Source of the DNA: Spirilliplanes yamanashiensis | GTDB taxonomy: Bacteria; Actinomycetota; Actinomycetes; Mycobacteriales; Micromonosporaceae | NCBI RefSeq assembly: GCF_016863475.1 | Contig: NZ_BOOY01000001.1 | Span: 186,001 to 250,000 of the forward strand | DNA length: 64,000 bases | Direction: 5' to 3' | Part shown: positions 1-64,000 of the stretch, piece by piece | Layout of the letters: each line of letters starts with the position of its first letter | Position numbering within the stretch: position 1 is the first letter of the stretch | Notes under the pieces: generated by a model | Told to the model about the DNA's origin: nothing | The model's input: only the letters and a program-made list of their open reading frames with translations | Database searches by the model: none | Made by a program: the position numbers and the translations under genes

Positions 1-253
1 GGGTCGGCGGCTGCCGCGCGGCGTCGAGGGCGAGCGCGGCGTCGAGCGAGCCCACCACCTCGTCGGCGATGGCCGAGACGATGTCCTCCTTGCTGCGGAA
101 GTAGCGGTACACCGCGCCGACGGACAGGCCGGCCTCGCGGACCAGGTCCTGCATCGACGTGGCGTGCAGGCCCTTGGCGAGGAAGCAGCGCCGGGCGGCG
201 TCGAGGATCTGGCGGCGGCGGGCGGCGAGGTGCTCGTCGGAGACGCGGGGCAT
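1..253 (-). CDS. TetR/AcrR family transcriptional repressor (N-terminal part, cut by window edge)
   Basis: About 84 residues are visible from an ATG at 253. They form a TetR-type DNA-binding domain: helix-turn-helix with SMQDLVREAGLSVGAVYRYF, followed by the usual SKEDI segment. The ligand-binding domain lies outside the window. A perfect 14-bp palindrome (268-281) sits 15 nt upstream of the start and a near-identical copy (328-341) lies before the divergent membrane gene, so it probably represses itself and that gene. A TATGAT hexamer ends 7 nt before the ATG, suggesting a leaderless transcript. The family is certain; the inducer is unknown. Confidence 0.93.
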   Translation of the reverse strand, partial: MPRVSDEHLAARRRQILDAARRCFLAKGLHATSMQDLVREAGLSVGAVYRYFRSKEDIVSAIADEVVGSLDAALALDAARQPPT

Positions 254-260
254 GCGTCAC

Positions 261-281
261 ATCATAAAACGAACGTTCGTT
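261..281 (-). promoter_or_regulatory. tetR -10 element with adjoining TetR operator 1
   Basis: On the minus strand TATGAT (261-266) ends 7 nt before the repressor ATG. The perfect palindrome AACGAACGTTCGTT (268-281) lies just upstream of it, between the -35 and -10 positions, where a bound dimer would block RNA polymerase. Its 3-prime edge abuts TTGACA of the divergent promoter, so one site could control both directions. Confidence 0.8.
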
Positions 282-282
282 C

Positions 283-312
283 TTGACACGCGGCAGGGCA
301 GAGGCGCACTCT
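283..312 (+). promoter_or_regulatory. Predicted promoter of the TetR-controlled membrane gene
   Basis: TTGACA (283-288), an 18-nt spacer and CACTCT (307-312) form a plausible sigma-70 promoter. Operator 1 lies just upstream and operator 2 just downstream, consistent with repression at this site. The -10 box is weak. Confidence 0.5.
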
Positions 313-327
313 CGATTCATCAAAGAG

Positions 328-341
328 AACGAGCGTTCGTT
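328..341. promoter_or_regulatory. TetR operator 2
   Basis: AACGAGCGTTCGTT differs from operator 1 (268-281) at one base, which breaks perfect symmetry. It lies 14 nt before the ATG at 355 and just before the AGGAG ribosome-binding site (344-348). Confidence 0.75.
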
Positions 342-354
342 TTAGGAGATCCCG

Positions 355-1302
355 ATGAAGCGCTCCCTGCTGATCGCCGCCGCGGCGGTCGCCCTCCTCG
401 CCCTCCTCGTCCCGCTGTACGCGGGCCCGGCCACCGCCCTGGCACCGCGCGACCTGCCGATCGTCGTCGCCGGGCCCGCCCCCGCCGCCGGCGCGCTCGC
501 CGCCCGGCTCCCCGCCGACTTCGCCCCCACCGTCGTCGCCGACGCGGCCGCCGCCGACCGGGCCCTGCGCGACCGCGAGGCGTACGGCGCCGTCGTCCTC
601 ACCCCGGCCGGGCCGGTGCTGCACGTCGCGTCCGCCGCCGGCCCCGCCGTCGCCGCCGCCCTCACCCAGGCCGCCCCCCGCCTCGGCATCACCGCGCCCG
701 TCGTCGACGTCGTCCCCACCTCGCCCGACGACCCGCGCGGTGCCGGCTTCGCCGCCGGCCTCCTGCCGCTCGCCATGGCCGCCATGGCCGCCGGCGTCCT
801 GCTCGCCCTCGCCGCCGGCACCCGCGGCGCCCGCCTCGCCGGCCTCGCCGCGTTCACCACCCTCGCCGGTCTCGTCGGGGCCGCCGTGCTGGACCTGTGG
901 CTCGGCGTCGCGCCCGGCGGCTACTGGGCCGTCGCCGCCGCCGTCGGCCTGGTCACCGGCGCGATCGCCGCCACCGTCGCCGGCCTGGGCGCCGTCCTCG
1001 GCCGGGCCGGCGTCGCCCTCGGCGCGGTGGTCGTCTTCCTCGTCGGCAACGCGCTGTCCGCCGTCGCCTCCGCCCCCGAACTGCTGCCCCAGCCGTGGGG
1101 CGAGGTGGGCCAGTGGCTGCCCGTCGGCGCCGGCGCCACCCTGCTGCGCTCCGTGGCGTACTTCGACGGCGCCGGCGCCGGGCAGGCCGCCTGGACCCTG
1201 GCGGCGTACCTGGTGATCGGCGCCGCCCTGGCCGCCGCGGCCCGCACCCCGCGGCCCGCCCGCACCGCCGCCGCGCCGGACCGGGAGCTCGTCACCGCCT
1301 GA
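355..1302 (+). CDS. Multi-pass membrane protein, YhgE/ABC-2 permease-like, under TetR control
   Basis: 315 aa from an ATG with AGGAG six nt upstream. One N-terminal transmembrane segment (about 5-25) is followed by an extracytoplasmic Ala/Pro-rich region (about 30-130), then five or so hydrophobic segments in the C-terminal half (about 137-310). That order is seen in YhgE/Pip-like and ABC-2 exporter-type membrane proteins, but I see no ATPase partner beside it. Divergent transcription from a tetR gene with shared operators points to an inducible efflux or membrane-stress role. The family assignment rests on topology and is tentative. Confidence 0.75.
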   Translation: MKRSLLIAAAAVALLALLVPLYAGPATALAPRDLPIVVAGPAPAAGALAARLPADFAPTVVADAAAADRALRDREAYGAVVLTPAGPVLHVASAAGPAVAAALTQAAPRLGITAPVVDVVPTSPDDPRGAGFAAGLLPLAMAAMAAGVLLALAAGTRGARLAGLAAFTTLAGLVGAAVLDLWLGVAPGGYWAVAAAVGLVTGAIAATVAGLGAVLGRAGVALGAVVVFLVGNALSAVASAPELLPQPWGEVGQWLPVGAGATLLRSVAYFDGAGAGQAAWTLAAYLVIGAALAAAARTPRPARTAAAPDRELVTA

Positions 1303-1324
1303 CCGGCCGCCGGGCACCACCCGC

Positions 1325-1330
1325 CATACT
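1325..1330 (+). promoter_or_regulatory. -10-like element, leaderless start of the SCO4848-type gene
   Basis: CATACT ends six nt before the GTG at 1337 and no Shine-Dalgarno sequence is present, so a transcript starting at the GTG is likely. Confidence 0.4.
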
Positions 1331-1336
1331 CGGCGG

Positions 1337-1576
1337 GTGGTGCTCTCGCGTCGGTGGTCGGTGTTCCTCGTGCTCGTCGGGGTGTGGACGTGGGTGATCT
1401 GGCCGCGCTTCGCCGTGGCCATCTGGAACGACGACCGCTCGTTCGCGGCCGGCGGTGCGCCGACGTCGTTCCTGTGGGTGCACGCGCTGCTGATCGCGGC
1501 GTCGCTGGTCGTCGGGACCACGACGGGGGTGCTCGGCGTCCGCGGCTGGCGGGCGGCGCGTCGTAACGCAGGGTGA
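1337..1576 (+). CDS. SCO4848-family small membrane protein
   Basis: 79 aa from GTG. Two hydrophobic segments (about 7-27 and 46-66) flank a loop with the WPRFAVAIWNDDRSF signature. Length, the SRRWSVFLVLVGVW beginning and the WVHALL segment match the SCO4848 family of small actinobacterial membrane proteins as I remember it. The function is unknown. It is a short separate unit after the TetR-controlled gene. Confidence 0.75.
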   Translation: MVLSRRWSVFLVLVGVWTWVIWPRFAVAIWNDDRSFAAGGAPTSFLWVHALLIAASLVVGTTTGVLGVRGWRAARRNAG

Positions 1577-1698
1577 TGAATCCCGCTGATCGCCGGTTAT
1601 ATTAAATGATCCTTACAATAATTGACCGGTCGCTGGCGGGTCCGTTGACTGAGGGCGCCTCGTCCCCTCCGGTGCGGGCTGCGCACGGAAAGGCGACC
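1577..1698 (+). promoter_or_regulatory. AT-rich upstream region of the secreted GH16-like gene
   Basis: This is the most AT-rich stretch in the first 20 kb. It contains -10-like TATATT (1598-1603) and TACAAT (1614-1619), and TTGACC (1622-1627). None has a good partner at 17-18 nt, so the exact promoter is uncertain. GGAAAGG (1687-1693) is the ribosome-binding site for the ATG at 1699, which excludes the in-frame ATG at 1606 as the real start. Confidence 0.45.
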
Positions 1699-2631
1699 AT
1701 GAAGAAGCGCATTGTGGCGGCCCTCGGCACGACCGCCGTGGCGGTGACCGGCGCCGCCGTCGCCGTCATCCCGATGACGACCTCGAACGCCGCCGCGGCC
1801 TGTGCCGCCGCGTACAGCGACGCCGCCGTCTACACCGGCGGCGCCGTCGTCTCGCACCGGGGCCGGAACTGGGCCGCGAAGTGGTGGACCCAGCACGAGG
1901 TCCCGAGCACCGGCGGCTCCGGCGTCTGGCGGGACAACGGCGTCTGCGGCGACGGCCCCACGCCCCCGCCGACCACCGCGCCGATCACCGGCCCCGGGGC
2001 CAACCCGCCCGGCGGCGCCGGGGTGCTGTTCACCGACCGGTTCGACTCCTTCGACCGTGCCGTCTGGCAGTGCGAGTACACCTGCCCGACCACCGACGAC
2101 GGCAAGGCCCGCTTCGCGCTGCGCTCCGGCATCGCCCCGGACGCCGTCGGCACCTGGACCAAGGCGCGCTACAAGCCGGCCCGGTTCACCTCCGGCAGGT
2201 TCACCGTCCGCTTCGCCCTCACCGACCGCCCGGCCGGGAAGGTGTGGTGGGGCGTCGCCCTGTGGGACGACGGGCCCACCGCCGACATGAAGCAGTTCAA
2301 CGAGATCAACTTCGGCTACACCACCAGCCAGAGCTTCACGAACACCCAGCTGCTGTTCGAGAGCGCCAAGCGCGGCAAGTACCAGTCGATCAAGGTCGAC
2401 ACCGGCGTCGACCTGTACGACGGGCAGTGGCACACCGCCACCCTGGAGTACGACGCCCGGCGGGTCGCGTTCCACCTCGACGGCCGGCTGCTCAAGACGA
2501 TCACCGACGCCTCCGTGATCCCCACCGACCCGATGGACCTGATCCTCGGCCCGCGCATCGTCAAGGACGGCGGCGCCCCGCTGAACCGCGGCTTCACCCA
2601 GTCGATCGACTGGGTCGAGATCGCCCGCTGA
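1699..2631 (+). CDS. Secreted protein with CBM5/12 chitin-binding module and a GH16-like beta-sandwich domain
   Basis: 310 aa. A Sec signal peptide (MKKR, then a hydrophobic stretch to about residue 33) is followed by a CBM5/12-type module (about 34-80, with an AKWWTQ core and cysteines at both ends). A Pro/Thr linker comes next, then a concanavalin-like domain (about 105-310) in GH16 order: DDGKARFALRSG, FTVRFAL, WWGVALW, WHTATLEYD. The catalytic EIDIxE-type motif reads E202-I-N-F-G-Y. The nucleophile Glu is kept, but the assisting Asp is Asn and the acid/base Glu is absent. It may bind rather than cut polysaccharide. Start chosen by ribosome-binding site and signal peptide. Confidence 0.82.
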   Translation: MKKRIVAALGTTAVAVTGAAVAVIPMTTSNAAAACAAAYSDAAVYTGGAVVSHRGRNWAAKWWTQHEVPSTGGSGVWRDNGVCGDGPTPPPTTAPITGPGANPPGGAGVLFTDRFDSFDRAVWQCEYTCPTTDDGKARFALRSGIAPDAVGTWTKARYKPARFTSGRFTVRFALTDRPAGKVWWGVALWDDGPTADMKQFNEINFGYTTSQSFTNTQLLFESAKRGKYQSIKVDTGVDLYDGQWHTATLEYDARRVAFHLDGRLLKTITDASVIPTDPMDLILGPRIVKDGGAPLNRGFTQSIDWVEIAR

Positions 2632-2635
2632 CCCC

Positions 2636-2682
2636 CGTGTACTGCGCGGCCGGCGGGTGACGCCGGGCCGCGCAGTTACACG
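2636..2682 (+). terminator. Hairpin terminator after the GH16-like gene
   Basis: The arm CGTGT-ACTGCGCGGCC-GGCG (2636-2655) folds onto CGCC-G-GGCCGCGCAGT-T-ACACG (2661-2682) with a GGTGA loop and single-base bulges. There is no U-tract, as is usual in high-GC actinobacteria. It starts 5 nt after the stop codon. Confidence 0.75.
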
Positions 2683-2798
2683 CGGGTAACGGTGCGCCAA
2701 CAGTCCGGCTCGAAAGAGAGCGACTGAGCAGGCCCGGGGTTACAGTCCGCCGAGGGACGCGCCGCCAACAGGCAGCGCGCCGTGGGAAGGAGACGGGT

Positions 2799-3899
2799 TT
2801 GCGTCCTGTTCGTGGGAAGCGGATCTTTGCGGCGCTCGCGGCCGGCGGGTTGACCCTCGCCGCGGCCGCGTGCGGTGAGGCACCGGCCGAGAACACCGGC
2901 AGCAACGGCGGCGCGAGTGCCGCCCCGACATACAGCGCGTGCATGGTGACCGACGTCGGCGGCATCGACGACCGGTCGTTCAACGCGTCCGCGTGGGCCG
3001 GCCTGCAGGCCGCCAAGGCCGCGGCGCCGAACATCGACGCGAAGAACACCTCGTCGACGGCGGAGGCCGACTACGAGCCGAACCTGCGGGCGTACGTCAC
3101 GCAGAAGTGCAACTTCATCCTCGCGGTCGGCGGCCTGATGGGCACGGCCACCGGCAAGATCGCGAAGGAGAGCCCCGACCAGCAGTTCGCGATCGTGGAC
3201 GCCGCGGTCCCGGACGCGAGCAACGTGTTCCCGATGCAGTTCGCCACCGAGCAGGCCGCGTTCCTCGCCGGCTACCTCGCGGCGGGCTACTCGAAGACCG
3301 GCAAGGTCGGCACGTTCGGCGGCCTGAAGATCCCGCCGGTGACCGTCTTCATGGACGGCTTCGCGGACGGTGTGGCCCACTTCAACAAGGTCAAGAGCAA
3401 GAACGTCCAGGTCGTCGGCTGGAACAAGCAGGCGCAGAACGGCACGTTCGCGGAGAGCTTCACCGCGCAGGACAAGGGCAAGTCGATCACCGACACCCTG
3501 GTCGCGCAGGGCGCCGACGTGATCATGCCGGTCGCCGGCGGCACCGGCCTCGGCGCGGCGGACGTCGCGAAGGGCTCGGCCGGCAAGGTCGCCGTGATCT
3601 GGGTCGACACCGACGGCTGCAAGAGCGCCGAGCAGTACTGCGACACCTTCCTCACCACGGTGGTCAAGAACATCACCGGCGCGGTGGAGGAGGCGGCCAC
3701 CAAGGGCGCCAAGGGCGAGCCGCTGACGGCGACCCCCGGCTACCTGGGCACCCTGGAGAACGAGGGCGTCTCGCTGGCGCCGTACAACCAGTTCGACAGC
3801 AAGGTCGACCCGGCCCTCAAGGCCGAGGTCGACAAGCTGAAGGCGGACGTCATCGCGGGCACCGTCACGGTGACCTCGGCGAACTCGCCCAAGAAGTAA
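2799..3899 (+). CDS. BMP-family nucleoside-binding lipoprotein of an ABC importer
   Basis: 366 aa from a TTG start with GAAGGAG six nt upstream. Signal peptide with lipobox ending at Cys25 (LAAAAC), then a Ser/Gly/Ala linker. The mature part is a BMP/Med-type periplasmic-binding fold: VTDVGGIDDRSFNASAWAG at the N-terminus, FATEQAAFLAGYLAAG, then PVTVFMDGFADGV and DVIMPVAGGTG. It should capture nucleosides at the outer membrane face and deliver them to the permeases encoded at 5514 and 6781. First gene of the importer operon. A strong hairpin (3916-3957) separates it from the ATPase gene. Confidence 0.93.
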   Translation: MRPVRGKRIFAALAAGGLTLAAAACGEAPAENTGSNGGASAAPTYSACMVTDVGGIDDRSFNASAWAGLQAAKAAAPNIDAKNTSSTAEADYEPNLRAYVTQKCNFILAVGGLMGTATGKIAKESPDQQFAIVDAAVPDASNVFPMQFATEQAAFLAGYLAAGYSKTGKVGTFGGLKIPPVTVFMDGFADGVAHFNKVKSKNVQVVGWNKQAQNGTFAESFTAQDKGKSITDTLVAQGADVIMPVAGGTGLGAADVAKGSAGKVAVIWVDTDGCKSAEQYCDTFLTTVVKNITGAVEEAATKGAKGEPLTATPGYLGTLENEGVSLAPYNQFDSKVDPALKAEVDKLKADVIAGTVTVTSANSPKK

Positions 3900-3915
3900 C
3901 GCGCACCATCTCCGG

Positions 3916-3957
3916 CCGCCGCGCGGCCGCGGACACCCCTCCGCGGCCGCGCGGCGG
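3916..3957. terminator. 17-bp intercistronic hairpin between binding-protein and ATPase genes
   Basis: The arms 3916-3932 and 3941-3957 are perfect reverse complements of 17 bp with an 8-nt loop (ACACCCCT). It lies 17 nt after the lipoprotein stop and 34 nt before the ATPase start. Such structures often act as partial terminators or 3-prime mRNA stabilisers, giving more binding protein than transporter. That role is inferred. Confidence 0.8.
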
Positions 3958-3990
3958 TCGCATGGCCCCTCACACCCCGGAGGCCCCCCG

Positions 3991-5517
3991 GTGAGACTCG
4001 AGCTGCGTGGCATCACCAAGCGGTTCGGTGACCTCGTCGCCAACGACCACATCGACCTGACCGTCGAGCCCGGCGAGATCCACGCGCTGCTCGGCGAGAA
4101 CGGCGCCGGCAAGTCGACGCTGATGAACGTCCTGTACGGGCTGCTCCAGCCCGATGAGGGCGAGATCCTGGTCGACGGCGAGGTGCGGCCCATCCGCAGC
4201 CCGCGCGACGCGATCGCCGCCGGCATCGGCATGGTGCACCAGCACTTCATGCTCGTGCCGGTGTTCACGGTCGCCGAGAACATCGCGCTGGGCGCGGAGG
4301 AGACCCGCGGCGGCCCGCTGGGCTGGCTGGACCGCCGCCGCTCGCGGCGCGCGCTGGTCGACGTCTCGCAGCGCTACAACCTGCCGGTCGACCCCGACGC
4401 GGTGGTGGAGAACCTGCCGGTCGGCGTGCAGCAGCGCGTCGAGATCGTCAAGGCGCTCACCCGCGAGGTCGACCTGCTGATCCTCGACGAGCCGACCGCG
4501 GTGCTGACGCCGCAGGAGACCGACGAGCTGCTCGCCGTGATGCGGGCGCTCAAGGAGTCCGGCAAGTCGATCGTGTTCATCACGCACAAGCTCAAAGAGG
4601 TCAAGGCGATCGCCGACCGGATCACCGTGATCCGGCGCGGCCGCACGGTCGGCACGGCCAGCCCGGACGCGGCGGAGGACGAGCTGGCGTCGCTGATGGT
4701 GGGCCGGCACGTCAGCCTGGAGGTCACCAAGGACCCCGCCGACCCGGGCGCCCCGATCCTGCAGATCGCCGACCTGGTCGTGGACGACGACCGCGGCGTG
4801 CGCGCCGTCGACGGCGTCGACCTGGTGGTGCGCTCCGGCGAGGTGCTCGGCGTGGCCGGGGTGCAGGGCAACGGGCAGACCGAACTGGTCGAGGCGATCA
4901 TGGGCCTGCGCGAGGTGCGGGCCGGCACGATCACCCTCGACGGCGTCCCGCTGGCCGGGCGCACCACGAAGCAGGTGCTGCGCGCCGGCGTCGGCTACGT
5001 CCCGGAGGACCGCAGCGTCGACGGCGTCGTGAAGGAGTTCACGGTCGCCGAGAACCTGGTGCTGGACATCTACGACCGCGAGCCGTTCGGCAACGCGTTC
5101 AGCCTGCGGCCGGAGAAGATCGCGGCGTCCGCGCGCGAGCGCATCGAGCAGTTCGACGTGCGCACCCCGTCGCCCGACGCGGCCGTCGGCACGCTGTCCG
5201 GCGGCAACCAGCAGAAGGTGGTCGTGGCGCGGGAGATGTCCCGGCCGCTGAAGCTGTTCATCGCGGCGCAGCCGACCCGCGGCGTGGACGTCGGCTCGAT
5301 CGAGTTCATCCACAGCCGGATCGTGCACGAGCGTGACATCGGCACCGCCGTCCTGCTGGTCTCCAGCGAGCTGGACGAGGTGCTGGGCCTCGCCGACCGC
5401 ATCGCGGTGATGTACCGGGGGCGCATCCTCGGCATCGTCTCGCCGGACACCCCGCGCGAGCAGATCGGCCTGCTGATGGCCGGCATCACCGAGCAGGAGC
5501 AGGAGGACGCCCGGTGA
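3991..5517 (+). CDS. Nucleoside ABC importer ATPase with two nucleotide-binding domains
   Basis: 508 aa from GTG with GGAGG seven nt upstream. The first domain has Walker A GENGAGKST (35-43), a QQRVEI signature and Walker B LLILDEPTAV. The second has the degenerate GVQGNGQTE loop (about 289), a full LSGGNQQKV signature and IAAQPTRGVDVGS, all typical of the sugar/nucleoside (YufO/NupO, RbsA-like) class. It energises import with the permeases at 5514 and 6781. Its stop overlaps the next start by 4 nt (GTGA). Confidence 0.95.
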   Translation: MRLELRGITKRFGDLVANDHIDLTVEPGEIHALLGENGAGKSTLMNVLYGLLQPDEGEILVDGEVRPIRSPRDAIAAGIGMVHQHFMLVPVFTVAENIALGAEETRGGPLGWLDRRRSRRALVDVSQRYNLPVDPDAVVENLPVGVQQRVEIVKALTREVDLLILDEPTAVLTPQETDELLAVMRALKESGKSIVFITHKLKEVKAIADRITVIRRGRTVGTASPDAAEDELASLMVGRHVSLEVTKDPADPGAPILQIADLVVDDDRGVRAVDGVDLVVRSGEVLGVAGVQGNGQTELVEAIMGLREVRAGTITLDGVPLAGRTTKQVLRAGVGYVPEDRSVDGVVKEFTVAENLVLDIYDREPFGNAFSLRPEKIAASARERIEQFDVRTPSPDAAVGTLSGGNQQKVVVAREMSRPLKLFIAAQPTRGVDVGSIEFIHSRIVHERDIGTAVLLVSSELDEVLGLADRIAVMYRGRILGIVSPDTPREQIGLLMAGITEQEQEDAR

Positions 5518-6776
5518 CGACCGTCGAGAAGCCGCCGGCGGAGGCCAAGCCGGAGAAGACCGAGGACGGGTTCCTCCAGCACTTCCTGCACAACCTGTGG
5601 GCCGCGAACACCGTCGTCGTCACCCTGCTGTCGGTGCTGCTCGCGATGGTGATCGGCGCGGTGCTGATCATCGTGTCGGACGAGGAGGTCCGGGCCACCT
5701 GGACCTACCTGTTCGCCCGGCCCGGCGACGCGCTGCAGGCCAGCTGGACGGTCGTCACCGACGCGTACGCCGAGCTGTTCAAGGGGTCGGTCTTCGACCC
5801 GGTGGCGGTGGCCGACTGGACGTCGGGCGCGGGCACCTGGCAGGCGGTGTTCACGCCGATCTCCGAGACGCTGACCTACACCGCCCCGATCGTCTTCACC
5901 GGCCTGGCGGTGGCGCTGGCGTTCCGCGGCGGCCTGTTCAACATCGGCGCGCAGGGCCAGGCGGTGCTGGGCACGATGATCGCCGCGATGGCCGGCTTCC
6001 TGCTGCCGCTGCCGCCGGTGCTGCACCTGCTCGTGGCGCTGCTGGCGGGCGCGCTGGGCGGCGCGGTGTGGGGCTTCGTGCCCGGCATCCTCAAGGCCCG
6101 CACCGGCGCGCACGAGGTCATCACCACGATCATGCTGAACTACACGGCCGGGCTGCTGCTGGTGTGGCTCATCCACCAGAACGGCATCCAGGACCCGGAC
6201 CGCACCGACGCGATCAGCAAGACCGTCGAGTCGTCGGCGCAGCTGCCCGCGTACGGCGGGGCGCTGCGGGTGCACCTCGGCATCGTGCTCGCCGTGCTGG
6301 CGACCGCCGGGGTGGCGTGGCTGCTCAACCGCTCGACGTTCGGCTTCGAGCTGCGCGCGGTCGGCGCCAACCCCGACGCCGCCCGCACCGCCGGCATCAG
6401 CGTGGCGAAGACGTACACGCTGCTCATGGTCATCGCGGGGGCGCTGTCCGGGCTGGGCGGCGCCACCCAGGTGCTCGGCGTCGCGCACACGCTGACCCCG
6501 GCGGTGGCCGGCAACATCGGCTTCGACGGCCTGCTGGTGGCGCTGCTCGGCCGGACGAGACCCTGGGGCGTGCTGCTGGCGGCGTTGCTGTTCGGCGCGC
6601 TGCGCGCCGGCGGCAACCGGATGCAGACCGCGGCCGGCATCTCGCTGGAACTGGTCACGGTGCTGCAGGCCCTGATCGTCGTGTTCATCGCCGCGCCGGC
6701 GCTGGTGAAGGCGCTGTTCCGGCTGCGCGCCGCCCGCGCCGCGCGGCTGTCGACCAGCGTGGCGAAGGGGTGGTGA
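5514..6776 (+). CDS. Nucleoside ABC importer permease 1 (BPD_transp_2 family)
   Basis: 420 aa, GTG start overlapping the ATPase stop. The cytoplasmic N-terminus is followed by about ten hydrophobic segments. The family motifs are clear: FRGGLFNIGAQGQ near residue 140, GAHEVITTIMLN, and RAVGANPDAARTAGI about two thirds along. This matches the YufP/NupP branch of branched-chain/sugar-type permeases. It pairs with the permease at 6781 to form the transmembrane pore. Confidence 0.94.
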   Translation: MTTVEKPPAEAKPEKTEDGFLQHFLHNLWAANTVVVTLLSVLLAMVIGAVLIIVSDEEVRATWTYLFARPGDALQASWTVVTDAYAELFKGSVFDPVAVADWTSGAGTWQAVFTPISETLTYTAPIVFTGLAVALAFRGGLFNIGAQGQAVLGTMIAAMAGFLLPLPPVLHLLVALLAGALGGAVWGFVPGILKARTGAHEVITTIMLNYTAGLLLVWLIHQNGIQDPDRTDAISKTVESSAQLPAYGGALRVHLGIVLAVLATAGVAWLLNRSTFGFELRAVGANPDAARTAGISVAKTYTLLMVIAGALSGLGGATQVLGVAHTLTPAVAGNIGFDGLLVALLGRTRPWGVLLAALLFGALRAGGNRMQTAAGISLELVTVLQALIVVFIAAPALVKALFRLRAARAARLSTSVAKGW

Positions 6777-6780
6777 CGCG

Positions 6781-8049
6781 ATGACGACCGCGACCGTGGA
6801 CGAGGCCCCCGTGGCCGTCGTGCCCGACCGGTTCTGGGACCGCCACCGCCGCCTCGGCGCCGCCGTCGCCGCCCTCGGGCTGCTCGCGGCGGTGCTGTTC
6901 GGGGGGCTCGCGCCCGCCGAGCCGGCCCGGTTCACCCTGAGCGAGAACGCCGAGGGCGCCGCGTGGGAGATCGACGGGCGGTTCGGCGCCATCCTGTTCG
7001 GCGTGCTGGCGCTCGCGGCCGGCGCCGCCCTGCTGGCCGGGGTGGCGCGGCGGTTCTCGACGCTGCTGCTCGCCGCCGGCATCGGCTGCTTCGTGCTGTC
7101 GTTCCTGTGCTGGCAGGTCGCCGGGGCGTTCATGCCGCTGGTCGACACGGCCAGCGGCTCGCTGGCCCTGGCGCTGCCGCTGATCCTGGGCGCCACCGCC
7201 GGCGTGCTCGGCGAGCGGTCCGGCGTCGTCAACGTCGCCATCGAGGGCCAGTTCCTGATGGGGGCGTTCTTCGCCGCCATGGTGGGCACGCTGGCCACCA
7301 GCGTCTGGGCGGGCCTGCTCAGCGCCGCGGTCGGCGGCGTCATCATCGCGGGCATGCTGGCGGTGCTGGCGATCCGGTTCCTGGTCGACCAGGTCGTCGT
7401 CGGCATCGTGCTCAACCTGTTCGCGGCGGGCGTCACCGGCTTCCTGTACGAGCGACTCATGCAGCAGGACCAGCAGACCTACAACCAGCCGCCGCGGCTG
7501 CCGACCTGGCGCATCCCCGGCCTGGCCGACATCCCGGTGATCGGCCCGGTGCTGTTCGACGCCAGCGCGCTGGTCTACATCGCGCTGGCCGCCGTCGTCA
7601 TCGTGCACGTGGCGCTGCTGCGCACCCGGTGGGGCCTGCGCACCCGCGCGGTCGGCGAGCACCCCACCGCCGCCGACACCGTCGGCATCCGGGTGCGCGG
7701 GCTGCGCTACACCAACGTGCTCATCGGCGGGCTGGTGGCCGGGCTCGGCGGCGCGTTCTTCACGCTGGTCGCCACGGGCAGCTTCACCAAGAACATGACG
7801 TCCGGCGCGGGCTTCATCGCCCTCGCGGCGCTCATCTTCGGCCGGTGGACGCCGTTCGGGGCGCTCGGCGCGGCGCTGTTCTTCGGCTTCGCCCAGAAGC
7901 TGGCCACGTACCTCAGCGCCATCGGCAGCTCGGTGCCCAGCGAGTTCCTCAACATGCTGCCGTACCTCGCGACGCTGGTGGCGGTGGCGGGCCTGGTCGG
8001 CCGGGTGCGGGCGCCCGCGGCGGACGGAAAGCCGTACGTGAAGGCCTGA
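6781..8049 (+). CDS. Nucleoside ABC importer permease 2 (BPD_transp_2 family)
   Basis: 422 aa, ATG four nt after the previous stop. About ten transmembrane segments; motifs ERSGVVNVAIEGQFL, VDQVVVGIVLNLFA and RAVGEHPTAADTVGI are those of the YufQ/NupQ half-permease. The N-terminal 130 residues form extra hydrophobic segments before the conserved core, as in other actinobacterial members. Last gene of the importer operon; the cytidine deaminase starts 28 nt downstream with its own promoter-like element. Confidence 0.94.
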   Translation: MTTATVDEAPVAVVPDRFWDRHRRLGAAVAALGLLAAVLFGGLAPAEPARFTLSENAEGAAWEIDGRFGAILFGVLALAAGAALLAGVARRFSTLLLAAGIGCFVLSFLCWQVAGAFMPLVDTASGSLALALPLILGATAGVLGERSGVVNVAIEGQFLMGAFFAAMVGTLATSVWAGLLSAAVGGVIIAGMLAVLAIRFLVDQVVVGIVLNLFAAGVTGFLYERLMQQDQQTYNQPPRLPTWRIPGLADIPVIGPVLFDASALVYIALAAVVIVHVALLRTRWGLRTRAVGEHPTAADTVGIRVRGLRYTNVLIGGLVAGLGGAFFTLVATGSFTKNMTSGAGFIALAALIFGRWTPFGALGAALFFGFAQKLATYLSAIGSSVPSEFLNMLPYLATLVAVAGLVGRVRAPAADGKPYVKA

Positions 8050-8065
8050 CCCGGGTGGCGTCGGG

Positions 8066-8071
8066 CAGAAT
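8066..8071 (+). promoter_or_regulatory. -10-like element before cdd
   Basis: CAGAAT ends six nt before the ATG at 8078 and there is no Shine-Dalgarno sequence. This suggests a leaderless start in addition to read-through from the importer operon. Confidence 0.4.
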
Positions 8072-8077
8072 TGCGGC

Positions 8078-8797
8078 ATGCAGATCGACTGGGCCCGGCT
8101 CCGCGAGGCCGCGATCGACGCGATGCGCCACGCGTACGCGCCGTACTCCGACTTCCCCGTCGGCGCCGCGGCGCTGGTGGACGACGGCCGCCTGGTGGTG
8201 GGCTGCAACGTGGAGAACGCCGGTTACGGCGTGACGCTGTGCGCCGAGTGCGGCGTCGTCTCGTCGCTGCACGCCACCGGCGGCGGCCGCATCGTGGCGC
8301 TGTCGTGCGTCGACGCGCGCGGCGAGCCGCTGATGCCGTGCGGCCGGTGCCGCCAGCTGCTGTGGGAGCACGGCGGCCCCGACTGCCTGATCGAGGCGGT
8401 GCCGCGCCCGCTGCGCATGGAGGAGCTGCTGCCGCACGCGTTCGGCCGCGAGGACCTGGCCGAGGTGGCGAACGCCGGCCCGTCCACCGCGCCCGAGGTG
8501 CCCACCCGGCTGGCCCGGTGGCGCGGCCGCGGCACGGTGTTCGTGCACCCGGACATCCAGGGCGGCAACCAGGTGTGGACCGGCTACTGGGAGCGCGCGG
8601 CCGGCACGACCGGCCCGGAGGCGGGCGAGGAGGTCGGCATCCTGGAGGAGGGGCCGATCTGGGCGTCGGCCGCCGAGGCGGTGGCGTGGGGGCGGGTGCG
8701 CACTCCGCGGGTCGTGGTCGTCGACCGCGACGGCGTCCTGTCGTGGGCGGGCGAGGGCGAGACCCCCGAGGGCATCGGCGCCCGGTGGACGCCGTGA
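8078..8797 (+). CDS. cdd: Cytidine deaminase with an unusual C-terminal extension
   Basis: 239 aa. The first 130 residues are a complete small Zn-dependent cytidine deaminase: CNVENAGYG, CAEC with Cys55 and catalytic Glu57, and PCGRC with Cys88 and Cys91 as the other zinc ligands. It converts cytidine or deoxycytidine to uridine or deoxyuridine. Usual family length is about 130, so residues 135-239 are an added domain. That part contains GTVFVHPDIQGG, QVWTGYWERA and a strand-rich RTPRVVVVDRDGVLSWAG end, and I do not recognise it. The stop overlaps the deoA start by 4 nt. Confidence 0.93.
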   Translation: MQIDWARLREAAIDAMRHAYAPYSDFPVGAAALVDDGRLVVGCNVENAGYGVTLCAECGVVSSLHATGGGRIVALSCVDARGEPLMPCGRCRQLLWEHGGPDCLIEAVPRPLRMEELLPHAFGREDLAEVANAGPSTAPEVPTRLARWRGRGTVFVHPDIQGGNQVWTGYWERAAGTTGPEAGEEVGILEEGPIWASAAEAVAWGRVRTPRVVVVDRDGVLSWAGEGETPEGIGARWTP

Positions 8798-10065
8798 ACG
8801 TCATCGACGTGATCTTGACCAAGCGGGACCGCGGGGTGCTCAGCGACGCGCAGATCGACTGGGTCGTCGACGCGTACACCCGGGGCGAGGTCGCCGACGA
8901 GCAGATGTCGGCGCTGGCCATGGCGATCCTGCTCAACGGCATGACGGCGGGCGAGATCGCCCGCTGGACGGCCGCGATGATCGCCAGCGGCGAGCGGCTC
9001 GACCTGTCGTCCGTGCCGCGCCCGACGGTCGACAAGCACTCCACCGGCGGCGTCGGCGACAAGATCACGCTGCCGCTCACGCCGCTGGTGGCGGCGTGCG
9101 GCGCGGCCGTGCCGCAGCTGTCCGGCCGCGGGCTCGGCCACACCGGCGGCACGCTCGACAAGCTGGAGTCGATCCCCGGCTGGCGGGCGCAGCTGAGCAA
9201 CGCCGAGTTCACGGCGCAGCTGCGCGACGTGGGCGCGGTCGTCTGCGCCGCCGGCGAGGGCCTGGCCCCCGCCGACCGCAAGCTGTACGCCCTGCGCGAC
9301 GTCACCGGCACCGTCGAGGCCATCCCGCTGATCGCCAGCTCGATCATGAGCAAGAAGATCGCGGAGGGCACCGGCGCGCTCGTCCTCGACGTCAAGGTGG
9401 GCACGGGCGCGTTCATGAAGGACATCGACCGCGCCCGCGAGCTGGCCCGCACCATGGTCGAGCTGGGCGGCGCGCACGGCGTGCGCACCGTCGCGCTGCT
9501 CACCGACATGAACACCCCGCTCGGGTACGCCGTCGGCAACGCCATGGAGGTCACCGAGTCGGTCGAGGTGCTGGCCGGCGGCGGCCCGGCCGACGTGGTC
9601 GAGCTGACGCTGGCCCTGGCCCGGGAGATGCTCGACGCGGCGGGCCTGCCGGACGCCGACCCGGCCGCGGTGCTGGCGGGCGGCCAGGCGATGGACGCGT
9701 GGCGGGCGATGATCGCCGCGCAGGGCGGCGACCCGGACGCGCCGATGCCCGCGGCGCGGGAGACCGAGCTGGTGCGGGCCGAGGCCGACGGTGTGGTGAC
9801 CGCGGTGGACGCGTACGCGATCGGGGTGGCCGCCTGGCGGCTCGGCGCCGGCCGGGCCCGCAAGGAGGACCCGGTGAGCGCCGCCGCGGGGGTGTTCCTG
9901 CACCGGCGTCCCGGCGACCCGGTGCGCGCCGGCGACGTGCTGTACGAGCTGCGCGCCGACGACCCGGCCCGGATCCCGGCGGCCCGCGAGACGGCGGCCG
10001 GCGCGGTGACCGTCGGCGCGGCCGCCCCGGCCCCGGCCCCGCTGCTGCTCGACCGGGTGGGCTGA
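8794..10065 (+). CDS. deoA: Thymidine phosphorylase
   Basis: 423 aa from GTG, overlapping cdd by 4 nt (GTGA). Shows KHSTGGVGDK, GRGLGHTGGTLDKLESIPG and SSIMSKKIAEG, all hallmarks of pyrimidine-nucleoside phosphorylases. It splits thymidine or deoxyuridine into base and deoxyribose-1-phosphate, the substrate for the mutase and deoC steps. Translational coupling to cdd makes sense because deamination yields deoxyuridine. Confidence 0.96.
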   Translation: MNVIDVILTKRDRGVLSDAQIDWVVDAYTRGEVADEQMSALAMAILLNGMTAGEIARWTAAMIASGERLDLSSVPRPTVDKHSTGGVGDKITLPLTPLVAACGAAVPQLSGRGLGHTGGTLDKLESIPGWRAQLSNAEFTAQLRDVGAVVCAAGEGLAPADRKLYALRDVTGTVEAIPLIASSIMSKKIAEGTGALVLDVKVGTGAFMKDIDRARELARTMVELGGAHGVRTVALLTDMNTPLGYAVGNAMEVTESVEVLAGGGPADVVELTLALAREMLDAAGLPDADPAAVLAGGQAMDAWRAMIAAQGGDPDAPMPAARETELVRAEADGVVTAVDAYAIGVAAWRLGAGRARKEDPVSAAAGVFLHRRPGDPVRAGDVLYELRADDPARIPAARETAAGAVTVGAAAPAPAPLLLDRVG

Positions 10066-10073
10066 CCGCCGCG

Positions 10074-10754
10074 ATGACGATGGCCGCTCCCGACCCCCGC
10101 GGGGTGCGCGACGCCAGCCTGGACGAGCTGGAACGGCTCGGGCTGCCCCTGCCCCCGCCGCAGTTCCCGCTGGTCTGGGAGCCCGGCGACACCGTCGAGC
10201 TGCGCGGCACCCGCGACATCGAGGCGCGGACCGCCGTGCTGCACGTGGTGGTGGCGCGCTGCTTCGGCATGCCGACCGACCTGGCGATGCAGTGGCTGCT
10301 CGCCTCCCACCTGGTCGACCAGGTGACGCCGCCGGAGTGGCAGTTCGTGATGGGCGGCAGCGGCGACCACCGCTCGTTCGTGCTGCACCACGACGCCGTG
10401 TTCGCGCTGGCCTGGGTGCTGGGCCTGAGCAAGCACCTGGACCCGACGTCGGCGCCGGAGCAGCGGCTGATGCGCCAGATGCCGGACCTGCCGGCGGGGG
10501 AGACGTTCGACGTGTGGCGGGCGCGGGCGCTGGTGGCCCCGCGCGACGCGGTCGAGGTGGCCGCGCTGCTCGACCTCTACTACTGCCTCGACTGGGCGTT
10601 CATGGCGGCGGAGAAGGACGGGCTGCCGCTGCCGGGCGAGGTGGACGGCAACGCGATCGGCCAGCGCCGGTGGGCCCTGGAGTGGGCGGTGGTGTTCCGC
10701 GGGCCGTACCACGAACCGCCCCCGGGCTGGGAGGAGATCGACCTGTCGGTCTAG
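10074..10754 (+). CDS. DUF4272-family protein
   Basis: 226 aa; ATG at 10074 is followed by another in-frame ATG at 10080. The conserved pieces RTAVLHVVVARCFG, FALAWVLGLSK, LYYCLDWAF and RRWALEWAV are typical of DUF4272. The function is unknown. It sits 8 nt after deoA, so it is probably co-transcribed. Its stop overlaps the convergent methyltransferase stop by 4 nt. Confidence 0.85.
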   Translation: MTMAAPDPRGVRDASLDELERLGLPLPPPQFPLVWEPGDTVELRGTRDIEARTAVLHVVVARCFGMPTDLAMQWLLASHLVDQVTPPEWQFVMGGSGDHRSFVLHHDAVFALAWVLGLSKHLDPTSAPEQRLMRQMPDLPAGETFDVWRARALVAPRDAVEVAALLDLYYCLDWAFMAAEKDGLPLPGEVDGNAIGQRRWALEWAVVFRGPYHEPPPGWEEIDLSV

Positions 10755-11548
10755 GCCCAGACCGTCAGGTCGACCGCGGCCGTCACCGTCGCGGGCGCGG
10801 TCTCGCCCGCGAACGTGCGGGCGCTCGGCGTCATGCCGATCAGCGTGCGCACCTCCGCCCCGCTCAGGGTGAGCGTGCGCCGCAGCGTCGTGCGGCCCGC
10901 CTCGGTGAAGCGGCCGCCGAGGCTGTCGCGTACCCGGCCGGGTTTGTCCTTCTCGACTGTGAGCAGGCCGTGCGCCGCGACCAGCTCGCCCAGGTGGTCC
11001 GCGGCCGGGGTGACGACGAGCAGCACGCCGCCGGGGCGCAGGACCCGGCGGAACTCGGCGGCGTTGCGCGGCGCGAACACGTCCAGGACGACGGCGGCGG
11101 CGCCGTCGGCGACCGGCAGCGGCGCCCACAGGTCGGCGCAGGCCGCGCCGGCGCGCGGGTGGGCGCGGGCGGCCCGGCGCAGCGCGGGCTTGGACACGTC
11201 CAGGCCGAGGCCGGTCGCGGCGGGCGCGGCGTCGAGGACGGCGGCCAGGTAGTGCCCGGTGCCGGTGCCCGCGTCGAGCACGAGCCCGTCGGCGTCGGCG
11301 TCGGTGACGGCGTCGGCCAGCGCCCGCGCCACGAAGTCGTAGTGGCCGGCCGCCAGGAACGCCGCCCGGTCGGCGATCATCTCCGCCGTGTCGCCGGTGT
11401 GCGGGCTGCGGCCGGTGAGCAGGTTGACGTAGCCCTGCCGGGCGACGTCGAAGGAGTGGCCGCCGGCGCAGCGCAGGGCGCCGCCGTGGTCGTCGAGGGT
11501 GCCGCGGCAGACCGGGCAGCGCAGCGCCGCCACGATGGTGTCGAGCAT
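10751..11548 (-). CDS. RlmA-like 23S rRNA (guanine-N1) methyltransferase
   Basis: 265 aa from ATG at 11548, rather than the upstream in-frame candidate at 11575, because the conserved sequence begins MLDTIVAALRCPVC. N-terminal zinc ribbon CPVC...C-GGHSF (about 11-32), then GYVNLL, followed by a Rossmann SAM domain with VLDAGTGTGHYLAA. This is the RlmA(I)/RlmA(II) (TlrB-like) arrangement, which methylates G745/G748 in helix 35 of 23S rRNA and in some species gives macrolide resistance. Divergent from add. Confidence 0.88.
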   Translation of the reverse strand: MLDTIVAALRCPVCRGTLDDHGGALRCAGGHSFDVARQGYVNLLTGRSPHTGDTAEMIADRAAFLAAGHYDFVARALADAVTDADADGLVLDAGTGTGHYLAAVLDAAPAATGLGLDVSKPALRRAARAHPRAGAACADLWAPLPVADGAAAVVLDVFAPRNAAEFRRVLRPGGVLLVVTPAADHLGELVAAHGLLTVEKDKPGRVRDSLGGRFTEAGRTTLRRTLTLSGAEVRTLIGMTPSARTFAGETAPATVTAAVDLTVWA

Positions 11549-11579
11549 CCGCCTACCGCCTCCCGTGCCGCCCATACCC

Positions 11580-11585
11580 TAATGT
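11580..11585 (+). promoter_or_regulatory. -10 element of leaderless add
   Basis: TAATGT ends six nt before the ATG at 11592 and no ribosome-binding site precedes the start, so the mRNA probably begins at or next to the A of ATG. Confidence 0.6.
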
Positions 11586-11591
11586 CTTGGG

Positions 11592-12659
11592 ATGGCCGGT
11601 ATCCCGCTCGACGACATCGTCAAGGCCCCGAAGGCGCTGCTGCACGACCACCTGGACGGCGGCCTGCGGCCGGCCACGATCGTGGAGCTGGCCGACGGCA
11701 TCGGGCACGCGCTGCCCTGCACCGACCCGGCCGACCTGGGCCGCTGGTTCGTGGAGTCGGCCGACTCCGGCTCGCTGGAGCGGTACCTGGAGACGTTCGC
11801 GCACACCGTCGCCGTCATGCAGACCGAGGAGTCGCTGCACCGCGTGGCCCGCGAGTGCGCACTCGACCTGGCCGCCGACGGCGTCGTCTACGCCGAGGTG
11901 CGCTACGCCCCCGAGCAGCACCTGGAGAACGGCCTGTCGCTGGACGCCGTGGTCGAGGCGGTGCTGGCCGGCTTCGCCGACGGCTCGGCCGAGGCGGCCG
12001 CCGCCGGCCGGCCCATCCGGGTGGGCACGCTGCTGACCGCCATGCGGCACGCGGCCCGCTCGCAGGAGATCGCCGAGCTGTCCGTGCGCTACCGCGACAC
12101 CGGCGTGGTCGGCTTCGACATCGCCGGCGCGGAGGCGGGCTTCCCGCCCACCCGGCACCTGGACGCGTTCGAGTACCTGCAGCGCGAGAACTTCCACTTC
12201 ACGATCCACGCCGGCGAGGCGTTCGGGCTGCCGTCGATCTGGCAGGCCATCCAGTGGTGCGGCGCCGACCGGCTGGGTCACGGCGTGCGCATCGTCGACG
12301 ACATCACCGGCGGCAAGCTGGGCCGGCTGGCGTCGTACGTGCGCGACAAGCGCATCCCGCTGGAGCTGTGCCCGTCGTCCAACGTGCAGACCGGCGCGGT
12401 CGCCTCGATCGCCGACCACCCGATCGGGCTGCTGCGCGACCTGCGCTTCCGGGTCACGGTCAACACCGACAACCGGCTGATGAGCGGCACGTCGCTGTCG
12501 CGGGAGCTGGCGCTGCTGACCGAGGCCTTCGGGTACGGCTGGGCCGAGGTGCAGTGGTTCACGGTGAACGCGATGAAGTCGGCGTTCATCCCGTTCGACG
12601 AGCGGCTGGCCCTCATCAACGAGGTCGTCAAGCCGGCGTACGCCAAGCTGATCGGCTGA
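11592..12659 (+). CDS. add: Adenosine deaminase
   Basis: 355 aa. Zinc-binding HDHLDGG near residue 20, [10 protein letters not shown] (about 200), DRLGHGVRI and CPSSNVQTG are the adenosine deaminase signatures, and [11 protein letters not shown] supplies the last metal ligand region. It converts adenosine or deoxyadenosine to inosine or deoxyinosine in the cytoplasm. It completes the salvage group fed by the importer upstream, and is separated from it by the reverse-strand methyltransferase. Confidence 0.96.
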
Positions 12660-13077
12660 CCCGGACGCCCGCGGGAGGCCCCGGATAACGGAAGTAGCCG
12701 ATCGGCCGACCCGATTCGGCCATCCGGGCATCGATACGTCTACACACATCGCCAAATCCGGCATTCCGGGTTGTCGCTCCGACCTGCGCCGGGCAAGGTC
12801 GTGGGCGGCACGGGTCCCGGACCGGGGAGCCGGGTCCGATGGCGGCGGACGGCGGCAACTCGTCACCGTGCAGGCATCGACCGTGCACTTTAGGTGACAT
12901 CGCGCGAGTGTGTTTCAACTGATCAGTAGCAACCGGGCGTCGTACAAGCGGTCCGCCTGACGCTGCTCTTTCTCTTTGACACTCGTCGTGATGGAATCTC
13001 GGGGGTTCGATCCGCGGGGTCGAAGGGTGTGCGGTGCCTGATCCGCCGGAGAAGGCCCGATCTTGGAGGACGGTGAC
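12660..13077. other. Intergenic region before the conservon
   Basis: No credible gene in 418 nt. It holds TTGACA at 12976-12981, without a clear -10 partner, two direct copies of CCGTGCA (12866-12872 and 12881-12887), and GGAGG at 13065-13069, which is the ribosome-binding site of the kinase gene. The conservon promoter is probably here but I cannot place it. Confidence 0.5.
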
Positions 13078-16000
13078 GTGAGCGAGCGGCCCGGGGCGAC
13101 GAACGGCATGATGTCGCGTCTCCGGCGGCCTGCCGGCCGGCTGCGGGACATGCCGATCTGGTCCAAGCTGGGCCTGATCATGCTCGTGCCGACCGTGGCC
13201 ACCATCATCGTCGGCACGACCGGCCTGGTCGAGCAGATCGACGAGGCGAGCAACGCCGAACGCGCGCGCACCCTCGCCGCGCTGACCGACACCTCCGGTG
13301 AGCTGGTCAACCACCTGCAGAACGAGCGCGCCTTCGCGATCATGATGCTGTCGGCCCGCAACGACACCGCCAAGGCCGCGGCGCTGCGCCTCTACACCAC
13401 CGAGCAGCCGCTCGTCGACGAGGCCAAGAAGCCCTACTCGCAGCAGCGCGCCGCCCTGAGCGACCTGCCGGGCAAGCTCGACCTGCTGCTGTCGCGCCTC
13501 GACCGCAACCTCGAGGACCTGCCGGCCATGCGCAGCCAGATCGCCAACGGCACCATGCGCCTGAGCGAGACGGCCGACAACTACGAGGTCCTGCTCTCCG
13601 ACCTGCTCGACCTGCGCGACTCGTCCGCCCAGCTGTCCGGCGACACCAACCTGTCCGACCGCATCCGCACCGCCGCCGCCGTCGCGCGCAGCAAGGAGTT
13701 CCTCTCCCAGCAGCGCATCGTCGTGCACGAGATGCTCGGCCAGAACCAGCTCACGCCGAAGCTGCGCAACGACTACACCGCCACCCAGACCGGGCAGGCG
13801 CAGGCCGTGCAGACCATGAAGTCGACGGCCACCGACGCCGAGCGGCAGACCTACGAGCAGATCGTCAGCGGCCCCGACCTGCGCGCGTCGACGAACTACA
13901 ACGCCTACGTGCAGGCCCGCGCCACCCCCGACATCAGCGACGTGCCGTTCAACGCCGAGCTGTGGGACAACGCGATGCGCGGCCACGCCAAGCTCGTCCG
14001 CGACGTCGAGGCCCAGTTCGACGACCAGATCCTCGCCGACGCCACCGAGCGCCGCGACAGCGTCAACACCCGCGTCTTCGTCGAGACCGCCCTGCTGCTC
14101 GGCATGCTGCTGCTGGCCATCCTGTTCGCCTGGCTCGTCGCCCGGTCGATGGCCCGGTCGCTGCGCGAGCTGCGCCAGGGCGCCCTCGCCGTCGCCCAGT
14201 TCGGCCTGCCGCACGCCGTCGGCCGGCTGCGCGACCCGGCCCTGGTCAACAGCCAGATGACTCCGGCGCAGGTGGCCGACCAGATCGCCGAGCCGCTGCC
14301 CGTGCGCAGCCGCGACGAGTTCGGCCAGGTGACCGAGGCGTTCAACGCGGTCCACCTCGAGGCCGTCCGCACCGCCGCCGAGCAGGCCGCGCTGCGCTCC
14401 AGCGTCTCCACGATGTTCGTCAACCTCGCCCGCCGCTCCCAGATCCTGGTCGACCGGCTCATCGGCCACCTCGACCGGCTGGAGCGCGGCGAGGAGGACC
14501 CGGACCGCCTGGCCGAGCTGTTCCAGCTCGACCACCTCGCCACCCGCATGCGCCGCAACGACGAGAACCTGCTGGTCCTCGCCGGCGCCGACTCCACCCG
14601 CGTGCAGCGCGAACCGGCCGCCCTCATCGACGTGCTGCGCGCCGCCCAGTCCGAGGTGGAGCACTACACCCGCATCGAGTTCGGCACCGTCGACCGCGAG
14701 CTGGAGGTCGCCGCCCACGCGGTCAACGACCTCGTGCACCTCGTCGCCGAGCTGTTCGACAACGCCACCGCCTTCTCCCCGCCCGACTCGCACGTCATGG
14801 TCGAGGCGCGGCGGGTCGGCGACCGGGCCACCCTCTACGTCGAGGACCGCGGCATCGGCATCAGCCCCGACCAGCTGCGCGACCTCAACGAGCGGCTCGC
14901 CAACCCGCCCATGGTCGACGTCGCCGTCTCCCGCATGATGGGTCTCGTCGTGGTCGCCCGGCTGGCCAACCGGCACGGCGTCCGCGTCGAGCTGCGCCCG
15001 TCCGACGAGCGCGGCACCGTCGCCGACGTCACCCTGCCCGCCGCCGTGCTCGTGCCGCGCGCCGTCTCCGGCGGCCGCGTGCAGGCCGGCGTCGGCGGCC
15101 CCGCCGCGTACGACGGCGGCGGCCGCGCCGAGGACACCATGGTCCAGCGTTCCCCGTTCGGCGCCCCGCTCGCCCTGGAGAGCGGCCCGTCGCGGCCCAC
15201 CTCCGGCGGCGGCTTCGGCTCGCCGTACGAGCCGGCCGGGCGCCCGTTCGACCCCAACCCGCCGCTGAACGGCGGCGGCATGCTCGGCACCGGCGGCCCG
15301 CGCTCCATCCCCGCCTGGTCCGACCTGACCGGCGCCGGCGCCGGCCCGGCCGGCGGCACCAACGGCAACGGCACCAACGGCGCCAACGGCAACGGCGGCC
15401 GCGGGCCGAACGGCTTCCACGGCCCGCAGCAGCAGCCGTCGGCGTTCCCCGCCTCCGGCCCGCCGAGCGACCTGCCGCGCCGCCGCACCGACTTCGACGA
15501 CGGCCACACCGGCCCGATCCCGCGCCAGCTGCCGGCCAACCCGGAGAACTTCCGGCCCGACCCGTACCGTGGCGGCCCGGCCGTCCCGCCGGTGTCCGCG
15601 CCGCCGGTGCCCCCGGTGTCGGCCCCGCCGCTGCCCGGCCGCCCGGTCTCCGGCCCGCCCGTCTCCGCGCCGCCCGTCGCGTCCGCGCCGCCCGTCACGT
15701 CCGCGCCGCCGCACCCGTCGCTGGTGTCGCCGAGCGGGTCGTACCCGGTCGTGCCGCCCGGCGTGCAGCGCCCCGACGTGCCCGGCCGGCCGCAGTCCGG
15801 CCCGCCCGCCCCGCCGGCGTGGCCGCCGGTGCCGAGTTCCGGCGCCCCGGCCGTGCCCGAGAGCCTCGCCGCCGCGCTCGACATGACGGCGGAGATCCCC
15901 AGGGTCCGTCCGACCGATGCCGGAAGCACTGGTCAGCAGCCTAAGGTCGGCCCGGTGGACCGGCAGCCGGACGAGCAGCGCACGGCCGCCAAGCAGGCGG

Positions 16001-16680
16001 CGGCCGCGGCGCACCAGGCTGCCGCGAACCAGGCCGCCGCCGCCCAGCGGGCCGCCGCCGAGCAGGCCGCCGCCGCCAAGCGGCAGTCCGCCGAGACCCA
16101 GGCGCGCATCTCCGACGAGACGATGGAGCTGCCGATCTTCCGGGAGCTCGAGTCGGCGTGGTTCCGCACGCAGCGCACCGACGACACCCCGAAGGCCGCG
16201 AACGGCACCGCCGCCACGTCCGCCAACGGCGTGCAGTCGCAGCGCTTCTCCACCGCCGAGCAGCCGCCGCGCACCCCGGTGCCGCAGCAGGCGCAGCCGT
16301 CCGACCGGCGCGCCGAGCCGGCGCCCGCCGCGGAGGCCCCCGCGCCGGCCCCGGCCGCCCGCGGCGGCGGCAACAGCCCGTGGCAGACGGCGGCCGACGA
16401 GGGCTGGCAGGCGGCCCGCGCCGCCGAGAGCAACGTCGCCAGCGTCAACACCACCACGACCGCCGGCCTGCCCAAGCGCACGCCGATGGCCCAGCTCGTC
16501 CCCGGCGGAGTCGACCGGGGCGGTCCCTCCGTCCAACGCCGGACGCCCGAGGCGGTGCGCGGGCTGCTGTCCGCGTACCATCGCGGGGTTCAGCGCGGCC
16601 GTTCCAAGGATCAACCGACCGCCACGGACGAAACGCCGGGCGGGCAGTCCTCGCAGGCTGGCAAGGAGCATGAGGAATGA
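13078..16680 (+). CDS. cvnA: CvnA: sensor histidine kinase-like protein of a conservon
   Basis: 1200 aa from GTG (GGAGG eight nt upstream). Transmembrane segment 1 at about 25-48, extracellular NIT-type sensor region to about 335, transmembrane segment 2 (337-356), HAMP-like linker, [10 protein letters not shown] as the likely phospho-acceptor helix (about 483-492), then a GHKL ATPase domain with [10 protein letters not shown] (N box), VEDRGIGI (G1) and [10 protein letters not shown]. From about 660 to 1000 the chain is Pro/Gly/Ala-rich with many APPV repeats. The tail 1015-1200 has SAWF, GW, AGLPKR, LVPG and RGVQRGR motifs. It is first in the canonical cvnABCD order and overlaps cvnB by 4 nt. 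Confidence 0.93.
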
Positions 16681-17081
16681 CATCAACGCAGGATCTCGGT
16701 TGGCTTCTCGCCAACTTCGCTGACCGCGTGCCGGGGGTCGCCCACGCGATCGCCGTCTCCGCGGACGGCCTGTTGCTCGCGGCTTCCCGCGATCTGCCGC
16801 GTGACCGCGCCGACCAGCTGGCCGCCATCGCGTCCGGCCTGGTCAGCCTCACGCAGGGCGCCGCTCGCTGCTTCGAGGGCGGTGCGGTGCTGCAGACGGT
16901 GGTCGAGATGGACAACGGGTTCCTGTTCCTGATGTCGATCTCCGACGGCTCGTCGTTCGCGGTCCTCGCGGCCCGCAGCTGCGACGTGGGCCAGGTGGGC
17001 TACGAGATGGCGCTGCTCGTCGACCGGGTCGGCGACGCGCTCACGCCCGCGCCGCGCAGCGCGGCCGGGATGCTGGGCTGA
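16677..17081 (+). CDS. cvnB: CvnB: roadblock/LC7 domain protein
   Basis: 134 aa, ATG overlapping the cvnA stop (ATGA). A single roadblock/LC7 domain with [18 protein letters not shown] and [11 protein letters not shown]. Conservon CvnB proteins are small MglB-like partners that act on the CvnD GTPase and link it to the kinase-like CvnA at the membrane. Confidence 0.95.
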
Positions 17082-17158
17082 CGCCCTGCCTTCGTCGCGG
17101 GCAGTGGCAAGCTTGACGGACAGCGACAGTCCTACGGGTCTAGGGAAGGGGTGTAACG

Positions 17159-17542
17159 GTGACGATGGCCGAACGGGATGAACCGACCGGCGCGCTGGTC
17201 CGGCCGTATGCCGTGACCCGCGGACGGACCCGGCCGAGACTGGAGATCGCCCTCGAGGCGCTCGTCGAGACCACCAACCGCGGCCGCACCGGAGCTTCCG
17301 GCGTCGGAAGCACGGGCAACGAGCACCAGTACATCGCGGCGATGTGTGACAACGGGTTGCAGTCGCTCGCCGAGATCGCCGCGCGGATGCACATGCCGCT
17401 CGGCGTCGCTCGGGTCATCGTCGCCGACATGGCCGCCGACGGCCTCGTCGCGGTGCACGAACCGACATCCTTGGAGGACGAACCGGATGCGGTGGGCACG
17501 GAACTGCTGGAGAGGGTGCTGAGTGGACTTCGCAGGCTCTGA
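17159..17542 (+). CDS. cvnC: CvnC: DUF742 protein
   Basis: 127 aa from GTG with GGAAGGGG seven nt upstream. The DUF742 domain has a winged-helix-like C-terminal half (SLAEIAARMHMPLGVARVIV) and the typical VRPYAVTRGRT beginning. Third conservon component. The gap from cvnB is 77 nt, the only real break in the operon. The last 20 nt overlap cvnD. Confidence 0.95.
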   Translation: MTMAERDEPTGALVRPYAVTRGRTRPRLEIALEALVETTNRGRTGASGVGSTGNEHQYIAAMCDNGLQSLAEIAARMHMPLGVARVIVADMAADGLVAVHEPTSLEDEPDAVGTELLERVLSGLRRL

Positions 17543-18131
17543 CAACTCGCGCCGGCCTGCCGCCGGTCGCGTGACATCGGCGAAGATCGTCATCGCCGGT
17601 GGCTTCGGCGTCGGCAAGACGACGCTCGTCGGCTCGGTCTCGGAGATCACGCCGCTGACCACCGAGGCGATCATGGCGTCGGCCAGTGTGGGTGTCGACG
17701 ACAACCGGCAGGTGCCGGGCAAGACGACCACCACGGTCGCCATGGACTTCGGTCGCATCAGCATCGATCGCGACCTGATCCTGTACCTGTTCGGCACCCC
17801 CGGCCAGACGCGGTTCTGGTTCATGTGGGACGAGCTGGTCCGGGGCGCCATCGGCGCGGTCGTCATGGTCGACACGCGGCGGCTCGCCGACTGCTTCGCG
17901 GCGATCGACTTCTTCGAGCACCGGCGGCTGCCGTACCTGGTGGCCATCAACTGCTTCGACGGCATGCAGTACCACAACGCGCAGGACGTGCGGGACGCGC
18001 TGGCGATCTCGAGCGACGTGCCCGTGGTCAGCTGCGACGCGCGCAACCGCGAGTCGACGAAGAACGTGCTCATCTCGCTCGTCGAGTACGTCCTGACGAT
18101 GCGCCGCCAGCGCGCCGTCGCCCCGGCCTGA
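17523..18131 (+). CDS. cvnD: CvnD: small Ras/MglA-like GTPase
   Basis: 202 aa from GTG, overlapping cvnC. G1 motif GGFGVGKTT, a Thr-rich switch I (GKTTTTVAMDFG), G3 FGTPGQTRF and a G4 equivalent NCFD in place of NKxD, which is usual for CvnD. It acts as the GTP-dependent switch of the conservon with CvnB as its partner. A strong hairpin follows the stop. Confidence 0.95.
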   Translation: MDFAGSDNSRRPAAGRVTSAKIVIAGGFGVGKTTLVGSVSEITPLTTEAIMASASVGVDDNRQVPGKTTTTVAMDFGRISIDRDLILYLFGTPGQTRFWFMWDELVRGAIGAVVMVDTRRLADCFAAIDFFEHRRLPYLVAINCFDGMQYHNAQDVRDALAISSDVPVVSCDARNRESTKNVLISLVEYVLTMRRQRAVAPA

Positions 18132-18152
18132 CCGCCGGCCGCACCAGCACCC

Positions 18153-18188
18153 GCGACGCCCACGCCTCTTCGCAGGCGTGGGCGTCGC
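18153..18188. terminator. Bidirectional terminator hairpin, conservon / VOC gene
   Basis: A 15-bp perfect stem (18153-18167 with 18174-18188) and a CTTCGC loop. It lies 21 nt after cvnD and 14 nt before the end of the convergent VOC gene, so it can serve both. Confidence 0.85.
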
Positions 18189-18201
18189 GCTGCGCCCGGC
18201 G

Positions 18202-18594
18202 TCAGGCGTTCGACCAGTCCCGCGTCGACAGGGTGAGCCGGTAGCCGTCCGGGTCCGCCACTGTCACGCCCCACCGCGCCCAGTACGCCCCCTGCTCCAC
18301 CCGGGCGCCGCCCGCCGCCACCAGCCGCTCCACCAGCCCCTCGTCGACCGGCCTCGCCAGGTACAGCACGAGCAGGTCCTCGGCGGTCGGGCGCGGCGCG
18401 ACGGCCAGGTTCGGCCCGCCCACCAGCTCCAGGTGCCAGCCGGCGCCGGGCAGCCCCACCATCAGCAGGTCGTGGTCCCCGCCCGCCGACCGGTACAGCA
18501 CGGTCAGGCCGAGGCCGTCCACATAGAACCGCTCGGCGGCGGCGAGGTCACGGGACGGGCGGGCGATCCGCAGGTGCGCACCGGGCTCGATCAT
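18202..18594 (-). CDS. VOC-superfamily (glyoxalase/bleomycin resistance-like) protein
   Basis: 130 aa in two beta-alpha-beta-beta-beta halves: HLRIARPSRDLAAAERFYVDGLGL at the start and ARWGVTVADPDGYRLTL at the end are typical VOC motifs. The family covers lyases, dioxygenases and drug-binding proteins. No neighbour narrows the substrate. Confidence 0.87.
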   Translation of the reverse strand: MIEPGAHLRIARPSRDLAAAERFYVDGLGLTVLYRSAGGDHDLLMVGLPGAGWHLELVGGPNLAVAPRPTAEDLLVLYLARPVDEGLVERLVAAGGARVEQGAYWARWGVTVADPDGYRLTLSTRDWSNA

Positions 18595-18610
18595 GACCCC
18601 AGTGTGCCGC

Positions 18611-19567
18611 CTACCGGGGCAGCCGTGCGGCGTCGGCGACGCGTTGCCGCCAGTCGGCGCGGATGGCGTCGAGCTGGGTGCGGTGCCGCGCCTCCCACGC
18701 GTCGAGGTTCCGCGCCACCTGCCGCATCGCGATGACGTACGCCGGGCGGCGGCACTCGGCGTCGGCGGCGAACACGGCGTCCATCTCGGCGAGGCCCCGG
18801 GTCCAGGCGGCGTTCGGCGGGCTGCCGTCGACCGGGGCGTCGCGGCGGTCGAGGCGGGGCTGGAAGAGGAACTCGGTGCGGTCCTGCCCGTCGATCTCGT
18901 AGCCGTACCGGTCCCTCATGCAGGGTTCGTAGGTGGCCATGGCGGCGACCAGCCCCAGGATCGGCTCGGTGAGCAGGCCCGGGAAGACCGACAGCCGGTA
19001 GGCGTCCGCGGGGGGCTCGAAGTCGTTCGGCGGCCGGTAGCCGGTGGGGCCGTTGCAGCGGTTGAAGAACGGCACGTCGGCGTCCGGAACGAGGCTGGTG
19101 CTGCCGTCGATGAGCACGCCGGCGCGCGCCCTGCGGGCGGCGGCCAGTTCGATGAGCACCGCCCGCCGGCCCCGCGCGGTGAGGGAGTCGATGACGCTGC
19201 CGAACCCGTTGCCGTAGCCGAGGTCGGCGTCGGTGAACTCGTCGTAGCGGCTGACGAACGGCAGCGGCCGGTAGGTCCGCCCGGCGGCCGCCATGCACGC
19301 CACCAGCGCGCCTTCCGCCCGGTGGTAGTTGAGCCGCTCGGCGGCCCGGTGCTCTTCCAGGTTGCCGGTGATCCGGCGGGTCAGGTCGTCGAGCCGGACG
19401 GCCGTCGCTGCCACGTCGGCCGGCACGTCGGCGGGCACGTCGGCGGGCACCGTGGGTGGCGCGGCGGGTGCCGCAGCCGGCGCCGCGGCCGGTCCCGCCG
19501 CCGCGCACGCCGCCAGGGACAGGAGGGCGCCCGCCGATGCCAGGGCCGCCACGATGCGCCGCTTCAC
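18611..19567 (-). CDS. Putative lipoprotein of unknown function
   Basis: 318 aa from GTG. Signal sequence with lipobox LSLAAC (Cys21), then a short Ala/Pro linker containing three PADV repeats. The mature domain has paired cysteines (VACMAAAG, FNRCNG, YEPCMRD, AECRRP) and many aromatic residues. I do not recognise the family. Divergent from the lipoprotein gene at 19625, 57 nt apart, so both may share a regulatory region. Confidence 0.75.
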   Translation of the reverse strand: MKRRIVAALASAGALLSLAACAAAGPAAAPAAAPAAPPTVPADVPADVPADVAATAVRLDDLTRRITGNLEEHRAAERLNYHRAEGALVACMAAAGRTYRPLPFVSRYDEFTDADLGYGNGFGSVIDSLTARGRRAVLIELAAARRARAGVLIDGSTSLVPDADVPFFNRCNGPTGYRPPNDFEPPADAYRLSVFPGLLTEPILGLVAAMATYEPCMRDRYGYEIDGQDRTEFLFQPRLDRRDAPVDGSPPNAAWTRGLAEMDAVFAADAECRRPAYVIAMRQVARNLDAWEARHRTQLDAIRADWRQRVADAARLPR

Positions 19568-19624
19568 GACCGGACCAACGATCCGGCCCTCGCCGGGGAC
19601 GCGAACCCGCTACCGTGTCCGACC

Positions 19625-20161
19625 GTGAGCCTCGTGTCCCGGCGCCGCGCCCCCGCCGCCCTCGTCCTGGCGCTGCTGCTGGCGGGCTGCGCCCCGGACG
19701 CCGCCCACGAGTCGTGCGGGCGGGCGGGCGCGGCGGACTTCGGCCCGCCGATCAGGTTCGCGATCGCGCACGACGACTACAAGGCCCGGCACGTCGGGCG
19801 CACCGCCGAGGGGCACCAGTTCTTCCTGACCCGCCCGTTCGAGATCGGCGACGGCGGCCGGGAGTTCGTGGCGCTGTACGTGTTCGACGCGGCCGGGCGC
19901 CTGCTGAGCACGGAGATCGACGCGTTCGGGCCGGGCGACGACGGGGCCGACCGGGCGCACGCCGACCGGCTCGCCGGGCTGGGCGCAGTGCGGTACGGGC
20001 GCATCGAGGTGGCGCCGTTCGGCGTGCGGCGGTTCGGCACCACGTTCGGGCTGGTGGCCCGGCCGCCCGCGGGCGCGGACGACACGTGGTGGGTCACCGC
20101 GGAGCCCGGCGACTACATGGCCTTCCCGGCGCCCTGGGACTGCGGCTGGTACGACACCTGA
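19625..20161 (+). CDS. Small putative lipoprotein of unknown function
   Basis: 178 aa from GTG; TACCGT (19611-19616) eight nt upstream suggests a near-leaderless start. Lipobox LLLAGC (about residue 20). The mature part is predicted strand-rich, with FAIAHDDYKARHVG and WWVTAEPGDYMAFPAPWDCGW. No recognised family. It ends 7 nt before the convergent 715-aa gene. Confidence 0.7.
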   Translation: MSLVSRRRAPAALVLALLLAGCAPDAAHESCGRAGAADFGPPIRFAIAHDDYKARHVGRTAEGHQFFLTRPFEIGDGGREFVALYVFDAAGRLLSTEIDAFGPGDDGADRAHADRLAGLGAVRYGRIEVAPFGVRRFGTTFGLVARPPAGADDTWWVTAEPGDYMAFPAPWDCGWYDT

Positions 20162-20168
20162 CCGCGGG

Positions 20169-22316
20169 TCAGCTGGGGTAGCCGGCCGACCGGAAGTCGT
20201 CGTCGCGGCTGCCGCCGTCCCGGCTGAAGTCCCAGCCGCCGTTGGCCTCGCGGCCCGGGCGGCCGCCGATCGCGTACCCGCCGATCTCCTGGCCGCGGCG
20301 CCAGCCGCGGAAGTAGCCGGTGGTGTGGGCGGCGATGCTGGCGGCGTCGCGGACGATGCGCAGCGGGCGCTCGTCGCGCAGCGGCGAGCCGGGCACCAGG
20401 TTGGCCTGCGGGACCCGCTTCGGCAGGCCCGCGCTGGTCTCCGCCTCGATCTTCGGCTGCGCGGCCTCCTCGGCGGCCCGCCAGCCGCTGTCCATGCTGG
20501 ACTCCCAGCCGACCTCGTTGTCGTCGGTGTGGCCGGTGAACCAGGCGGACCGCGCGGCGGCGAAGATCAGCAGGTCGCCGTCGCCCTCGTCGGGCACGGG
20601 CGGCGTGGAGCTGCGGTCGAGCGCCGTCAGGGTGGGCCGGCGCGGGGCGCCGCGGCCGTTGCGGCCCTCGCCGTCGACCAGGCGCAGGCCGCGGTCGAAG
20701 CGGGACTCGTCGGCGGCGTCGCGCTCCGGCTCGACGAGGCGCAGGGACGGCGGCTCGGCGGGCAGGTCGTCGGACTGCCACGGCGGCGGCACCCGGCCGG
20801 CGCCCGACGTGGGCGCGGGGGCGCGCTCCTCCGGGGCGGCGGGCGGGTTGACCGGCCAGTTGGCGCGGGACCCGGGCGGCGGGGCGTCGCGGCGCGGCGC
20901 CGGCATGGGCAGCGAGTAGTCGGTGACGCTCGGGGCCTGGTCCGGGACGCTGCTCGTGGGCCGGGTGGTGGGCCGCGGCGGGATGACCGTGCGCTGGCGC
21001 TCGGCGCGGGCGTTGTTGATGGCCGCGTTGGTGAGCGTGGGGCGGAACGGCTGGCCGGCCTCGGCGGGCGGCACGGTCGAGCGCGGGCCGGGCACCATGC
21101 CGGGCGGCGGGGGCGGCGGCGCCGAGACGGGGCGCGACGACGACACCGGGCGCGACGGCAGGCCGGTGGACGCGGCGGGCGCGAGCGGCGGCGGGGTGAC
21201 CGGGCGCGGCGCGACGGGCTGCGGCGCCATCGGCGGCGGGCTCAGCGGCGCGGGGGCGGTCGGCGGGGAGGTCATCGGGCGCGGCCCGGCCGGGCCGGAG
21301 ACCGGCGACGGCTCCTGGCGGGCGCGGCGGCCGCCGGAGGTGAGGTCGACGCGCTGGATGGTCGGCGCGGGGCTCTCGGCGGCGCGGCGGGCGCTGCGGC
21401 GGCCGGTGGTGGTGCCGGCGGCGGGCGGCTCGACGACGCGGGCGGACAGGGTGGAGACGAGCGAGGCGCAGGCGGCGTCGCAGGCGCGGACCGCGGCCAG
21501 GGCGTCCTGCACGGTCTCGGCGACGGCCGGGGCGAGCGCCTTGTTGACGCCGCCGCGGCGCGGCGACTCGGCGATGGCCACGCGCAGGGCGGTCACGGCG
21601 TCGCCGACGGAGCGCGGGTCGCCGACCCCGCCGTCGACCAGGGCGGCGATGACGTCGTCGGCGACCTCGGCGGCGTCGCGGCCGCGGGCCCCGGCGCCGG
21701 TGAGGCGGCCGGGCTCGGGCAGGGCGTCGAGGACGGCCATCGGCAGCGGCTGCGCCGGGTCGGGGTACGCGCGCAGCGCCGCCGGGTACAGCTCGCGCAG
21801 CACCTCGCGCAGGGCGGTGGCGGCGGCGGAACGGCCGGTCAGCATGGCGGCGTGGGCGGCCAGGACGGGCTTGTGGCCGACCAGCTCACGCGGGGTCGGC
21901 AGCGGCGTGGCGGTGAGGGCGCCGGCCTGCAGCGCGCGGGCGAGCCCGACGGCCCGCCGGTACGCGGGCGGGAACTGGATCTCCTCGGCGGAGTCGTCGT
22001 CCGCGAAGCGCTCCGCGAAGTCGTCGACGGAGTCGTCGTCGGCCACGGCGAGCGGGCGGCCCGCGGCGGTCAGCAGGGAGGTGAGCACGTGGTCGTCACT
22101 GTCGGCGGCGACGGCGGCGCTGTTCAGGCCGGAGGAGCGCTCCACGAGCAGCGCGCCGAGCCAGGCGTAACCCGCCGGGTCGTCACTGACCTCGTGCACA
22201 CCGAGCAACCGGCCTGCGTCGTCGACGACGGCGACGGTCATCCCCGGCGCGGCCGGAGTCCGACTCACCGTTGTGTCCGCCGACGCCAGACCGCAGTACA
22301 CCCGTACGAGCGCCAC
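20169..22316 (-). CDS. Orphan protein: degenerate transposase-like N-terminus, Pro-rich linker, conservon-kinase-type C-terminal tail
   Basis: 715 aa from GTG with GGAGGAGG upstream. Residues 1-215 read like the N-terminal half of an IS110-type transposase (RVYCGLASAD..., AVVDDAGRLLG, AAGRPLAVADDDSVDDFAERF), but the usual GID aspartate is Ala. Residues 300-560 are a Pro-rich disordered linker. From about 580 to 690 the order IFxxxxSAWF, SGWRAAEEA, SAGLPKRVPQANLVPG and YFRGWRRG repeats that of the CvnA tail in this window. No transposon ends are seen, so it is likely a resident gene. It forms an operon with the gene ending at 22377. Domain reading is tentative. Confidence 0.7.
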   Translation of the reverse strand: MALVRVYCGLASADTTVSRTPAAPGMTVAVVDDAGRLLGVHEVSDDPAGYAWLGALLVERSSGLNSAAVAADSDDHVLTSLLTAAGRPLAVADDDSVDDFAERFADDDSAEEIQFPPAYRRAVGLARALQAGALTATPLPTPRELVGHKPVLAAHAAMLTGRSAAATALREVLRELYPAALRAYPDPAQPLPMAVLDALPEPGRLTGAGARGRDAAEVADDVIAALVDGGVGDPRSVGDAVTALRVAIAESPRRGGVNKALAPAVAETVQDALAAVRACDAACASLVSTLSARVVEPPAAGTTTGRRSARRAAESPAPTIQRVDLTSGGRRARQEPSPVSGPAGPRPMTSPPTAPAPLSPPPMAPQPVAPRPVTPPPLAPAASTGLPSRPVSSSRPVSAPPPPPPGMVPGPRSTVPPAEAGQPFRPTLTNAAINNARAERQRTVIPPRPTTRPTSSVPDQAPSVTDYSLPMPAPRRDAPPPGSRANWPVNPPAAPEERAPAPTSGAGRVPPPWQSDDLPAEPPSLRLVEPERDAADESRFDRGLRLVDGEGRNGRGAPRRPTLTALDRSSTPPVPDEGDGDLLIFAAARSAWFTGHTDDNEVGWESSMDSGWRAAEEAAQPKIEAETSAGLPKRVPQANLVPGSPLRDERPLRIVRDAASIAAHTTGYFRGWRRGQEIGGYAIGGRPGREANGGWDFSRDGGSRDDDFRSAGYPS

Positions 22317-22376
22317 GGCGTCGTCCTCCTCCCCGGGACTCCTCGTGTGCCAACTGCAAATGCTCCCTGGTGACGG

Positions 22377-23255
22377 TCAGTCGCGCCAGTCCACGGAAGC
22401 AGAGATCTTCCCGATAATCGTGCGCCAGCCGATGCTTGCCTGTTGTGCCCCGATTTTGCGGAGGCGGCGCCGGCCGCGGAACCCGCCGAGCCCGCCCTTG
22501 GCGGCGGAACGCAGCGATTCGTCCAGGTCGTCGAGGGGGGTGCCGGGGGACAGGGCGGCGACGACGGCCTTGATCCGCAGCGCGTACGCCAGGTCGCGGG
22601 CGATCTCGCCGGCCTCGATCAGCAGCTGGTTGTCCCACGTGTCGTGGCCGCCGCGCAGGTTCTCCACGACCAGGTCCAGCTCGTAGCTGTCCTCGTCGTC
22701 GACCACCACGTCCTCGACGGTGATGCGCTCGGCGAGCGTCGGCCAGGTGTCGAGCTGGGTGAGGTCGTGCGGGGCGCCGGAGCGCACGAACGACACCAGC
22801 GACTCGGGCGACTTGAAGACGAGCAGCTTGCCCTTGTGGGTGAGGAAGAAGGGGACCTCCTCGACGGGCTCCTTCTCCTCGTCGTGGAACTCCTCCTCGG
22901 CGGGCTCGTCGCCCTCCGCGGCCTCGTCGGCGTCGGAGTCCTTGCCCTCGACGAGGGCCTTGTACTCCTCGTCGAGGATCACGACCTCCTCGTCGTCCTC
23001 GTCGTCGTCCAGGCCGGCCCGGGCGCGGGCGTCGAAGACGTCGTCCTCGTCGCTCTCGGCGACCTCGGTGCCGGCGAGCTGGTCGGACATCCGGTACGCG
23101 CGGAGGGTGAAGCCGACACCGCCCGGCAGGGCGATCTCGACGGGCGTGACCCGGGTCTGCTCCCACAGCGCGCGGTCCGCACCATCGGCGGACGAGACGT
23201 CGGACGACGAGACCTCGTCGGCGTCGGTCGGCTGCTCGGACGGCTGGCGGGCCAC
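22377..23255 (-). CDS. Acidic protein often labelled DNA primase/primosomal-like in actinobacteria; function unproven
   Basis: 292 aa from GTG at 23255, chosen because GGAGG lies five nt upstream. A longer frame reaches 23300, but a TAGGGT -10-like element (23301-23306) would put the transcript start inside it. The N-terminal block WEQTRVTPVEIALPGGVGFT is followed by a very acidic region (about 75-130), then VPFFLTHKGKLLVFKSPESL and a basic C-terminus (FRGRRRLRKIG). I see no primase catalytic motifs, so the common label is doubtful. It precedes the 715-aa gene by 60 nt on the same strand. Confidence 0.72.
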   Translation of the reverse strand: MARQPSEQPTDADEVSSSDVSSADGADRALWEQTRVTPVEIALPGGVGFTLRAYRMSDQLAGTEVAESDEDDVFDARARAGLDDDEDDEEVVILDEEYKALVEGKDSDADEAAEGDEPAEEEFHDEEKEPVEEVPFFLTHKGKLLVFKSPESLVSFVRSGAPHDLTQLDTWPTLAERITVEDVVVDDEDSYELDLVVENLRGGHDTWDNQLLIEAGEIARDLAYALRIKAVVAALSPGTPLDDLDESLRSAAKGGLGGFRGRRRLRKIGAQQASIGWRTIIGKISASVDWRD

Positions 23256-23384
23256 GGTGACCTCCGGGTGAGGTGGGATCCTGCGGGTGACTCTGGGCAC
23301 ACCCTAGTGGGCGGAGCTGAGTGCCGGTGGACCGTACCCCCGGTCAACCGATTTGGCCACACTCCGGTCGCGGGACGGCCCGCG

Positions 23385-24197
23385 TCAGAAGCCCTTCGGG
23401 TGCCAGACGGTCTTGGTCTCCAGGAACGCGGTCATCCGGCCCAGGCCCGGGTCGGCGGCCCAGTCGGCGCCGGGGCCCGGCCGCAGCACCCGCTTGAGCG
23501 TGCCCGCGGCCGCCTGCTCCAGGGCGACGGCCAGCTCGCCGTCGGCGACGCCGGTCAGGTCGAGGGCGTTGACGTCGTCGTGTGACGCCAGCCACGGCGC
23601 GATCTCCGCCGGCGACCCGGTGAGGATGTTCACCACCCCGCCGGGCAGGTCGCTGGTGGCGAGCACCTCCGCCAGCGTCACCGCGGGCAGCGGGTCGCCG
23701 GCCACGACCACCACCGCGTTGCCGGTGACGATCGCCGGGGCCACCACGCTGACCAGCCCCAGGAACGACGCCGGCGCGACGACGCCCACGACGCCGGTCG
23801 GCTCGGGCGCCGACAGGTTGAAGTACGGCCCGGCCACCGGGTTCGCGCCGCCGTGCACCTGGGCCAGCTTGTCGGCCCAGCCCGCGTACCAGACCCAGCG
23901 GTCCGTGGCGGCGTCCACGTCGGCCTCCGGCACGCCCAGCGCGGCGAACTCCGCGCGCCGGCCCTCCAGCATCTCGGCGGCCCGGTACAGGACCTGGCCC
24001 CGGTTGTACGCCGTCGCGCCCGCCCACCCCGGCTGCGCCTTGCGGGCGGCGAGCACGGCGTCGCGGGCGTCCTTGCGGGAGGCGAGGGCGACGTTCGAAC
24101 CGTCCACCAGATAGGTCCGTCCTGACTCGCTGCGGGGGAACTTCCCGCCGATGTAGAGCTTGTACGTCTTGCGGACGGCGAGGCGCTGCTCAGGCAA
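23385..24197 (-). CDS. Half-size aldehyde dehydrogenase-family protein lacking the catalytic domain
   Basis: 270 aa versus about 480 for the family. It has the N-terminal and Rossmann parts (YKLYIGGKFPRSESGR, GVVGVVAPASFLGLVS, AIVTGNAVVVVAG, LPGGVVNILTG) and the family C-terminal tail (MTAFLETKTVW), but the segment between them with the catalytic Cys is missing. It is probably not an active dehydrogenase alone. It overlaps the full-length dehydrogenase gene by 8 nt, which suggests the two products work as a complex. Confidence 0.88.
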   Translation of the reverse strand: MPEQRLAVRKTYKLYIGGKFPRSESGRTYLVDGSNVALASRKDARDAVLAARKAQPGWAGATAYNRGQVLYRAAEMLEGRRAEFAALGVPEADVDAATDRWVWYAGWADKLAQVHGGANPVAGPYFNLSAPEPTGVVGVVAPASFLGLVSVVAPAIVTGNAVVVVAGDPLPAVTLAEVLATSDLPGGVVNILTGSPAEIAPWLASHDDVNALDLTGVADGELAVALEQAAAGTLKRVLRPGPGADWAADPGLGRMTAFLETKTVWHPKGF

Positions 24198-25605
24198 GGT
24201 AGGCCTCCAGCCCGTGGCGGCCGCCCTCGCGGCCGTAGCCCGACTCCTTGTAGCCGCCGAACGGCGACGCCGGGTCGAACCGGTTGAACGTGTTCGCCCA
24301 CACCACCCCGGCGCGCAGCTTGTCCGCCACGGCCAGGATGCGCGAGCCCTTCTCCGACCAGATGCCCGCCGACAGCCCGTACGGCGTGTTGTTCGCCTTC
24401 TCCACCGCCTCGGCCGGGGTGCGGAACGTCAGCACCGCCAGCACCGGCCCGAACACCTCCTCGCGGGCGATGCGGTGCGTCTGGCTGACCCCGGTGAAGA
24501 TCGTCGGGGCGAACCAGAACCCCTGGCCCGGCAGCTCGCACGGCGGCGACCAGCGCTCGCCCTCCTGCTCGCCGACGGCGGCCAGCGCGCGGACGCGCTC
24601 CAGCTGGACGGACGAGTTGATCGCCCCGATGTCGGTGTTCTTGTCGAGCGGGTCGCCCACGCGCAGCTGCGCCATCCGCCGCTTCAGGGAGTCGAGGACC
24701 TCGTCGTACACGTTCTCCTGCACCAGCAGCCGCGACCCGGCGCAGCAGACGTGGCCCTGGTTGAAGAAGATGCCGTTGACGATGCCCTCGACCGCCTGGT
24801 CGATCGGGGCGTCGTCGAAGACGATGTTCGCCGCCTTGCCGCCCAGCTCCAGCGTGACCCGCTTGCCGGTGCCCGCCACCGACCGGGCGATCTGCCGGCC
24901 CACCTCCGTGGAGCCGGTGAACGCCACCTTGTTCACGTCGGGGTGCTCGACCAGGGTGCGGCCGGTGTCGCCGGCGCCGGTGACGATGTTCACCACGCCC
25001 GGCGGCAGCTCGGCCTGGCGGCACACGTCGGCGAAGAACAGCGCCGACAGCGGCGTCGTCTCCGCCGGCTTCAGCACCACCGTGTTGCCCGTCGCCAGCG
25101 CCGGCGCGATCTTCCACGCCAGCATCAGCAGCGGGAAGTTCCACGGGATCACCTGGCCGACCACACCCAGCGGAGTGGTGCCGTACCCCGCGTACGCCAG
25201 CTTGTCGGCCCAGCCCGCGTAGTAGAAGAAGTGCGCGGCCACCAGCGGCAGGTCGACGTCGCGCGCCTCCCGGATCGGCTTGCCGTTGTCGAGCGACTCC
25301 AGCACCGCCAGCTCGCGCGAGCGCTCCTGCACGATGCGGGCGATCCGGTACAGGTACTTCGCGCGGGCGGCGCCCGGCAGCGCCGACCAGCCGGCGAACG
25401 CGCGCCGCGCGGCCGCCACCGCCCGGTCGACGTCGGCGGGGCCGGCCACCGAGACCTCGGACAGCACCTCCTCGGTGGCCGGGTTGACCGTCTTGAACAC
25501 GCCGCCGTCGGCGGGCGCGGCGAACTCGCCGTCGATGAACAGGCCGTACGACGGCGCCAGGTCGACGATGGAACGGGACTCGGGGGCGGGTGCGTACTCG
25601 AACAT
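24190..25605 (-). CDS. Aldehyde dehydrogenase (NAD-dependent family)
   Basis: 471 aa from ATG at 25605. Complete enzyme: VIPWNFPLLMLAWK, FTGSTEVGR, catalytic base in LELGGKAANIVF and catalytic Cys in NQGHVCCAG. It starts 5 nt after deoC, so it is translated from the same mRNA. The context suggests oxidation of acetaldehyde (or a similar aldehyde) released by DeoC during deoxyribose breakdown. That substrate is inferred. Confidence 0.93.
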   Translation of the reverse strand: MFEYAPAPESRSIVDLAPSYGLFIDGEFAAPADGGVFKTVNPATEEVLSEVSVAGPADVDRAVAAARRAFAGWSALPGAARAKYLYRIARIVQERSRELAVLESLDNGKPIREARDVDLPLVAAHFFYYAGWADKLAYAGYGTTPLGVVGQVIPWNFPLLMLAWKIAPALATGNTVVLKPAETTPLSALFFADVCRQAELPPGVVNIVTGAGDTGRTLVEHPDVNKVAFTGSTEVGRQIARSVAGTGKRVTLELGGKAANIVFDDAPIDQAVEGIVNGIFFNQGHVCCAGSRLLVQENVYDEVLDSLKRRMAQLRVGDPLDKNTDIGAINSSVQLERVRALAAVGEQEGERWSPPCELPGQGFWFAPTIFTGVSQTHRIAREEVFGPVLAVLTFRTPAEAVEKANNTPYGLSAGIWSEKGSRILAVADKLRAGVVWANTFNRFDPASPFGGYKESGYGREGGRHGLEAYLA

Positions 25606-25610
25606 GGGCG

Positions 25611-26507
25611 TCAGTCCAGCGTCACGTAGTCGGGGCCGGAGTAGTGGCCGGTGCGCAGCTTGGCGCGCTGCATGAGCAGGTCGTTGAGCAGGGTCGAGGC
25701 GCCGAACCGGAACAGGTCCGGGGTGAGCCACTCCGGACCGGCCGTCTCGTTCACCATGACCAGGTACTTGATGGCGTCCTTGCTGGTGCGGATGCCGCCC
25801 GCCGGCTTCACGCCGATGCGGCGGCCGGTCTGCGCGAACCAGTCGCGCACCGCCTCCAGCATGATCAGCGTCACCGGCGGCGTCGCCGCGCTGGGCACCT
25901 TGCCCGTCGACGTCTTGATGAAGTCGGCGCCCGCGTCCATCGCCAGCCACGAGGCGCGGCGCACGTTGTCGTAGTCGCCCAGCTCGCCCGTCTCCAGGAT
26001 CACCTTGAGGTGGGCGTCGCCGCACGCCTCCTTGACCGCCACGATCTCGTCGTGGACCAGGTCGTAGCGGCCCGCCAGGAACGCGCCCCGGCTGATCACC
26101 ATGTCGATCTCGTCGGCCCCCGCGGCCACCGCCGCCCGCGTGTCGGCCAGCTTCACCTCCAGCGGCGCCTGCCCGCTCGGGAACGCCGTCGCCACGCTGG
26201 CCAGGTGCACCCCCGAGCCGCGCAGCGCCTCGGCCGCCGCCGGCACCATCGCCGGATAGACGCACACCGCCGCCACCGGCGGGCAGTCCGCCTCGGGCCG
26301 GCGCGCCTTCGCGCACAGCGCCCGCACCTTGCCCGGGGTGTCCGCGCCCTCCAGCGTGGTCAGGTCGACCATGCGGATCGCCAGGTCGATGGCCTCGGCC
26401 TTCGCCGTCGTTTTGATCGAGCGGGTGCCCAGCATCGCCGCCCGCTGCTCGGCGCCGACCCGGTCGACACCCGGCAGTCCGTGCAGCATCGCGCGGAGAG
26501 GGGTCAT
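25611..26507 (-). CDS. deoC: Deoxyribose-phosphate aldolase
   Basis: 298 aa. DEIDMVI (proton relay Asp), Schiff-base Lys in DFIKTSTGK and GVKPAGGIRT are the DeoC active-site motifs. It cleaves 2-deoxyribose-5-phosphate to acetaldehyde and glyceraldehyde-3-phosphate. It is the first gene of deoC-aldH-aldH-half on the minus strand, divergent from upp. TATGGT ends six nt before the ATG, so the mRNA is probably leaderless. Confidence 0.96.
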   Translation of the reverse strand: MTPLRAMLHGLPGVDRVGAEQRAAMLGTRSIKTTAKAEAIDLAIRMVDLTTLEGADTPGKVRALCAKARRPEADCPPVAAVCVYPAMVPAAAEALRGSGVHLASVATAFPSGQAPLEVKLADTRAAVAAGADEIDMVISRGAFLAGRYDLVHDEIVAVKEACGDAHLKVILETGELGDYDNVRRASWLAMDAGADFIKTSTGKVPSAATPPVTLIMLEAVRDWFAQTGRRIGVKPAGGIRTSKDAIKYLVMVNETAGPEWLTPDLFRFGASTLLNDLLMQRAKLRTGHYSGPDYVTLD

Positions 26508-26513
26508 AGGTTC

Positions 26514-26519
26514 ACCATA
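26514..26519 (-). promoter_or_regulatory. -10 element of leaderless deoC
   Basis: TATGGT on the minus strand ends six nt before the deoC ATG (26507); no Shine-Dalgarno sequence. A clear -35 is not visible. Confidence 0.6.
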
Positions 26520-26535
26520 TGCCGCGGGTGGCCGG

Positions 26536-26541
26536 TACGTT
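26536..26541 (+). promoter_or_regulatory. -10 element of leaderless upp
   Basis: TACGTT ends seven nt before the GTG at 26549. This favours that GTG over the in-frame ATG at 26519, which lies upstream of the hexamer. Confidence 0.5.
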
Positions 26542-26548
26542 GACGCCT

Positions 26549-27181
26549 GTGGACGTACTCGTGGTCGATCATCCGCTCGCCGCCTCGCGGCTCACCGCGC
26601 TGCGCGACGCCCGCAGCGACAACGGCGCCTTCCGCGCCGCCCTGCACGAGCTCACCACCATGCTCGTGTACGAGGCCGCCCGCGCCTTCCCGCCCGAGAC
26701 GTACCCCATCGAGACGCCCGTCGGCCCCACCACCGGCACCCGCATCGCCAACCCGCCGCTGCTCGTGCCCGTCCTGCGCGCCGGCCTCGGCATGACCGAC
26801 GCGGCGCTCGCCCTGCTGCCCGAGTCGCAGATGGGCTTCGTCGGCCTGGCCCGCGACGAGGAGACCTACGAGCCCCGGGCGTACCTGGAGTCGCTGCCGC
26901 GCGACCTCACCGGCCTGCCCGTCCTCGTGCTCGACCCGATGCTCGCCACCGGCGGCTCCCTGGAGCACTGCTGCCGGCTGCTCGTCGAGCGCGGCTGCAC
27001 CGACATCACGGTGCTGTGCGTGCTGGCCGCGCCGGAGGGGGTGGCCCGCCTGGAGGCGTCGGGACTGCCGCTGCGCCTGGTCACGGCGTCGATCGACGAG
27101 GGGCTGAACGACAAGATGTTCATCGTCCCCGGCCTGGGCGACGCCGGCGACCGCCAATTCGGCGGCATGCCCCGGTTCTAG
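26549..27181 (+). CDS. upp: Uracil phosphoribosyltransferase
   Basis: 210 aa from GTG at 26549, matching the family length and the [10 protein letters not shown] beginning. PRPP-binding loop [11 protein letters not shown], flanking [10 protein letters not shown] and the C-terminal [10 protein letters not shown] are diagnostic. It makes UMP from uracil and PRPP, completing the pyrimidine salvage route fed by cdd and deoA. Divergent from deoC. Confidence 0.96.
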
Positions 27182-27193
27182 GCGAGCTGCGCT

Positions 27194-27284
27194 CGCGACG
27201 CCCTCCTCGCGGTGGCCGGAGCCCTGCGGGGGCCCACGGCTGCGCCTCGGCCTCCTCGGGCTCCGGCCACCGCGGGGCGTCGCG
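27194..27284. repeat. Large palindromic intergenic element, copy 1
   Basis: Outer arms 27194-27203 and 27275-27284 (10 bp, perfect), a left-side bulge TCCT, inner arms 27208-27223 and 27259-27274 (16 bp, perfect), and a 35-nt loop. The loop TGCGGGGGCCCACGGCTGCG... resembles that of the element at 41466-41560. It lies between convergent genes (upp and NUDIX). Confidence 0.85.
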
Positions 27285-27337
27285 GACGCAGCCCGCCGGC
27301 GGCTTCGCCGCGGCCTGCTCGCCTGCGGCTTCGTGAG

Positions 27338-27838
27338 CTACAGCTCCGTGTAGGTCCAGCTTGTCGCCTTGCCGTTCTCGAACGGCATGACGCCGTGGAA
27401 CGTCTTCGGCTTCTCGGCGAAGACGAGCGGTAGGAAGTGGCGGTCGCTCTCCCACATGGGCAGCTTGCCGGCCAGGACGTCCGCGACGTCCACCCAGTGC
27501 AGGGTGCCCTCGGCGTTGCCCGGCGGCGGGGTGCCCGTCCACGTGCGGACGCGGAACAGGAAGCCGAACCAGTTGGCGCCGTCGCGGCCGAAGCCCGGCC
27601 AGGAGATCGTGCCCGCGAGTTCGGGGGCGCCGCAGTCGAGGGCGGCCTCCTCGCGGATCTCGCGGCGCAGGCCGGCGACGACGTCCTCGCCGGGCTCCAG
27701 CTTGCCGCCGAGGCCGTTGTAGTAGCCGAAGTGCTGGTCGTCCGGGCGGGCGTCGCGCCGGATCATGAGGACCCGGGTCTCGTCGGGGGACAACACGTAA
27801 CCGAGGGTGGCCAGAACCGCACGCACGCCGCACACCAT
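27338..27838 (-). CDS. NUDIX hydrolase
   Basis: 166 aa from ATG at 27838; a longer frame to 27871 is possible, but the conserved part begins VRAVLATLGYVL. The Nudix box is GGKLEPGEDV...REIREEAAL, with Ala at the last Gly position. The sequence GYYNGLGGK and the FHGVMPF end resemble the MutT/8-oxo-dGTP-type branch. It likely hydrolyses a nucleoside diphosphate derivative; the exact substrate cannot be read from sequence. Confidence 0.88.
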   Translation of the reverse strand: MVCGVRAVLATLGYVLSPDETRVLMIRRDARPDDQHFGYYNGLGGKLEPGEDVVAGLRREIREEAALDCGAPELAGTISWPGFGRDGANWFGFLFRVRTWTGTPPPGNAEGTLHWVDVADVLAGKLPMWESDRHFLPLVFAEKPKTFHGVMPFENGKATSWTYTEL

Positions 27839-27978
27839 AGCGCCCGGCCGGTGGCGGGCCCGTGCGACCATGTGCCGAGTGGTACCGTTCCGCCCCGGTT
27901 GCGTCGCTGGGCCCGTCGGGTGGATGGTGCCCTCACCAGCGCAAACGCCGATAATCGTCTGACTGGAAGGGACGACCC

Positions 27979-29634
27979 GTGCCCCCGCTGCGCCGCATCC
28001 GCAAGGCCGTGCCGAAACCGGTCAAGCGCTGGGTGTTCAAGGCGCTGCCGCGGCGGGTGCGCGACTCGATCCGGCCGCCGAAGCCGAACCCGAAGCAGCT
28101 CGCGCCGATCGACGCGGCCGCGTCGCCGCTGGCGGTGCGCACCGCCAACCTCGACCGGGTCGTCGCCGCGCTCGACGCCGCCGGCGTCGCCTGGTTCCGG
28201 CTGCCGACCCGGCAGGTGTCGCGCTCGTCGCTGGCCGTCGCCGAGTCGGCGCGCGCCGCCGTCGAGCGGGTCACCAAGGCCCTGGCCGCCGAGGGCGCCA
28301 CCGTGCGGCCGATCCGGCGCCGCCGCCCGCCCGAGGTGACGCCCGAGCAGCACGCCGCCGTGCCGCCGTACCTGGTGCAGGTGTTCTGGCCGGTCGTCGA
28401 CCCGCAGCGCGGCCTGCTGATCGCCCACGACGCGGGCTGCGAGATCGAGTTCTGGGCGGAACAGGACGGCCGGCTCGTCGCGCCCCGGCAGAACCGCGGC
28501 ACCGACGTGGTGCTCGCGTCCGACGCCGAGGTCGAGGCGGGCGAGGAGGCGTTCGGCGACTTCCGCGCCGCCGCCGGCGACGGGCGCCGCTACCGCACCC
28601 GCGCGCCGTTCCTGGTGCCGCCGCTCGACCACGTCGACTTCCCGATCGACGTCGTCTACACCTGGGTCGACGGCGCAGACCCGGCCTGGCTGGCCCGCAA
28701 GAACGCCGCCCTCGGCGAGAACGACTGGGTGACGGCCAACGAGCAGGCCGCCAACGAGTCCCGCTACATCTCCCGCAACGAGCTGCGCTACTCGCTGCGC
28801 TCGCTGCACGCCCACGCCCCGTGGGTGCGGCGCATCTTCATCGTCACCGACGACCAGACGCCGGAGTGGCTCGACGCCGCCCACCCGCAGATCACGATGG
28901 TCAGCCACAAGGAGATCTTCGGCGACACGGGCGTGCTGCCGACGTTCAACTCGCACGCCATCGAAACCCGGCTGCACCGCATCCCCGGCCTGGCCGAGCA
29001 CTTCGTGTACTTCAACGACGACGTGTTCCTCGGCCGGCCCGTGCTGCCCAGCACCTTCTTCACGCCCAGCGGCCAGACGAAGGTGTTCCTGTCGGTCAAC
29101 CGCATCGACAACGGCCCGGCGCAGCCCGACGACCCGCCGATCATGAGCGCCGGCAAGAACAACCGGGCGCTGATCCAGCGGCGCTTCGGCCGGTTCCTGT
29201 CGCACAAGATGAAGCACACCCCGCACCCGGCCCGGCGCAGCGTCATCGCCGAGATCGAGCTGGCGTTCCCCGACGAGGTGGCGGCCACCGCGGCGCACCA
29301 GTTCCGGCACCACAGCAACATCTCGCTGATGGCGTCGCTGCAGCAGCACTGGTCGGTGCTGACCGGCCAGGGCGTCCTGGCCGACCTGAGCTACATGTAC
29401 AAGGACATGGCCGACCCGACCACGCCGGCCCGGCTGGCCGAGGCGCTGGCGAAGCGCGACCTCGACGTGTTCTGCCTGAACGACACCAACGCCACCGGCG
29501 AGGCGGCGGCCGCCCAGGCGGCGCTGCTGGCGTCGTTCCTGCCCGCGTACTTCCCGTTCCGCGCGCCGTACGAGCTGCCCGACCCGCCGGGCGCCGGACC
29601 GGCCCCGCTGCGCGGGACCGGCCTCGGCGCCTAG
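27979..29634 (+). CDS. Stealth-family polysaccharide phosphotransferase
   Basis: 551 aa from GTG with GGAAGGG upstream. Basic N-terminus, then a regulatory domain (NLDRVVAALDAAGVAWF, GCEIEFWAEQDG), followed by Stealth regions: IDVVYTWVDGADPAW (CR1), RNELRYSLRSLHAHAPWVRRI and TDDQTPEWL (CR2), HFVYFNDDVFLGR, and the HTPHPARRSV segment (CR3). Stealth proteins transfer hexose-1-phosphate units onto cell-surface polysaccharides. It converges with, and shares domains with, the 947-aa protein at 29631. Confidence 0.93.
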   Translation: MPPLRRIRKAVPKPVKRWVFKALPRRVRDSIRPPKPNPKQLAPIDAAASPLAVRTANLDRVVAALDAAGVAWFRLPTRQVSRSSLAVAESARAAVERVTKALAAEGATVRPIRRRRPPEVTPEQHAAVPPYLVQVFWPVVDPQRGLLIAHDAGCEIEFWAEQDGRLVAPRQNRGTDVVLASDAEVEAGEEAFGDFRAAAGDGRRYRTRAPFLVPPLDHVDFPIDVVYTWVDGADPAWLARKNAALGENDWVTANEQAANESRYISRNELRYSLRSLHAHAPWVRRIFIVTDDQTPEWLDAAHPQITMVSHKEIFGDTGVLPTFNSHAIETRLHRIPGLAEHFVYFNDDVFLGRPVLPSTFFTPSGQTKVFLSVNRIDNGPAQPDDPPIMSAGKNNRALIQRRFGRFLSHKMKHTPHPARRSVIAEIELAFPDEVAATAAHQFRHHSNISLMASLQQHWSVLTGQGVLADLSYMYKDMADPTTPARLAEALAKRDLDVFCLNDTNATGEAAAAQAALLASFLPAYFPFRAPYELPDPPGAGPAPLRGTGLGA

Positions 29635-32474
29635 AGGCGGTAGCCCCGGCCGGCGACGGCGCGGTTGCGCTCGCTGCCGCGCTCGTACTGGCTGGGGATC
29701 GGGAAGTACGCCCCGAGGAACGCCTCCATGATCCGCAGCTGGTCGTCGGCCGGCACGTCGCCGTCGTGGTAGTCGTTGAGGCAGAACACCTCGTGCCAGC
29801 GGCGCTGCAGCAGCGTCTGCAGCTTCGGCAGCTGGTTCTCCAGGCTGACGTTGACGAACGCGCACCGGATCGTGCCCTCGACGCTGCGCCCGGTCATCAG
29901 CCCGTAGTGGTGGGCCAGCGACGACAGCGGCGAGATGTCCTCCCGGGTCCGCACGCGGGCGGCGGCGGTGCGCTGCCACGCCTCGGCGAACTCCTGCTCG
30001 ATCCCGCTCAGCGTGCTGCGCCGGTGGGCGTGCGGCGCGTGCAGGAACGAGTGGGTGAGCGTGCGGCCGTACGCCTTCTCCAGCAGCGCCCGGTTGTTCT
30101 TGGCGGCGGCGGCGAAGATCTCGTCGGTGGGCGCGACCGGCGTCAGCGGGATCACCGTCGGGCTGGCGAACGCCTTGGGCAGGCCTGCGTCGGCGAAGAA
30201 GCTGTCCGGGCCGAGCAGCCGGCCGAAGAACACGTCGTCGTTGAGGTAGAGGAAGTGCTCGGACAGGCCCTCGATGTGGTGCAGCTGCGTCTCGATGGCG
30301 TGCGAGTTGTACGAGGGCAGCACCGCCGGGTCGGTGAAGATGTCGCGGTGGTCGACGATGCGCACCTTCGGGTGGTCGAGGTCGAGCCACTCCGGGGTCT
30401 GCCGGTCGGTGACGATCCAGATCCTGTTGACCCACGGCGCGAACGTGTCGATGGAGCGCAGCGAGTACATCAGCTCGTTGCGCGACCGGAACCGCTCGTG
30501 GCCCTGCACGTCGCCGGTCGGCACCAGCTGCGCGCCGAGCGCCTCGGCCTTGCGGCTCAGCCACGCCGGGTCGTCGCCGTCCACCCAGGTGTAGACCACG
30601 TCGACGGGCTCGGTGAACTCGCCGCCGAGGGTGCGGGTGAACGGTTCGACGGTGCGGTACTGCCGGCCGCCGACGCCCATGGTGGCCGGCGTCAGCGACT
30701 CGACGGAGACGCGCATGCCGGCCAGGTTGCCGCCGGCGGGGGCCACGAGCTCCTGGCCGCTCGGTGAGGTCTCCCAGAACTCGATGCGGCAGCCGTAGAA
30801 CGCGCCCATCCGCAGGGTCTGGCTGGTGGTGAGGACCGGTTCGAAGATCCGCACGGACGCGGCGAGCTGCACCTTGTCCACGGTGGCGCACACGGCGGCC
30901 GGCCAGACCCCGCGGCCGCGGCCCTGCGGGTCGAGCGCCTCCACGTAGGCGGGGCGGCCGGTGAACGCGCCCGCCAGCGCCTCCAGGATCGTGGTGCGGT
31001 CGTCCGCCTCGACGGCGATGCGGAACGTCGGGTGCGGCTGGCGCACCAGGAAGTAGCGGACGCCGGCCCGCTCCAGCGCCTCGACGGCGAGGTCGAGGTT
31101 GAGCTGGGCGACCTCGCCGGGCGTCAGGTCGTCGCGCAGGCGGGTGAGCTGGCCGTGGCTCCACACCAGCTCCGGGTCGGCGGCGTGCACGGCGGCCGCC
31201 CAGGTCTCCGCGTCGGCGGGCAGCTGCGGCGCCGCCGAGATGAACACGACCGCCTCGGACTCCTGCGCCCACTGCAACGCCTGCGCCGCCGACCGGCGCT
31301 CGTTCCAGCCCGGCTCGTCGCGGCCGGCCAGCAGCTCGGTGTAGAGCGCCTCCCACTGCGGCATGACGGCGTCCACCGAGTACCGCTCGACGGCCTTCAG
31401 CGCCCGGTTACCCATGTCGTGGCGCAGCTCGTCGTCCTCGATGAGCTTGCGCAGGCCGGCGGCGAGCTCGTCGATGCTGTCCGGCGGCACCAGGAAGCCG
31501 GTGACGCCGTCGGCGATGATCTCGCGGGGGCCGTTGGGGCAGTCGTACGCCACCGACGGCACGCCGGCGCCCATGGCCTCGATGAGCGTCAGCCCGAACG
31601 ACTCGACCCGGGACGTGAGCAGCGCGATGGACGCCTTGGACCACTCCTGGTCGAGCGAGAAGCTGGTGCCCATCAGCTCGACGTGCTCGCCCATCCGCAG
31701 CATGGCGATCTGCCGCTCGACGGAGGCGCGCAGGCCGTCGCCGAAGATGCGCAGCCGCCAGTCCGGGTGGTCGGGCACCAGCTGGGCGAACGCGCTGACG
31801 GCGTGGTCGAACTGCTTCTCGGCGGTGAACCGGCCCGCCATCATGATCGTGCGGTTCATCCGGCTGGACCGGGGGCGGTAGCCGCTCTCGACCGCGTTCG
31901 GGATGACGGCGAGCCGCGGGGCGGCCTCGCCGAGGCGGACGCCGAACCAGTCCCGGGTGCGCTCGGACAGCACCGCGATGGCGTCCATCCGGGCGGCGTA
32001 GATGGCGTACGGGTCACCGGACGTGCGGCGCAGCTCGGCGACCCGGTGCTCCTGGTGCACGACGACGACGCGGCGCGGCACCAGCTGGGAGACCACGGCC
32101 ATGAGGGCCGGCGACGTGGTGACGACGACGTCGGCGTCGGTCTCGCGCAGGGCGCTCTCGAGTTCGAGGTCGGTCAGCGCGTTGTACGCCGGCTCCCACT
32201 CGCTCTTGACCAGCCGGCTCGGCGACGCGGCCAGGACCCGGCACGCCTCGACGTCGAGCTCGCGCTCGACGGGCCGCTGGACCGGGCCGCGCGAGTCGAC
32301 GAGGAACCGGCTGGTGACCCGGTCGTCGACCTCGAACGCCGGGGTCTCGCGGGTGCGGAACACACCGAGCACCTCGACGTCGTGCCGCCCGGCGAGCCAG
32401 TTCGCCTGGCGCAGCACGGTGCGCTCCGTGCCGCCCATCGCGTCGGCCCAGGTCAGCAGGTACGTGATCCTCAT
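29631..32474 (-). CDS. Fusion of a GT4-type glycosyltransferase and a Stealth phosphotransferase
   Basis: 947 aa. Residues 1-385 are a GT-B glycosyltransferase of family 4 type (MGGTERTVLR, PNAVESGY, AGRFTAEKQFD, SRVESFGLTLIEAMGAG). Residues about 440-640 match the regulatory domain of the 551-aa neighbour (GVRYFLVRQP, GCRIEFWE). Residues 640-947 are Stealth: VDVVYTWVDGDDPAW, RNELMYSLRSI, TDRQTPEWL, HFLYLNDDVFFGR. One chain could add a sugar and then a sugar-phosphate to the same glycan. It begins 10 nt after the gene ending at 32485; the two form an operon. Confidence 0.93.
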   Translation of the reverse strand: MRITYLLTWADAMGGTERTVLRQANWLAGRHDVEVLGVFRTRETPAFEVDDRVTSRFLVDSRGPVQRPVERELDVEACRVLAASPSRLVKSEWEPAYNALTDLELESALRETDADVVVTTSPALMAVVSQLVPRRVVVVHQEHRVAELRRTSGDPYAIYAARMDAIAVLSERTRDWFGVRLGEAAPRLAVIPNAVESGYRPRSSRMNRTIMMAGRFTAEKQFDHAVSAFAQLVPDHPDWRLRIFGDGLRASVERQIAMLRMGEHVELMGTSFSLDQEWSKASIALLTSRVESFGLTLIEAMGAGVPSVAYDCPNGPREIIADGVTGFLVPPDSIDELAAGLRKLIEDDELRHDMGNRALKAVERYSVDAVMPQWEALYTELLAGRDEPGWNERRSAAQALQWAQESEAVVFISAAPQLPADAETWAAAVHAADPELVWSHGQLTRLRDDLTPGEVAQLNLDLAVEALERAGVRYFLVRQPHPTFRIAVEADDRTTILEALAGAFTGRPAYVEALDPQGRGRGVWPAAVCATVDKVQLAASVRIFEPVLTTSQTLRMGAFYGCRIEFWETSPSGQELVAPAGGNLAGMRVSVESLTPATMGVGGRQYRTVEPFTRTLGGEFTEPVDVVYTWVDGDDPAWLSRKAEALGAQLVPTGDVQGHERFRSRNELMYSLRSIDTFAPWVNRIWIVTDRQTPEWLDLDHPKVRIVDHRDIFTDPAVLPSYNSHAIETQLHHIEGLSEHFLYLNDDVFFGRLLGPDSFFADAGLPKAFASPTVIPLTPVAPTDEIFAAAAKNNRALLEKAYGRTLTHSFLHAPHAHRRSTLSGIEQEFAEAWQRTAAARVRTREDISPLSSLAHHYGLMTGRSVEGTIRCAFVNVSLENQLPKLQTLLQRRWHEVFCLNDYHDGDVPADDQLRIMEAFLGAYFPIPSQYERGSERNRAVAGRGYRL

Positions 32475-32484
32475 GCGCCGCCGT

Positions 32485-33516
32485 TCAGTCGTTCTGGCCG
32501 ATGTGCCGGCAGGCGAGCGTCATGCCGCCGGCCGGGGTGAAGCGGACCTGCACCCGCAGGGATCTGCCGGGCGCGGCCCAGATGATCGCCGGGGTCGGCT
32601 TGAGCACCTTGCCGGGGTTCATCAGGTCGTGCAGGACGCGGCCGACCCGCAGCCGGCGGCCCTCGCCGCGCAGGAAGACGTTGAGCACGGTCTCCTTGCC
32701 GGGCTTGGTGAGGCCGGCGAGTTCGGCGACCGGCAGGGCGCAGCGCACCCGGTCGGCGCCGGAGCGGCTGGCCTCCGCGGTGACGCGGGCGGTGCCGGAG
32801 CGGTTGCTGACCTCGACGACGGCCTGGTCGGGCATCCGCCAGCCGACGGCGCGGACCTCCAGCTCGGCGCGGGTCCAGTCGAGCTGGACGCGGCTCAGCT
32901 CGGCGGCCGGGGCGGGCGGGGTGACGGTGAGCGCCAGCCGCCCGGACCAGTAGAGCCGGGCCCGGTAGCGGTAGCCGGTGTCGGGGTGCGGCGGCGACGG
33001 CAGGGTGAGGCCGGTGGTGCCGGCGTTCTGGCGGCCGCCGAGCACCTTGAGGATGCGCCGGCCGCGGGACACCGTCTGGAGCATGACCTCGAGCAGCCAC
33101 GGGTCGCCGGGGCGCAGCGCGTAGCCGCCGGGGCTGTCGTCGAGCAGGGCGGTGGCCTCGATGCCGCAGGTGCCGTCGGGTTCGCGGCGCACCCGGGCGG
33201 GGGTGGTGCGGCGGACCGCGCCGCGGACGACGTGCAGCTCGGCGGCGACGACGTCGTCGGCCCGGAACTGGGGCGCCAGCATGTCGATGTTGAGGGTGCG
33301 GCCGTCGAGCACGGCGGCGAGCCGGGCGTCGATGAAGGAGCTGCCGGACAGGGCCCGGGTGACGCCGCGCAGGGGCGCCCGCTGCTCGTGGCGTTCCTGC
33401 TGCAGCCGGGCGACCGGCCCCTTGAGCTTGCGGTCGAGCCGGCGGGCGGCGACCTTGAGCTTGGGGAAGCGGCGCAGCGAGGCGGCGGCGAACTTGCGCA
33501 CGGTGTCCACGGACAT
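32485..33516 (-). CDS. Hypothetical protein of the Stealth locus
   Basis: 343 aa from ATG at 33516, where a basic helix (VRKFAAASLRRFPKLKVAARRLDRK) starts; the frame is open further upstream but without coding signs. The rest looks like two or three beta-sandwich segments (LNIDMLAPQF, YRYRARLYWSGRLALTV, RVQVRFTPAGGMTL). No family recognised. As the first gene of the operon with the GT4-Stealth fusion it probably serves the same surface glycan. Confidence 0.75.
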   Translation of the reverse strand: MSVDTVRKFAAASLRRFPKLKVAARRLDRKLKGPVARLQQERHEQRAPLRGVTRALSGSSFIDARLAAVLDGRTLNIDMLAPQFRADDVVAAELHVVRGAVRRTTPARVRREPDGTCGIEATALLDDSPGGYALRPGDPWLLEVMLQTVSRGRRILKVLGGRQNAGTTGLTLPSPPHPDTGYRYRARLYWSGRLALTVTPPAPAAELSRVQLDWTRAELEVRAVGWRMPDQAVVEVSNRSGTARVTAEASRSGADRVRCALPVAELAGLTKPGKETVLNVFLRGEGRRLRVGRVLHDLMNPGKVLKPTPAIIWAAPGRSLRVQVRFTPAGGMTLACRHIGQND

Positions 33517-33755
33517 GTCGCCTAGCCGGTCCGGGGGGCGGTGCGGACGTCCAGCACTGATTCTCTCCTCGGCGGGTGGAAGGGCGGTCGGCCCAGGAGC
33601 GGTTCCGAGTCTAATGGTCCCCGAACACCCCGAGTCGGCGACGATAACCAAGTCACGGGCACGAGACAATTTCACCGACGGCTACCGGACGATCACCCAC
33701 GATCGATGATTCGACGCGCTTCGTGGCTGGACGCCACCGTGGTGACCACTCCCAC

Positions 33756-33761
33756 TATCGT
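33756..33761 (+). promoter_or_regulatory. -10 element of leaderless GPP34 gene
   Basis: TATCGT ends seven nt before the ATG at 33769; no ribosome-binding site. The same hexamer and spacing recur before the gene at 46509. Confidence 0.6.
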
Positions 33762-33768
33762 TTGCCTC

Positions 33769-34461
33769 ATGACGTCGATCGCCCTCGCCGAGGAACTGCT
33801 GCTGCTCGCCTACGACGACGAGACCGGCAAGGCCACGGTCTCGCGCATCGGCCTCGACCTGGGCATGGCCGCGGCGGTGCTGGTCGACCTGGCCCTCGCG
33901 GGCCGGGTCGCGTACGGGCCGGGCGGCATGCTCATCGTGACCGACCCGACCCCCACGGGCGACCCCATCGCCGACGCCGTGCTGGCGAAGGTCGACGGTG
34001 ACGATCCGCACACCCCCGCCCAGTGGGTGCAGCGGCTGCGCCACAAGCTGCGCGAGCGCGTGCTGGAGGACCTGGTGGCCCGCGGCGTCGTGCGCGACGT
34101 CGACGAGACCGCCATGGGCCACATCCACATCCACCGCTACCCGGCCGCCGACCGCGCGTTCGAGCACGAGATCCGCGAGCGCCTCGCCACGGCCCTGACC
34201 ACCGACGTGGCGCCCGACGAGCGCACCGCGGCCCTGGCCACGCTGGTCTGCGCGGCCCGCATGGAGCCCGCCCTGAAGCTGCCGCCGGAGGACCGCGAGC
34301 GCGTCCACGAGCGCCTCGAGGCGATCGCGGCGGGCGCCGGCTTCTCGGGCGGCGTCAACCTGGAGGACTCGATCGTGCGGCCCAGCGTGGCGCTGGTCGT
34401 GGCCGTCCTGGGCCGGGCCATCGCCGCGGCCCTGGGCACGCCGCGCCCCGCGGTCAGCTAG
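33769..34461 (+). CDS. GPP34 (Golgi phosphoprotein 3-like) family protein
   Basis: 230 aa. Typical GPP34 order: SIALAEELLLLAYDDETGK at the start, then LGMAAAVLVDLALAGRV, helical middle and VNLEDSIVRPSVALVVAVLGRA at the end. Eukaryotic GOLPH3 binds PI4P and glycosyltransferases; the bacterial members are common in actinobacteria and of unknown role. Its stop overlaps the convergent mutase stop by 4 nt. Confidence 0.9.
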   Translation: MTSIALAEELLLLAYDDETGKATVSRIGLDLGMAAAVLVDLALAGRVAYGPGGMLIVTDPTPTGDPIADAVLAKVDGDDPHTPAQWVQRLRHKLRERVLEDLVARGVVRDVDETAMGHIHIHRYPAADRAFEHEIRERLATALTTDVAPDERTAALATLVCAARMEPALKLPPEDRERVHERLEAIAAGAGFSGGVNLEDSIVRPSVALVVAVLGRAIAAALGTPRPAVS

Positions 34462-36104
34462 GCGGGCACCCCCAGCACCGCGGCCGTCTCGGCCCGCAGG
34501 GCGGTCAGCGCGGCCGCCGCGCGGGCCCGGGCCGCCGGCACGTCGCCGTCCGCGGCCTCCTCCACCACCTCGAGGTACGCCTTGAGCTTCGGCTCCGTGC
34601 CCGACGGCCGCACCACCACCCGGGCGCCCGCCGTGCGCAGGATCACCACGTCGGCATTCGGCGCCAGGTCGGCGAACTCGGTCAGCTCCACGCCGAGCAG
34701 CTCGCCCGGCGGGCGGGCGCGCAGCGCGGCCATCATCGTGCCGATCTCGTCGAGCTGCGCCACGCGCACGGACAGCTGGTCGGTGGCGTGCACGCCGTAC
34801 GCGGCGGCCAGCTCGTCCAGCCGGTCGGTGAGCGTGCGGCCCGCGGCCTTGAGCCCGGCGGCCAGCTCGGCGACGACCAGCGCGGCGGTGATGCCGTCCT
34901 TGTCGCGCACGTGCCCCGGCGCGACGCAGTAGCCCAGCGCCTCCTCGTAGCCGAACGCCAGGTCGTCGGCGGCGCGCACGATCCACTTGAAGCCGGTCAG
35001 CGTCTCGCCGTACGGCACGCCGCGGGCGGCCGCCATCGCCAGCAGCAGCGACGACGAGACGATGGTGGTGGCGTAGGTGCCGGTGGCGCCGCGGCGCATC
35101 AGGTGGTCGGCGAGCAGCGCGCCGAGCTCGTCGCCGCGCAGCGCCCGCCAGCCGCCGGCGGCGGGCACGGCGACGGCGCAGCGGTCCGCGTCCGGGTCGT
35201 TGGCGATGGCCACGTCGGCGCCGGTCCGCTCGGCCAGGGCGAGCAGCAGGTCCATCGCCCCCGGCTCCTCCGGGTTCGGGAACGCCACCGTGGGGAAGTC
35301 CGGGTCGGCCGCGAACTGCTCGGCCACCGTCGCGGGCGCGGCGAACCCGGCGGCGGTGAACGCGTCGACCAGCACCGGGCCGCCGACGCCGTGCAGCGGC
35401 GTGTACGCCACGGTCAGGTTGCGCGGGCCGGCCGGGTCGACGACCGCGGCGGCCGCCGTCACGTACCCGGCCACTATGGCTTCGTCGAGCACGGTGCCGG
35501 GCGCCCCCAGCGGCACGTCGGCCACGGCGGGCACCGCCTGGATGGCGGCCTCGATGCCCCGGTCGGCGGGCGGCACGATCTGCGCCCCGGCGCCCCGGGC
35601 GCCGCCCAGCGCCGCGCCGAGGTAGACCTTGTAGCCGTTGTCCTGCGGCGGGTTGTGGCTGGCGGTGACCATCACGCCGGCGACCGCGTCGAGGGTGCGC
35701 ACGGCGGCGGCCAGCACCGGCGTGGGCAGCGGCCGGGGCAGCAGCAGCGCGGGGCGGCCGGCGCCGGTGGCGACCTCGGCGGTGCGCTCGGCGAACGCCC
35801 GCGAGCCGTACCGGGCGTCGTAGCCGATGACCAGCGGACCGTCGGCGCCCTGCTCGGCCAGCCAGGCGACGAGGCCGGCGGCGGCGCGGGTGACGACGGC
35901 GAGGTTCATGCCGTTCGGGCCGGCCCGTAGGGTGCCGCGCAGGCCGGCGGTGCCGAACGTCAGCGGCCCGGCGAACCGGTCGGCCAGCTCGGCGGCGCTG
36001 CCCGGCAGGCCGTCCAGCAGGGCGCGCAGCTCGGCGCGGGAGGTCTCGTCCGGGTCGTCGGCGAGCCACCGCTCGGCGGCGGAGCGAAGGTCATCGGGAG
36101 TCAC
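34458..36104 (-). CDS. Phospho-sugar mutase (phosphoglucomutase/phosphomannomutase, PGM2-like)
   Basis: 548 aa. FGTAGLRG near residue 50, catalytic phosphoserine loop [15 protein letters not shown], metal-binding NDPDADRC and phosphate-binding [10 protein letters not shown] near the end. The length and [13 protein letters not shown] form are those of the PGM2/phosphopentomutase-like subgroup, so it may convert ribose- or deoxyribose-1-phosphate from DeoA to the 5-phosphate for DeoC. That use is inferred from the salvage genes in the window. It follows the kinase gene by 21 nt on the same strand. Confidence 0.92.
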
Positions 36105-36125
36105 CCCCGATGCCTACCACACCGG

Positions 36126-38057
36126 TCAGCCGGCGGCCGTCACCGAGAACGTGCGGACCATCTCGTCGAAGATGGGGCGGCTCTCGGCGAACCGCGCGTC
36201 GGGCACCGTCATGTAGAAGCTGTACATCTTGCCGCCGGCGGTGACCTGCCGCCAGACGCCGCGGCGCAGCTCGTCGCCCTCGCCGCAGGTGTACTGCAGC
36301 TCGGCGGACGGGCGCCCGGCCATCTCGACGTCGGTCAGGCTGATCCGCGCGTACGGCTTGATGCAGCTCGACCCCTTGCGGTCGAGCCCGGCCTCGGCGA
36401 TCTCCATGAACCGGCGGGGCTGGGCGCTGCCCGGCTCGACCAGCAGGCGCACCTTGCGCTTGCTGTCGGCGGGGTCGACGTAGTCGATCCACGTCTGGCC
36501 GGACGTCTTGCGCTGCCAGCCCTTCGGCACCTTGACCGTGATGCCGCGCTCGGCGTGGTCCTGGGTGGCGAACGACGCCGGCACGGTGGCCGGGTCGCTG
36601 GCGCCCGGCTGGGCGACCGGGTTGGTCGGGGCGTCGTCGCCACTGGTGGCGAGGAGGATGCCGCCGAGCAGCAGGACCGCGGCGAGGCCGCCGGCGACCG
36701 CGTACTGCACGTTGCGCGGCCAGGCGCGCACGGTGCCGGCGGCGGACGCCGCGCCGCCGCGCACCGCGGCCAGGGCCTTCTCCACGGTGGCCCGGCGCTG
36801 GGCGCCGGACGCGGCCACGACGGTGCCGCGCTGCTGCTGCGGCGGGCCCGGCTGCCAGGAGTGCTGTGGCGGGATGACGGAGGTGGGGTCGCCCTGCGCG
36901 GCCGCGGGGGCGGGCAGCGCCCACGGGCCGGCGGCCGTGTCGGCGGGCTCGGGCAGCGCCGGTGCGGGCTCGGGGGCCCGGCGGCGGCCGCCCTGGCGGA
37001 CCTTCTTCAGGCGGTCGGTGAGCGACTCGCCCGGGGCGAGCATGGCCCGGCCGCCGATCTGGCCGCTGGGCGGCGGCGCGGGCGCCGGCGCGGGCGGGCT
37101 GACCGGCTCGCGCGGGGGCGCGGGCGGCCGCTGGGTGGGCACGACCGCGTACGGGTCGGTCATCAGGTGGGCGGGCGCCTTGCTGGCCAGCGGCCCGGCG
37201 AGCAGCTGGCGCAGCAGCGTGCGGGAGTGCGGGACGTCGTAGCGCTGGGCCGGGTCCTTCTCCAGCAGGCCGAGCAGCACGTTCGCCAGCGAGCCGGCGC
37301 GCACCGGCGGCGCGGGCGGGTCCTCGACGACGGCGTGCATGGTCTCGATGGGGTCGCCCTTGTCGAACGGCGGACGGCCCTCGACGGCGGTGTAGAGCGT
37401 GACGCCGAGCGAGAACAGGTCGCTGGGCGGGCCGAACTCGCTGCCCATGGCCCGCTCGGGCGAGATGAAGTGCGGCGAGCCGAGCACCATGCCGGGGGTG
37501 GTGAGCTGGATGTCGGTGGGCATGCGGGCGACGCCGAAGTCGGTGAGCACGCACCGGCCGTCGGAGCAGATGAGCACGTTGGCGGGCTTCACGTCGCGGT
37601 GCAGCACGCCGTGCGCGTGGGCCACCTCGAGCGCGCCGAGCAGCGCGATGCCGATCTTGGCGACCACGCGGGCGGGGACCGGCCCGTCCTCGATGACCAT
37701 GTCGGCCAGGCTGCGGGCCTCCAGCAGCTCCATGACGATCCACGGGCGGCCGTTCTCCTGCACGACGTCGTAGACCTGCACGACGGCGGGGTGCTGGAGC
37801 GCGGCGGCGGCGCGCGCCTCGCGCATGGTGCGCTCGTACATCGAGTCACGGTCGCTGGGCGCGAGGCCGGGCGGGAGGATGACCTCCTTGACCGCGACGT
37901 CGCGGCGCAGCAGCGTGTCCGCCGCGCGCCAGACCGTGCCCATGCCGCCGTGGCCGACGGCCGCACGCAGGGTGTACCGGCCGCCGATGACGGTGCCGGG
38001 GGCCGCGCGTCCGCTGGCCGGAGCGTTACCGCTGCTCCACGTCGGGATCTGAGTCAC
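36126..38057 (-). CDS. Membrane-anchored Ser/Thr protein kinase with extracellular domain
   Basis: 643 aa from GTG at 38057 (another in-frame GTG at 38069 is equally possible). Kinase domain about 25-285: [24 protein letters not shown] (about 150), [17 protein letters not shown] Pro-rich juxtamembrane region follows, then one transmembrane helix (about 449-468) and a 170-residue extracellular domain with [12 protein letters not shown] and two Cys. This is the PknB-like layout with a non-PASTA sensor. It is followed by the mutase gene in the same direction. Confidence 0.93.
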
Positions 38058-38184
38058 GAGGTAAGCCACCGAGGGGAAGTCGAGGGGGCGCTGACAACCC
38101 CACCATCTTGCTGGTTGTCCCCGCCGATTGCTAGCCGCCCAGGTAACGCTGTGGATAAGCGGACCGAGCGTGCGGGAGCCGTCG

Positions 38185-38214
38185 CACAGGGTGTACGAAT
38201 CCGGACCCCCTGTG
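38185..38214. promoter_or_regulatory. Inverted repeat upstream of the mutase gene
   Basis: CACAGGG (38185-38191) and CCCTGTG (38208-38214) are separated by 16 nt in the region between the divergent kinase and mutase genes. It could be an operator; nothing ties it to a named regulator. Confidence 0.35.
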
Positions 38215-38251
38215 TCAATTCGGTTACGTGTGGCGGTGCCCCGCCGGGCTC

Positions 38252-38257
38252 TACGAT
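38252..38257 (+). promoter_or_regulatory. -10 element of leaderless acyl-CoA mutase gene
   Basis: TACGAT ends seven nt before the ATG at 38265 with no ribosome-binding site. Confidence 0.5.
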
Positions 38258-38264
38258 CCCCGAT

Positions 38265-39836
<1,572 letters not shown>

Positions 39837-40178
39837 CCGTCGGATATCGGGTACGGAAACACGACGGACGCGGAGTGTGGCTAGCGTCGGTCCGAAGGTG
39901 TGAGCGTTCGCTCGGTGACCGGACCGGATTCCCTGCCGCGTCACCCGGATGGTTCGTCGTGCGTTGGAGGGGGTGTGGCTCGGATGACCGCGCGTGATCA
40001 CGGTGCGTCACCGAACCCCTCCCGTCGGCCCGCGTCCGGACACGCTCACCAGCGATTTCGTGACGGTGCGCAGTCCGAGCGTCACGGGAATGGTGTTGCG
40101 CAGCGTCACGAGAATCGGTCTAGGCTGACGCGACAGCCCGAAAACAACCCAACCCTCACGAGCGAACGAGAATCAGAC
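39837..40178. other. Intergenic region before the M20 amidohydrolase
   Basis: 342 nt with no credible gene. It holds the inverted repeat GAGCG-TT-CGCTC (39902-39913), three CGTCACG-type motifs (40055-40119, listed separately) and a possible -10 TAGGCT at 40121-40126. Confidence 0.55.
40055..40119. promoter_or_regulatory. Three copies of a CGTCACGRGAAT-type motif
   Basis: CGTCACGGGAATGGT (40080-40094) and CGTCACGAGAATCGGT (40104-40119) are direct repeats 24 bp apart. ATTTCGTGACG (40055-40065) is the same core inverted. They lie just upstream of TAGGCT (40121-40126), a position suited to an activator or repressor of the amidohydrolase gene. Confidence 0.5.
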
Positions 40179-41438
40179 GTGACGAGTGCGCTGACGGTGA
40201 CCACGGGCACCGACCTGACGTCGTCCTGGCCTGACACACCGCCGGGCGCCGATCCACTGCCGGGCCAGCTCGACCGCTGGCTCGCCTCCCGCGGCGCCGA
40301 ACTGGTGGCCGTACGGCGGCACATCCACGCGCACCCCGAGCCGTCCTACTCCGAGTTCGAGACCGCGGCGCTCGTCGCCCGCGAACTCGCCGTCGCCGGG
40401 CTGTCGCCGAAGCTGCTGCCCAAGGGCAACGGCGTCATCTGCGACATCGGCACCGGCGACCACGCCGTCGCGTTCCGCGCCGACCTCGACGCGCTGCCCC
40501 TGCAGGACAGCAAGGACGTCCCGTACCGCTCCACCAACGACGGCGTCGCCCACGCCTGCGGCCACGACGTGCACACCACCGTCCTGCTCGGGCTCGGCTG
40601 GGCGCTGGCCCAGCTCAACGAGCGCGGCGAACTGCCCGGCCGGGTCCGGCTGATCTTCCAGCCCGCCGAGGAGGCCGTCCCGTCCGGCGCCCCCGGCGTC
40701 ATCGAGGCCGGCGCGCTCAAGGACGTCTCGTCCATCTACGCCCTGCACTGCTACCCGCAGCTGCCCGCCGGCCTGGTCGGCGTCCGCTCCGGGCCGTTCA
40801 CCGCCGCCGCCGACACCGTCGCCGTCCGGCTCACCGGCCCCGGCGGGCACACCGCCCGGCCCCACCTCACCGTCGACCTCGTGCACGCCCTCGGCCGCGT
40901 CATCCTCGACGTGCCGGCCCTGCTCGAACGCCGCGTCGACCCGCGCGCTGGCGTCTCCATGGTGTGGGGCACCGTGCAGGCGGGCCAGGCGTACAACGCG
41001 ATCCCCGGCGAGGGCTTCGTCAAGGGCACCGTGCGCATCCTCAACCGCGAGGCCTGGCGCTCCGCCCCCGAACTCATCACCAAGCTCATCCGCGACGTCG
41101 TCGCCGCCACCGGCGCCGAGGCCGAGGTCACCTACAACCGCGGCGTCCCGCCCGTCATCAACGACCGCATGGCGTCCGCCGTCATCGCGGGCGCGGCCGG
41201 CGCGGCCCTGGGCGCCGACCGGGTCGTCGAGGCCGAGATCAGCATGGGCGGCGAGGACTTCTCGTTCTACCTGGAGCAGGTGCCGGGCGCGATGATCCGG
41301 CTCGGCACCGGCACCCCGGGCTCCGACGTGAAGCACGACCTGCACCAGTCCGGCTTCGACGTCGACGAACGCTGCATCGGCTACGGCGTCCGCGTCATGG
41401 TCCACACGGCGCTCGCTGCGCTCGCATCGCCGTTCTGA
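40179..41438 (+). CDS. M20-family amidohydrolase (HipO/IAA-amino acid hydrolase-like)
   Basis: 419 aa from GTG at 40179. AVRRHIHAHPEPSYSEFET, HACGHDVHTT, FQPAEEAVPSGAPGVI and the C-terminal SMGGEDFSFYLEQVPG are the M20D carboxypeptidase/N-acyl-amino-acid amidohydrolase motifs, with His, Asp and Glu metal ligands present. It probably removes acyl groups from amino acids or trims small amidated metabolites. Cytoplasmic; no signal peptide. A large palindrome follows it. Confidence 0.9.
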   Translation: MTSALTVTTGTDLTSSWPDTPPGADPLPGQLDRWLASRGAELVAVRRHIHAHPEPSYSEFETAALVARELAVAGLSPKLLPKGNGVICDIGTGDHAVAFRADLDALPLQDSKDVPYRSTNDGVAHACGHDVHTTVLLGLGWALAQLNERGELPGRVRLIFQPAEEAVPSGAPGVIEAGALKDVSSIYALHCYPQLPAGLVGVRSGPFTAAADTVAVRLTGPGGHTARPHLTVDLVHALGRVILDVPALLERRVDPRAGVSMVWGTVQAGQAYNAIPGEGFVKGTVRILNREAWRSAPELITKLIRDVVAATGAEAEVTYNRGVPPVINDRMASAVIAGAAGAALGADRVVEAEISMGGEDFSFYLEQVPGAMIRLGTGTPGSDVKHDLHQSGFDVDERCIGYGVRVMVHTALAALASPF

Positions 41439-41465
41439 GTTTCTGGTCGTCGCTTCGCTCCTCCG

Positions 41466-41560
41466 GGCTGACGCCGCCTTGGTCGCGGTGCCCGGCGCCT
41501 GCGGGCGGCCCACGCTGCGCTCGGCCGTCCTCGGCACCGGACACCGCGGCGGCGTCAGCC
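41466..41560. repeat. Large palindromic intergenic element, copy 2
   Basis: Outer arms 41466-41477 and 41549-41560 (12 bp, perfect), a left-side bulge (41478-41483), inner arms 41484-41499 and 41533-41548 (14 of 16 paired), and a 33-nt loop starting TGCGGGCGGCCCACGCTGCG, close to the loop of copy 1 at 27194-27284. Again between convergent genes. Confidence 0.83.
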
Positions 41561-41568
41561 GACTCCGG

Positions 41569-42537
41569 TCACTCCTTCGGGCTTGCCGGGGGAGCGGAGA
41601 CCGGCGGGGCCGGGGGGCCGTACGTCGCCGGGGCCACCTGCGGGGCCGGGTGCGCCGGGGTGCGGCGCAGGCGGCGGATCAGCCACAGGGTCAGCAGGAG
41701 CGGCAGGCCCAGGGCGATCAGCCACGGCAGCAGGGCGCCCACGATCGTGAGCAGGACCCGCAGGGAGGCGACCAGGGCGTCCCAGCCGGCCGCGAGCCCG
41801 CTCAGGAACGTCGGCTCGTCGTCGCCGGCGGGGGCGCCCGGCGCGCCCGGGTCGAGCAGGACGACGGTGATCGTGGACAGGGCGGTGAGGTCGGCGAGGC
41901 GCTTCTGCTTGGCCTGCAGGGAGGCGAGGTCGGCCTCCCGCTTGGCCAGTTCGCTCTCCAGCATCACCAGGTCCTCCAGGTTCTTCGCCTGGGCGAGCAG
42001 CCGGCGGCCGCTGTCGACGCGGGCCTGCTGGGAGGCGATGCGGGCGCCCAGGTCGAGGACCTCCTCGGTGACGTCCTGGGTGTTGACGCTGCGCTGTTCC
42101 TCCTCGCCGAGGCCGGCGATCTGGTCCACGACGGACTGGAACTTGTCGGCGGGCACCCGCAGCTCGATGGTGGCCTCGGCGGCGTCGGTGGTGTCGCCGC
42201 TGCTGCGCTTGTCGGAGCCGACGAAGCCGCCCGCGCCCGACGCGATGGCGAGCACCCGGGCGGCGTCCTGGTTGACGTCCTTGACCCGCAGGGTGATGGA
42301 TCCGGTGTAGATGATGGAGCGCTGGTCGACCTGGAGGTTCGGGGCCTTGGCGGCGGTGTCGGCGGCGGCCGGGCCGCCCCGGTCGGCCGTGCCGGGTTCG
42401 GCCGCCTTCTCGGCCGCCGGGGCGCCGCCGGCCGACGACGTGGCCGCCTGGTCGTCCGAGCTGTCCGCGCTGCAGCCGGTCAGGGCCAGTGCCGCCGCCA
42501 CCGCGAGTGCGGCCGGCCAGGTGTGTCGTGCCCGCAT
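41569..42537 (-). CDS. DUF4349 lipoprotein with coiled coil and C-terminal transmembrane helix
   Basis: 322 aa from ATG with GGAGG upstream. Lipobox LALTGC, Ala/Gly linker, then a DUF4349 domain (RSIIYTGSITLRVKDVNQDA, VPADKFQSVVDQI), a coiled coil (about 165-235), a transmembrane helix (about 268-290) and a Pro-rich cytoplasmic tail. DUF4349 proteins are envelope-associated and of unknown role. Confidence 0.88.
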   Translation of the reverse strand: MRARHTWPAALAVAAALALTGCSADSSDDQAATSSAGGAPAAEKAAEPGTADRGGPAAADTAAKAPNLQVDQRSIIYTGSITLRVKDVNQDAARVLAIASGAGGFVGSDKRSSGDTTDAAEATIELRVPADKFQSVVDQIAGLGEEEQRSVNTQDVTEEVLDLGARIASQQARVDSGRRLLAQAKNLEDLVMLESELAKREADLASLQAKQKRLADLTALSTITVVLLDPGAPGAPAGDDEPTFLSGLAAGWDALVASLRVLLTIVGALLPWLIALGLPLLLTLWLIRRLRRTPAHPAPQVAPATYGPPAPPVSAPPASPKE

Positions 42538-42549
42538 GTCGTCCTCCGA

Positions 42550-42570
42550 AAGTCCCCGTGAAGTCCCCGT
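42550..42570. repeat. Short direct repeat upstream of DUF4349 gene
   Basis: AAGTCCCCGT occurs at 42550-42559 and 42561-42570, an 11-bp period, just upstream of the minus-strand ribosome-binding site. It could be a tandem half-site for a regulator. Confidence 0.35.
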
Positions 42571-42663
42571 ACCGATGAACCGGGGGTCTGACGAGGGGCG
42601 GGTGATCCCCGGTTCCGGCAGACTGCAGGACGGACGGTCACGATTTCGGCAACGGAGGATCCC

Positions 42664-43290
42664 GTGCGCGTCACGAAGAACACCCACGCCTGCATCCGGT
42701 TCGAGGGCGACGCGTCCGGCGGCGTCCTGGTCGTCGACCCGGGCGCGTTCGGCGAGCGGAACGCGCTCGACGGCGCCGACGCCGTGCTCATCACCCACGA
42801 GCACCCCGACCACCTCGACGTGGAGCTGCTGCGCGCGCACCTGCACCGGCACCCCCGCACCCAGGTGTACGCCCACCCGGACGTGCTGAAGCATCTGCCC
42901 GGCTCGCCCGTCACGCCCGGCGACCGGTTCACCGCCGCCGGCTTCACGATCAGCGTGCACGGCGGGCAGCACGCCGAGATCTTCCCGGAGATCCCGCGCA
43001 TCCCGAACGTCGGCTTCCTCATCGACGACGGCGCGCACAGCGTCTACGTGCCCGGTGACAGCCTCGAGGTGCCCGACGCCACCGTGGACACCCTGTTCGT
43101 CCCGTTCACGGCGCCGTGGCTGAAGCTGAGCGAGTCCATCGACTTCGTGCGGGCCGTGAAGCCGGGCCGGGCGTTCGCCGTGCACGACGGACTCGTCAAC
43201 GCGACCGGGGCGAAGGTGTACGACGGTCATCTGGAACGCTTCTCCGGGTGCGAATACCGCCACCTGCCCGCCGGGTCCGTCCTTCCCTGA
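42664..43290 (+). CDS. MBL-fold metallohydrolase (UlaG-like)
   Basis: 208 aa from GTG with GGAGG five nt upstream. The metal-binding motif is THEHPDHLD; later ligands appear in GGQHAEI, PGDSLEV and AVHDGL. No lactamase-specific features. This fits the short single-domain MBL hydrolases that act on small molecules. The next gene starts 11 nt downstream. Confidence 0.9.
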   Translation: MRVTKNTHACIRFEGDASGGVLVVDPGAFGERNALDGADAVLITHEHPDHLDVELLRAHLHRHPRTQVYAHPDVLKHLPGSPVTPGDRFTAAGFTISVHGGQHAEIFPEIPRIPNVGFLIDDGAHSVYVPGDSLEVPDATVDTLFVPFTAPWLKLSESIDFVRAVKPGRAFAVHDGLVNATGAKVYDGHLERFSGCEYRHLPAGSVLP

Positions 43291-43301
43291 GGGAACATGT
43301 C

Positions 43302-44231
43302 GTGGTGACCGCGCCGCCCGAGGATCTGGTCCGCCGGCTGTACGAGGCGCCGCCGGACTCCTTCGTCGCGGTGCGCACCGAGGCGGTCGCCGCGGCCCGC
43401 AAGGCGGGCGACCGGGAGACGGCGCGGCAGATCGCCGCCCTGCGCAAGCCGACGGTGGCCGCGTGGCTGGTCAACCTGCTGGCGTTGCGCCGCCCCGAGC
43501 TGGTCGAGGAGCTGGTGGAGCTGGCCGGCATGCTCCGCGAGGCGCAGCGCAACCTGCGCGGCGAGCAGCTGCGGGAGCTGTCGAACCAGCGCCGGCAGGC
43601 CGTCATGGCGCTGGTCGACCAGGCGCGCCGGCTGGCGGTGGAGGCGGAGCCGGGCCTGGGCCGCGGCTCGCTGCCGCTGGGCGACGTGGAGGCGACGCTG
43701 TCGGCCGCGCTGTCGGACGCCGACATCGCCGAGCAGGTCCGCACCGGCCGGCTGATCCGCACCGTCAGCGTGTCCGGCTTCGGGGAGGTGCCCCGGCCGC
43801 GGCTGCGCCTGGTGGTCGGCGGCGACGAGGACACCGACGAGGGCGTCGAGGACGAGGACGACGAGGCCGAGGACGAGCAGCCGCCCCCGCGTACCGCGAA
43901 GGAGGACCGGCTCGCCGCGGCCCGGGAGCGCGCCGCGGCCGAGCGCCGCGCGGCCGCCCGCCGCGCCGTCGAGCGGGAGCTGCGCGCGGCGCAGCAGCAG
44001 GCGGAGCGGGCCGACGCGGCGGCCGAGGAGGCCGCGGACGCCGAGCACGCCGCCGCCCGCACCGTCGCCGAGCTGGACGCGGCCCTGGCCGACCTGGAGC
44101 GCCGCCGCGCCGCCGCGCAGGCCGAGGCGTCCCGCGCGAAGCTCGCGCACAAGGCCGCCGTCCGCGACGTGGCGACCGCGCGGCGCCGACTCGGCGAGGT
44201 CCAGGGCGCACTGGACGAACTGGACGGGTAG
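43302..44231 (+). CDS. Hypothetical protein with long C-terminal coiled coil
   Basis: 309 aa from GTG at 43302 (43305 also possible). The helical N-terminal half (LYEAPPDSFVAVRTEAVAAARKAGD, KPTVAAWLVNLLAL) is followed by an acidic stretch (about 175-195) and then about 110 residues of Ala/Glu/Arg-rich coiled coil. The beginning resembles a group of actinobacterial hypotheticals that I cannot name. Likely co-transcribed with the MBL-fold gene. Confidence 0.75.
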   Translation: MVTAPPEDLVRRLYEAPPDSFVAVRTEAVAAARKAGDRETARQIAALRKPTVAAWLVNLLALRRPELVEELVELAGMLREAQRNLRGEQLRELSNQRRQAVMALVDQARRLAVEAEPGLGRGSLPLGDVEATLSAALSDADIAEQVRTGRLIRTVSVSGFGEVPRPRLRLVVGGDEDTDEGVEDEDDEAEDEQPPPRTAKEDRLAAARERAAAERRAAARRAVERELRAAQQQAERADAAAEEAADAEHAAARTVAELDAALADLERRRAAAQAEASRAKLAHKAAVRDVATARRRLGEVQGALDELDG

Positions 44232-44251
44232 AGAGAACCGGACGGACGCGG

Positions 44252-44257
44252 CAGAAT
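44252..44257 (+). promoter_or_regulatory. -10-like element of the SalK-like gene
   Basis: CAGAAT ends seven nt before the GTG at 44265; no ribosome-binding site. The same hexamer precedes cdd. Confidence 0.4.
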
Positions 44258-44264
44258 CGCGCGG

Positions 44265-45011
44265 GTGACCCCAGAACAGGCGGCGGCGTTCGCCAAGCCC
44301 GGCGTCCTCGGCCTCACCGACGCGTTCGCGGAGTCCCCGCAGACCCTGCGCCGGGCCCGGCTGATGGGGCTGTCCGGCTGGGCTTACCACGTGGCGGCCC
44401 GCGCCGGCGCCCTCGGCGACGTGCGGCCCGACACGGTCGCGGCGGCGCTGGGCTTCATCGCGCCGGAGGCGGTCACCGACGGCTGGGAGGCCGCCGCCAA
44501 GCTGGTCCGCCCGGCGGAGGTGGCCGAGTGGCACCTGCACGAGCTGTGCCGCTGGGGCGTCGACCAGGTCGGCCCGTTCCCGCGGGTGGACCGGCTGGCC
44601 GAGCTGCTCCAGCGGGTGGTGGGGGCGGCGGAGGCGGCGGCGCTGCCGCTGTTCGCGGCGTGGCGGGCCATGCCGGTGCCCGACGACGCGCCCGGCGCCC
44701 GGGTGGCCGTCGCCCTGCACCTGCTGCGCGAGCTGCGCTCCGGCGCCACGGTGGTGGCGATCCGGGCGGCCGGGCTGAGCCCGCTGGAGGCGATCATCGC
44801 CGGCCCGGACGGCGAGACCGGGGCGGTCGCGTTCGGCTGGCAGCCGCCGTACCCGCCGCTGGGGCCGCTGGTGCGCCGCCAGGTGTGGGCGGATGCGATC
44901 ACCGACGCCATGTGCGGCCAGGCGTTCGCGGCGCTCGACGGCGCGGAGCGCGTCGAGCTGGTCGGCCTGCTGAACAGCCTGCTGGGCCGGCTGGGCCGCC
45001 GCGTCGCCTGA
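44265..45011 (+). CDS. SCO6745/SalK-like family protein
   Basis: 248 aa from GTG. LGLTDAFAESPQTLRRARLMGLSGWAYHVAARAGALG near the start and GWQPPYPPLGPLVRRQVWADAITD are consistent with the SCO6745 family, all helical. The biochemical role is unknown. Its stop lies 57 nt before the acetyltransferase gene. Confidence 0.8.
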   Translation: MTPEQAAAFAKPGVLGLTDAFAESPQTLRRARLMGLSGWAYHVAARAGALGDVRPDTVAAALGFIAPEAVTDGWEAAAKLVRPAEVAEWHLHELCRWGVDQVGPFPRVDRLAELLQRVVGAAEAAALPLFAAWRAMPVPDDAPGARVAVALHLLRELRSGATVVAIRAAGLSPLEAIIAGPDGETGAVAFGWQPPYPPLGPLVRRQVWADAITDAMCGQAFAALDGAERVELVGLLNSLLGRLGRRVA

Positions 45012-45067
45012 GCCGTACCCCGGAAAAGCGGTCGCCGGGCCGGGGCGGCTGTGTTTCGCTGCCACCC

Positions 45068-46057
45068 ATGACGGAGCTGTCCGCGGCCCTCGCGCTGCCG
45101 CCCCTGACCGAGCTGCCCGCCGGCTGGTCGACGCGGCGGCCGGTCGCCGCCGACGCCCCCGCGATCCTCGCGGTCGTGCACGCCAGCGACATCGCCGCGG
45201 TCGGCGAGCCCGACTTCAGCCTCGACGACGTCGCGGAGGGCCTTTCCGGGCCGTACGTCGACGCGAGCAGGGACTCGTGGCTGGCGCTGGACCCGGCCGG
45301 CGAGATCGCGGCCTGGGGCTACCTGCGCAACTCCTCCGGCGGCGCCCGCGACTTCGTCGAGGTGTACGCCCGCCCCGGGCACGGCGAGCCCGCCCAGCGG
45401 CCGCTGCTGGCCATGCTGCTGCGCCGCGTCGCCGAGCGGGCCGGCGAGCTGGGGCACCCGGTGATGACCGCGCGCGGCGGCGCCGTGCCGACCGAGACGG
45501 CGTGGATCGCCGCCCTCACCGCGGCCGGGTTCGGGTTCGTCAAGCGGTACAACCGGATGCGCGGGCTGCTGGCCGGGGTGGCGCCGACGCCCCCGCCGCC
45601 CCCGCCCGGGGTGCGCATCCGCGCCGTCGGCACCGACGACGCCGAGCTGCGCCGGTTCCACGCGGTGCTGGAGGAGGCGTTCGTCGACTCCCGGGACCAC
45701 CTGCCCACGACGTACGAGGACTGGCGCGCGGGCCTGCCCGGCATCAATCCCGCCGAGTGGTTCGTCGCCGAGGTCGACGGCGAGCCCGCCGGCATCCTGC
45801 AGTCCGAGGATCCCGACGAGCAGGAGAGCGAGGGCTGGGTGAAGATGCTGGCCGTGCGGCGGCCGTACCGGCGCCGCGGGGTGGGCGAGGCGCTGCTGCG
45901 GCACGCGTTCGCCGCCTACGCCGCCCACGGGCGCACCCACGCCGGCCTGGGCGTGGACCTGACGAACCCGACCGACCCGGTGCGGCTGTACCGCGCGGTG
46001 GGCCTCGAACCGGTCTACGCGGCCGACATGTACGAGCGCCCGGTGGCCGCGGGCTAG
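45068..46057 (+). CDS. Two-domain GNAT acetyltransferase
   Basis: 329 aa. An N-terminal GNAT-like domain (about 18-165) without a clear acetyl-CoA loop precedes a C-terminal GNAT with the RRPYRRRGVGEALLRHAF pyrophosphate-binding motif (about 267). A Pro-rich hinge (PTPPPPPPGV) separates them. This is the MshD-like pseudo-dimer layout; the substrate is unknown. The stop overlaps the convergent gene by 4 nt. Confidence 0.87.
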   Translation: MTELSAALALPPLTELPAGWSTRRPVAADAPAILAVVHASDIAAVGEPDFSLDDVAEGLSGPYVDASRDSWLALDPAGEIAAWGYLRNSSGGARDFVEVYARPGHGEPAQRPLLAMLLRRVAERAGELGHPVMTARGGAVPTETAWIAALTAAGFGFVKRYNRMRGLLAGVAPTPPPPPPGVRIRAVGTDDAELRRFHAVLEEAFVDSRDHLPTTYEDWRAGLPGINPAEWFVAEVDGEPAGILQSEDPDEQESEGWVKMLAVRRPYRRRGVGEALLRHAFAAYAAHGRTHAGLGVDLTNPTDPVRLYRAVGLEPVYAADMYERPVAAG

Positions 46058-46509
46058 GGCGCCGCGGTGCGGGTGGGGCGGGCGCGCAGCTCGGCGACGT
46101 AGTCGTCCGGCGCGCCGGCCTTCTCGGCAGCGTTGGCGATCTCCGACAGGTACCAGGCCGTCGGCAGGCCGCCCTCGTAGCCGTCGAAGACGTACACCCA
46201 CGCCGTGACGTCGCCCTCGAGGGTCGACACCCGGACGGTGAGCTTCTGGTACGTGCCGGCGGTGACCCCCTCGACCTCGTCGAGCTGGGCGGCGTCCCAG
46301 GGGTGCACGTCGTAGAGCGCGACGAACACCCGGTCGCCGGGCGACTCGACGATCGTGCTGACCGAGCCCTCCCAGCCGAGGTCCTCCTCGCCCGCGAACG
46401 TCAGGCGCCACCCCTCCACCCAGCCGATGCCGACCATGGGGGAGTGTGGGCAGTACGCCCGCATGCGGGCGGGATCCAGGTTTGAGCCGTACGCGGCGTA
46501 ATGACGCAC
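46054..46509 (-). CDS. Gamma-glutamylcyclotransferase-like protein
   Basis: 151 aa from GTG at 46509, so that the protein starts MRHYAAYGSNLD. YGSNLD is the substrate-binding signature of the fold, and GVTAGTYQKL with Glu residues supplies the active-site region. It may release 5-oxoproline from gamma-glutamyl peptides. TATCGT on the minus strand (46517-46522) ends seven nt before the GTG, indicating a leaderless gene. Confidence 0.87.
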   Translation of the reverse strand: MRHYAAYGSNLDPARMRAYCPHSPMVGIGWVEGWRLTFAGEEDLGWEGSVSTIVESPGDRVFVALYDVHPWDAAQLDEVEGVTAGTYQKLTVRVSTLEGDVTAWVYVFDGYEGGLPTAWYLSEIANAAEKAGAPDDYVAELRARPTRTAAP

Positions 46510-46516
46510 GGCGATG

Positions 46517-46522
46517 ACGATA
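46517..46522 (-). promoter_or_regulatory. -10 element of the leaderless cyclotransferase gene
   Basis: TATCGT on the minus strand, seven nt before the GTG at 46509; identical in sequence and spacing to the GPP34 gene (33756-33761). Confidence 0.55.
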
Positions 46523-46610
46523 GCCGGATCCGGCGGTGGTGGAGAATACGAGGCGTGCGTGTCGGGCGGTGAGCCCGCAAATGTCACATCTGAGACATAA
46601 AGGGAGCACT

Positions 46611-48008
46611 GTGAGTCACATCGTCATCATCGGTGGCGGCCCGGCCGGGTACGAGGCCGCCCTCGTCGCGGCGCAGCTGGACGCCGAGGTGACCGTCGTC
46701 GAGGCGGAGGGGGCCGGCGGCGCGTGCGTGCTGTCCGACTGCGTGCCGTCCAAGACGTTCATCGCCAGTTCCGAGGTCGTCACCGGCTACTCGCACAACG
46801 AGCAGTTCGGCGTCCACGCGGACCTGCAGGCCGTCACGGTCGACGCCGCCGCGGTCAACGGCCGGGTCAAGCGGCTCGCCCTCGCCCAGTCGGCCGACAT
46901 CCAGGCCAAGCTGGTCAAGGCCGGCGTGCACGTCGTCAGCGGCCGGGCCCGCATCGGCGAGGACACCCTGGGCCACACCCACCGGGTGCTCATCACGCCG
47001 CACGACGGCGAGACCTACCCGGTGGACGCGTCCACCGTCCTGCTCGCGGTCGGGTCGACGCCGCGGGTGCTGCCGAGCGCCGTGCCCGACGGCGAGCGCA
47101 TCCTCGACTGGCGGCAGGTCTACGACCTCACCGAGCTGCCCGGCAAGCTGATCGTCATCGGCTCCGGCGTCACCGGCGCCGAGTTCGCGTCGGCGTACAA
47201 CGCGATGGGCGTCGACGTCACGCTGGTCTCCAGCCGCGACCGGGTCATGCCGCACGAGGACGCCGACGCCGCGATGGCGATCGAGCGGGTGTTCCGCGGC
47301 CGCGGCATGACGATCCTCAACAACTCCCGGGCGGACGGCGTCGAGCGCACCGCCGACGGGGTGCGGGTCACCCTGTCCGACGGGCGCACCGTCGACGGCA
47401 CCCACGCGCTGATGTGCGTCGGCGCGGTGCCGAACACCGCCGGCCTGGGCCTGGAGGAGTACGGCGTCGCCGTCGCCAAGGGCGGCTACGTCACCGTCGA
47501 CCGGGTGTCGCGCACCAACGTGCCCGGCATCTACGCCGCGGGCGACTGCACCGGCGTGCTGCCGCTGGCCAGCGTGGCCGCCATGCAGGGCCGGATCGCC
47601 GTCTGGCACGCGATGGGCGAGGCGGTCGCGCCGCTGCGGCTGCGCACCGTCGCGGCGAACGTGTTCACCGACCCGGAGCTGGCCACCGTCGGCGTCTCGC
47701 AGAACGAGGTGGACAGCGGCAAGACCCCGGCCCGGCAGGTCATGCTGCCGCTGGGCGGCAACGCCCGGGCCAAGATGGCCGGCCTCACCGACGGCTTCGT
47801 CAAGCTGTTCTGCCGGCCCGCCACCGGTCAGGTCGTCGGCGGCGTCGTGGTGGCGCCGAAGGCGAGCGAGCTGATCCTGCCCATCACGATCGCGGTGGAG
47901 AACGGCCTCACGGTGGACCAGCTGGCCCACACGATCACGATCTACCCGTCGCTGTCCGGCTCGATCGCCGAGGCCGCTCGCCAGCTGATGCTGCACGAGC
48001 TGCAGTAG
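46611..48008 (+). CDS. NAD(P)H-quinone dehydrogenase, LpdA-type flavoprotein disulfide reductase
   Basis: 465 aa from GTG with AGGGAG five nt upstream. FAD site IIGGGPAGYEAALVA, NAD(P)H site IGSGVTGAEFA, second FAD site IYAAGDCTG and the dimerisation domain. Cys39 and Cys44 have the spacing of a redox disulfide (GACVLSDC), but the C-terminal HPxxSE motif is changed to YPSLSGS, so the catalytic His is lost. This fits Rv3303c-like quinone reductases better than lipoamide dehydrogenase. The 3-prime 74 nt overlap the opposite-strand DedA gene. Confidence 0.9.
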   Translation: MSHIVIIGGGPAGYEAALVAAQLDAEVTVVEAEGAGGACVLSDCVPSKTFIASSEVVTGYSHNEQFGVHADLQAVTVDAAAVNGRVKRLALAQSADIQAKLVKAGVHVVSGRARIGEDTLGHTHRVLITPHDGETYPVDASTVLLAVGSTPRVLPSAVPDGERILDWRQVYDLTELPGKLIVIGSGVTGAEFASAYNAMGVDVTLVSSRDRVMPHEDADAAMAIERVFRGRGMTILNNSRADGVERTADGVRVTLSDGRTVDGTHALMCVGAVPNTAGLGLEEYGVAVAKGGYVTVDRVSRTNVPGIYAAGDCTGVLPLASVAAMQGRIAVWHAMGEAVAPLRLRTVAANVFTDPELATVGVSQNEVDSGKTPARQVMLPLGGNARAKMAGLTDGFVKLFCRPATGQVVGGVVVAPKASELILPITIAVENGLTVDQLAHTITIYPSLSGSIAEAARQLMLHELQ

Positions 48009-48681
48009 CGGGGCCGTCCTCGTCCTCGTCGTCGTGGCGGCCGCCGAACAGCGCCAGCACCCAGCCCGCGGTGCCGAAGATGACGGCGGCCACCGCGGCG
48101 ACGGCGAACAGCCGCCATGCGGTCTGGGTCAGGGCGGTGCCGCCGATGTGCCCGACCAGGCCGCCGTAGGTGGCCCAGCCGATCGCGGCGGCGCCGTCGT
48201 AGAGCACGTACAGCCGGTACGGGTAGCGCAGCCGCCCCGCCCGGAAGCTCGCCACCATCCGGCCGCCCGGCACGAACCGGCACAGCAGCAGCACCAGCGG
48301 CCCCGGCCGGCGCAGGCCGCGGGTGAACTTCGCGGCGGCCTTGCGCGCGGTCCCGCGCTCGCGCGGCGGCGCGTCTGCTTCGGAGCCGTGCCGCACCCGG
48401 TCGAGCAGCCGCTGCCGGAACGCGGCCAGCCGCCCGCTGCCGCCGTGCGCGCCCGCCGTGCGGCCGAGCTGGTAGCAGCCGAAGTCGCCGAGGAACATGG
48501 CGGTCGCGCCGACCGCGAGGACCAGCGGCAGGCTGAGCCCGCCGTAGACGGTCAGGGCGCCCGCGGTGATCATGATGGCCTGGATGGGCACGACCGGGAC
48601 GTAGGCGTCGACGACCAGCAGGCCGAAGAGGGCGACGTAGGCCCACGCGGGCGTCGCCATCATCGTCAGCAGGTCGGTCAC
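47935..48681 (-). CDS. DedA/VTT-family membrane protein
   Basis: 248 aa from GTG at 48681. Hydrophobic segments with PVVPIQAIMITAGAL, GATAMFLGDFGCYQLGR and the conserved RFVPGGRMVASFRAG motif of the VTT domain, where Arg and Gly are essential in DedA proteins. Family members are linked to lipid carrier recycling and envelope homeostasis. The Arg/Ala-rich tail is encoded antisense to the end of the quinone dehydrogenase gene. Confidence 0.88.
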   Translation of the reverse strand: MTDLLTMMATPAWAYVALFGLLVVDAYVPVVPIQAIMITAGALTVYGGLSLPLVLAVGATAMFLGDFGCYQLGRTAGAHGGSGRLAAFRQRLLDRVRHGSEADAPPRERGTARKAAAKFTRGLRRPGPLVLLLCRFVPGGRMVASFRAGRLRYPYRLYVLYDGAAAIGWATYGGLVGHIGGTALTQTAWRLFAVAAVAAVIFGTAGWVLALFGGRHDDEDEDGPATAARAASAGERPRRSSRTATGRS

Positions 48682-48995
48682 GGTCGAGGACCACCTCGTG
48701 CGCGGTCGGGTCGCATCTGTTCGAGCCTGCGCGTCCCGACCCGCGTTTGACCAGGCCCGCCTCCGGGTGATGCGGGACACGGTACGGCCACAACCGCCGT
48801 CGCGCGCCCATTAACGGCCCCCGGCTCGCCGATTCGTCCCATTCTGCTCGCCTGGTCGGCAATCGGCAGCGGTTCCGGCTGTTTTCGGGCTCACGCGGGA
48901 GGGGTTCCTGCGCGTACGCTTCCAGCGGGTCGCACACACCGGGTCCCCCGTTCCCGGTGTTCGGCCCACGCGCAGCCCCTTCACTGCGGGCGCGC

Positions 48996-49030
48996 CCGGG
49001 CCGTCGGTAGGTCCCGTACCGACGGCCCGG
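48996..49030. terminator. 14-bp perfect hairpin in divergent intergenic region
   Basis: CCGGGCCGTCGGTA (48996-49009) pairs with 49017-49030 around a GGTCCCG loop. It is terminator-like, yet no gene ends next to it on either strand. Confidence 0.7.
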
Positions 49031-49106
49031 CACTGCGCTCCCCACGGCGCATCACCCTCTCGATCAACTCCCGCCCCGTTGTTACGCGCGCGCAACGGCG
49101 CGGGCG

Positions 49107-49112
49107 TAGCGT
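49107..49112 (+). promoter_or_regulatory. -10 element of the leaderless ATP-grasp operon
   Basis: TAGCGT ends six nt before the ATG at 49119; no ribosome-binding site. Confidence 0.5.
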
Positions 49113-49118
49113 GCGGTC

Positions 49119-50702
49119 ATGGCGGACCTGTTCGAGGACTACCGGCTCGGTCCCGGCTGGGACGAGATGTTCGGCGATCCCGGCATGCCCCGGGAGACCT
49201 ACGAGGCCCTCTACGCCACCCTGCAGCCGCTGTCGTCCGCCGAGCTCGGCGTGCGCGCCGAGGTGCTGGCGCGCGCGTTCCTCGACCAGGGCATCACGTT
49301 CGCCCTCAAGGGCGTCGAGCGCCCGTTCCCGCTCGACATCGTGCCGCGCGTCATCGCGGCCGCCGAGTGGCGCACCGTCGAGGCGGGCGTGGCGCAGCGC
49401 ATCCGCGCGCTGGAGGCGTTCCTCGCCGACGTGTACGGCGCCGGCCAGGTGCTCGCCGACGGCGTGGTGCCCCGCCGGCTCATCGCCACCAGCGCCAACT
49501 TCCTGCGCCAGGCGCACGGCATCAACCCCGCCAACGGGGTGCGCGTGCACGTCGCCGGCGTCGACCTGATCCGCGACGAGCAGGGCACGTTCCGGGTGCT
49601 GGAGGACAACGTCCGCATCCCCTCCGGCGTCAGCTACGTGATGGAGAACCGGCGCGCCATGGCGCAGGTGCTGCCCGAGGTGTTCGCGTCCACCCGGATC
49701 CTGCCCGTCGAGTCGTACCCGTCGATGCTGCTGCGGGCCCTGCGCGCGGCCGCGCCCGTCGGCGTCGCGGACCCCACCGTCGTGGTGCTCACCCCCGGCG
49801 TTCACAACTCGGCGTACTTCGAGCACGCGCTGATCGCCCGCGAGATGGGCGTCGAGCTGGTCGAGGGCCGCGACCTGGTGTGCGTCGGCAACGAGGTCGC
49901 CATGCGCACCACGGCCGGCGAGCAGCGCGTCGACGTGATCTACCGGCGCATCGACGACGACTTCCTCGACCCGGTGCAGTTCCGCGCCGACTCGGTGATC
50001 GGCGTGGCCGGGCTGCTCAACGCCGCCCGCGCCGGCCGGGTCACGATCGCCAACGCGGTCGGCAACGGCGTCGCCGACGACAAGCTGCTCTACACGTACG
50101 TGCCGGACCTGGTCCGGTACTACCTGAACGAGGAGCCGCTGCTGCCCAATGTGGAGACGTACCGGCTGGACGAGCCGGGCGTGCTCGACGAGGTGCTGCC
50201 GCGGCTGTCCGAGCTGGTGGTCAAGCCGGTCGACGGGGCGGGCGGCGCGGGCATCGTCATCGGCTCGCAGGCCACCGACGCCGAGCTGGCCGCCGTGCGC
50301 GCGACCGTCTGCGCCAACCCGCGCGGCTGGATCGCCCAGCGCGAGGTGAAGCTGTCCATGGTGCCCACCCTGGTCGGCAACCGGCTGCGGCCGCGGCACG
50401 TCGACCTGCGGCCGTTCGCGGTGAACGACGGCGAGAAGATCTGGGTGCTGCCGGGCGGGCTGACCCGGGTGGCGCTGCCGGAGGGCGCGCTGGTCGTCAA
50501 CTCCAGCCAGGGCGGCGGCTCGAAGGACACCTGGGTGCTGGCCTCGCCGGACGACACGATGGCGTACGAGGAGCCGCACCTGCCGTCGTACACGCCGCCG
50601 GTCGAGCACGACCTGCCGAACTCCCCGGACCCGGGCCCCGGCGCCGGGGCGATCGCCAGCCAGCAACAGCAGCAGCAACAGCAGGAGGCGGGACAGTGCT
50701 GA
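49119..50702 (+). CDS. Circularly permuted ATP-grasp (type 2) ligase
   Basis: 527 aa. FALKGVERPFPLDIVPR, RVLEDNVRIPSGVSYVMENR, VVKPVDGAGGAGI and WIAQREVKLS are the circularly permuted ATP-grasp (DUF404/DUF407) motifs. Such enzymes form amide bonds, and this three-gene cluster has been proposed in the amidoligase literature to make a small peptide tag or metabolite. The C-terminus ends in a run of eight Gln encoded by CAG/CAA repeats. It overlaps the alpha-E gene by 7 nt. Confidence 0.92.
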   Translation: MADLFEDYRLGPGWDEMFGDPGMPRETYEALYATLQPLSSAELGVRAEVLARAFLDQGITFALKGVERPFPLDIVPRVIAAAEWRTVEAGVAQRIRALEAFLADVYGAGQVLADGVVPRRLIATSANFLRQAHGINPANGVRVHVAGVDLIRDEQGTFRVLEDNVRIPSGVSYVMENRRAMAQVLPEVFASTRILPVESYPSMLLRALRAAAPVGVADPTVVVLTPGVHNSAYFEHALIAREMGVELVEGRDLVCVGNEVAMRTTAGEQRVDVIYRRIDDDFLDPVQFRADSVIGVAGLLNAARAGRVTIANAVGNGVADDKLLYTYVPDLVRYYLNEEPLLPNVETYRLDEPGVLDEVLPRLSELVVKPVDGAGGAGIVIGSQATDAELAAVRATVCANPRGWIAQREVKLSMVPTLVGNRLRPRHVDLRPFAVNDGEKIWVLPGGLTRVALPEGALVVNSSQGGGSKDTWVLASPDDTMAYEEPHLPSYTPPVEHDLPNSPDPGPGAGAIASQQQQQQQQEAGQC

Positions 50703-51634
50703 GCCGCATCGCCGAGTCGCTGTACTGGATCGGCCGGTACGTCGAGCGGGCCGAGGACACCGCCCGCATCCTCGACGTGCACCTGCAGCGGATGCTCGCC
50801 GACCCGTGGGTGCAGGAGGAGCAGGCCTGCCGGTCGCTGCTCGGCGTCATGGGCATGAGCCCCGACGACGCCCCCATGTCGTCCGCCCGGGTGGTCAGCC
50901 TGCTCGGCCTCGACGAGCGCAACGCCGGGTCCGTCGTCGGCGCGCTCGCCGCCGCCCGGGAGAACGCCCGTGGCGCCCGCGAGACCGTGTCCAGCGAGAT
51001 GTGGGAGTGCCTCAACGCCACCTGGCACGGCCTGCCCAACGCGCGGCGCCGGGTCGAGCAGGAGGGCGTGCACGCGTTCTTCCGCTGGGTGCGCGAGCGC
51101 TGCGCGGTGATGGCCGGGCTCACCGACGCCACGATGAGCCGCGACGAGGGCTGGCTGTTCCTGGTGCTGGGCCGCAGCATCGAGCGGGTCGACATGACCG
51201 CGCGGCTGCTGTCCACGCACGCCCGCGCCGGCGGCAGCATCCCGTCCTGGCTGACGCTGCTGCGCTCCTGCGGGGCCTGGGAGACCTACCTGCGCACGTA
51301 CCGCGGCTCGCTGGACGACCGGCACGCCGCCGAGTTCCTGCTGCTCGACCGGCTGTTCCCGCGTTCGGTGTTCGCGGCGCTGTCCGCGGCGGAGGGCTGC
51401 CTGGCCGAGCTGGAGCCCGACCCGGGCCGGGCCGGCGTCGCCACCGACGCGCAGCGCATCGTCGGGCGGGCCCGCACCAACCTGGAGTTCCGCGGCGCCG
51501 ACGAGCTGATCGACGACCTGCGGCCCGTCCTGTCGTCGCTGGGCCGCACCTGCTCGCAGGTCAACGACGCGGTGTCGCGCCGCTACTTCCGCCAGACCAC
51601 CGCGGTCAACTGGGTACCGGAGGCCGTCGCGTAA
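50696..51634 (+). CDS. Alpha-E domain protein
   Basis: 312 aa from GTG with AGGAGG seven nt upstream. All helical: MLSRIAESLYWIGRYVERAEDTARILD and VLGRSIERVDMTARLLS are the two conserved helices of the alpha-E family. It always travels with the ATP-grasp and transglutaminase genes and probably works as a partner of the ligase. TAATG junction to the next gene. Confidence 0.93.
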   Translation: MLSRIAESLYWIGRYVERAEDTARILDVHLQRMLADPWVQEEQACRSLLGVMGMSPDDAPMSSARVVSLLGLDERNAGSVVGALAAARENARGARETVSSEMWECLNATWHGLPNARRRVEQEGVHAFFRWVRERCAVMAGLTDATMSRDEGWLFLVLGRSIERVDMTARLLSTHARAGGSIPSWLTLLRSCGAWETYLRTYRGSLDDRHAAEFLLLDRLFPRSVFAALSAAEGCLAELEPDPGRAGVATDAQRIVGRARTNLEFRGADELIDDLRPVLSSLGRTCSQVNDAVSRRYFRQTTAVNWVPEAVA

Positions 51635-52491
51635 TGGACTCCTGGCGTTTGAAGATCAAGCACGAGACCGGCTTCACGTACGCGGGCAAGGTCGGCTCCT
51701 CCTACAACGAGGCGCGCATGTCGCCGCGCAACGAGGCCCGCCAGGCCGTCCTCGACGCCCGCGTGGAGGTGTGGCCGCCCGCCCGCACCTACCGCTACGA
51801 GGACTACTGGGGCACCGGCGTCACCGCGTTCGACGTGCACGCCGCGCACGAGAAGCTCACCGTCACGGCGACCGCCACCGTCGAGACGCTGCCGCCCGGC
51901 GACCTCATCGACCCGGCCGGCGGCGCGTCCTGGGACGACCTGGCCGTCGCCGACGCCGTCGACCGCTGGCACGAGCTGCTGCTGCCCACCGCCCGCACCG
52001 CGCTCGACGAGGAGCTGGCGTCGCTGGCCGAGGCGATCCGCGGCGGCAGCGCCACGCCGCACGCGGCCGCGCTGAGCGTGTGCGAGAAGGTGCGCGAGGA
52101 GGTCGCGTACGTGCCCGGCTCGACCGGCGTGCAGACCGACGCCGTCCAGGCGTGGCGGCTGCGCTCCGGCGTCTGCCAGGACATCAGCCACCTCACGGTG
52201 GGCCTGCTGCGCGCGATGAGCCTGCCCGCCCGGTACGTGTCCGGCTACCTGCACCCGTCGCCCACCGCGGCGATCGGCGACAGCGTGGTCGGCCAGTCGC
52301 ACGCCTGGGTCGAGTGGTGGGTGGGGCGCTGGACGGCGTTCGACCCGACCAACGGCGTGCCCGTGGGTGAACGGCACGTGTCGGTGGGCCGCGGCCGCGA
52401 CTACGGCGACGTCCCGCCCCTGAAGGGCGTCTACTCGGGACCGGCGAACACCGGCCAGGGCGTCGAGGTGACGATCACGCGGCTCCGCTAG
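51634..52491 (+). CDS. Transglutaminase-like cysteine protease-fold protein
   Basis: 285 aa. An N-terminal beta domain (LKIKHETGFTYAG) precedes a transglutaminase core with Cys in RSGVCQDISH, His in GQSHAWVEWW and Asp in FDPTNG. Third gene of the conserved ATP-grasp/alpha-E/transglutaminase set. It may hydrolyse or transfer the amide product of the ligase. Confidence 0.93.
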   Translation: MDSWRLKIKHETGFTYAGKVGSSYNEARMSPRNEARQAVLDARVEVWPPARTYRYEDYWGTGVTAFDVHAAHEKLTVTATATVETLPPGDLIDPAGGASWDDLAVADAVDRWHELLLPTARTALDEELASLAEAIRGGSATPHAAALSVCEKVREEVAYVPGSTGVQTDAVQAWRLRSGVCQDISHLTVGLLRAMSLPARYVSGYLHPSPTAAIGDSVVGQSHAWVEWWVGRWTAFDPTNGVPVGERHVSVGRGRDYGDVPPLKGVYSGPANTGQGVEVTITRLR

Positions 52492-52561
52492 CCACCCGGA
52501 GTTCACCCGCCCGTCGCCTGGCGGCCGGGACGCGACCACGTCGGCACCCGATCGTGGGCCG

Positions 52562-53656
52562 ATGAGCGGTCCCCTGCTGAGTGTGATCGTGCCCGTCCAC
52601 GGCGTCGAGTCGTGCCTGCGGCAGTGCCTCGAGTCGGTGCTGCGCGAGGCCGGCCCCGCCGTGGAGGTGGTGGCGGTCGACGACGCGTCCCCGGACGGCT
52701 GCCCCGCCGTCCTCGACCGGTACGCCGCCCGGGACCCCCGCGTGCGCGTGGTGCGGCTGGCGTCGAACGTCGGCCTGGGCCGCGCCCGCAACGCCGGGCT
52801 GGCCGCCGCCCGCGGCGAGTTCGTCTGGTTCGTCGACGGCGACGACTGGCTGCCCGCGGGCAGCGTGCCCGCCGTCCTCGCCGCGCTGCGCGACCCCGGC
52901 GCCCCCGACGTGCTGCTGCTCGACCACATCCGCGTCCACGAGCCCGACGGCCGGGTCCGCCTCGACCCGAACAGCCGCCTGCTGCGCGGCGTCACCGGCG
53001 CGTTCACCCTGGCCGAGCGCCCCGGCATCCTGGCGGCCCAGCACGCCGCCTGGAACAAGGTGGTGCGCCGCTCCACCCTGCTCGCCTCGGGCATCCGGTT
53101 CCGGCCCGGCTTCTACGAGGACGGCCCGTTCAGCCACGCCCTGCTCATCGCCGCGCCGTCCATCGGCGTCCTCGACCGGGTCTGCTACCACTACCGGCAG
53201 CGGGCGCAGGGCGCCATCACCGGCACCGTCAGCGACCGGCACTTCGAGGCGTTCGAGCAGTACGAGCAGCTGATGGTCACCCTGGACGGGCTGGGCGAGG
53301 CCGCCGCGCCGTACCGGGGCGAGGTGCTGCGCCTGGTCGTCGACCACCTGCTCGTCATCGCCGGCAACCCGGGCCGGGTGCCGCCCGCCCGCCGCGGCGA
53401 GTTCTTCCACCGCATCGCCGAGTTCCGCCGCCGCCACCTGCCGCCGGGCGGCTACCCGGCGCCGGCCGGGGTGGCGGGCGTCAAGCACCGCATCGTGGCC
53501 CGCGACGCCTTCCGCGCGTACGCGACCCTGCGGCACGCGTACCGCCTGCTCGGCCTCCTGCCCCGCGCCCGCCGCACCCCGGTGACACACGTGCCGATCC
53601 CGGCCGCGCCGATCCCGGCGCAGCGCTCGGCCCCGCCGGCCCGGCTGAACCGCTAG
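52562..53656 (+). CDS. Family 2 glycosyltransferase
   Basis: 364 aa. GT-A fold: LLSVIVPVHGVESCLRQCLESV, VVAVDDASPDG, VGLGRARNAGLAAARGEFVWF and the DGDDW metal-binding motif near residue 95. The C-terminal part with SDRHFEAFEQYEQL resembles GT2 enzymes that build teichoic acid or surface glycans. No membrane segments. Its stop lies inside a 21-bp tandem duplication. Confidence 0.9.
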   Translation: MSGPLLSVIVPVHGVESCLRQCLESVLREAGPAVEVVAVDDASPDGCPAVLDRYAARDPRVRVVRLASNVGLGRARNAGLAAARGEFVWFVDGDDWLPAGSVPAVLAALRDPGAPDVLLLDHIRVHEPDGRVRLDPNSRLLRGVTGAFTLAERPGILAAQHAAWNKVVRRSTLLASGIRFRPGFYEDGPFSHALLIAAPSIGVLDRVCYHYRQRAQGAITGTVSDRHFEAFEQYEQLMVTLDGLGEAAAPYRGEVLRLVVDHLLVIAGNPGRVPPARRGEFFHRIAEFRRRHLPPGGYPAPAGVAGVKHRIVARDAFRAYATLRHAYRLLGLLPRARRTPVTHVPIPAAPIPAQRSAPPARLNR

Positions 53657-53680
53657 CCGGCCCGGCTGAACCGCTAGCCG
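53635..53680. repeat. 21-bp tandem duplication across two convergent stop codons
   Basis: 53635-53655 is repeated exactly at 53656-53676, with four more matching bases. The TAG of the glycosyltransferase lies at 53654-53656, and the minus-strand TAG of the biotin carboxylase at 53674-53676. Each copy contains both potential stops. Confidence 0.9.
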
Positions 53681-55413
53681 ATCCGGCAGACCACCGTGCC
53701 GGCGCCGATGACGGCGCCCACCTTCAGGGCCAGGTCGCTGACCGTGCCCGCGGTGTGCGCGTGCAGCGGTTGCTCCATCTTCATCGCCTCGACCACGGCG
53801 ATCAGGTCGCCCTCGCCGACCTGGTCGCCGTCGGCGACGGCCACCTTGACGACGGTGCCCTGCATGGGCGCGACCAGCGCGTCGCCGCCGGCCGCGGCCG
53901 CGCCGCCGCCCGCCGCGCGCCGGGCCGGGGCGCGTTTCGGGCCGCCGCTGCCGCCCGTACCCGTGACCAGGCCGGCGGGCAGGCGGACCTCGAGCCGCTT
54001 GCCGCCCACCTCGACCACGACGGACGTGCGTTCCGCCGGCTCGCCGCGCGCGGCCGGGGCGGCGTACGCGGGGATCCGGTTGTCGAACTCGGTCTCGATC
54101 CACCGGGTGTGGACGGTGAGTTCGGCGAACGCGGGGTCGCGCACGACGGCCCGGTGGAACGGCAGGGCGGTGGCGAGTCCCTCCAGGACGGTCTCGTCGA
54201 GGGCGCGCCGGGCCCGCTCCAGGGCCTGGGTGCGGGTCTCGCCGGTGACGACGATCTTGGCGAGCAGGCTGTCGAAGTTGCCGCCGACGACGCTGCCCCG
54301 CTCGACGCCGGCGTCGACGCGCACGCCGGGCCCGGTGGGCCAGGTCAGGTCGGTGACGGTGCCGGGGGCGGGCAGGAAGCCGCGGCCCGGGTCCTCGCCG
54401 TTGATGCGGAACTCGATGGCGTGCCCGCGCGGCGCCGGGTCCTCGGTGAGCCGCAGGCGCTCGCCGGCGGCGATGGCGAACTGCTCGCGGACCAGGTCGA
54501 CGCCGGCGGTCTCCTCGGTGACCGGGTGCTCGACCTGCAGCCGGGTGTTGACTTCCAGGAACGACACCGTGCCGTCGGCGCCGACCAGGTATTCGACCGT
54601 GCCGGCGCCGTGGTAGCCGGCCTCGCGGCAGATCGCCTTGGCGCTGTCGTGGATCTGCCGCCGCTGGGCGTCGGTGAGGAACGGCGCGGGCGCCTCCTCG
54701 ACGAGTTTCTGGTGGCGGCGCTGCAGCGAGCAGTCGCGGGTGCCGACGACGACGACGTTGCCGTGGGTGTCGGCCAGCACCTGCGCTTCGACATGCCGGG
54801 GCCGGTCCAGGTACCGCTCGACGAAGCACTCGCCGCGGCCGAAGGCGGCGACGGCCTCGCGGGTGGCCGACTCGAACAGCGCCGGGATCTCGTCGCGGGT
54901 GCGGGCCACCTTGAGGCCGCGCCCGCCGCCGCCGAACGCGGCCTTGATGGCGACCGGCAGCCCGTGGGCGTCGGCGAACGCCTCGATCTCGGCGGCGTCG
55001 CGGACGGGCTCGGCGGTGCCGGGCACCAGCGGGGCGCCGGCGCGCTGCGCGATGTGCCGGGCGGTGACCTTGTCGCCCAGGTCGCGGATGGCCTGCGGGC
55101 TCGGCCCGATCCAGGTGAGGCCCGCGTCGAGGACGGCCTGGGCGAAGTCGGCGTTCTCCGACAGGAACCCGTATCCGGGGTGGACGGCGTCCGCGCCCGC
55201 CTGCGCGGCGCGGTCCAGCAGCTTGTCGATGCGCAGGTACGTGTCGGTGGCGGTGTCGCCGCCCAGCGCGTACGCCTCGTCGGCGGCCCGCACGTGGGGG
55301 GCGTCGCGGTCGCTGTCGGCGTAGACGGCGACGCTGGCCAGGCCCGCGTCACGGCAGGCCCGGGCGACCCGGACGGCGATCTCGCCCCGATTGGCGATCA
55401 GGATCTTGCGCAC
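53674..55413 (-). CDS. Acyl-CoA carboxylase alpha subunit (biotin carboxylase plus biotin carrier)
   Basis: 579 aa from GTG. Biotin carboxylase domain: [41 protein letters not shown] (ATP-grasp Gly loop), [14 protein letters not shown]. The C-terminal biotinyl domain has AMKM with Lys545 as the biotinylated residue. It carboxylates biotin for an acetyl- or propionyl-CoA carboxylase with an AccD partner and the epsilon subunit encoded at 62282. No accD is nearby. Divergent from the PadR gene through a symmetric promoter. Confidence 0.95.
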
Positions 55414-55420
55414 GGGCTCC

Positions 55421-55430
55421 AGCCTATCCT
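55421..55430. promoter_or_regulatory. Symmetric bidirectional -10 element (carboxylase / padR)
   Basis: AGCCTATCCT contains TATCCT on the plus strand (55425-55430, seven nt before the padR GTG) and TAGGCT on the minus strand (55421-55426, seven nt before the carboxylase GTG). The two hexamers share the central TA. Confidence 0.65.
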
Positions 55431-55437
55431 TGGCGGC

Positions 55438-56019
55438 GTGTCCGCGACGCGCATGATGATCCTCGGCCTGGTCAACTGGATGCAGCCGGTGCACGGCTAC
55501 GACGTGCGCCGCGAGCTGCTGAGCTGGAGCGCCGACAAGTGGGCGAACGTGCAGCCCGGCTCGATCTACCACGCCCTGCGCAAGCTCGCCGAGGAGGGCC
55601 TGCTGCGCGAGGTGGCGACGGAGCAGGTCGGCGCCCGGCCGGCGCGCACCACGTACGAGATCACCCCGGCGGGCAAGGACGAGTTCGAGACGCTGCTGCG
55701 CCGCCTGTGGTGGCAGCTGGACGTGCCGCCGGACCCGTTCCTGGCCGCGTTCTCGTTCCTGCCGGCGCTGCCGCGCGAGGAGGCGGCGGCCGCGCTGCGC
55801 AGCCGCGCCGCCCAGCTGAAGGCGGGCCTGGAGCAGATGGCGGCGTCAGCGGCGTCGGAGTGGATGAAGTCGAAGCCGGTGCACGTGGGCTGGTCGTTCG
55901 AGCTGTGGATGGCCCGGGCGGAGGCGGACATGGGCTGGTGCCTGCGGGTGGCGGAGCGGATCGAGTCGGGGGAGTCGTACTTCCCGCCGGGCTTCCCGGC
56001 CGACTTTAGTCAACGTTGA
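55438..56019 (+). CDS. PadR-family transcriptional regulator
   Basis: 193 aa from GTG. Winged helix with [31 protein letters not shown] and [13 protein letters not shown], then a helical dimerisation domain (about 95-190): the PadR subfamily with the long C-terminal part. A perfect 16-bp palindrome at 56007-56022 overlaps its own stop codon and the promoter of the following ABC genes, so these are its likely target. Confidence 0.92.
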
Positions 56020-56045
56020 CTATTCATGGTTTGACGGCGTAACTT
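56007..56045 (+). promoter_or_regulatory. PadR operator overlapping the promoter of the ABC exporter operon
   Basis: The palindrome TAGTCAACGTTGACTA (56007-56022) contains TTGACT (56016-56021) as the -35. An 18-nt spacer and TAACTT (56040-56045) follow, and the ATG lies seven nt later at 56053. Binding would cover the -35. Confidence 0.75.
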
Positions 56046-56052
56046 CGGGCTC

Positions 56053-57008
<956 letters not shown>

Positions 57009-57009
<1 letters not shown>

Positions 57010-57764
57010 TGACCTTCGTCCGCGACACCTGGCTCATCTTCGCCCGCCAGATGCAGCTCCTGCTGCGCAACCCCGTCTGGGTCCTCGTCGGCGTCTTCCA
57101 GCCCGTCATGTACCTGCTGCTGTTCGCGCCCCTGCTCAAGCCCGCCCTGCAGGTGCAGACGGACGCCGAGGCGTACCGCATCTTCGTCCCCGGCCTGCTC
57201 GTCCTGCTCGCCATCTTCGGCGGCCTGTTCCAGGGCTTCGGCCTCATCGCCGAACTCCGCGCCGGCGTCATCGAACGCTCCCGCGTCACCCCGGTCAGCC
57301 GCATCGCCCTGCTCCTCGGCCGCTCCCTGCGCGACATGGTCAGCCTCATCGCCCAGGCCGTCATCATCACGCTGCTCGCCCTCGTCTTCGACCTGCGCGT
57401 GTTCATCGGCGACCTGCTGCTGGCGTTCCTGATGCTGGCCCTGATCTCCCTGATGACCTCGGCCGTGTCCTACGGCGTCGCCCTGCTCGTGAAGAGCGAG
57501 GACGCGCTGGCGCCCCTGATGAACACCGTCGCCCAGCCCGTCCTGCTGCTGTCGGGCATCCTGCTGCCGCTGACGTTCGCACCGGGCTGGCTGCAGGGCA
57601 TCGCCGACTGGAACCCGTTCTCCTGGGCGGTCAACGGCACCCGAGCCCTGTTCGTCGGCGACCTCGGTGACCCGGCCGTGTGGCAGGGCCTGCTGATCAT
57701 GGCGGTGCTGGCGGTGGCGGCGATCGTGTGGGCGGCCAGGCTGTTCGCCCGGTCGGTGCGCTGA
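57009..57764 (+). CDS. ABC-2 type exporter permease (DrrB-like)
   Basis: 251 aa, ATG overlapping the ATPase stop by one base. Six hydrophobic segments; conserved QMQLLLRNPVWVLVGVFQPVMYLLLF at the start, ELRAGVIERSRVTPVSR, and PLTFAPGWLQGIADWNPFSWAV near the end. It forms the membrane part of the exporter. Confidence 0.94.
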
Positions 57765-57776
57765 GGGGTCGCTCCT

Positions 57777-57987
57777 GGCGCTCGCCGTGCTGTTTCGGGG
57801 CCCGCTCGCCGTGCCGTCTGGGGGCCCACTCGCCGTGCCGTGTGCGGCCCGCCCGCCGTGCCGTCCGTGGGCCCGCTTGCCTGTTTCTTGTGGGCGCCCG
57901 CTTACCTGCCGTTTACGGACGCGCTTATCTGCTCCTCATTGGCCCGTTGGCCGGCTGTTTGTGGGCCCCGATCGCCTACCGCTTGCG
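57777..57987. repeat. Nine-unit degenerate tandem repeat, about 24 nt each
   Basis: Units of 22-25 nt begin at 57777, 57799, 57823, 57846, 57870, 57893, 57918, 57941 and 57964. The common core is GGCCCGCTCGCCGTGCCGT, best kept in units 2-4 and decaying to the right. The last unit runs into the 3-prime end of the O-methyltransferase gene (57976). It fills the space between two convergent genes. Confidence 0.8.
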
Positions 57988-58629
57988 GGCGATCGTCAGG
58001 CCGTCCGCCACCGGCAGCATCACCACCTCGACCCGGTCGTCCCCCACCACCATGTCGTTGAAGGCGACGATGGCGTGGTCCGACTCCCGCTGCGGATCCA
58101 GCACCCGCCCCGACCACAACACGTTGTCCACCAGCACCAGCCCGCCGGGGCGCAGCCGCGGCACCAGCTCCGCCCAGTAGACGTGATAGTTCTCCTTGTC
58201 CGCGTCGATGAACGCCAGGTCGATGTGCTCGCCTGCTGGCAGCGCCCGGAGTCCGTCCGCGGCCGCCCCGATCCGCAGGTCGATCCGGTCGTCCACCCCG
58301 GCCCGCGCCCAGTACCGGCGCGCCACGTCCGTGAACTCCGTCGAGATGTCGAAGCACGTCAACCGCCCACCGTCCCGCAAGCCCCGCGCGATCGCCAACG
58401 ACGACAGCCCGGTGAACGTGCCCACCTCCACCGCGTAGCCCGTGCCCTGGACCTTCGCCAGCAGGGTGAGGAACGCGGCCTGCTCCGGCGCCACCTGCAT
58501 GCCGGCGTTGTCCGGCAGCAGCGCCCGGGTCTCGGCGATCAGGTCGGCGGCCACCTCGTCGGGTGGGGTGCCGTGGGCCAGGAGGTAGGCGTGCAGGTCC
58601 GGGGTGAGCGGGAGGGGCTTGAACGTCAT
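57976..58629 (-). CDS. Class I SAM-dependent O-methyltransferase (catechol/caffeoyl-CoA type)
   Basis: 217 aa. AVEVGTFTGLSSLAIARGL (SAM motif I), DLAFIDADKENYHVYW with the metal-binding Asp, and LVLVDNVLWSGRV are diagnostic of methyltransferase family 3. It methylates hydroxyl groups of small aromatics in a divalent-metal-dependent way; the substrate is not readable from context. The last 4 codons lie in the tandem repeat. Confidence 0.94.
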   Translation of the reverse strand: MTFKPLPLTPDLHAYLLAHGTPPDEVAADLIAETRALLPDNAGMQVAPEQAAFLTLLAKVQGTGYAVEVGTFTGLSSLAIARGLRDGGRLTCFDISTEFTDVARRYWARAGVDDRIDLRIGAAADGLRALPAGEHIDLAFIDADKENYHVYWAELVPRLRPGGLVLVDNVLWSGRVLDPQRESDHAIVAFNDMVVGDDRVEVVMLPVADGLTIARKR

Positions 58630-58705
58630 GCCCTCTGTTCTACAACGCAGTTCTCCGGCGTGTCCCGGGCGCGGCTGGTGTACCGCAGGTCTGAGCGCGG
58701 CCGGT

Positions 58706-59341
58706 CTAGAGCGCGTCCTTGCGCCACAGTGATGTCACCGGGACGCCGAGCTCCCCGAGCAACCGCCGCAGCAACGGCAACGACACCCCGACCACGTTGC
58801 CGTGATCACCGTCGATGCGCTCGACGAACACCCCACCGAGCCCGTCGATCGTGAACGCCCCGGCCACCCACAACGGCTCCCCGGTCGCCACGTAGGCGTC
58901 GATCTCGTCATCACTGACGTCGGCGAACGCGACCACGGTCGACCCAACCCCACCGATGGCGACTCCATCCCCGCGAAGATCCACCAGGTGATGCCCGGTG
59001 TACAGCACCCCGGTCCGGCCACGCATGGCCCGCCACCGCTTCACCGCGACATCGGCGTCGCCGGGCTTACCGAGGATCTCCCCGTCGAACGCCAGCACCG
59101 AGTCGCACCCGAGCACCACCGTGTCGGCATGCTTCCCGGCAACCCGCAACCGCTCGGCGACCGTCTCGGCCTTCATCCGCGCCAAGGTCGCACACAACGC
59201 GTCGGCCTCACGATCCTCGACCACCGACTCGTCGACGCCACTGACGATCACGTCAACGTCGATCCCGGCAGCCTGCAACAGGGCCCGCCGAGCCGGACTG
59301 GCCGACGCAAGTACCAGCCGGCACGCACTCGATGTCTGCAC
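58706..59341 (-). CDS. maf: Maf/YceF-type nucleotide pyrophosphatase
   Basis: 211 aa from GTG. RLVLASASPARRALLQAAGI at the N-terminus, LGCDSVLAFDGEILGKPGD and RWRAMRGRTGVLYTGHHLV are the Maf signatures. It hydrolyses noncanonical or modified nucleoside triphosphates. TAGCGT (minus strand, 59350-59355) lies eight nt before the start, so it may have its own promoter just after mycP. In many actinobacteria maf follows accE; here other genes lie between. Confidence 0.93.
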   Translation of the reverse strand: MQTSSACRLVLASASPARRALLQAAGIDVDVIVSGVDESVVEDREADALCATLARMKAETVAERLRVAGKHADTVVLGCDSVLAFDGEILGKPGDADVAVKRWRAMRGRTGVLYTGHHLVDLRGDGVAIGGVGSTVVAFADVSDDEIDAYVATGEPLWVAGAFTIDGLGGVFVERIDGDHGNVVGVSLPLLRRLLGELGVPVTSLWRKDAL

Positions 59342-59364
59342 GAGCGCCCACGCTACGTCTTGCC

Positions 59365-60495
59365 CTAGGGGTACGTCCCGTCGCCCCTCCGCCGCCGGAC
59401 CAGGAGGAAGGCGACCAGCCCACCGATCACTGCGACGCTGCCTACGAGGCCTCCGGCGATCAGCGGGGTGTTGTTGCTCTTCGGATCTGTCTCGGTGGAG
59501 GCGTTGGCAGTAGGGGAAGTGGTTGCGGATTCGGAGATGGACGGACTTGGCGCCGTGCTAGGTGCTAGGGGTGGGACATCGGCGGTCAGCGCTTTGACGA
59601 TGTTCACCACGCCGTAGCCGCACTCATCGTCCCGGCCAGGCGGCCCGTTGTCGTCAGCGGTGGCAGTCAAACGGTGAATAACTTCGCGTGCCGTTAAGCT
59701 AGGGAACTTGCTGCGAATGAGCGCTGCTGCCCCAGAAACGATAGCTGTGGAGTTTGAGGTCCCTGTGCCTATGCGGTATTGATTCTTGGGTCCAGTGCTT
59801 ACGATCTCGTCGGCGGGGGCGCAAATCAAAACAGCTCTGTCGCGGATAGAAATTTCCGAATGATCCCCGCCACGGTCTGAGCCGCCAACGGCTAACACGC
59901 CCGGCATTGCCGCAGGGTATCCCCCCACAATGTCGAGGTTGGTATTTCCGATCCCAGCCACGATGAGCACATCTCGTGCGGCCGCCTCCGCCACTGCGGC
60001 ATCAATCTCGTCGTCTGGAGAAACGGCATACGACACATTTACGATGCTAGCTCCGCGGTCTATCGCGATTTTGATTCCGCGTCCGACGGCAGGCGCTCCG
60101 GCGCTGATTTCCTTATTTTGGATCTTGATGGGTAGCAATTTGGCTTCGGGCGCGATGCCGAGAACGCCAGCGTTGCTCGCGCGACCTCTTCCTGCAATGA
60201 GTCCGGCCATCTGCGTGCCGTGGCTGTCTTGGTCCTCGCGGCCGTCGCCGGAATCTCCCGGAATGATGGTGGTGCCGGTGAGCACCTGACCGGCCAGATC
60301 CCGATGCGGATCTATGCCGGTATCTACAACGGCTACGACCACGCCGCTGCCCTTCGAGACTGTGTGGGCTCTTGACGCGGCCAGCGCTTTCAGATGCCAC
60401 TGACCGTCTCTAACCTTGTCGGCAGAAGCTGCCGCCGGGGGTAGCGTCGCCAGAATCGACAGGCTGAAAGCGAAGATTACACGGACTCGCCTCAT
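59365..60495 (-). CDS. mycP: Mycosin-type membrane-anchored subtilisin-like protease
   Basis: 376 aa from ATG at 60495. Signal sequence, then an S8 domain with Asp58 (VVDTGID), His92 (DSHGTQMAG), oxyanion Asn184 and Ser247 (GTSNSTAIVSG), a Thr/Ser/Pro linker and a C-terminal transmembrane helix (about 340-363) followed by Arg residues. This is the mycosin layout; MycP proteins process type VII substrates and stabilise the ESX complex. GC content is clearly lower than in the flanking genes. It overlaps the upstream gene by 4 nt. Confidence 0.93.
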   Translation of the reverse strand: MRRVRVIFAFSLSILATLPPAAASADKVRDGQWHLKALAASRAHTVSKGSGVVVAVVDTGIDPHRDLAGQVLTGTTIIPGDSGDGREDQDSHGTQMAGLIAGRGRASNAGVLGIAPEAKLLPIKIQNKEISAGAPAVGRGIKIAIDRGASIVNVSYAVSPDDEIDAAVAEAAARDVLIVAGIGNTNLDIVGGYPAAMPGVLAVGGSDRGGDHSEISIRDRAVLICAPADEIVSTGPKNQYRIGTGTSNSTAIVSGAAALIRSKFPSLTAREVIHRLTATADDNGPPGRDDECGYGVVNIVKALTADVPPLAPSTAPSPSISESATTSPTANASTETDPKSNNTPLIAGGLVGSVAVIGGLVAFLLVRRRRGDGTYP

Positions 60496-61754
60496 CGAGG
60501 CATTCCGATCACGGGGCCAGGATCGATTCGCCTTTCCCGCGGTGCTTCGAGTACAGGCGGAACGCCTTCGGCAGTCTCCCATGGATTGTCTGGATCCCAT
60601 CGCCGCGCTTGGGTCTCGGAACCTTGTGTAGCTCCGCGGCCGTTCGGTGCCAATACGCCGGGCATCCCCGGCATGCTTGCCTGATGGCCGGCTATAACGC
60701 CTCCGACCGGATTGACCTGCATAGTCGGTCGGCCGCCAGACGTGGGCTGTCGAAGGGGCGCGGTACTTGGTGTGCCTCCGACAACGCCATTGGTTGGGCC
60801 CGTGCCCCTGACGCCGCCAAGTGGTCCCTGGCCGATGGCGCGCCCCGGTGGCGCCGCGACGCTGGGTGCACCTGGGCGGCTGTAGCCTGCTGGCGGTGAA
60901 GGTGGCGAGGCGATGCCAGATATCGGGGAAGGCTGCGATGAGCCCGCTCCGGTCGGCGTTGGGCTAGTGGGTGGAGCCCCGATGTGAGGGGGACTGCTGC
61001 TGTCCAGAATGGGCCCAATTGCCGGTCGGCCAGAAGATTGTCGATCGGTACGATTTCCATCGAAGGGCGGTGAAGTGGCTGTCGACGACGGCGACGCACC
61101 GGTCGCAAGAGGTACCGCAGCCGTGGCGTCTTCGCCGCCGAAGAGGTCGTCGGTCGTTACATCCCTTCTCGGGTCGAAGGGAGCCGGCGTACGGAGCGTC
61201 GCGGACGCCTGCCTCAACTCCGTGCTCAGATTGACCATGATGCCGGCCGCCTCGCGCTGCAGCCGAACATGCTCCTGCTGCGCCCTGACAATCTCCGGCC
61301 TCATGGCATCGAACGCGCCGGTCCCGCCCATCTCCCGCTCAGCAACCGCATAGTCGTTGAGCGCCGCCTGATTGGCCTTGTACTGGTCGTAGACCCGCTT
61401 AAGCTCCCGACGCTGGCCCCCCAGAGCCGAGATGGCACCCGAAAGCGCAGTGTCATTGGCCACCGCTGCGTCATAGGTCTCGCCGAGCGACTCGATGAGC
61501 TTGTTCAGCCGTGCGAGGTACATCGCCGATGCCGCGTTCCGCTCCGGCGGCCATGCCTGCATGAGTTTGTCGCGGTAGTCCTCGACGCGGCGCTTGTGGG
61601 TCAGGATCATCTCGTGGGTGGCGCGCCAGCTGTTCTGCAGCGTCCAGTGGACCTGGGCCGGTTCGTGGTCCGCCAGGGCGTTCCACATGGTCTCGATGTC
61701 CCAGGTCCAGAAGTCGGTTCCGCCGTAGAAGCCGGCGCCGTCTGCTTCGATCAT
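60492..61754 (-). CDS. Putative type VII secretion substrate: helical N-terminus and long Pro/Gly-rich tail
   Basis: 420 aa. The first 200 residues are helical (FWTWDIETMWNALADHEPAQV, then long amphipathic helices) as in PPE/WXG-like effectors. Tyr135 to Glu139 (YAVAE) gives a YxxxE secretion-type signal between helices. The rest (about 200-420) is low-complexity Pro/Ser/Gly. No toxin domain is visible. It is the middle gene of the operon with mycP and the 146-aa protein. Lower GC than its surroundings. Confidence 0.72.
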   Translation of the reverse strand: MIEADGAGFYGGTDFWTWDIETMWNALADHEPAQVHWTLQNSWRATHEMILTHKRRVEDYRDKLMQAWPPERNAASAMYLARLNKLIESLGETYDAAVANDTALSGAISALGGQRRELKRVYDQYKANQAALNDYAVAEREMGGTGAFDAMRPEIVRAQQEHVRLQREAAGIMVNLSTELRQASATLRTPAPFDPRRDVTTDDLFGGEDATAAVPLATGASPSSTATSPPFDGNRTDRQSSGRPAIGPILDSSSPPHIGAPPTSPTPTGAGSSQPSPISGIASPPSPPAGYSRPGAPSVAAPPGRAIGQGPLGGVRGTGPTNGVVGGTPSTAPLRQPTSGGRPTMQVNPVGGVIAGHQASMPGMPGVLAPNGRGATQGSETQARRWDPDNPWETAEGVPPVLEAPRERRIDPGPVIGMPR

Positions 61755-62194
61755 CAGAGTTCGAACTCCCGGCTGTTGTTGCGGCCGCCGGGGCTGTCCA
61801 TCGCGGCGCCGTTGGCGAGGGCGTCCTGGACGTCGCGGACGCGGGCCTCGGAGAAGGCGTCCGCGCCGCGGTACTCGGTGCTCACCTTCTGGGCCGCGCT
61901 GGCCAGGGTGTGGGTGTCGCCGCGGAACTCGCCGATGTTCCGGTAGGTGATCCGCTTGGCCTCGTGGTGCGCCGCGAAGAACTGCTGCAACTCCGCGAAC
62001 ATCGCCGTCCCGGGCAGATCCAGCCGGAGCTCCCCGACCACCCGGTTCGCCTCAGGTCCGAAGTTCTTCTCCACCTCGGCCGCCAGCCCCGCCGCGAAGT
62101 CCTCCATCGCCGCGATGTCCGCCTCGATCCCCGCGATCTGGCTGTCGCCCAGCCCGGCCGATCGTGCCGTGATGTCCCCGTGCCACTCCGGCAT
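61754..62194 (-). CDS. EspC/WXG100-like putative type VII secreted protein
   Basis: 146 aa from ATG at 62194 with GGGAGGG upstream. All-helical: helix about 17-45, hinge, helix about 60-110, and YxxxD at Tyr108-Asp112 (YRGAD), the T7SS export signal position. It lacks a clear WXG turn, so it is closer to EspC/DUF2580-like partners. First gene of the three-gene operon; the downstream start overlaps the stop by one base (TGATG). Confidence 0.72.
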   Translation of the reverse strand: MPEWHGDITARSAGLGDSQIAGIEADIAAMEDFAAGLAAEVEKNFGPEANRVVGELRLDLPGTAMFAELQQFFAAHHEAKRITYRNIGEFRGDTHTLASAAQKVSTEYRGADAFSEARVRDVQDALANGAAMDSPGGRNNSREFEL

Positions 62195-62281
62195 CTGCCC
62201 TCCCCGACAGTCACGCAACTCGATCGAGAGGGTAGCGGTTCGTGGCGGTCGGCGGGCCCCCGATGCGGCCCTTGTGGACAG

Positions 62282-62470
62282 TCAGCTCCGGGGTGTCCGC
62301 CACGTCCCGCGGGCGCCCGACCGGCCCGACCGGACCCATGCCGACACGCCCGGCTCGTCCGGTGGTGGTGAAGATCTGGGGAGTGCGGTCAGCAGCGCTG
62401 CGGTCACCGCGGCGAGTTCCTCGGCCGTCGGGGTGCCCCGGGAGACGCTGAACAGCAGGTCATCCGCCAT
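62282..62470 (-). CDS. accE: Acyl-CoA carboxylase epsilon subunit
   Basis: 62 aa. SVSRGTPTAEELAAVTAALL at the start and a C-terminal SAWVRSGRSGARGTWRTP are the AccE signature (RGxPTxEELAAL...W). These small subunits stabilise actinobacterial acyl-CoA carboxylase complexes between the alpha chain (53674-55413 here) and AccD. accD normally lies directly upstream, but here a divergent kinase gene does. TAGGCT ends six nt before the ATG. Confidence 0.82.
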   Translation of the reverse strand: MADDLLFSVSRGTPTAEELAAVTAALLTALPRSSPPPDEPGVSAWVRSGRSGARGTWRTPRS

Positions 62471-62476
62471 GTTGCC

Positions 62477-62482
62477 AGCCTA
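62477..62482 (-). promoter_or_regulatory. -10 element of leaderless accE
   Basis: TAGGCT on the minus strand, six nt before the ATG at 62470; the same hexamer drives the biotin carboxylase gene (55421-55426). Confidence 0.6.
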
Positions 62483-62498
62483 GGTCACCATGGTGACC
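62483..62498. promoter_or_regulatory. 16-bp perfect palindrome upstream of accE
   Basis: GGTCACCATGGTGACC directly abuts the accE -10 on its upstream side, inside the -35/-10 spacer. A bound dimer there would repress accE; the regulator is unknown. Confidence 0.6.
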
Positions 62499-62547
62499 CA
62501 GGTCCCACACGCGCCTGATCGATTAGTGTGCGGTTGCGCGGACCGGG

Positions 62548-62553
62548 TATTTT
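62548..62553 (+). promoter_or_regulatory. -10 element of the leaderless kinase gene
   Basis: TATTTT ends seven nt before the ATG at 62561 with no ribosome-binding site. Confidence 0.55.
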
Positions 62554-62560
62554 CTGCGGG

Positions 62561-64000
62561 ATGTCTTCTGGCCCTCCCCAAGTTGTCGCTGACCGTTACC
62601 GGCTCGTGTCGCCGCTCGGTCAGGGCGGGATGGGTCGTGTCTGGCGCGCGACCGATGTCGTCCTGCATCGGGACGTCGCGATCAAGGAGCTGGTGCCGCC
62701 TCCCGGGCTGACGACCGAGGAGCGGCAGGAGATGCGCGAGCGGTCGTTGCGGGAGGCGCGGGCGATCGCGCGGCTCAACAACATCAACGTGGTGCGCGTC
62801 TTCGACGTGCTGCGCACGGACGCCGATCCGTGGATCGTCATGGAGTACGTGCCGTCGCGGTCATTGCACGACGTGCTGGCCTCGGACGGGCCGGTGGGGC
62901 CGGAGCGGGCCGCGGAGATCGGGCTCGGGGTGCTCGGGGCGCTGAAGGCCGCGCACCGGGCCGGGGTGATGCACCGGGACGTGAAGCCGGGCAACGTGCT
63001 GCTCGGCCAGGACGGCCGCGTCGTGCTCACCGACTTCGGCCTGGCCACCATCCCGGGCGACCCGAACGTGACGCGGACCGGCCTGGTGCTCGGCTCGCCC
63101 GCGTACATCGCGCCGGAGCGCGCCAAGGACGGCACCGCCGGGCCGAAGGCCGACCTGTGGTCGCTCGGCGCGACCCTGTACGCGGCGGTCGAGGGCGCGT
63201 CGCCGTACGCCCGGCCGTCGGCGATCGCGACGCTCGCGGCGCTCGCCACCGAGGACCCGCCGCCGGCCCGCAACGCGGGCCCGCTCAAGCATGTCCTGAA
63301 CGGCCTGCTCCGCAAGGACCCGAACCAGCGCATCGACGCCGAGGAGGCCGAGCGCCTCCTCAACCGCGCCATCGGCCGCCGCCCGCGCCTCGGCTTCCCG
63401 ATGAGCCCGACGATGCGCCGCCCAGGCCGCGACCGCACCGGCACGCGCCCGGTCCTCCCCGGCCCGGTCACCGGATCGGCGCAGGTCCCGGGCTCGCCGC
63501 CCCCGCCGGTCGTGCCGGGCCCGCGCCCGCCGGCGCAGCTGCCCGGCGCCGACTCCGGCCGCACGGTCTACCGCCCCGGCAAGGCGTCGGTCGGCCAGCC
63601 GGCCGCGGCCGCGCCGCGCCCGCAGACCGAGACCCGCATCGACACCCCGGTGGTCCCGCCGGCGAAGAACACCGCCGCCACGCGCGTCGACACCCCCGCG
63701 ATCAAAGACCCCGGGGGTACGCCTTCGGCCCGCACCCAGACGCCCAGCCGCCCGGCCGCCGCACCGGACGAGCAGCGCCAGGCCGCAGCGGCCCAGATCG
63801 CCGTTCCGATCGCCCCGCGCCGCACCCCGCCCGCCACCACCCCGCCCGCCACCACCCCGCCCCCGGCGGAGCAGCGCCCAACCGCGCCCGCCCCCACGGC
63901 AACGGACGCACCGCCCACCGACCCGTCGACCGCCCAGGCACCGACCTCCCCGGCGCCGCAGACCGACAAGGCGGCCGCGCAGGCCGAGGCGGCGGAGCCG
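62561..64000 (+). CDS. Ser/Thr protein kinase, PknB-like (C-terminus beyond window)
   Basis: 480 codons are visible and the frame stays open to the window end. Kinase domain about 12-265: GQGGMGRVW, DVAIKEL, HRDVKPGNV (about 139), DFGLATI, GSPAYIAPE. From about 275 on the chain is Pro/Thr/Ala-rich with repeated PPATT and similar tracts, the usual juxtamembrane linker; the transmembrane and sensor parts lie outside. It is related to the kinase at 36126-38057. The nearby accE and type VII genes are on the opposite strand. Confidence 0.94.
   Translation, partial: MSSGPPQVVADRYRLVSPLGQGGMGRVWRATDVVLHRDVAIKELVPPPGLTTEERQEMRERSLREARAIARLNNINVVRVFDVLRTDADPWIVMEYVPSRSLHDVLASDGPVGPERAAEIGLGVLGALKAAHRAGVMHRDVKPGNVLLGQDGRVVLTDFGLATIPGDPNVTRTGLVLGSPAYIAPERAKDGTAGPKADLWSLGATLYAAVEGASPYARPSAIATLAALATEDPPPARNAGPLKHVLNGLLRKDPNQRIDAEEAERLLNRAIGRRPRLGFPMSPTMRRPGRDRTGTRPVLPGPVTGSAQVPGSPPPPVVPGPRPPAQLPGADSGRTVYRPGKASVGQPAAAAPRPQTETRIDTPVVPPAKNTAATRVDTPAIKDPGGTPSARTQTPSRPAAAPDEQRQAAAAQIAVPIAPRRTPPATTPPATTPPPAEQRPTAPAPTATDAPPTDPSTAQAPTSPAPQTDKAAAQAEAAEP

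Follow-up and report, generated by a model that had tools for sequence, protein, structure and literature searches.

The passage of the signal from kinase to GTPase in conservons is described as poorly understood in the excerpt of PMC13343842 on which we draw here. For one conservon, two-hybrid tests by Komatsu et al. (2006), as reported in an excerpt of PMC8510531, showed CvnA9 to bind both CvnB9 and CvnC9, and the same excerpt reports interactions among CvnA9, CvnB9, CvnC9 and CvnD9. Accessories of the system are known as well, namely the P450 CvnE and the GAF protein CvnF, a stimulator of its kinase; both are counted four genes from cvnA and go with kinases lacking a sensory domain (excerpt of PMC13343842). 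As to the C-terminal part of the kinases, a 2026 preprint states, in the portion available, that the longer C-terminal part of the MfpE kinase shows no notable conservation of sequence (PMC13015309).

In the window, by which we mean the whole 64,000-nucleotide stretch of DNA analysed here, a conservon core with cvnA, cvnB, cvnC and cvnD in order (13108-18131) is convergent to the gene of a 715-aa protein that carries a CvnA-like tail at its C-terminus. The preliminary description called this protein an orphan, a name that we keep, with the caveat that the gene has a constant partner, p307. No paper naming the tail or the protein in its title or at the start of its abstract came up in a literature search with most subscription papers outside its coverage. 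The features of the locus are the following.

13108 to 16680, plus strand: cvnA, a histidine-kinase-like sensor (Pfam NIT 1.9e-37, HATPase_c 2e-14, HAMP 5.7e-7)
16135 to 16602, plus strand: CvnA tail, from the SxWF-type element to RGR
16677 to 17081, plus strand: cvnB, a Roadblock/LC7 protein (Robl_LC7 9e-23), in ATGA overlap with the cvnA stop
17159 to 17542, plus strand: cvnC, named by operon place and conservation, the Pfam scan having covered A, B and D
17523 to 18131, plus strand: cvnD, a small GTPase by place and by GTP/ATP-binding matches (ATP_bind_1 3.6e-33; weaker Ras and Roc)
22316 (GTG start) to 20169 (end of the stop), minus strand: the 715-aa tail-bearing protein (orphan), with IS110-like N domain, Pro-rich linker and conservon tail
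21438 to 22316, minus strand: IS110-like N domain (RNase H/RuvC-like plus helical), residues about 1-293, catalytic DEDD positions altered
20592 to 21437, minus strand: Pro-rich linker of the orphan, residues about 294-575, 24% proline
20538 to 20567, minus strand: SAWF motif IFAAARSAWF of the orphan, residues 584-593
20289 to 20507, minus strand: orphan tail core, residues 604-676, with WESSMDSGWRAA, AGLPKRVPQANLVPG and YFRGWRRGQ
22377 to 23300, minus strand: p307, the partner gene, 307 aa, 60 bp upstream of the orphan on the same strand

The cvnA start at 13108 is a chosen one, and the residue numbers of the CvnA tail elements (1025-1034, 1107-1118, 1134-1148 and 1160-1180) count from the TTG at 13063; the CvnA linker is 20% proline. 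Two genes lie between cvnD and the orphan, one of them glyoxalase-like and the other taken for a lipoprotein gene.

A tail common to CvnA and a second protein

The preliminary description had reported the tail as common to CvnA and the 715-aa protein and the remainder of both as unrelated, and the two statements stand. Every element that it quoted is present in order: the orphan fits the full pattern (SxWF, W..aD.GW.aA, GLP.R.P...LvPG and an R-rich end, after a linker), with the GW-type element WESSMDSGWRAA at residues 604-615, the GLPKR-type element AGLPKRVPQANLVPG at residues 629-643 and the R-rich end AASIAAHTTGYFRGWRRGQ at residues 658-676. When the orphan was compared with CvnA by BLASTP, the tail was the sole significant piece (28/75 identical, E 2e-8), all other pieces having E values of 3.9 or more. 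To avoid circularity, an independent profile was built from 86 CvnA kinase tails, all from outside the family (in all genome counts the Micromonosporaceae, as judged from the named loci and the window's own placement) and was searched against five proteins and 2000 shuffled orphan sequences, 2005 in total. It matched CvnA at E 3e-22 and the orphan at 59.7 bits and E 2.3e-17 among the 2005 sequences, and 0/2000 shuffles were reported at E <= 10. Since the shuffles were matched in composition, a chance match arising from Pro-rich low complexity is ruled out, and on these comparisons the tails of about 75 residues in the orphan and CvnA are homologous, a genuine common module.

Conservation along the orphan is uneven. 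Judged by mean pairwise identity in 16 sequences (a seventeenth, which has masked stretches, was left out), the segment GLPKR..PG (0.94) and the end helix (0.93) rank highest, followed by the first 200 residues (0.83) and the C-terminal end (0.81); the segment from SAWF to GW (0.70) is less conserved than those first 200 residues, and the helical part (0.65) and the linker (0.61) are lower still.

The tail and the N-terminal domains joined to it were also followed through other genomes. Within the order, 96 of the 200 genomes searched have a match to a tail profile at E <= 1e-3; within the class, a broader profile at E <= 1e-5 has matches in 80 of 197 genomes, mostly on kinases in the stretches read. 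These whole-genome searches scored some candidates per genome, with about 150 matches listed in each, and weaker tails of other architectures may escape them. From the listed matches 75 stretches were chosen, giving 83 classified tail-bearing ORFs: 67 kinases, all 67 with a CvnB gene in the stretch, eight IS110-like proteins and eight others, these last being three orphan-type tails cut by contig ends, four broken or cut CvnAs and one LysR regulator. Sixty further stretches gave another 60 ORFs (one stretch, L343, is without a tail), of which 53 are kinases (52 with CvnB) and seven are incomplete. The tabulation thus comprises 143 tail-bearing ORFs: 120 kinases (119 with CvnB), 11 orphans, one LysR regulator and 11 incomplete frames. 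A fetched stretch of 200 bases (L168) was excluded from the counts.

Several of these carriers have features of their own. The LysR-type regulator (L212:1200-4523, also L345:9099-12422; HTH_1 2.3e-7, LysR_substrate 1.9e-25) combines a complete conservon tail with a long linker rich in Pro and Gly, and no cvn genes were found around it in the 20 kb fetched. Two genomes of the same family as this LysR carrier each have one small frame, of 146 and 134 aa, with little beyond a conservon tail (L352:167-604 and L353:1492-1893, both on the minus strand), near which no cvn genes lie in 1.9 and 3.2 kb, respectively. Two tails stand in tandem in nine of the 67 CvnA kinases of the first set (L159, L160, L161, L163, L166, L235, L237, L238 and L245) and in none of the 53 of the second. 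In five stretches (L199, L201, L202, L290 and L318) the CvnA frame is apparently broken between the kinase part and the tail, and these breaks may be either sequencing errors or real losses. One of the incomplete frames of the second set (L346:51-803, the same as L311) is cut by the contig start, and no cvnB was found close behind it. In the window's own genome, the strong matches to the tail profile are CvnA, the orphan and a second CvnA, and the weak ones are another CvnA and an unrelated frame; the second conservon (L084, C26:155624-155842) has a CvnA with the same tail, and no orphan was noted within 3.2 kb of it.

A decayed IS110-like domain at the N-terminus

The N-terminus, left unnamed in the preliminary description, can now be given an origin. 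A Pfam scan of the full-length orphan yielded 0 families at E <= 1, and hence no NIT, HAMP or HATPase match, and PDB sequence searches with the orphan and with a profile of its N domain found no relative. Among 34 relatives, 17 match DEDD_Tnp_IS110 (PF01548) at E <= 1, the best at 0.0011, the window sequence itself not being one of them. Since two other families also match weakly (PSD2 in 16/34, best 0.087; DUF167 in 4/34, best 0.0018), Pfam alone is not decisive for the N domain. Profile-profile comparison by hhalign aligned the N domain with IS110 at E 4.2e-15, and at E 1.4e-18 with divergent orphans included. Searched over 396 genomes of the phylum, the N-domain profile matched 15: the window's own genome and one family member strongly, and 13 others at E 4e-11 to 4.7e-4. 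Four of these 13 were scanned and match PF01548 at E <= 3.8e-34, and the nine that were aligned keep D, E, D and D. The N-terminus of the orphan is, over about 220 residues, homologous to the IS110-family transposase domain and a decayed form of it.

At the four aligned DEDD columns the window sequence has A, D, P and R. The first catalytic D is replaced by A or T in 12/12 orphans and the E by D in 12/12; the third and fourth columns adjoin gaps and are less secure, and the fourth is D in four g239 sequences. With its catalytic residues changed in this way, the N domain is predicted to be catalytically dead. No C-terminal transposase domain, which in IS110 we take to be PF02371, was found in the orphan among Pfam families at E <= 1. 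The N domain was modelled with AlphaFold2 at low confidence (mean pLDDT 66), and a fold search with the model gave as best matches the RNase H-like domains of Spt6/Tex and MutS, with Z up to 8.9, where a Z under 8 may mean merely a common arrangement; no IS110 structure is among the matches listed. The helical part (143-297) resembled ribosome-biogenesis or Nop5-type proteins with Z up to 8.8, a likeness that was set aside as a common helical arrangement. The domain may bind DNA, RNA or protein.

Conservation in the family and the rbX gene of a sister lineage

A broader orphan profile, run over 298 genomes of the order, gave a single strong match (E < 1e-80) per genome in 54 family genomes and none in the 244 others, the non-family status of the 202 genomes without any match being taken from list order. 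Among those 244 genomes, 22 match weakly, at 4.1e-16 or weaker, with frames of 148-533 aa. In the window's own genome the orphan is a single match. Over the first 200 codons, median dN/dS is 0.084 (range 0.015-0.216) in 2662 non-independent pairs with 85-99.5% protein identity and dS of 0.1-1, and the gene is one that is kept under purifying selection. That the frame is an artefact of the long plus-strand ORFs overlapping it was ruled out, since conservation of the minus-strand protein extends over 80 named loci and dN/dS is this low. As for an RNA element at the locus, Rfam had no match at gathering score over 12600-24200.

The named loci are the best 80 of 91 from a scan of named genomes, all in genera of the Micromonosporaceae. 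In all of the best 80, p307 adjoins the orphan with a gap of 60-72 bp. The orphan accompanies a conservon through the sampled family, with exceptions: cvnD lies convergent beyond the orphan in 60/60 of these best 80 loci whose stretch reaches that far (the remaining 20 end inside the orphan or within about 1.3 kb of it), 57 of the 60 with cvnA, B and C found too, and p307, the orphan and the conservon stand in the same order in 20/20 stretches fetched from whole genomes, seven of which are probably from the same genomes as named loci; the two are apart in two of eight genomes of a sister lineage, described below. Spacing between the orphan and cvnD varies from 173 to 3917 bp in the 60 loci, the order being kept. 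The conserved neighbourhood also includes genes that we label, by presumption, add and deoC.

As regards p307 itself, no Pfam match above the cut-off was found. The gap between p307 and the orphan (22317-22376) shows strong conservation beyond the ribosome-binding site, with a GGGAGCATCAGT block in most named loci, and perhaps contains an internal promoter. A second family of the order (f2) has partial homologues of p307, in ten genomes (L109-L119). In two of these loci, L110 and L112, the homologue adjoins a gene that resembles one in the window and on that ground is presumed to be adenosine-deaminase-like; neither an orphan nor a tail was found in the 3.3 kb.

In the lineage made up of g239 and g240 the orphan is shorter, with frames of 513-561 aa and the same parts, and is followed directly by a CvnB-like Roadblock gene of about 141 aa, which we call rbX, in 8/8 genomes examined. 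The pattern was first seen in five genomes, and three further g239 genomes, fetched afterwards, all have it. In all seven g239 genomes the orphan stop and the rbX start form an ATGA overlap, as cvnA and cvnB do in the window; in g240, rbX starts (TTG) 15 bases past the orphan stop. The rbX product is 40-42% identical to the window CvnB (Robl_LC7 7.1e-19), and its structural model has a mean pLDDT of 70. A search of 200 genomes of the order returned rbX at E 3.2e-90 to 1.2e-82 in the first five genomes only, the next match being at 4.8e-30, and rbX is distinct, a tight group of its own. Where a Roadblock hit was obtained among the named loci (57), and likewise in the window, the cvnB position is the only one found. 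In two of the eight rbX genomes the orphan is away from the conservon (176 kb apart in G537, on different contigs in G487), and the orphan-rbX pair can thus stand apart.

The idea that g239 and g240 are an early branch was not borne out: in a gene tree of the orphan N domain with IS110 as outgroup they form the sister clade of the other family members (supports 0.94 and 0.98), and the cvnD gene tree agrees. With that placement, rbX may be either ancestral and then lost or gained in the lineage; this bears on the origin of rbX and not on its pairing with the orphan.

Possible partners of the tail and relation to known systems

Our preferred reading, to which we give a probability of about 0.5, is that the orphan is a family-specific conservon accessory whose tail docks on a CvnB-type Roadblock protein. 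Its parts are an IS110-type N domain, presumably dead, then a tether rich in proline and lastly the CvnA tail, which in Micromonospora, Actinoplanes and relatives would dock onto the conservon's own CvnB and in g239 and g240 onto the dedicated Roadblock paralogue encoded directly downstream. In that case the orphan might be a rival of CvnA for the protein that regulates the CvnD GTPase, or a bridge from CvnA to it, and the targets of the N domain and p307 would thereby be linked to the GTPase cycle. We infer docking, the identity of the partner and any effect on signalling from the homology of the tail, the conserved GLPKR segment and end helix, the single strong copy per family genome, the low dN/dS, the convergent cvnD, the presence of rbX in all eight genomes examined of its lineage and the binding of CvnB9 by CvnA9 in the two-hybrid tests. 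Both the link to the conservon and the Roadblock partner can be well argued from sequence, a Roadblock protein being the most economical partner because the gene after the tail is cvnB where the tail ends a kinase and that of a CvnB paralogue where it ends a dead transposase domain. The placing of rbX behind the orphan, in the manner of cvnB behind cvnA, fits the docking module for a common partner that the preliminary description had in mind. The association of the tail with Roadblock genes is in the main a consequence of its place on CvnA, with cvnB adjoining (119/120), and the pairing with rbX, in one lineage, is the one independent pointer to a Roadblock partner.

Against a strict conservon reading count the two of eight rbX genomes in which the pair is unlinked, the LysR carrier standing alone and the two small frames without cvn genes. 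The segment from SAWF to GW, less conserved in the orphan than its N domain, likewise speaks against the preferred reading. It could be that the tail serves generally in localisation or scaffold binding (at membrane, pole or polymer), its co-location with conservons being indirect and Roadblock binding unneeded. That would suit carriers as wholly different in their N domains as kinases, an IS110-like protein and one LysR regulator, the lack of cvn genes in 20 kb around the LysR carrier and in 1.9 and 3.2 kb around the small frames, and the tandem tails of some CvnAs (9/67; 0/53). The dedicated Roadblock gene overlapping the orphan and the fixed conservon neighbourhood point instead to conservon proteins specifically, and we consider a general module of this kind rather unlikely. 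Docking on a conservon protein other than CvnB has also to be weighed, since CvnB and CvnC both bind CvnA9: the tail might bind CvnC or CvnD, or act back on the kinase, with the orphan feeding into the same step. The binding of CvnC9 by CvnA9 in two-hybrid tests (excerpt of PMC8510531) and the occurrence of tail matches in 80/197 genomes of the class, mostly on kinases in the stretches read, would agree with this, whereas the extra gene next to the orphan in g239 and g240 codes for a Roadblock protein and not for a CvnC or CvnD, and such a partner seems to us quite improbable. That the orphan is an old fusion with a piece of cvnA, persisting by gene order alone and with no role in conservon signalling, would account for the linkage of both genes in one conserved neighbourhood by plain inheritance but sits so badly with an N domain under purifying selection (median dN/dS 0.084), identities of 0.93-0.94 in two tail segments and presence in 54 family genomes that we find it very improbable.

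Docking of the tail on a Roadblock protein, the reading that we prefer, can be taken one step further, to an extension that we consider rather unlikely. The dead IS110 domain, as a nucleic-acid-binding domain of bridge-recombinase type, might serve as the output arm of a G-protein switch, with the tail as its plug in the Roadblock/GTPase complex and DNA or RNA as the target to which the N domain and p307 pass the signal. More broadly, the tail would then be a portable plug through which one Roadblock/GTPase switch governs proteins as different as kinases, LysR regulators and transposase domains. Apart from this extension, a tail found on kinases and non-kinases and paired with its own Roadblock gene would offer a short segment and a candidate partner for the kinase-GTPase step, and the orphan shows an IS110 domain retained throughout a bacterial family in a function that is not transposition.

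Compared with IS110 transposases (PF01548), the orphan has a homologous N-terminal stretch of about 220 residues and a low-confidence model that is RNase H-like, but its DEDD residues are changed, no transposase domain is found by Pfam and a tail is added. IS110 elements are mobile, multi-copy and sporadic, in contrast to the orphan with its one strong copy in each of 54 family genomes; an ordinary transposon is ruled out by the altered catalytic residues together with the single copy per genome. With CvnA the orphan shares the C-terminal tail after a Pro-rich linker and, in g239, a Roadblock gene next in ATGA overlap; unlike CvnA, it is without NIT, HAMP and HATPase. The rbX product is, like CvnB, MglB and MfpD, a Roadblock/LC7 protein but belongs to its own tight group, and its gene lies behind the orphan rather than behind a kinase. 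The conserved tail in 80/197 genomes of the class may be set beside the lack of C-terminal conservation stated for MfpE in the available portion of the preprint (PMC13015309). CvnF and CvnE, as described in the excerpt of PMC13343842, resemble the orphan in being extra proteins outside the CvnA-D core that go with particular conservons. CvnF is a GAF protein and CvnE a cytochrome P450, whereas the orphan, with 0 Pfam families at E <= 1, has neither domain and is ruled out as a protein of either type; its gene, moreover, is convergent, with two genes between it and cvnD, and the CvnA of the window has a NIT domain. From these comparisons, the orphan would be a new accessory type of a known signalling system and not a new system.
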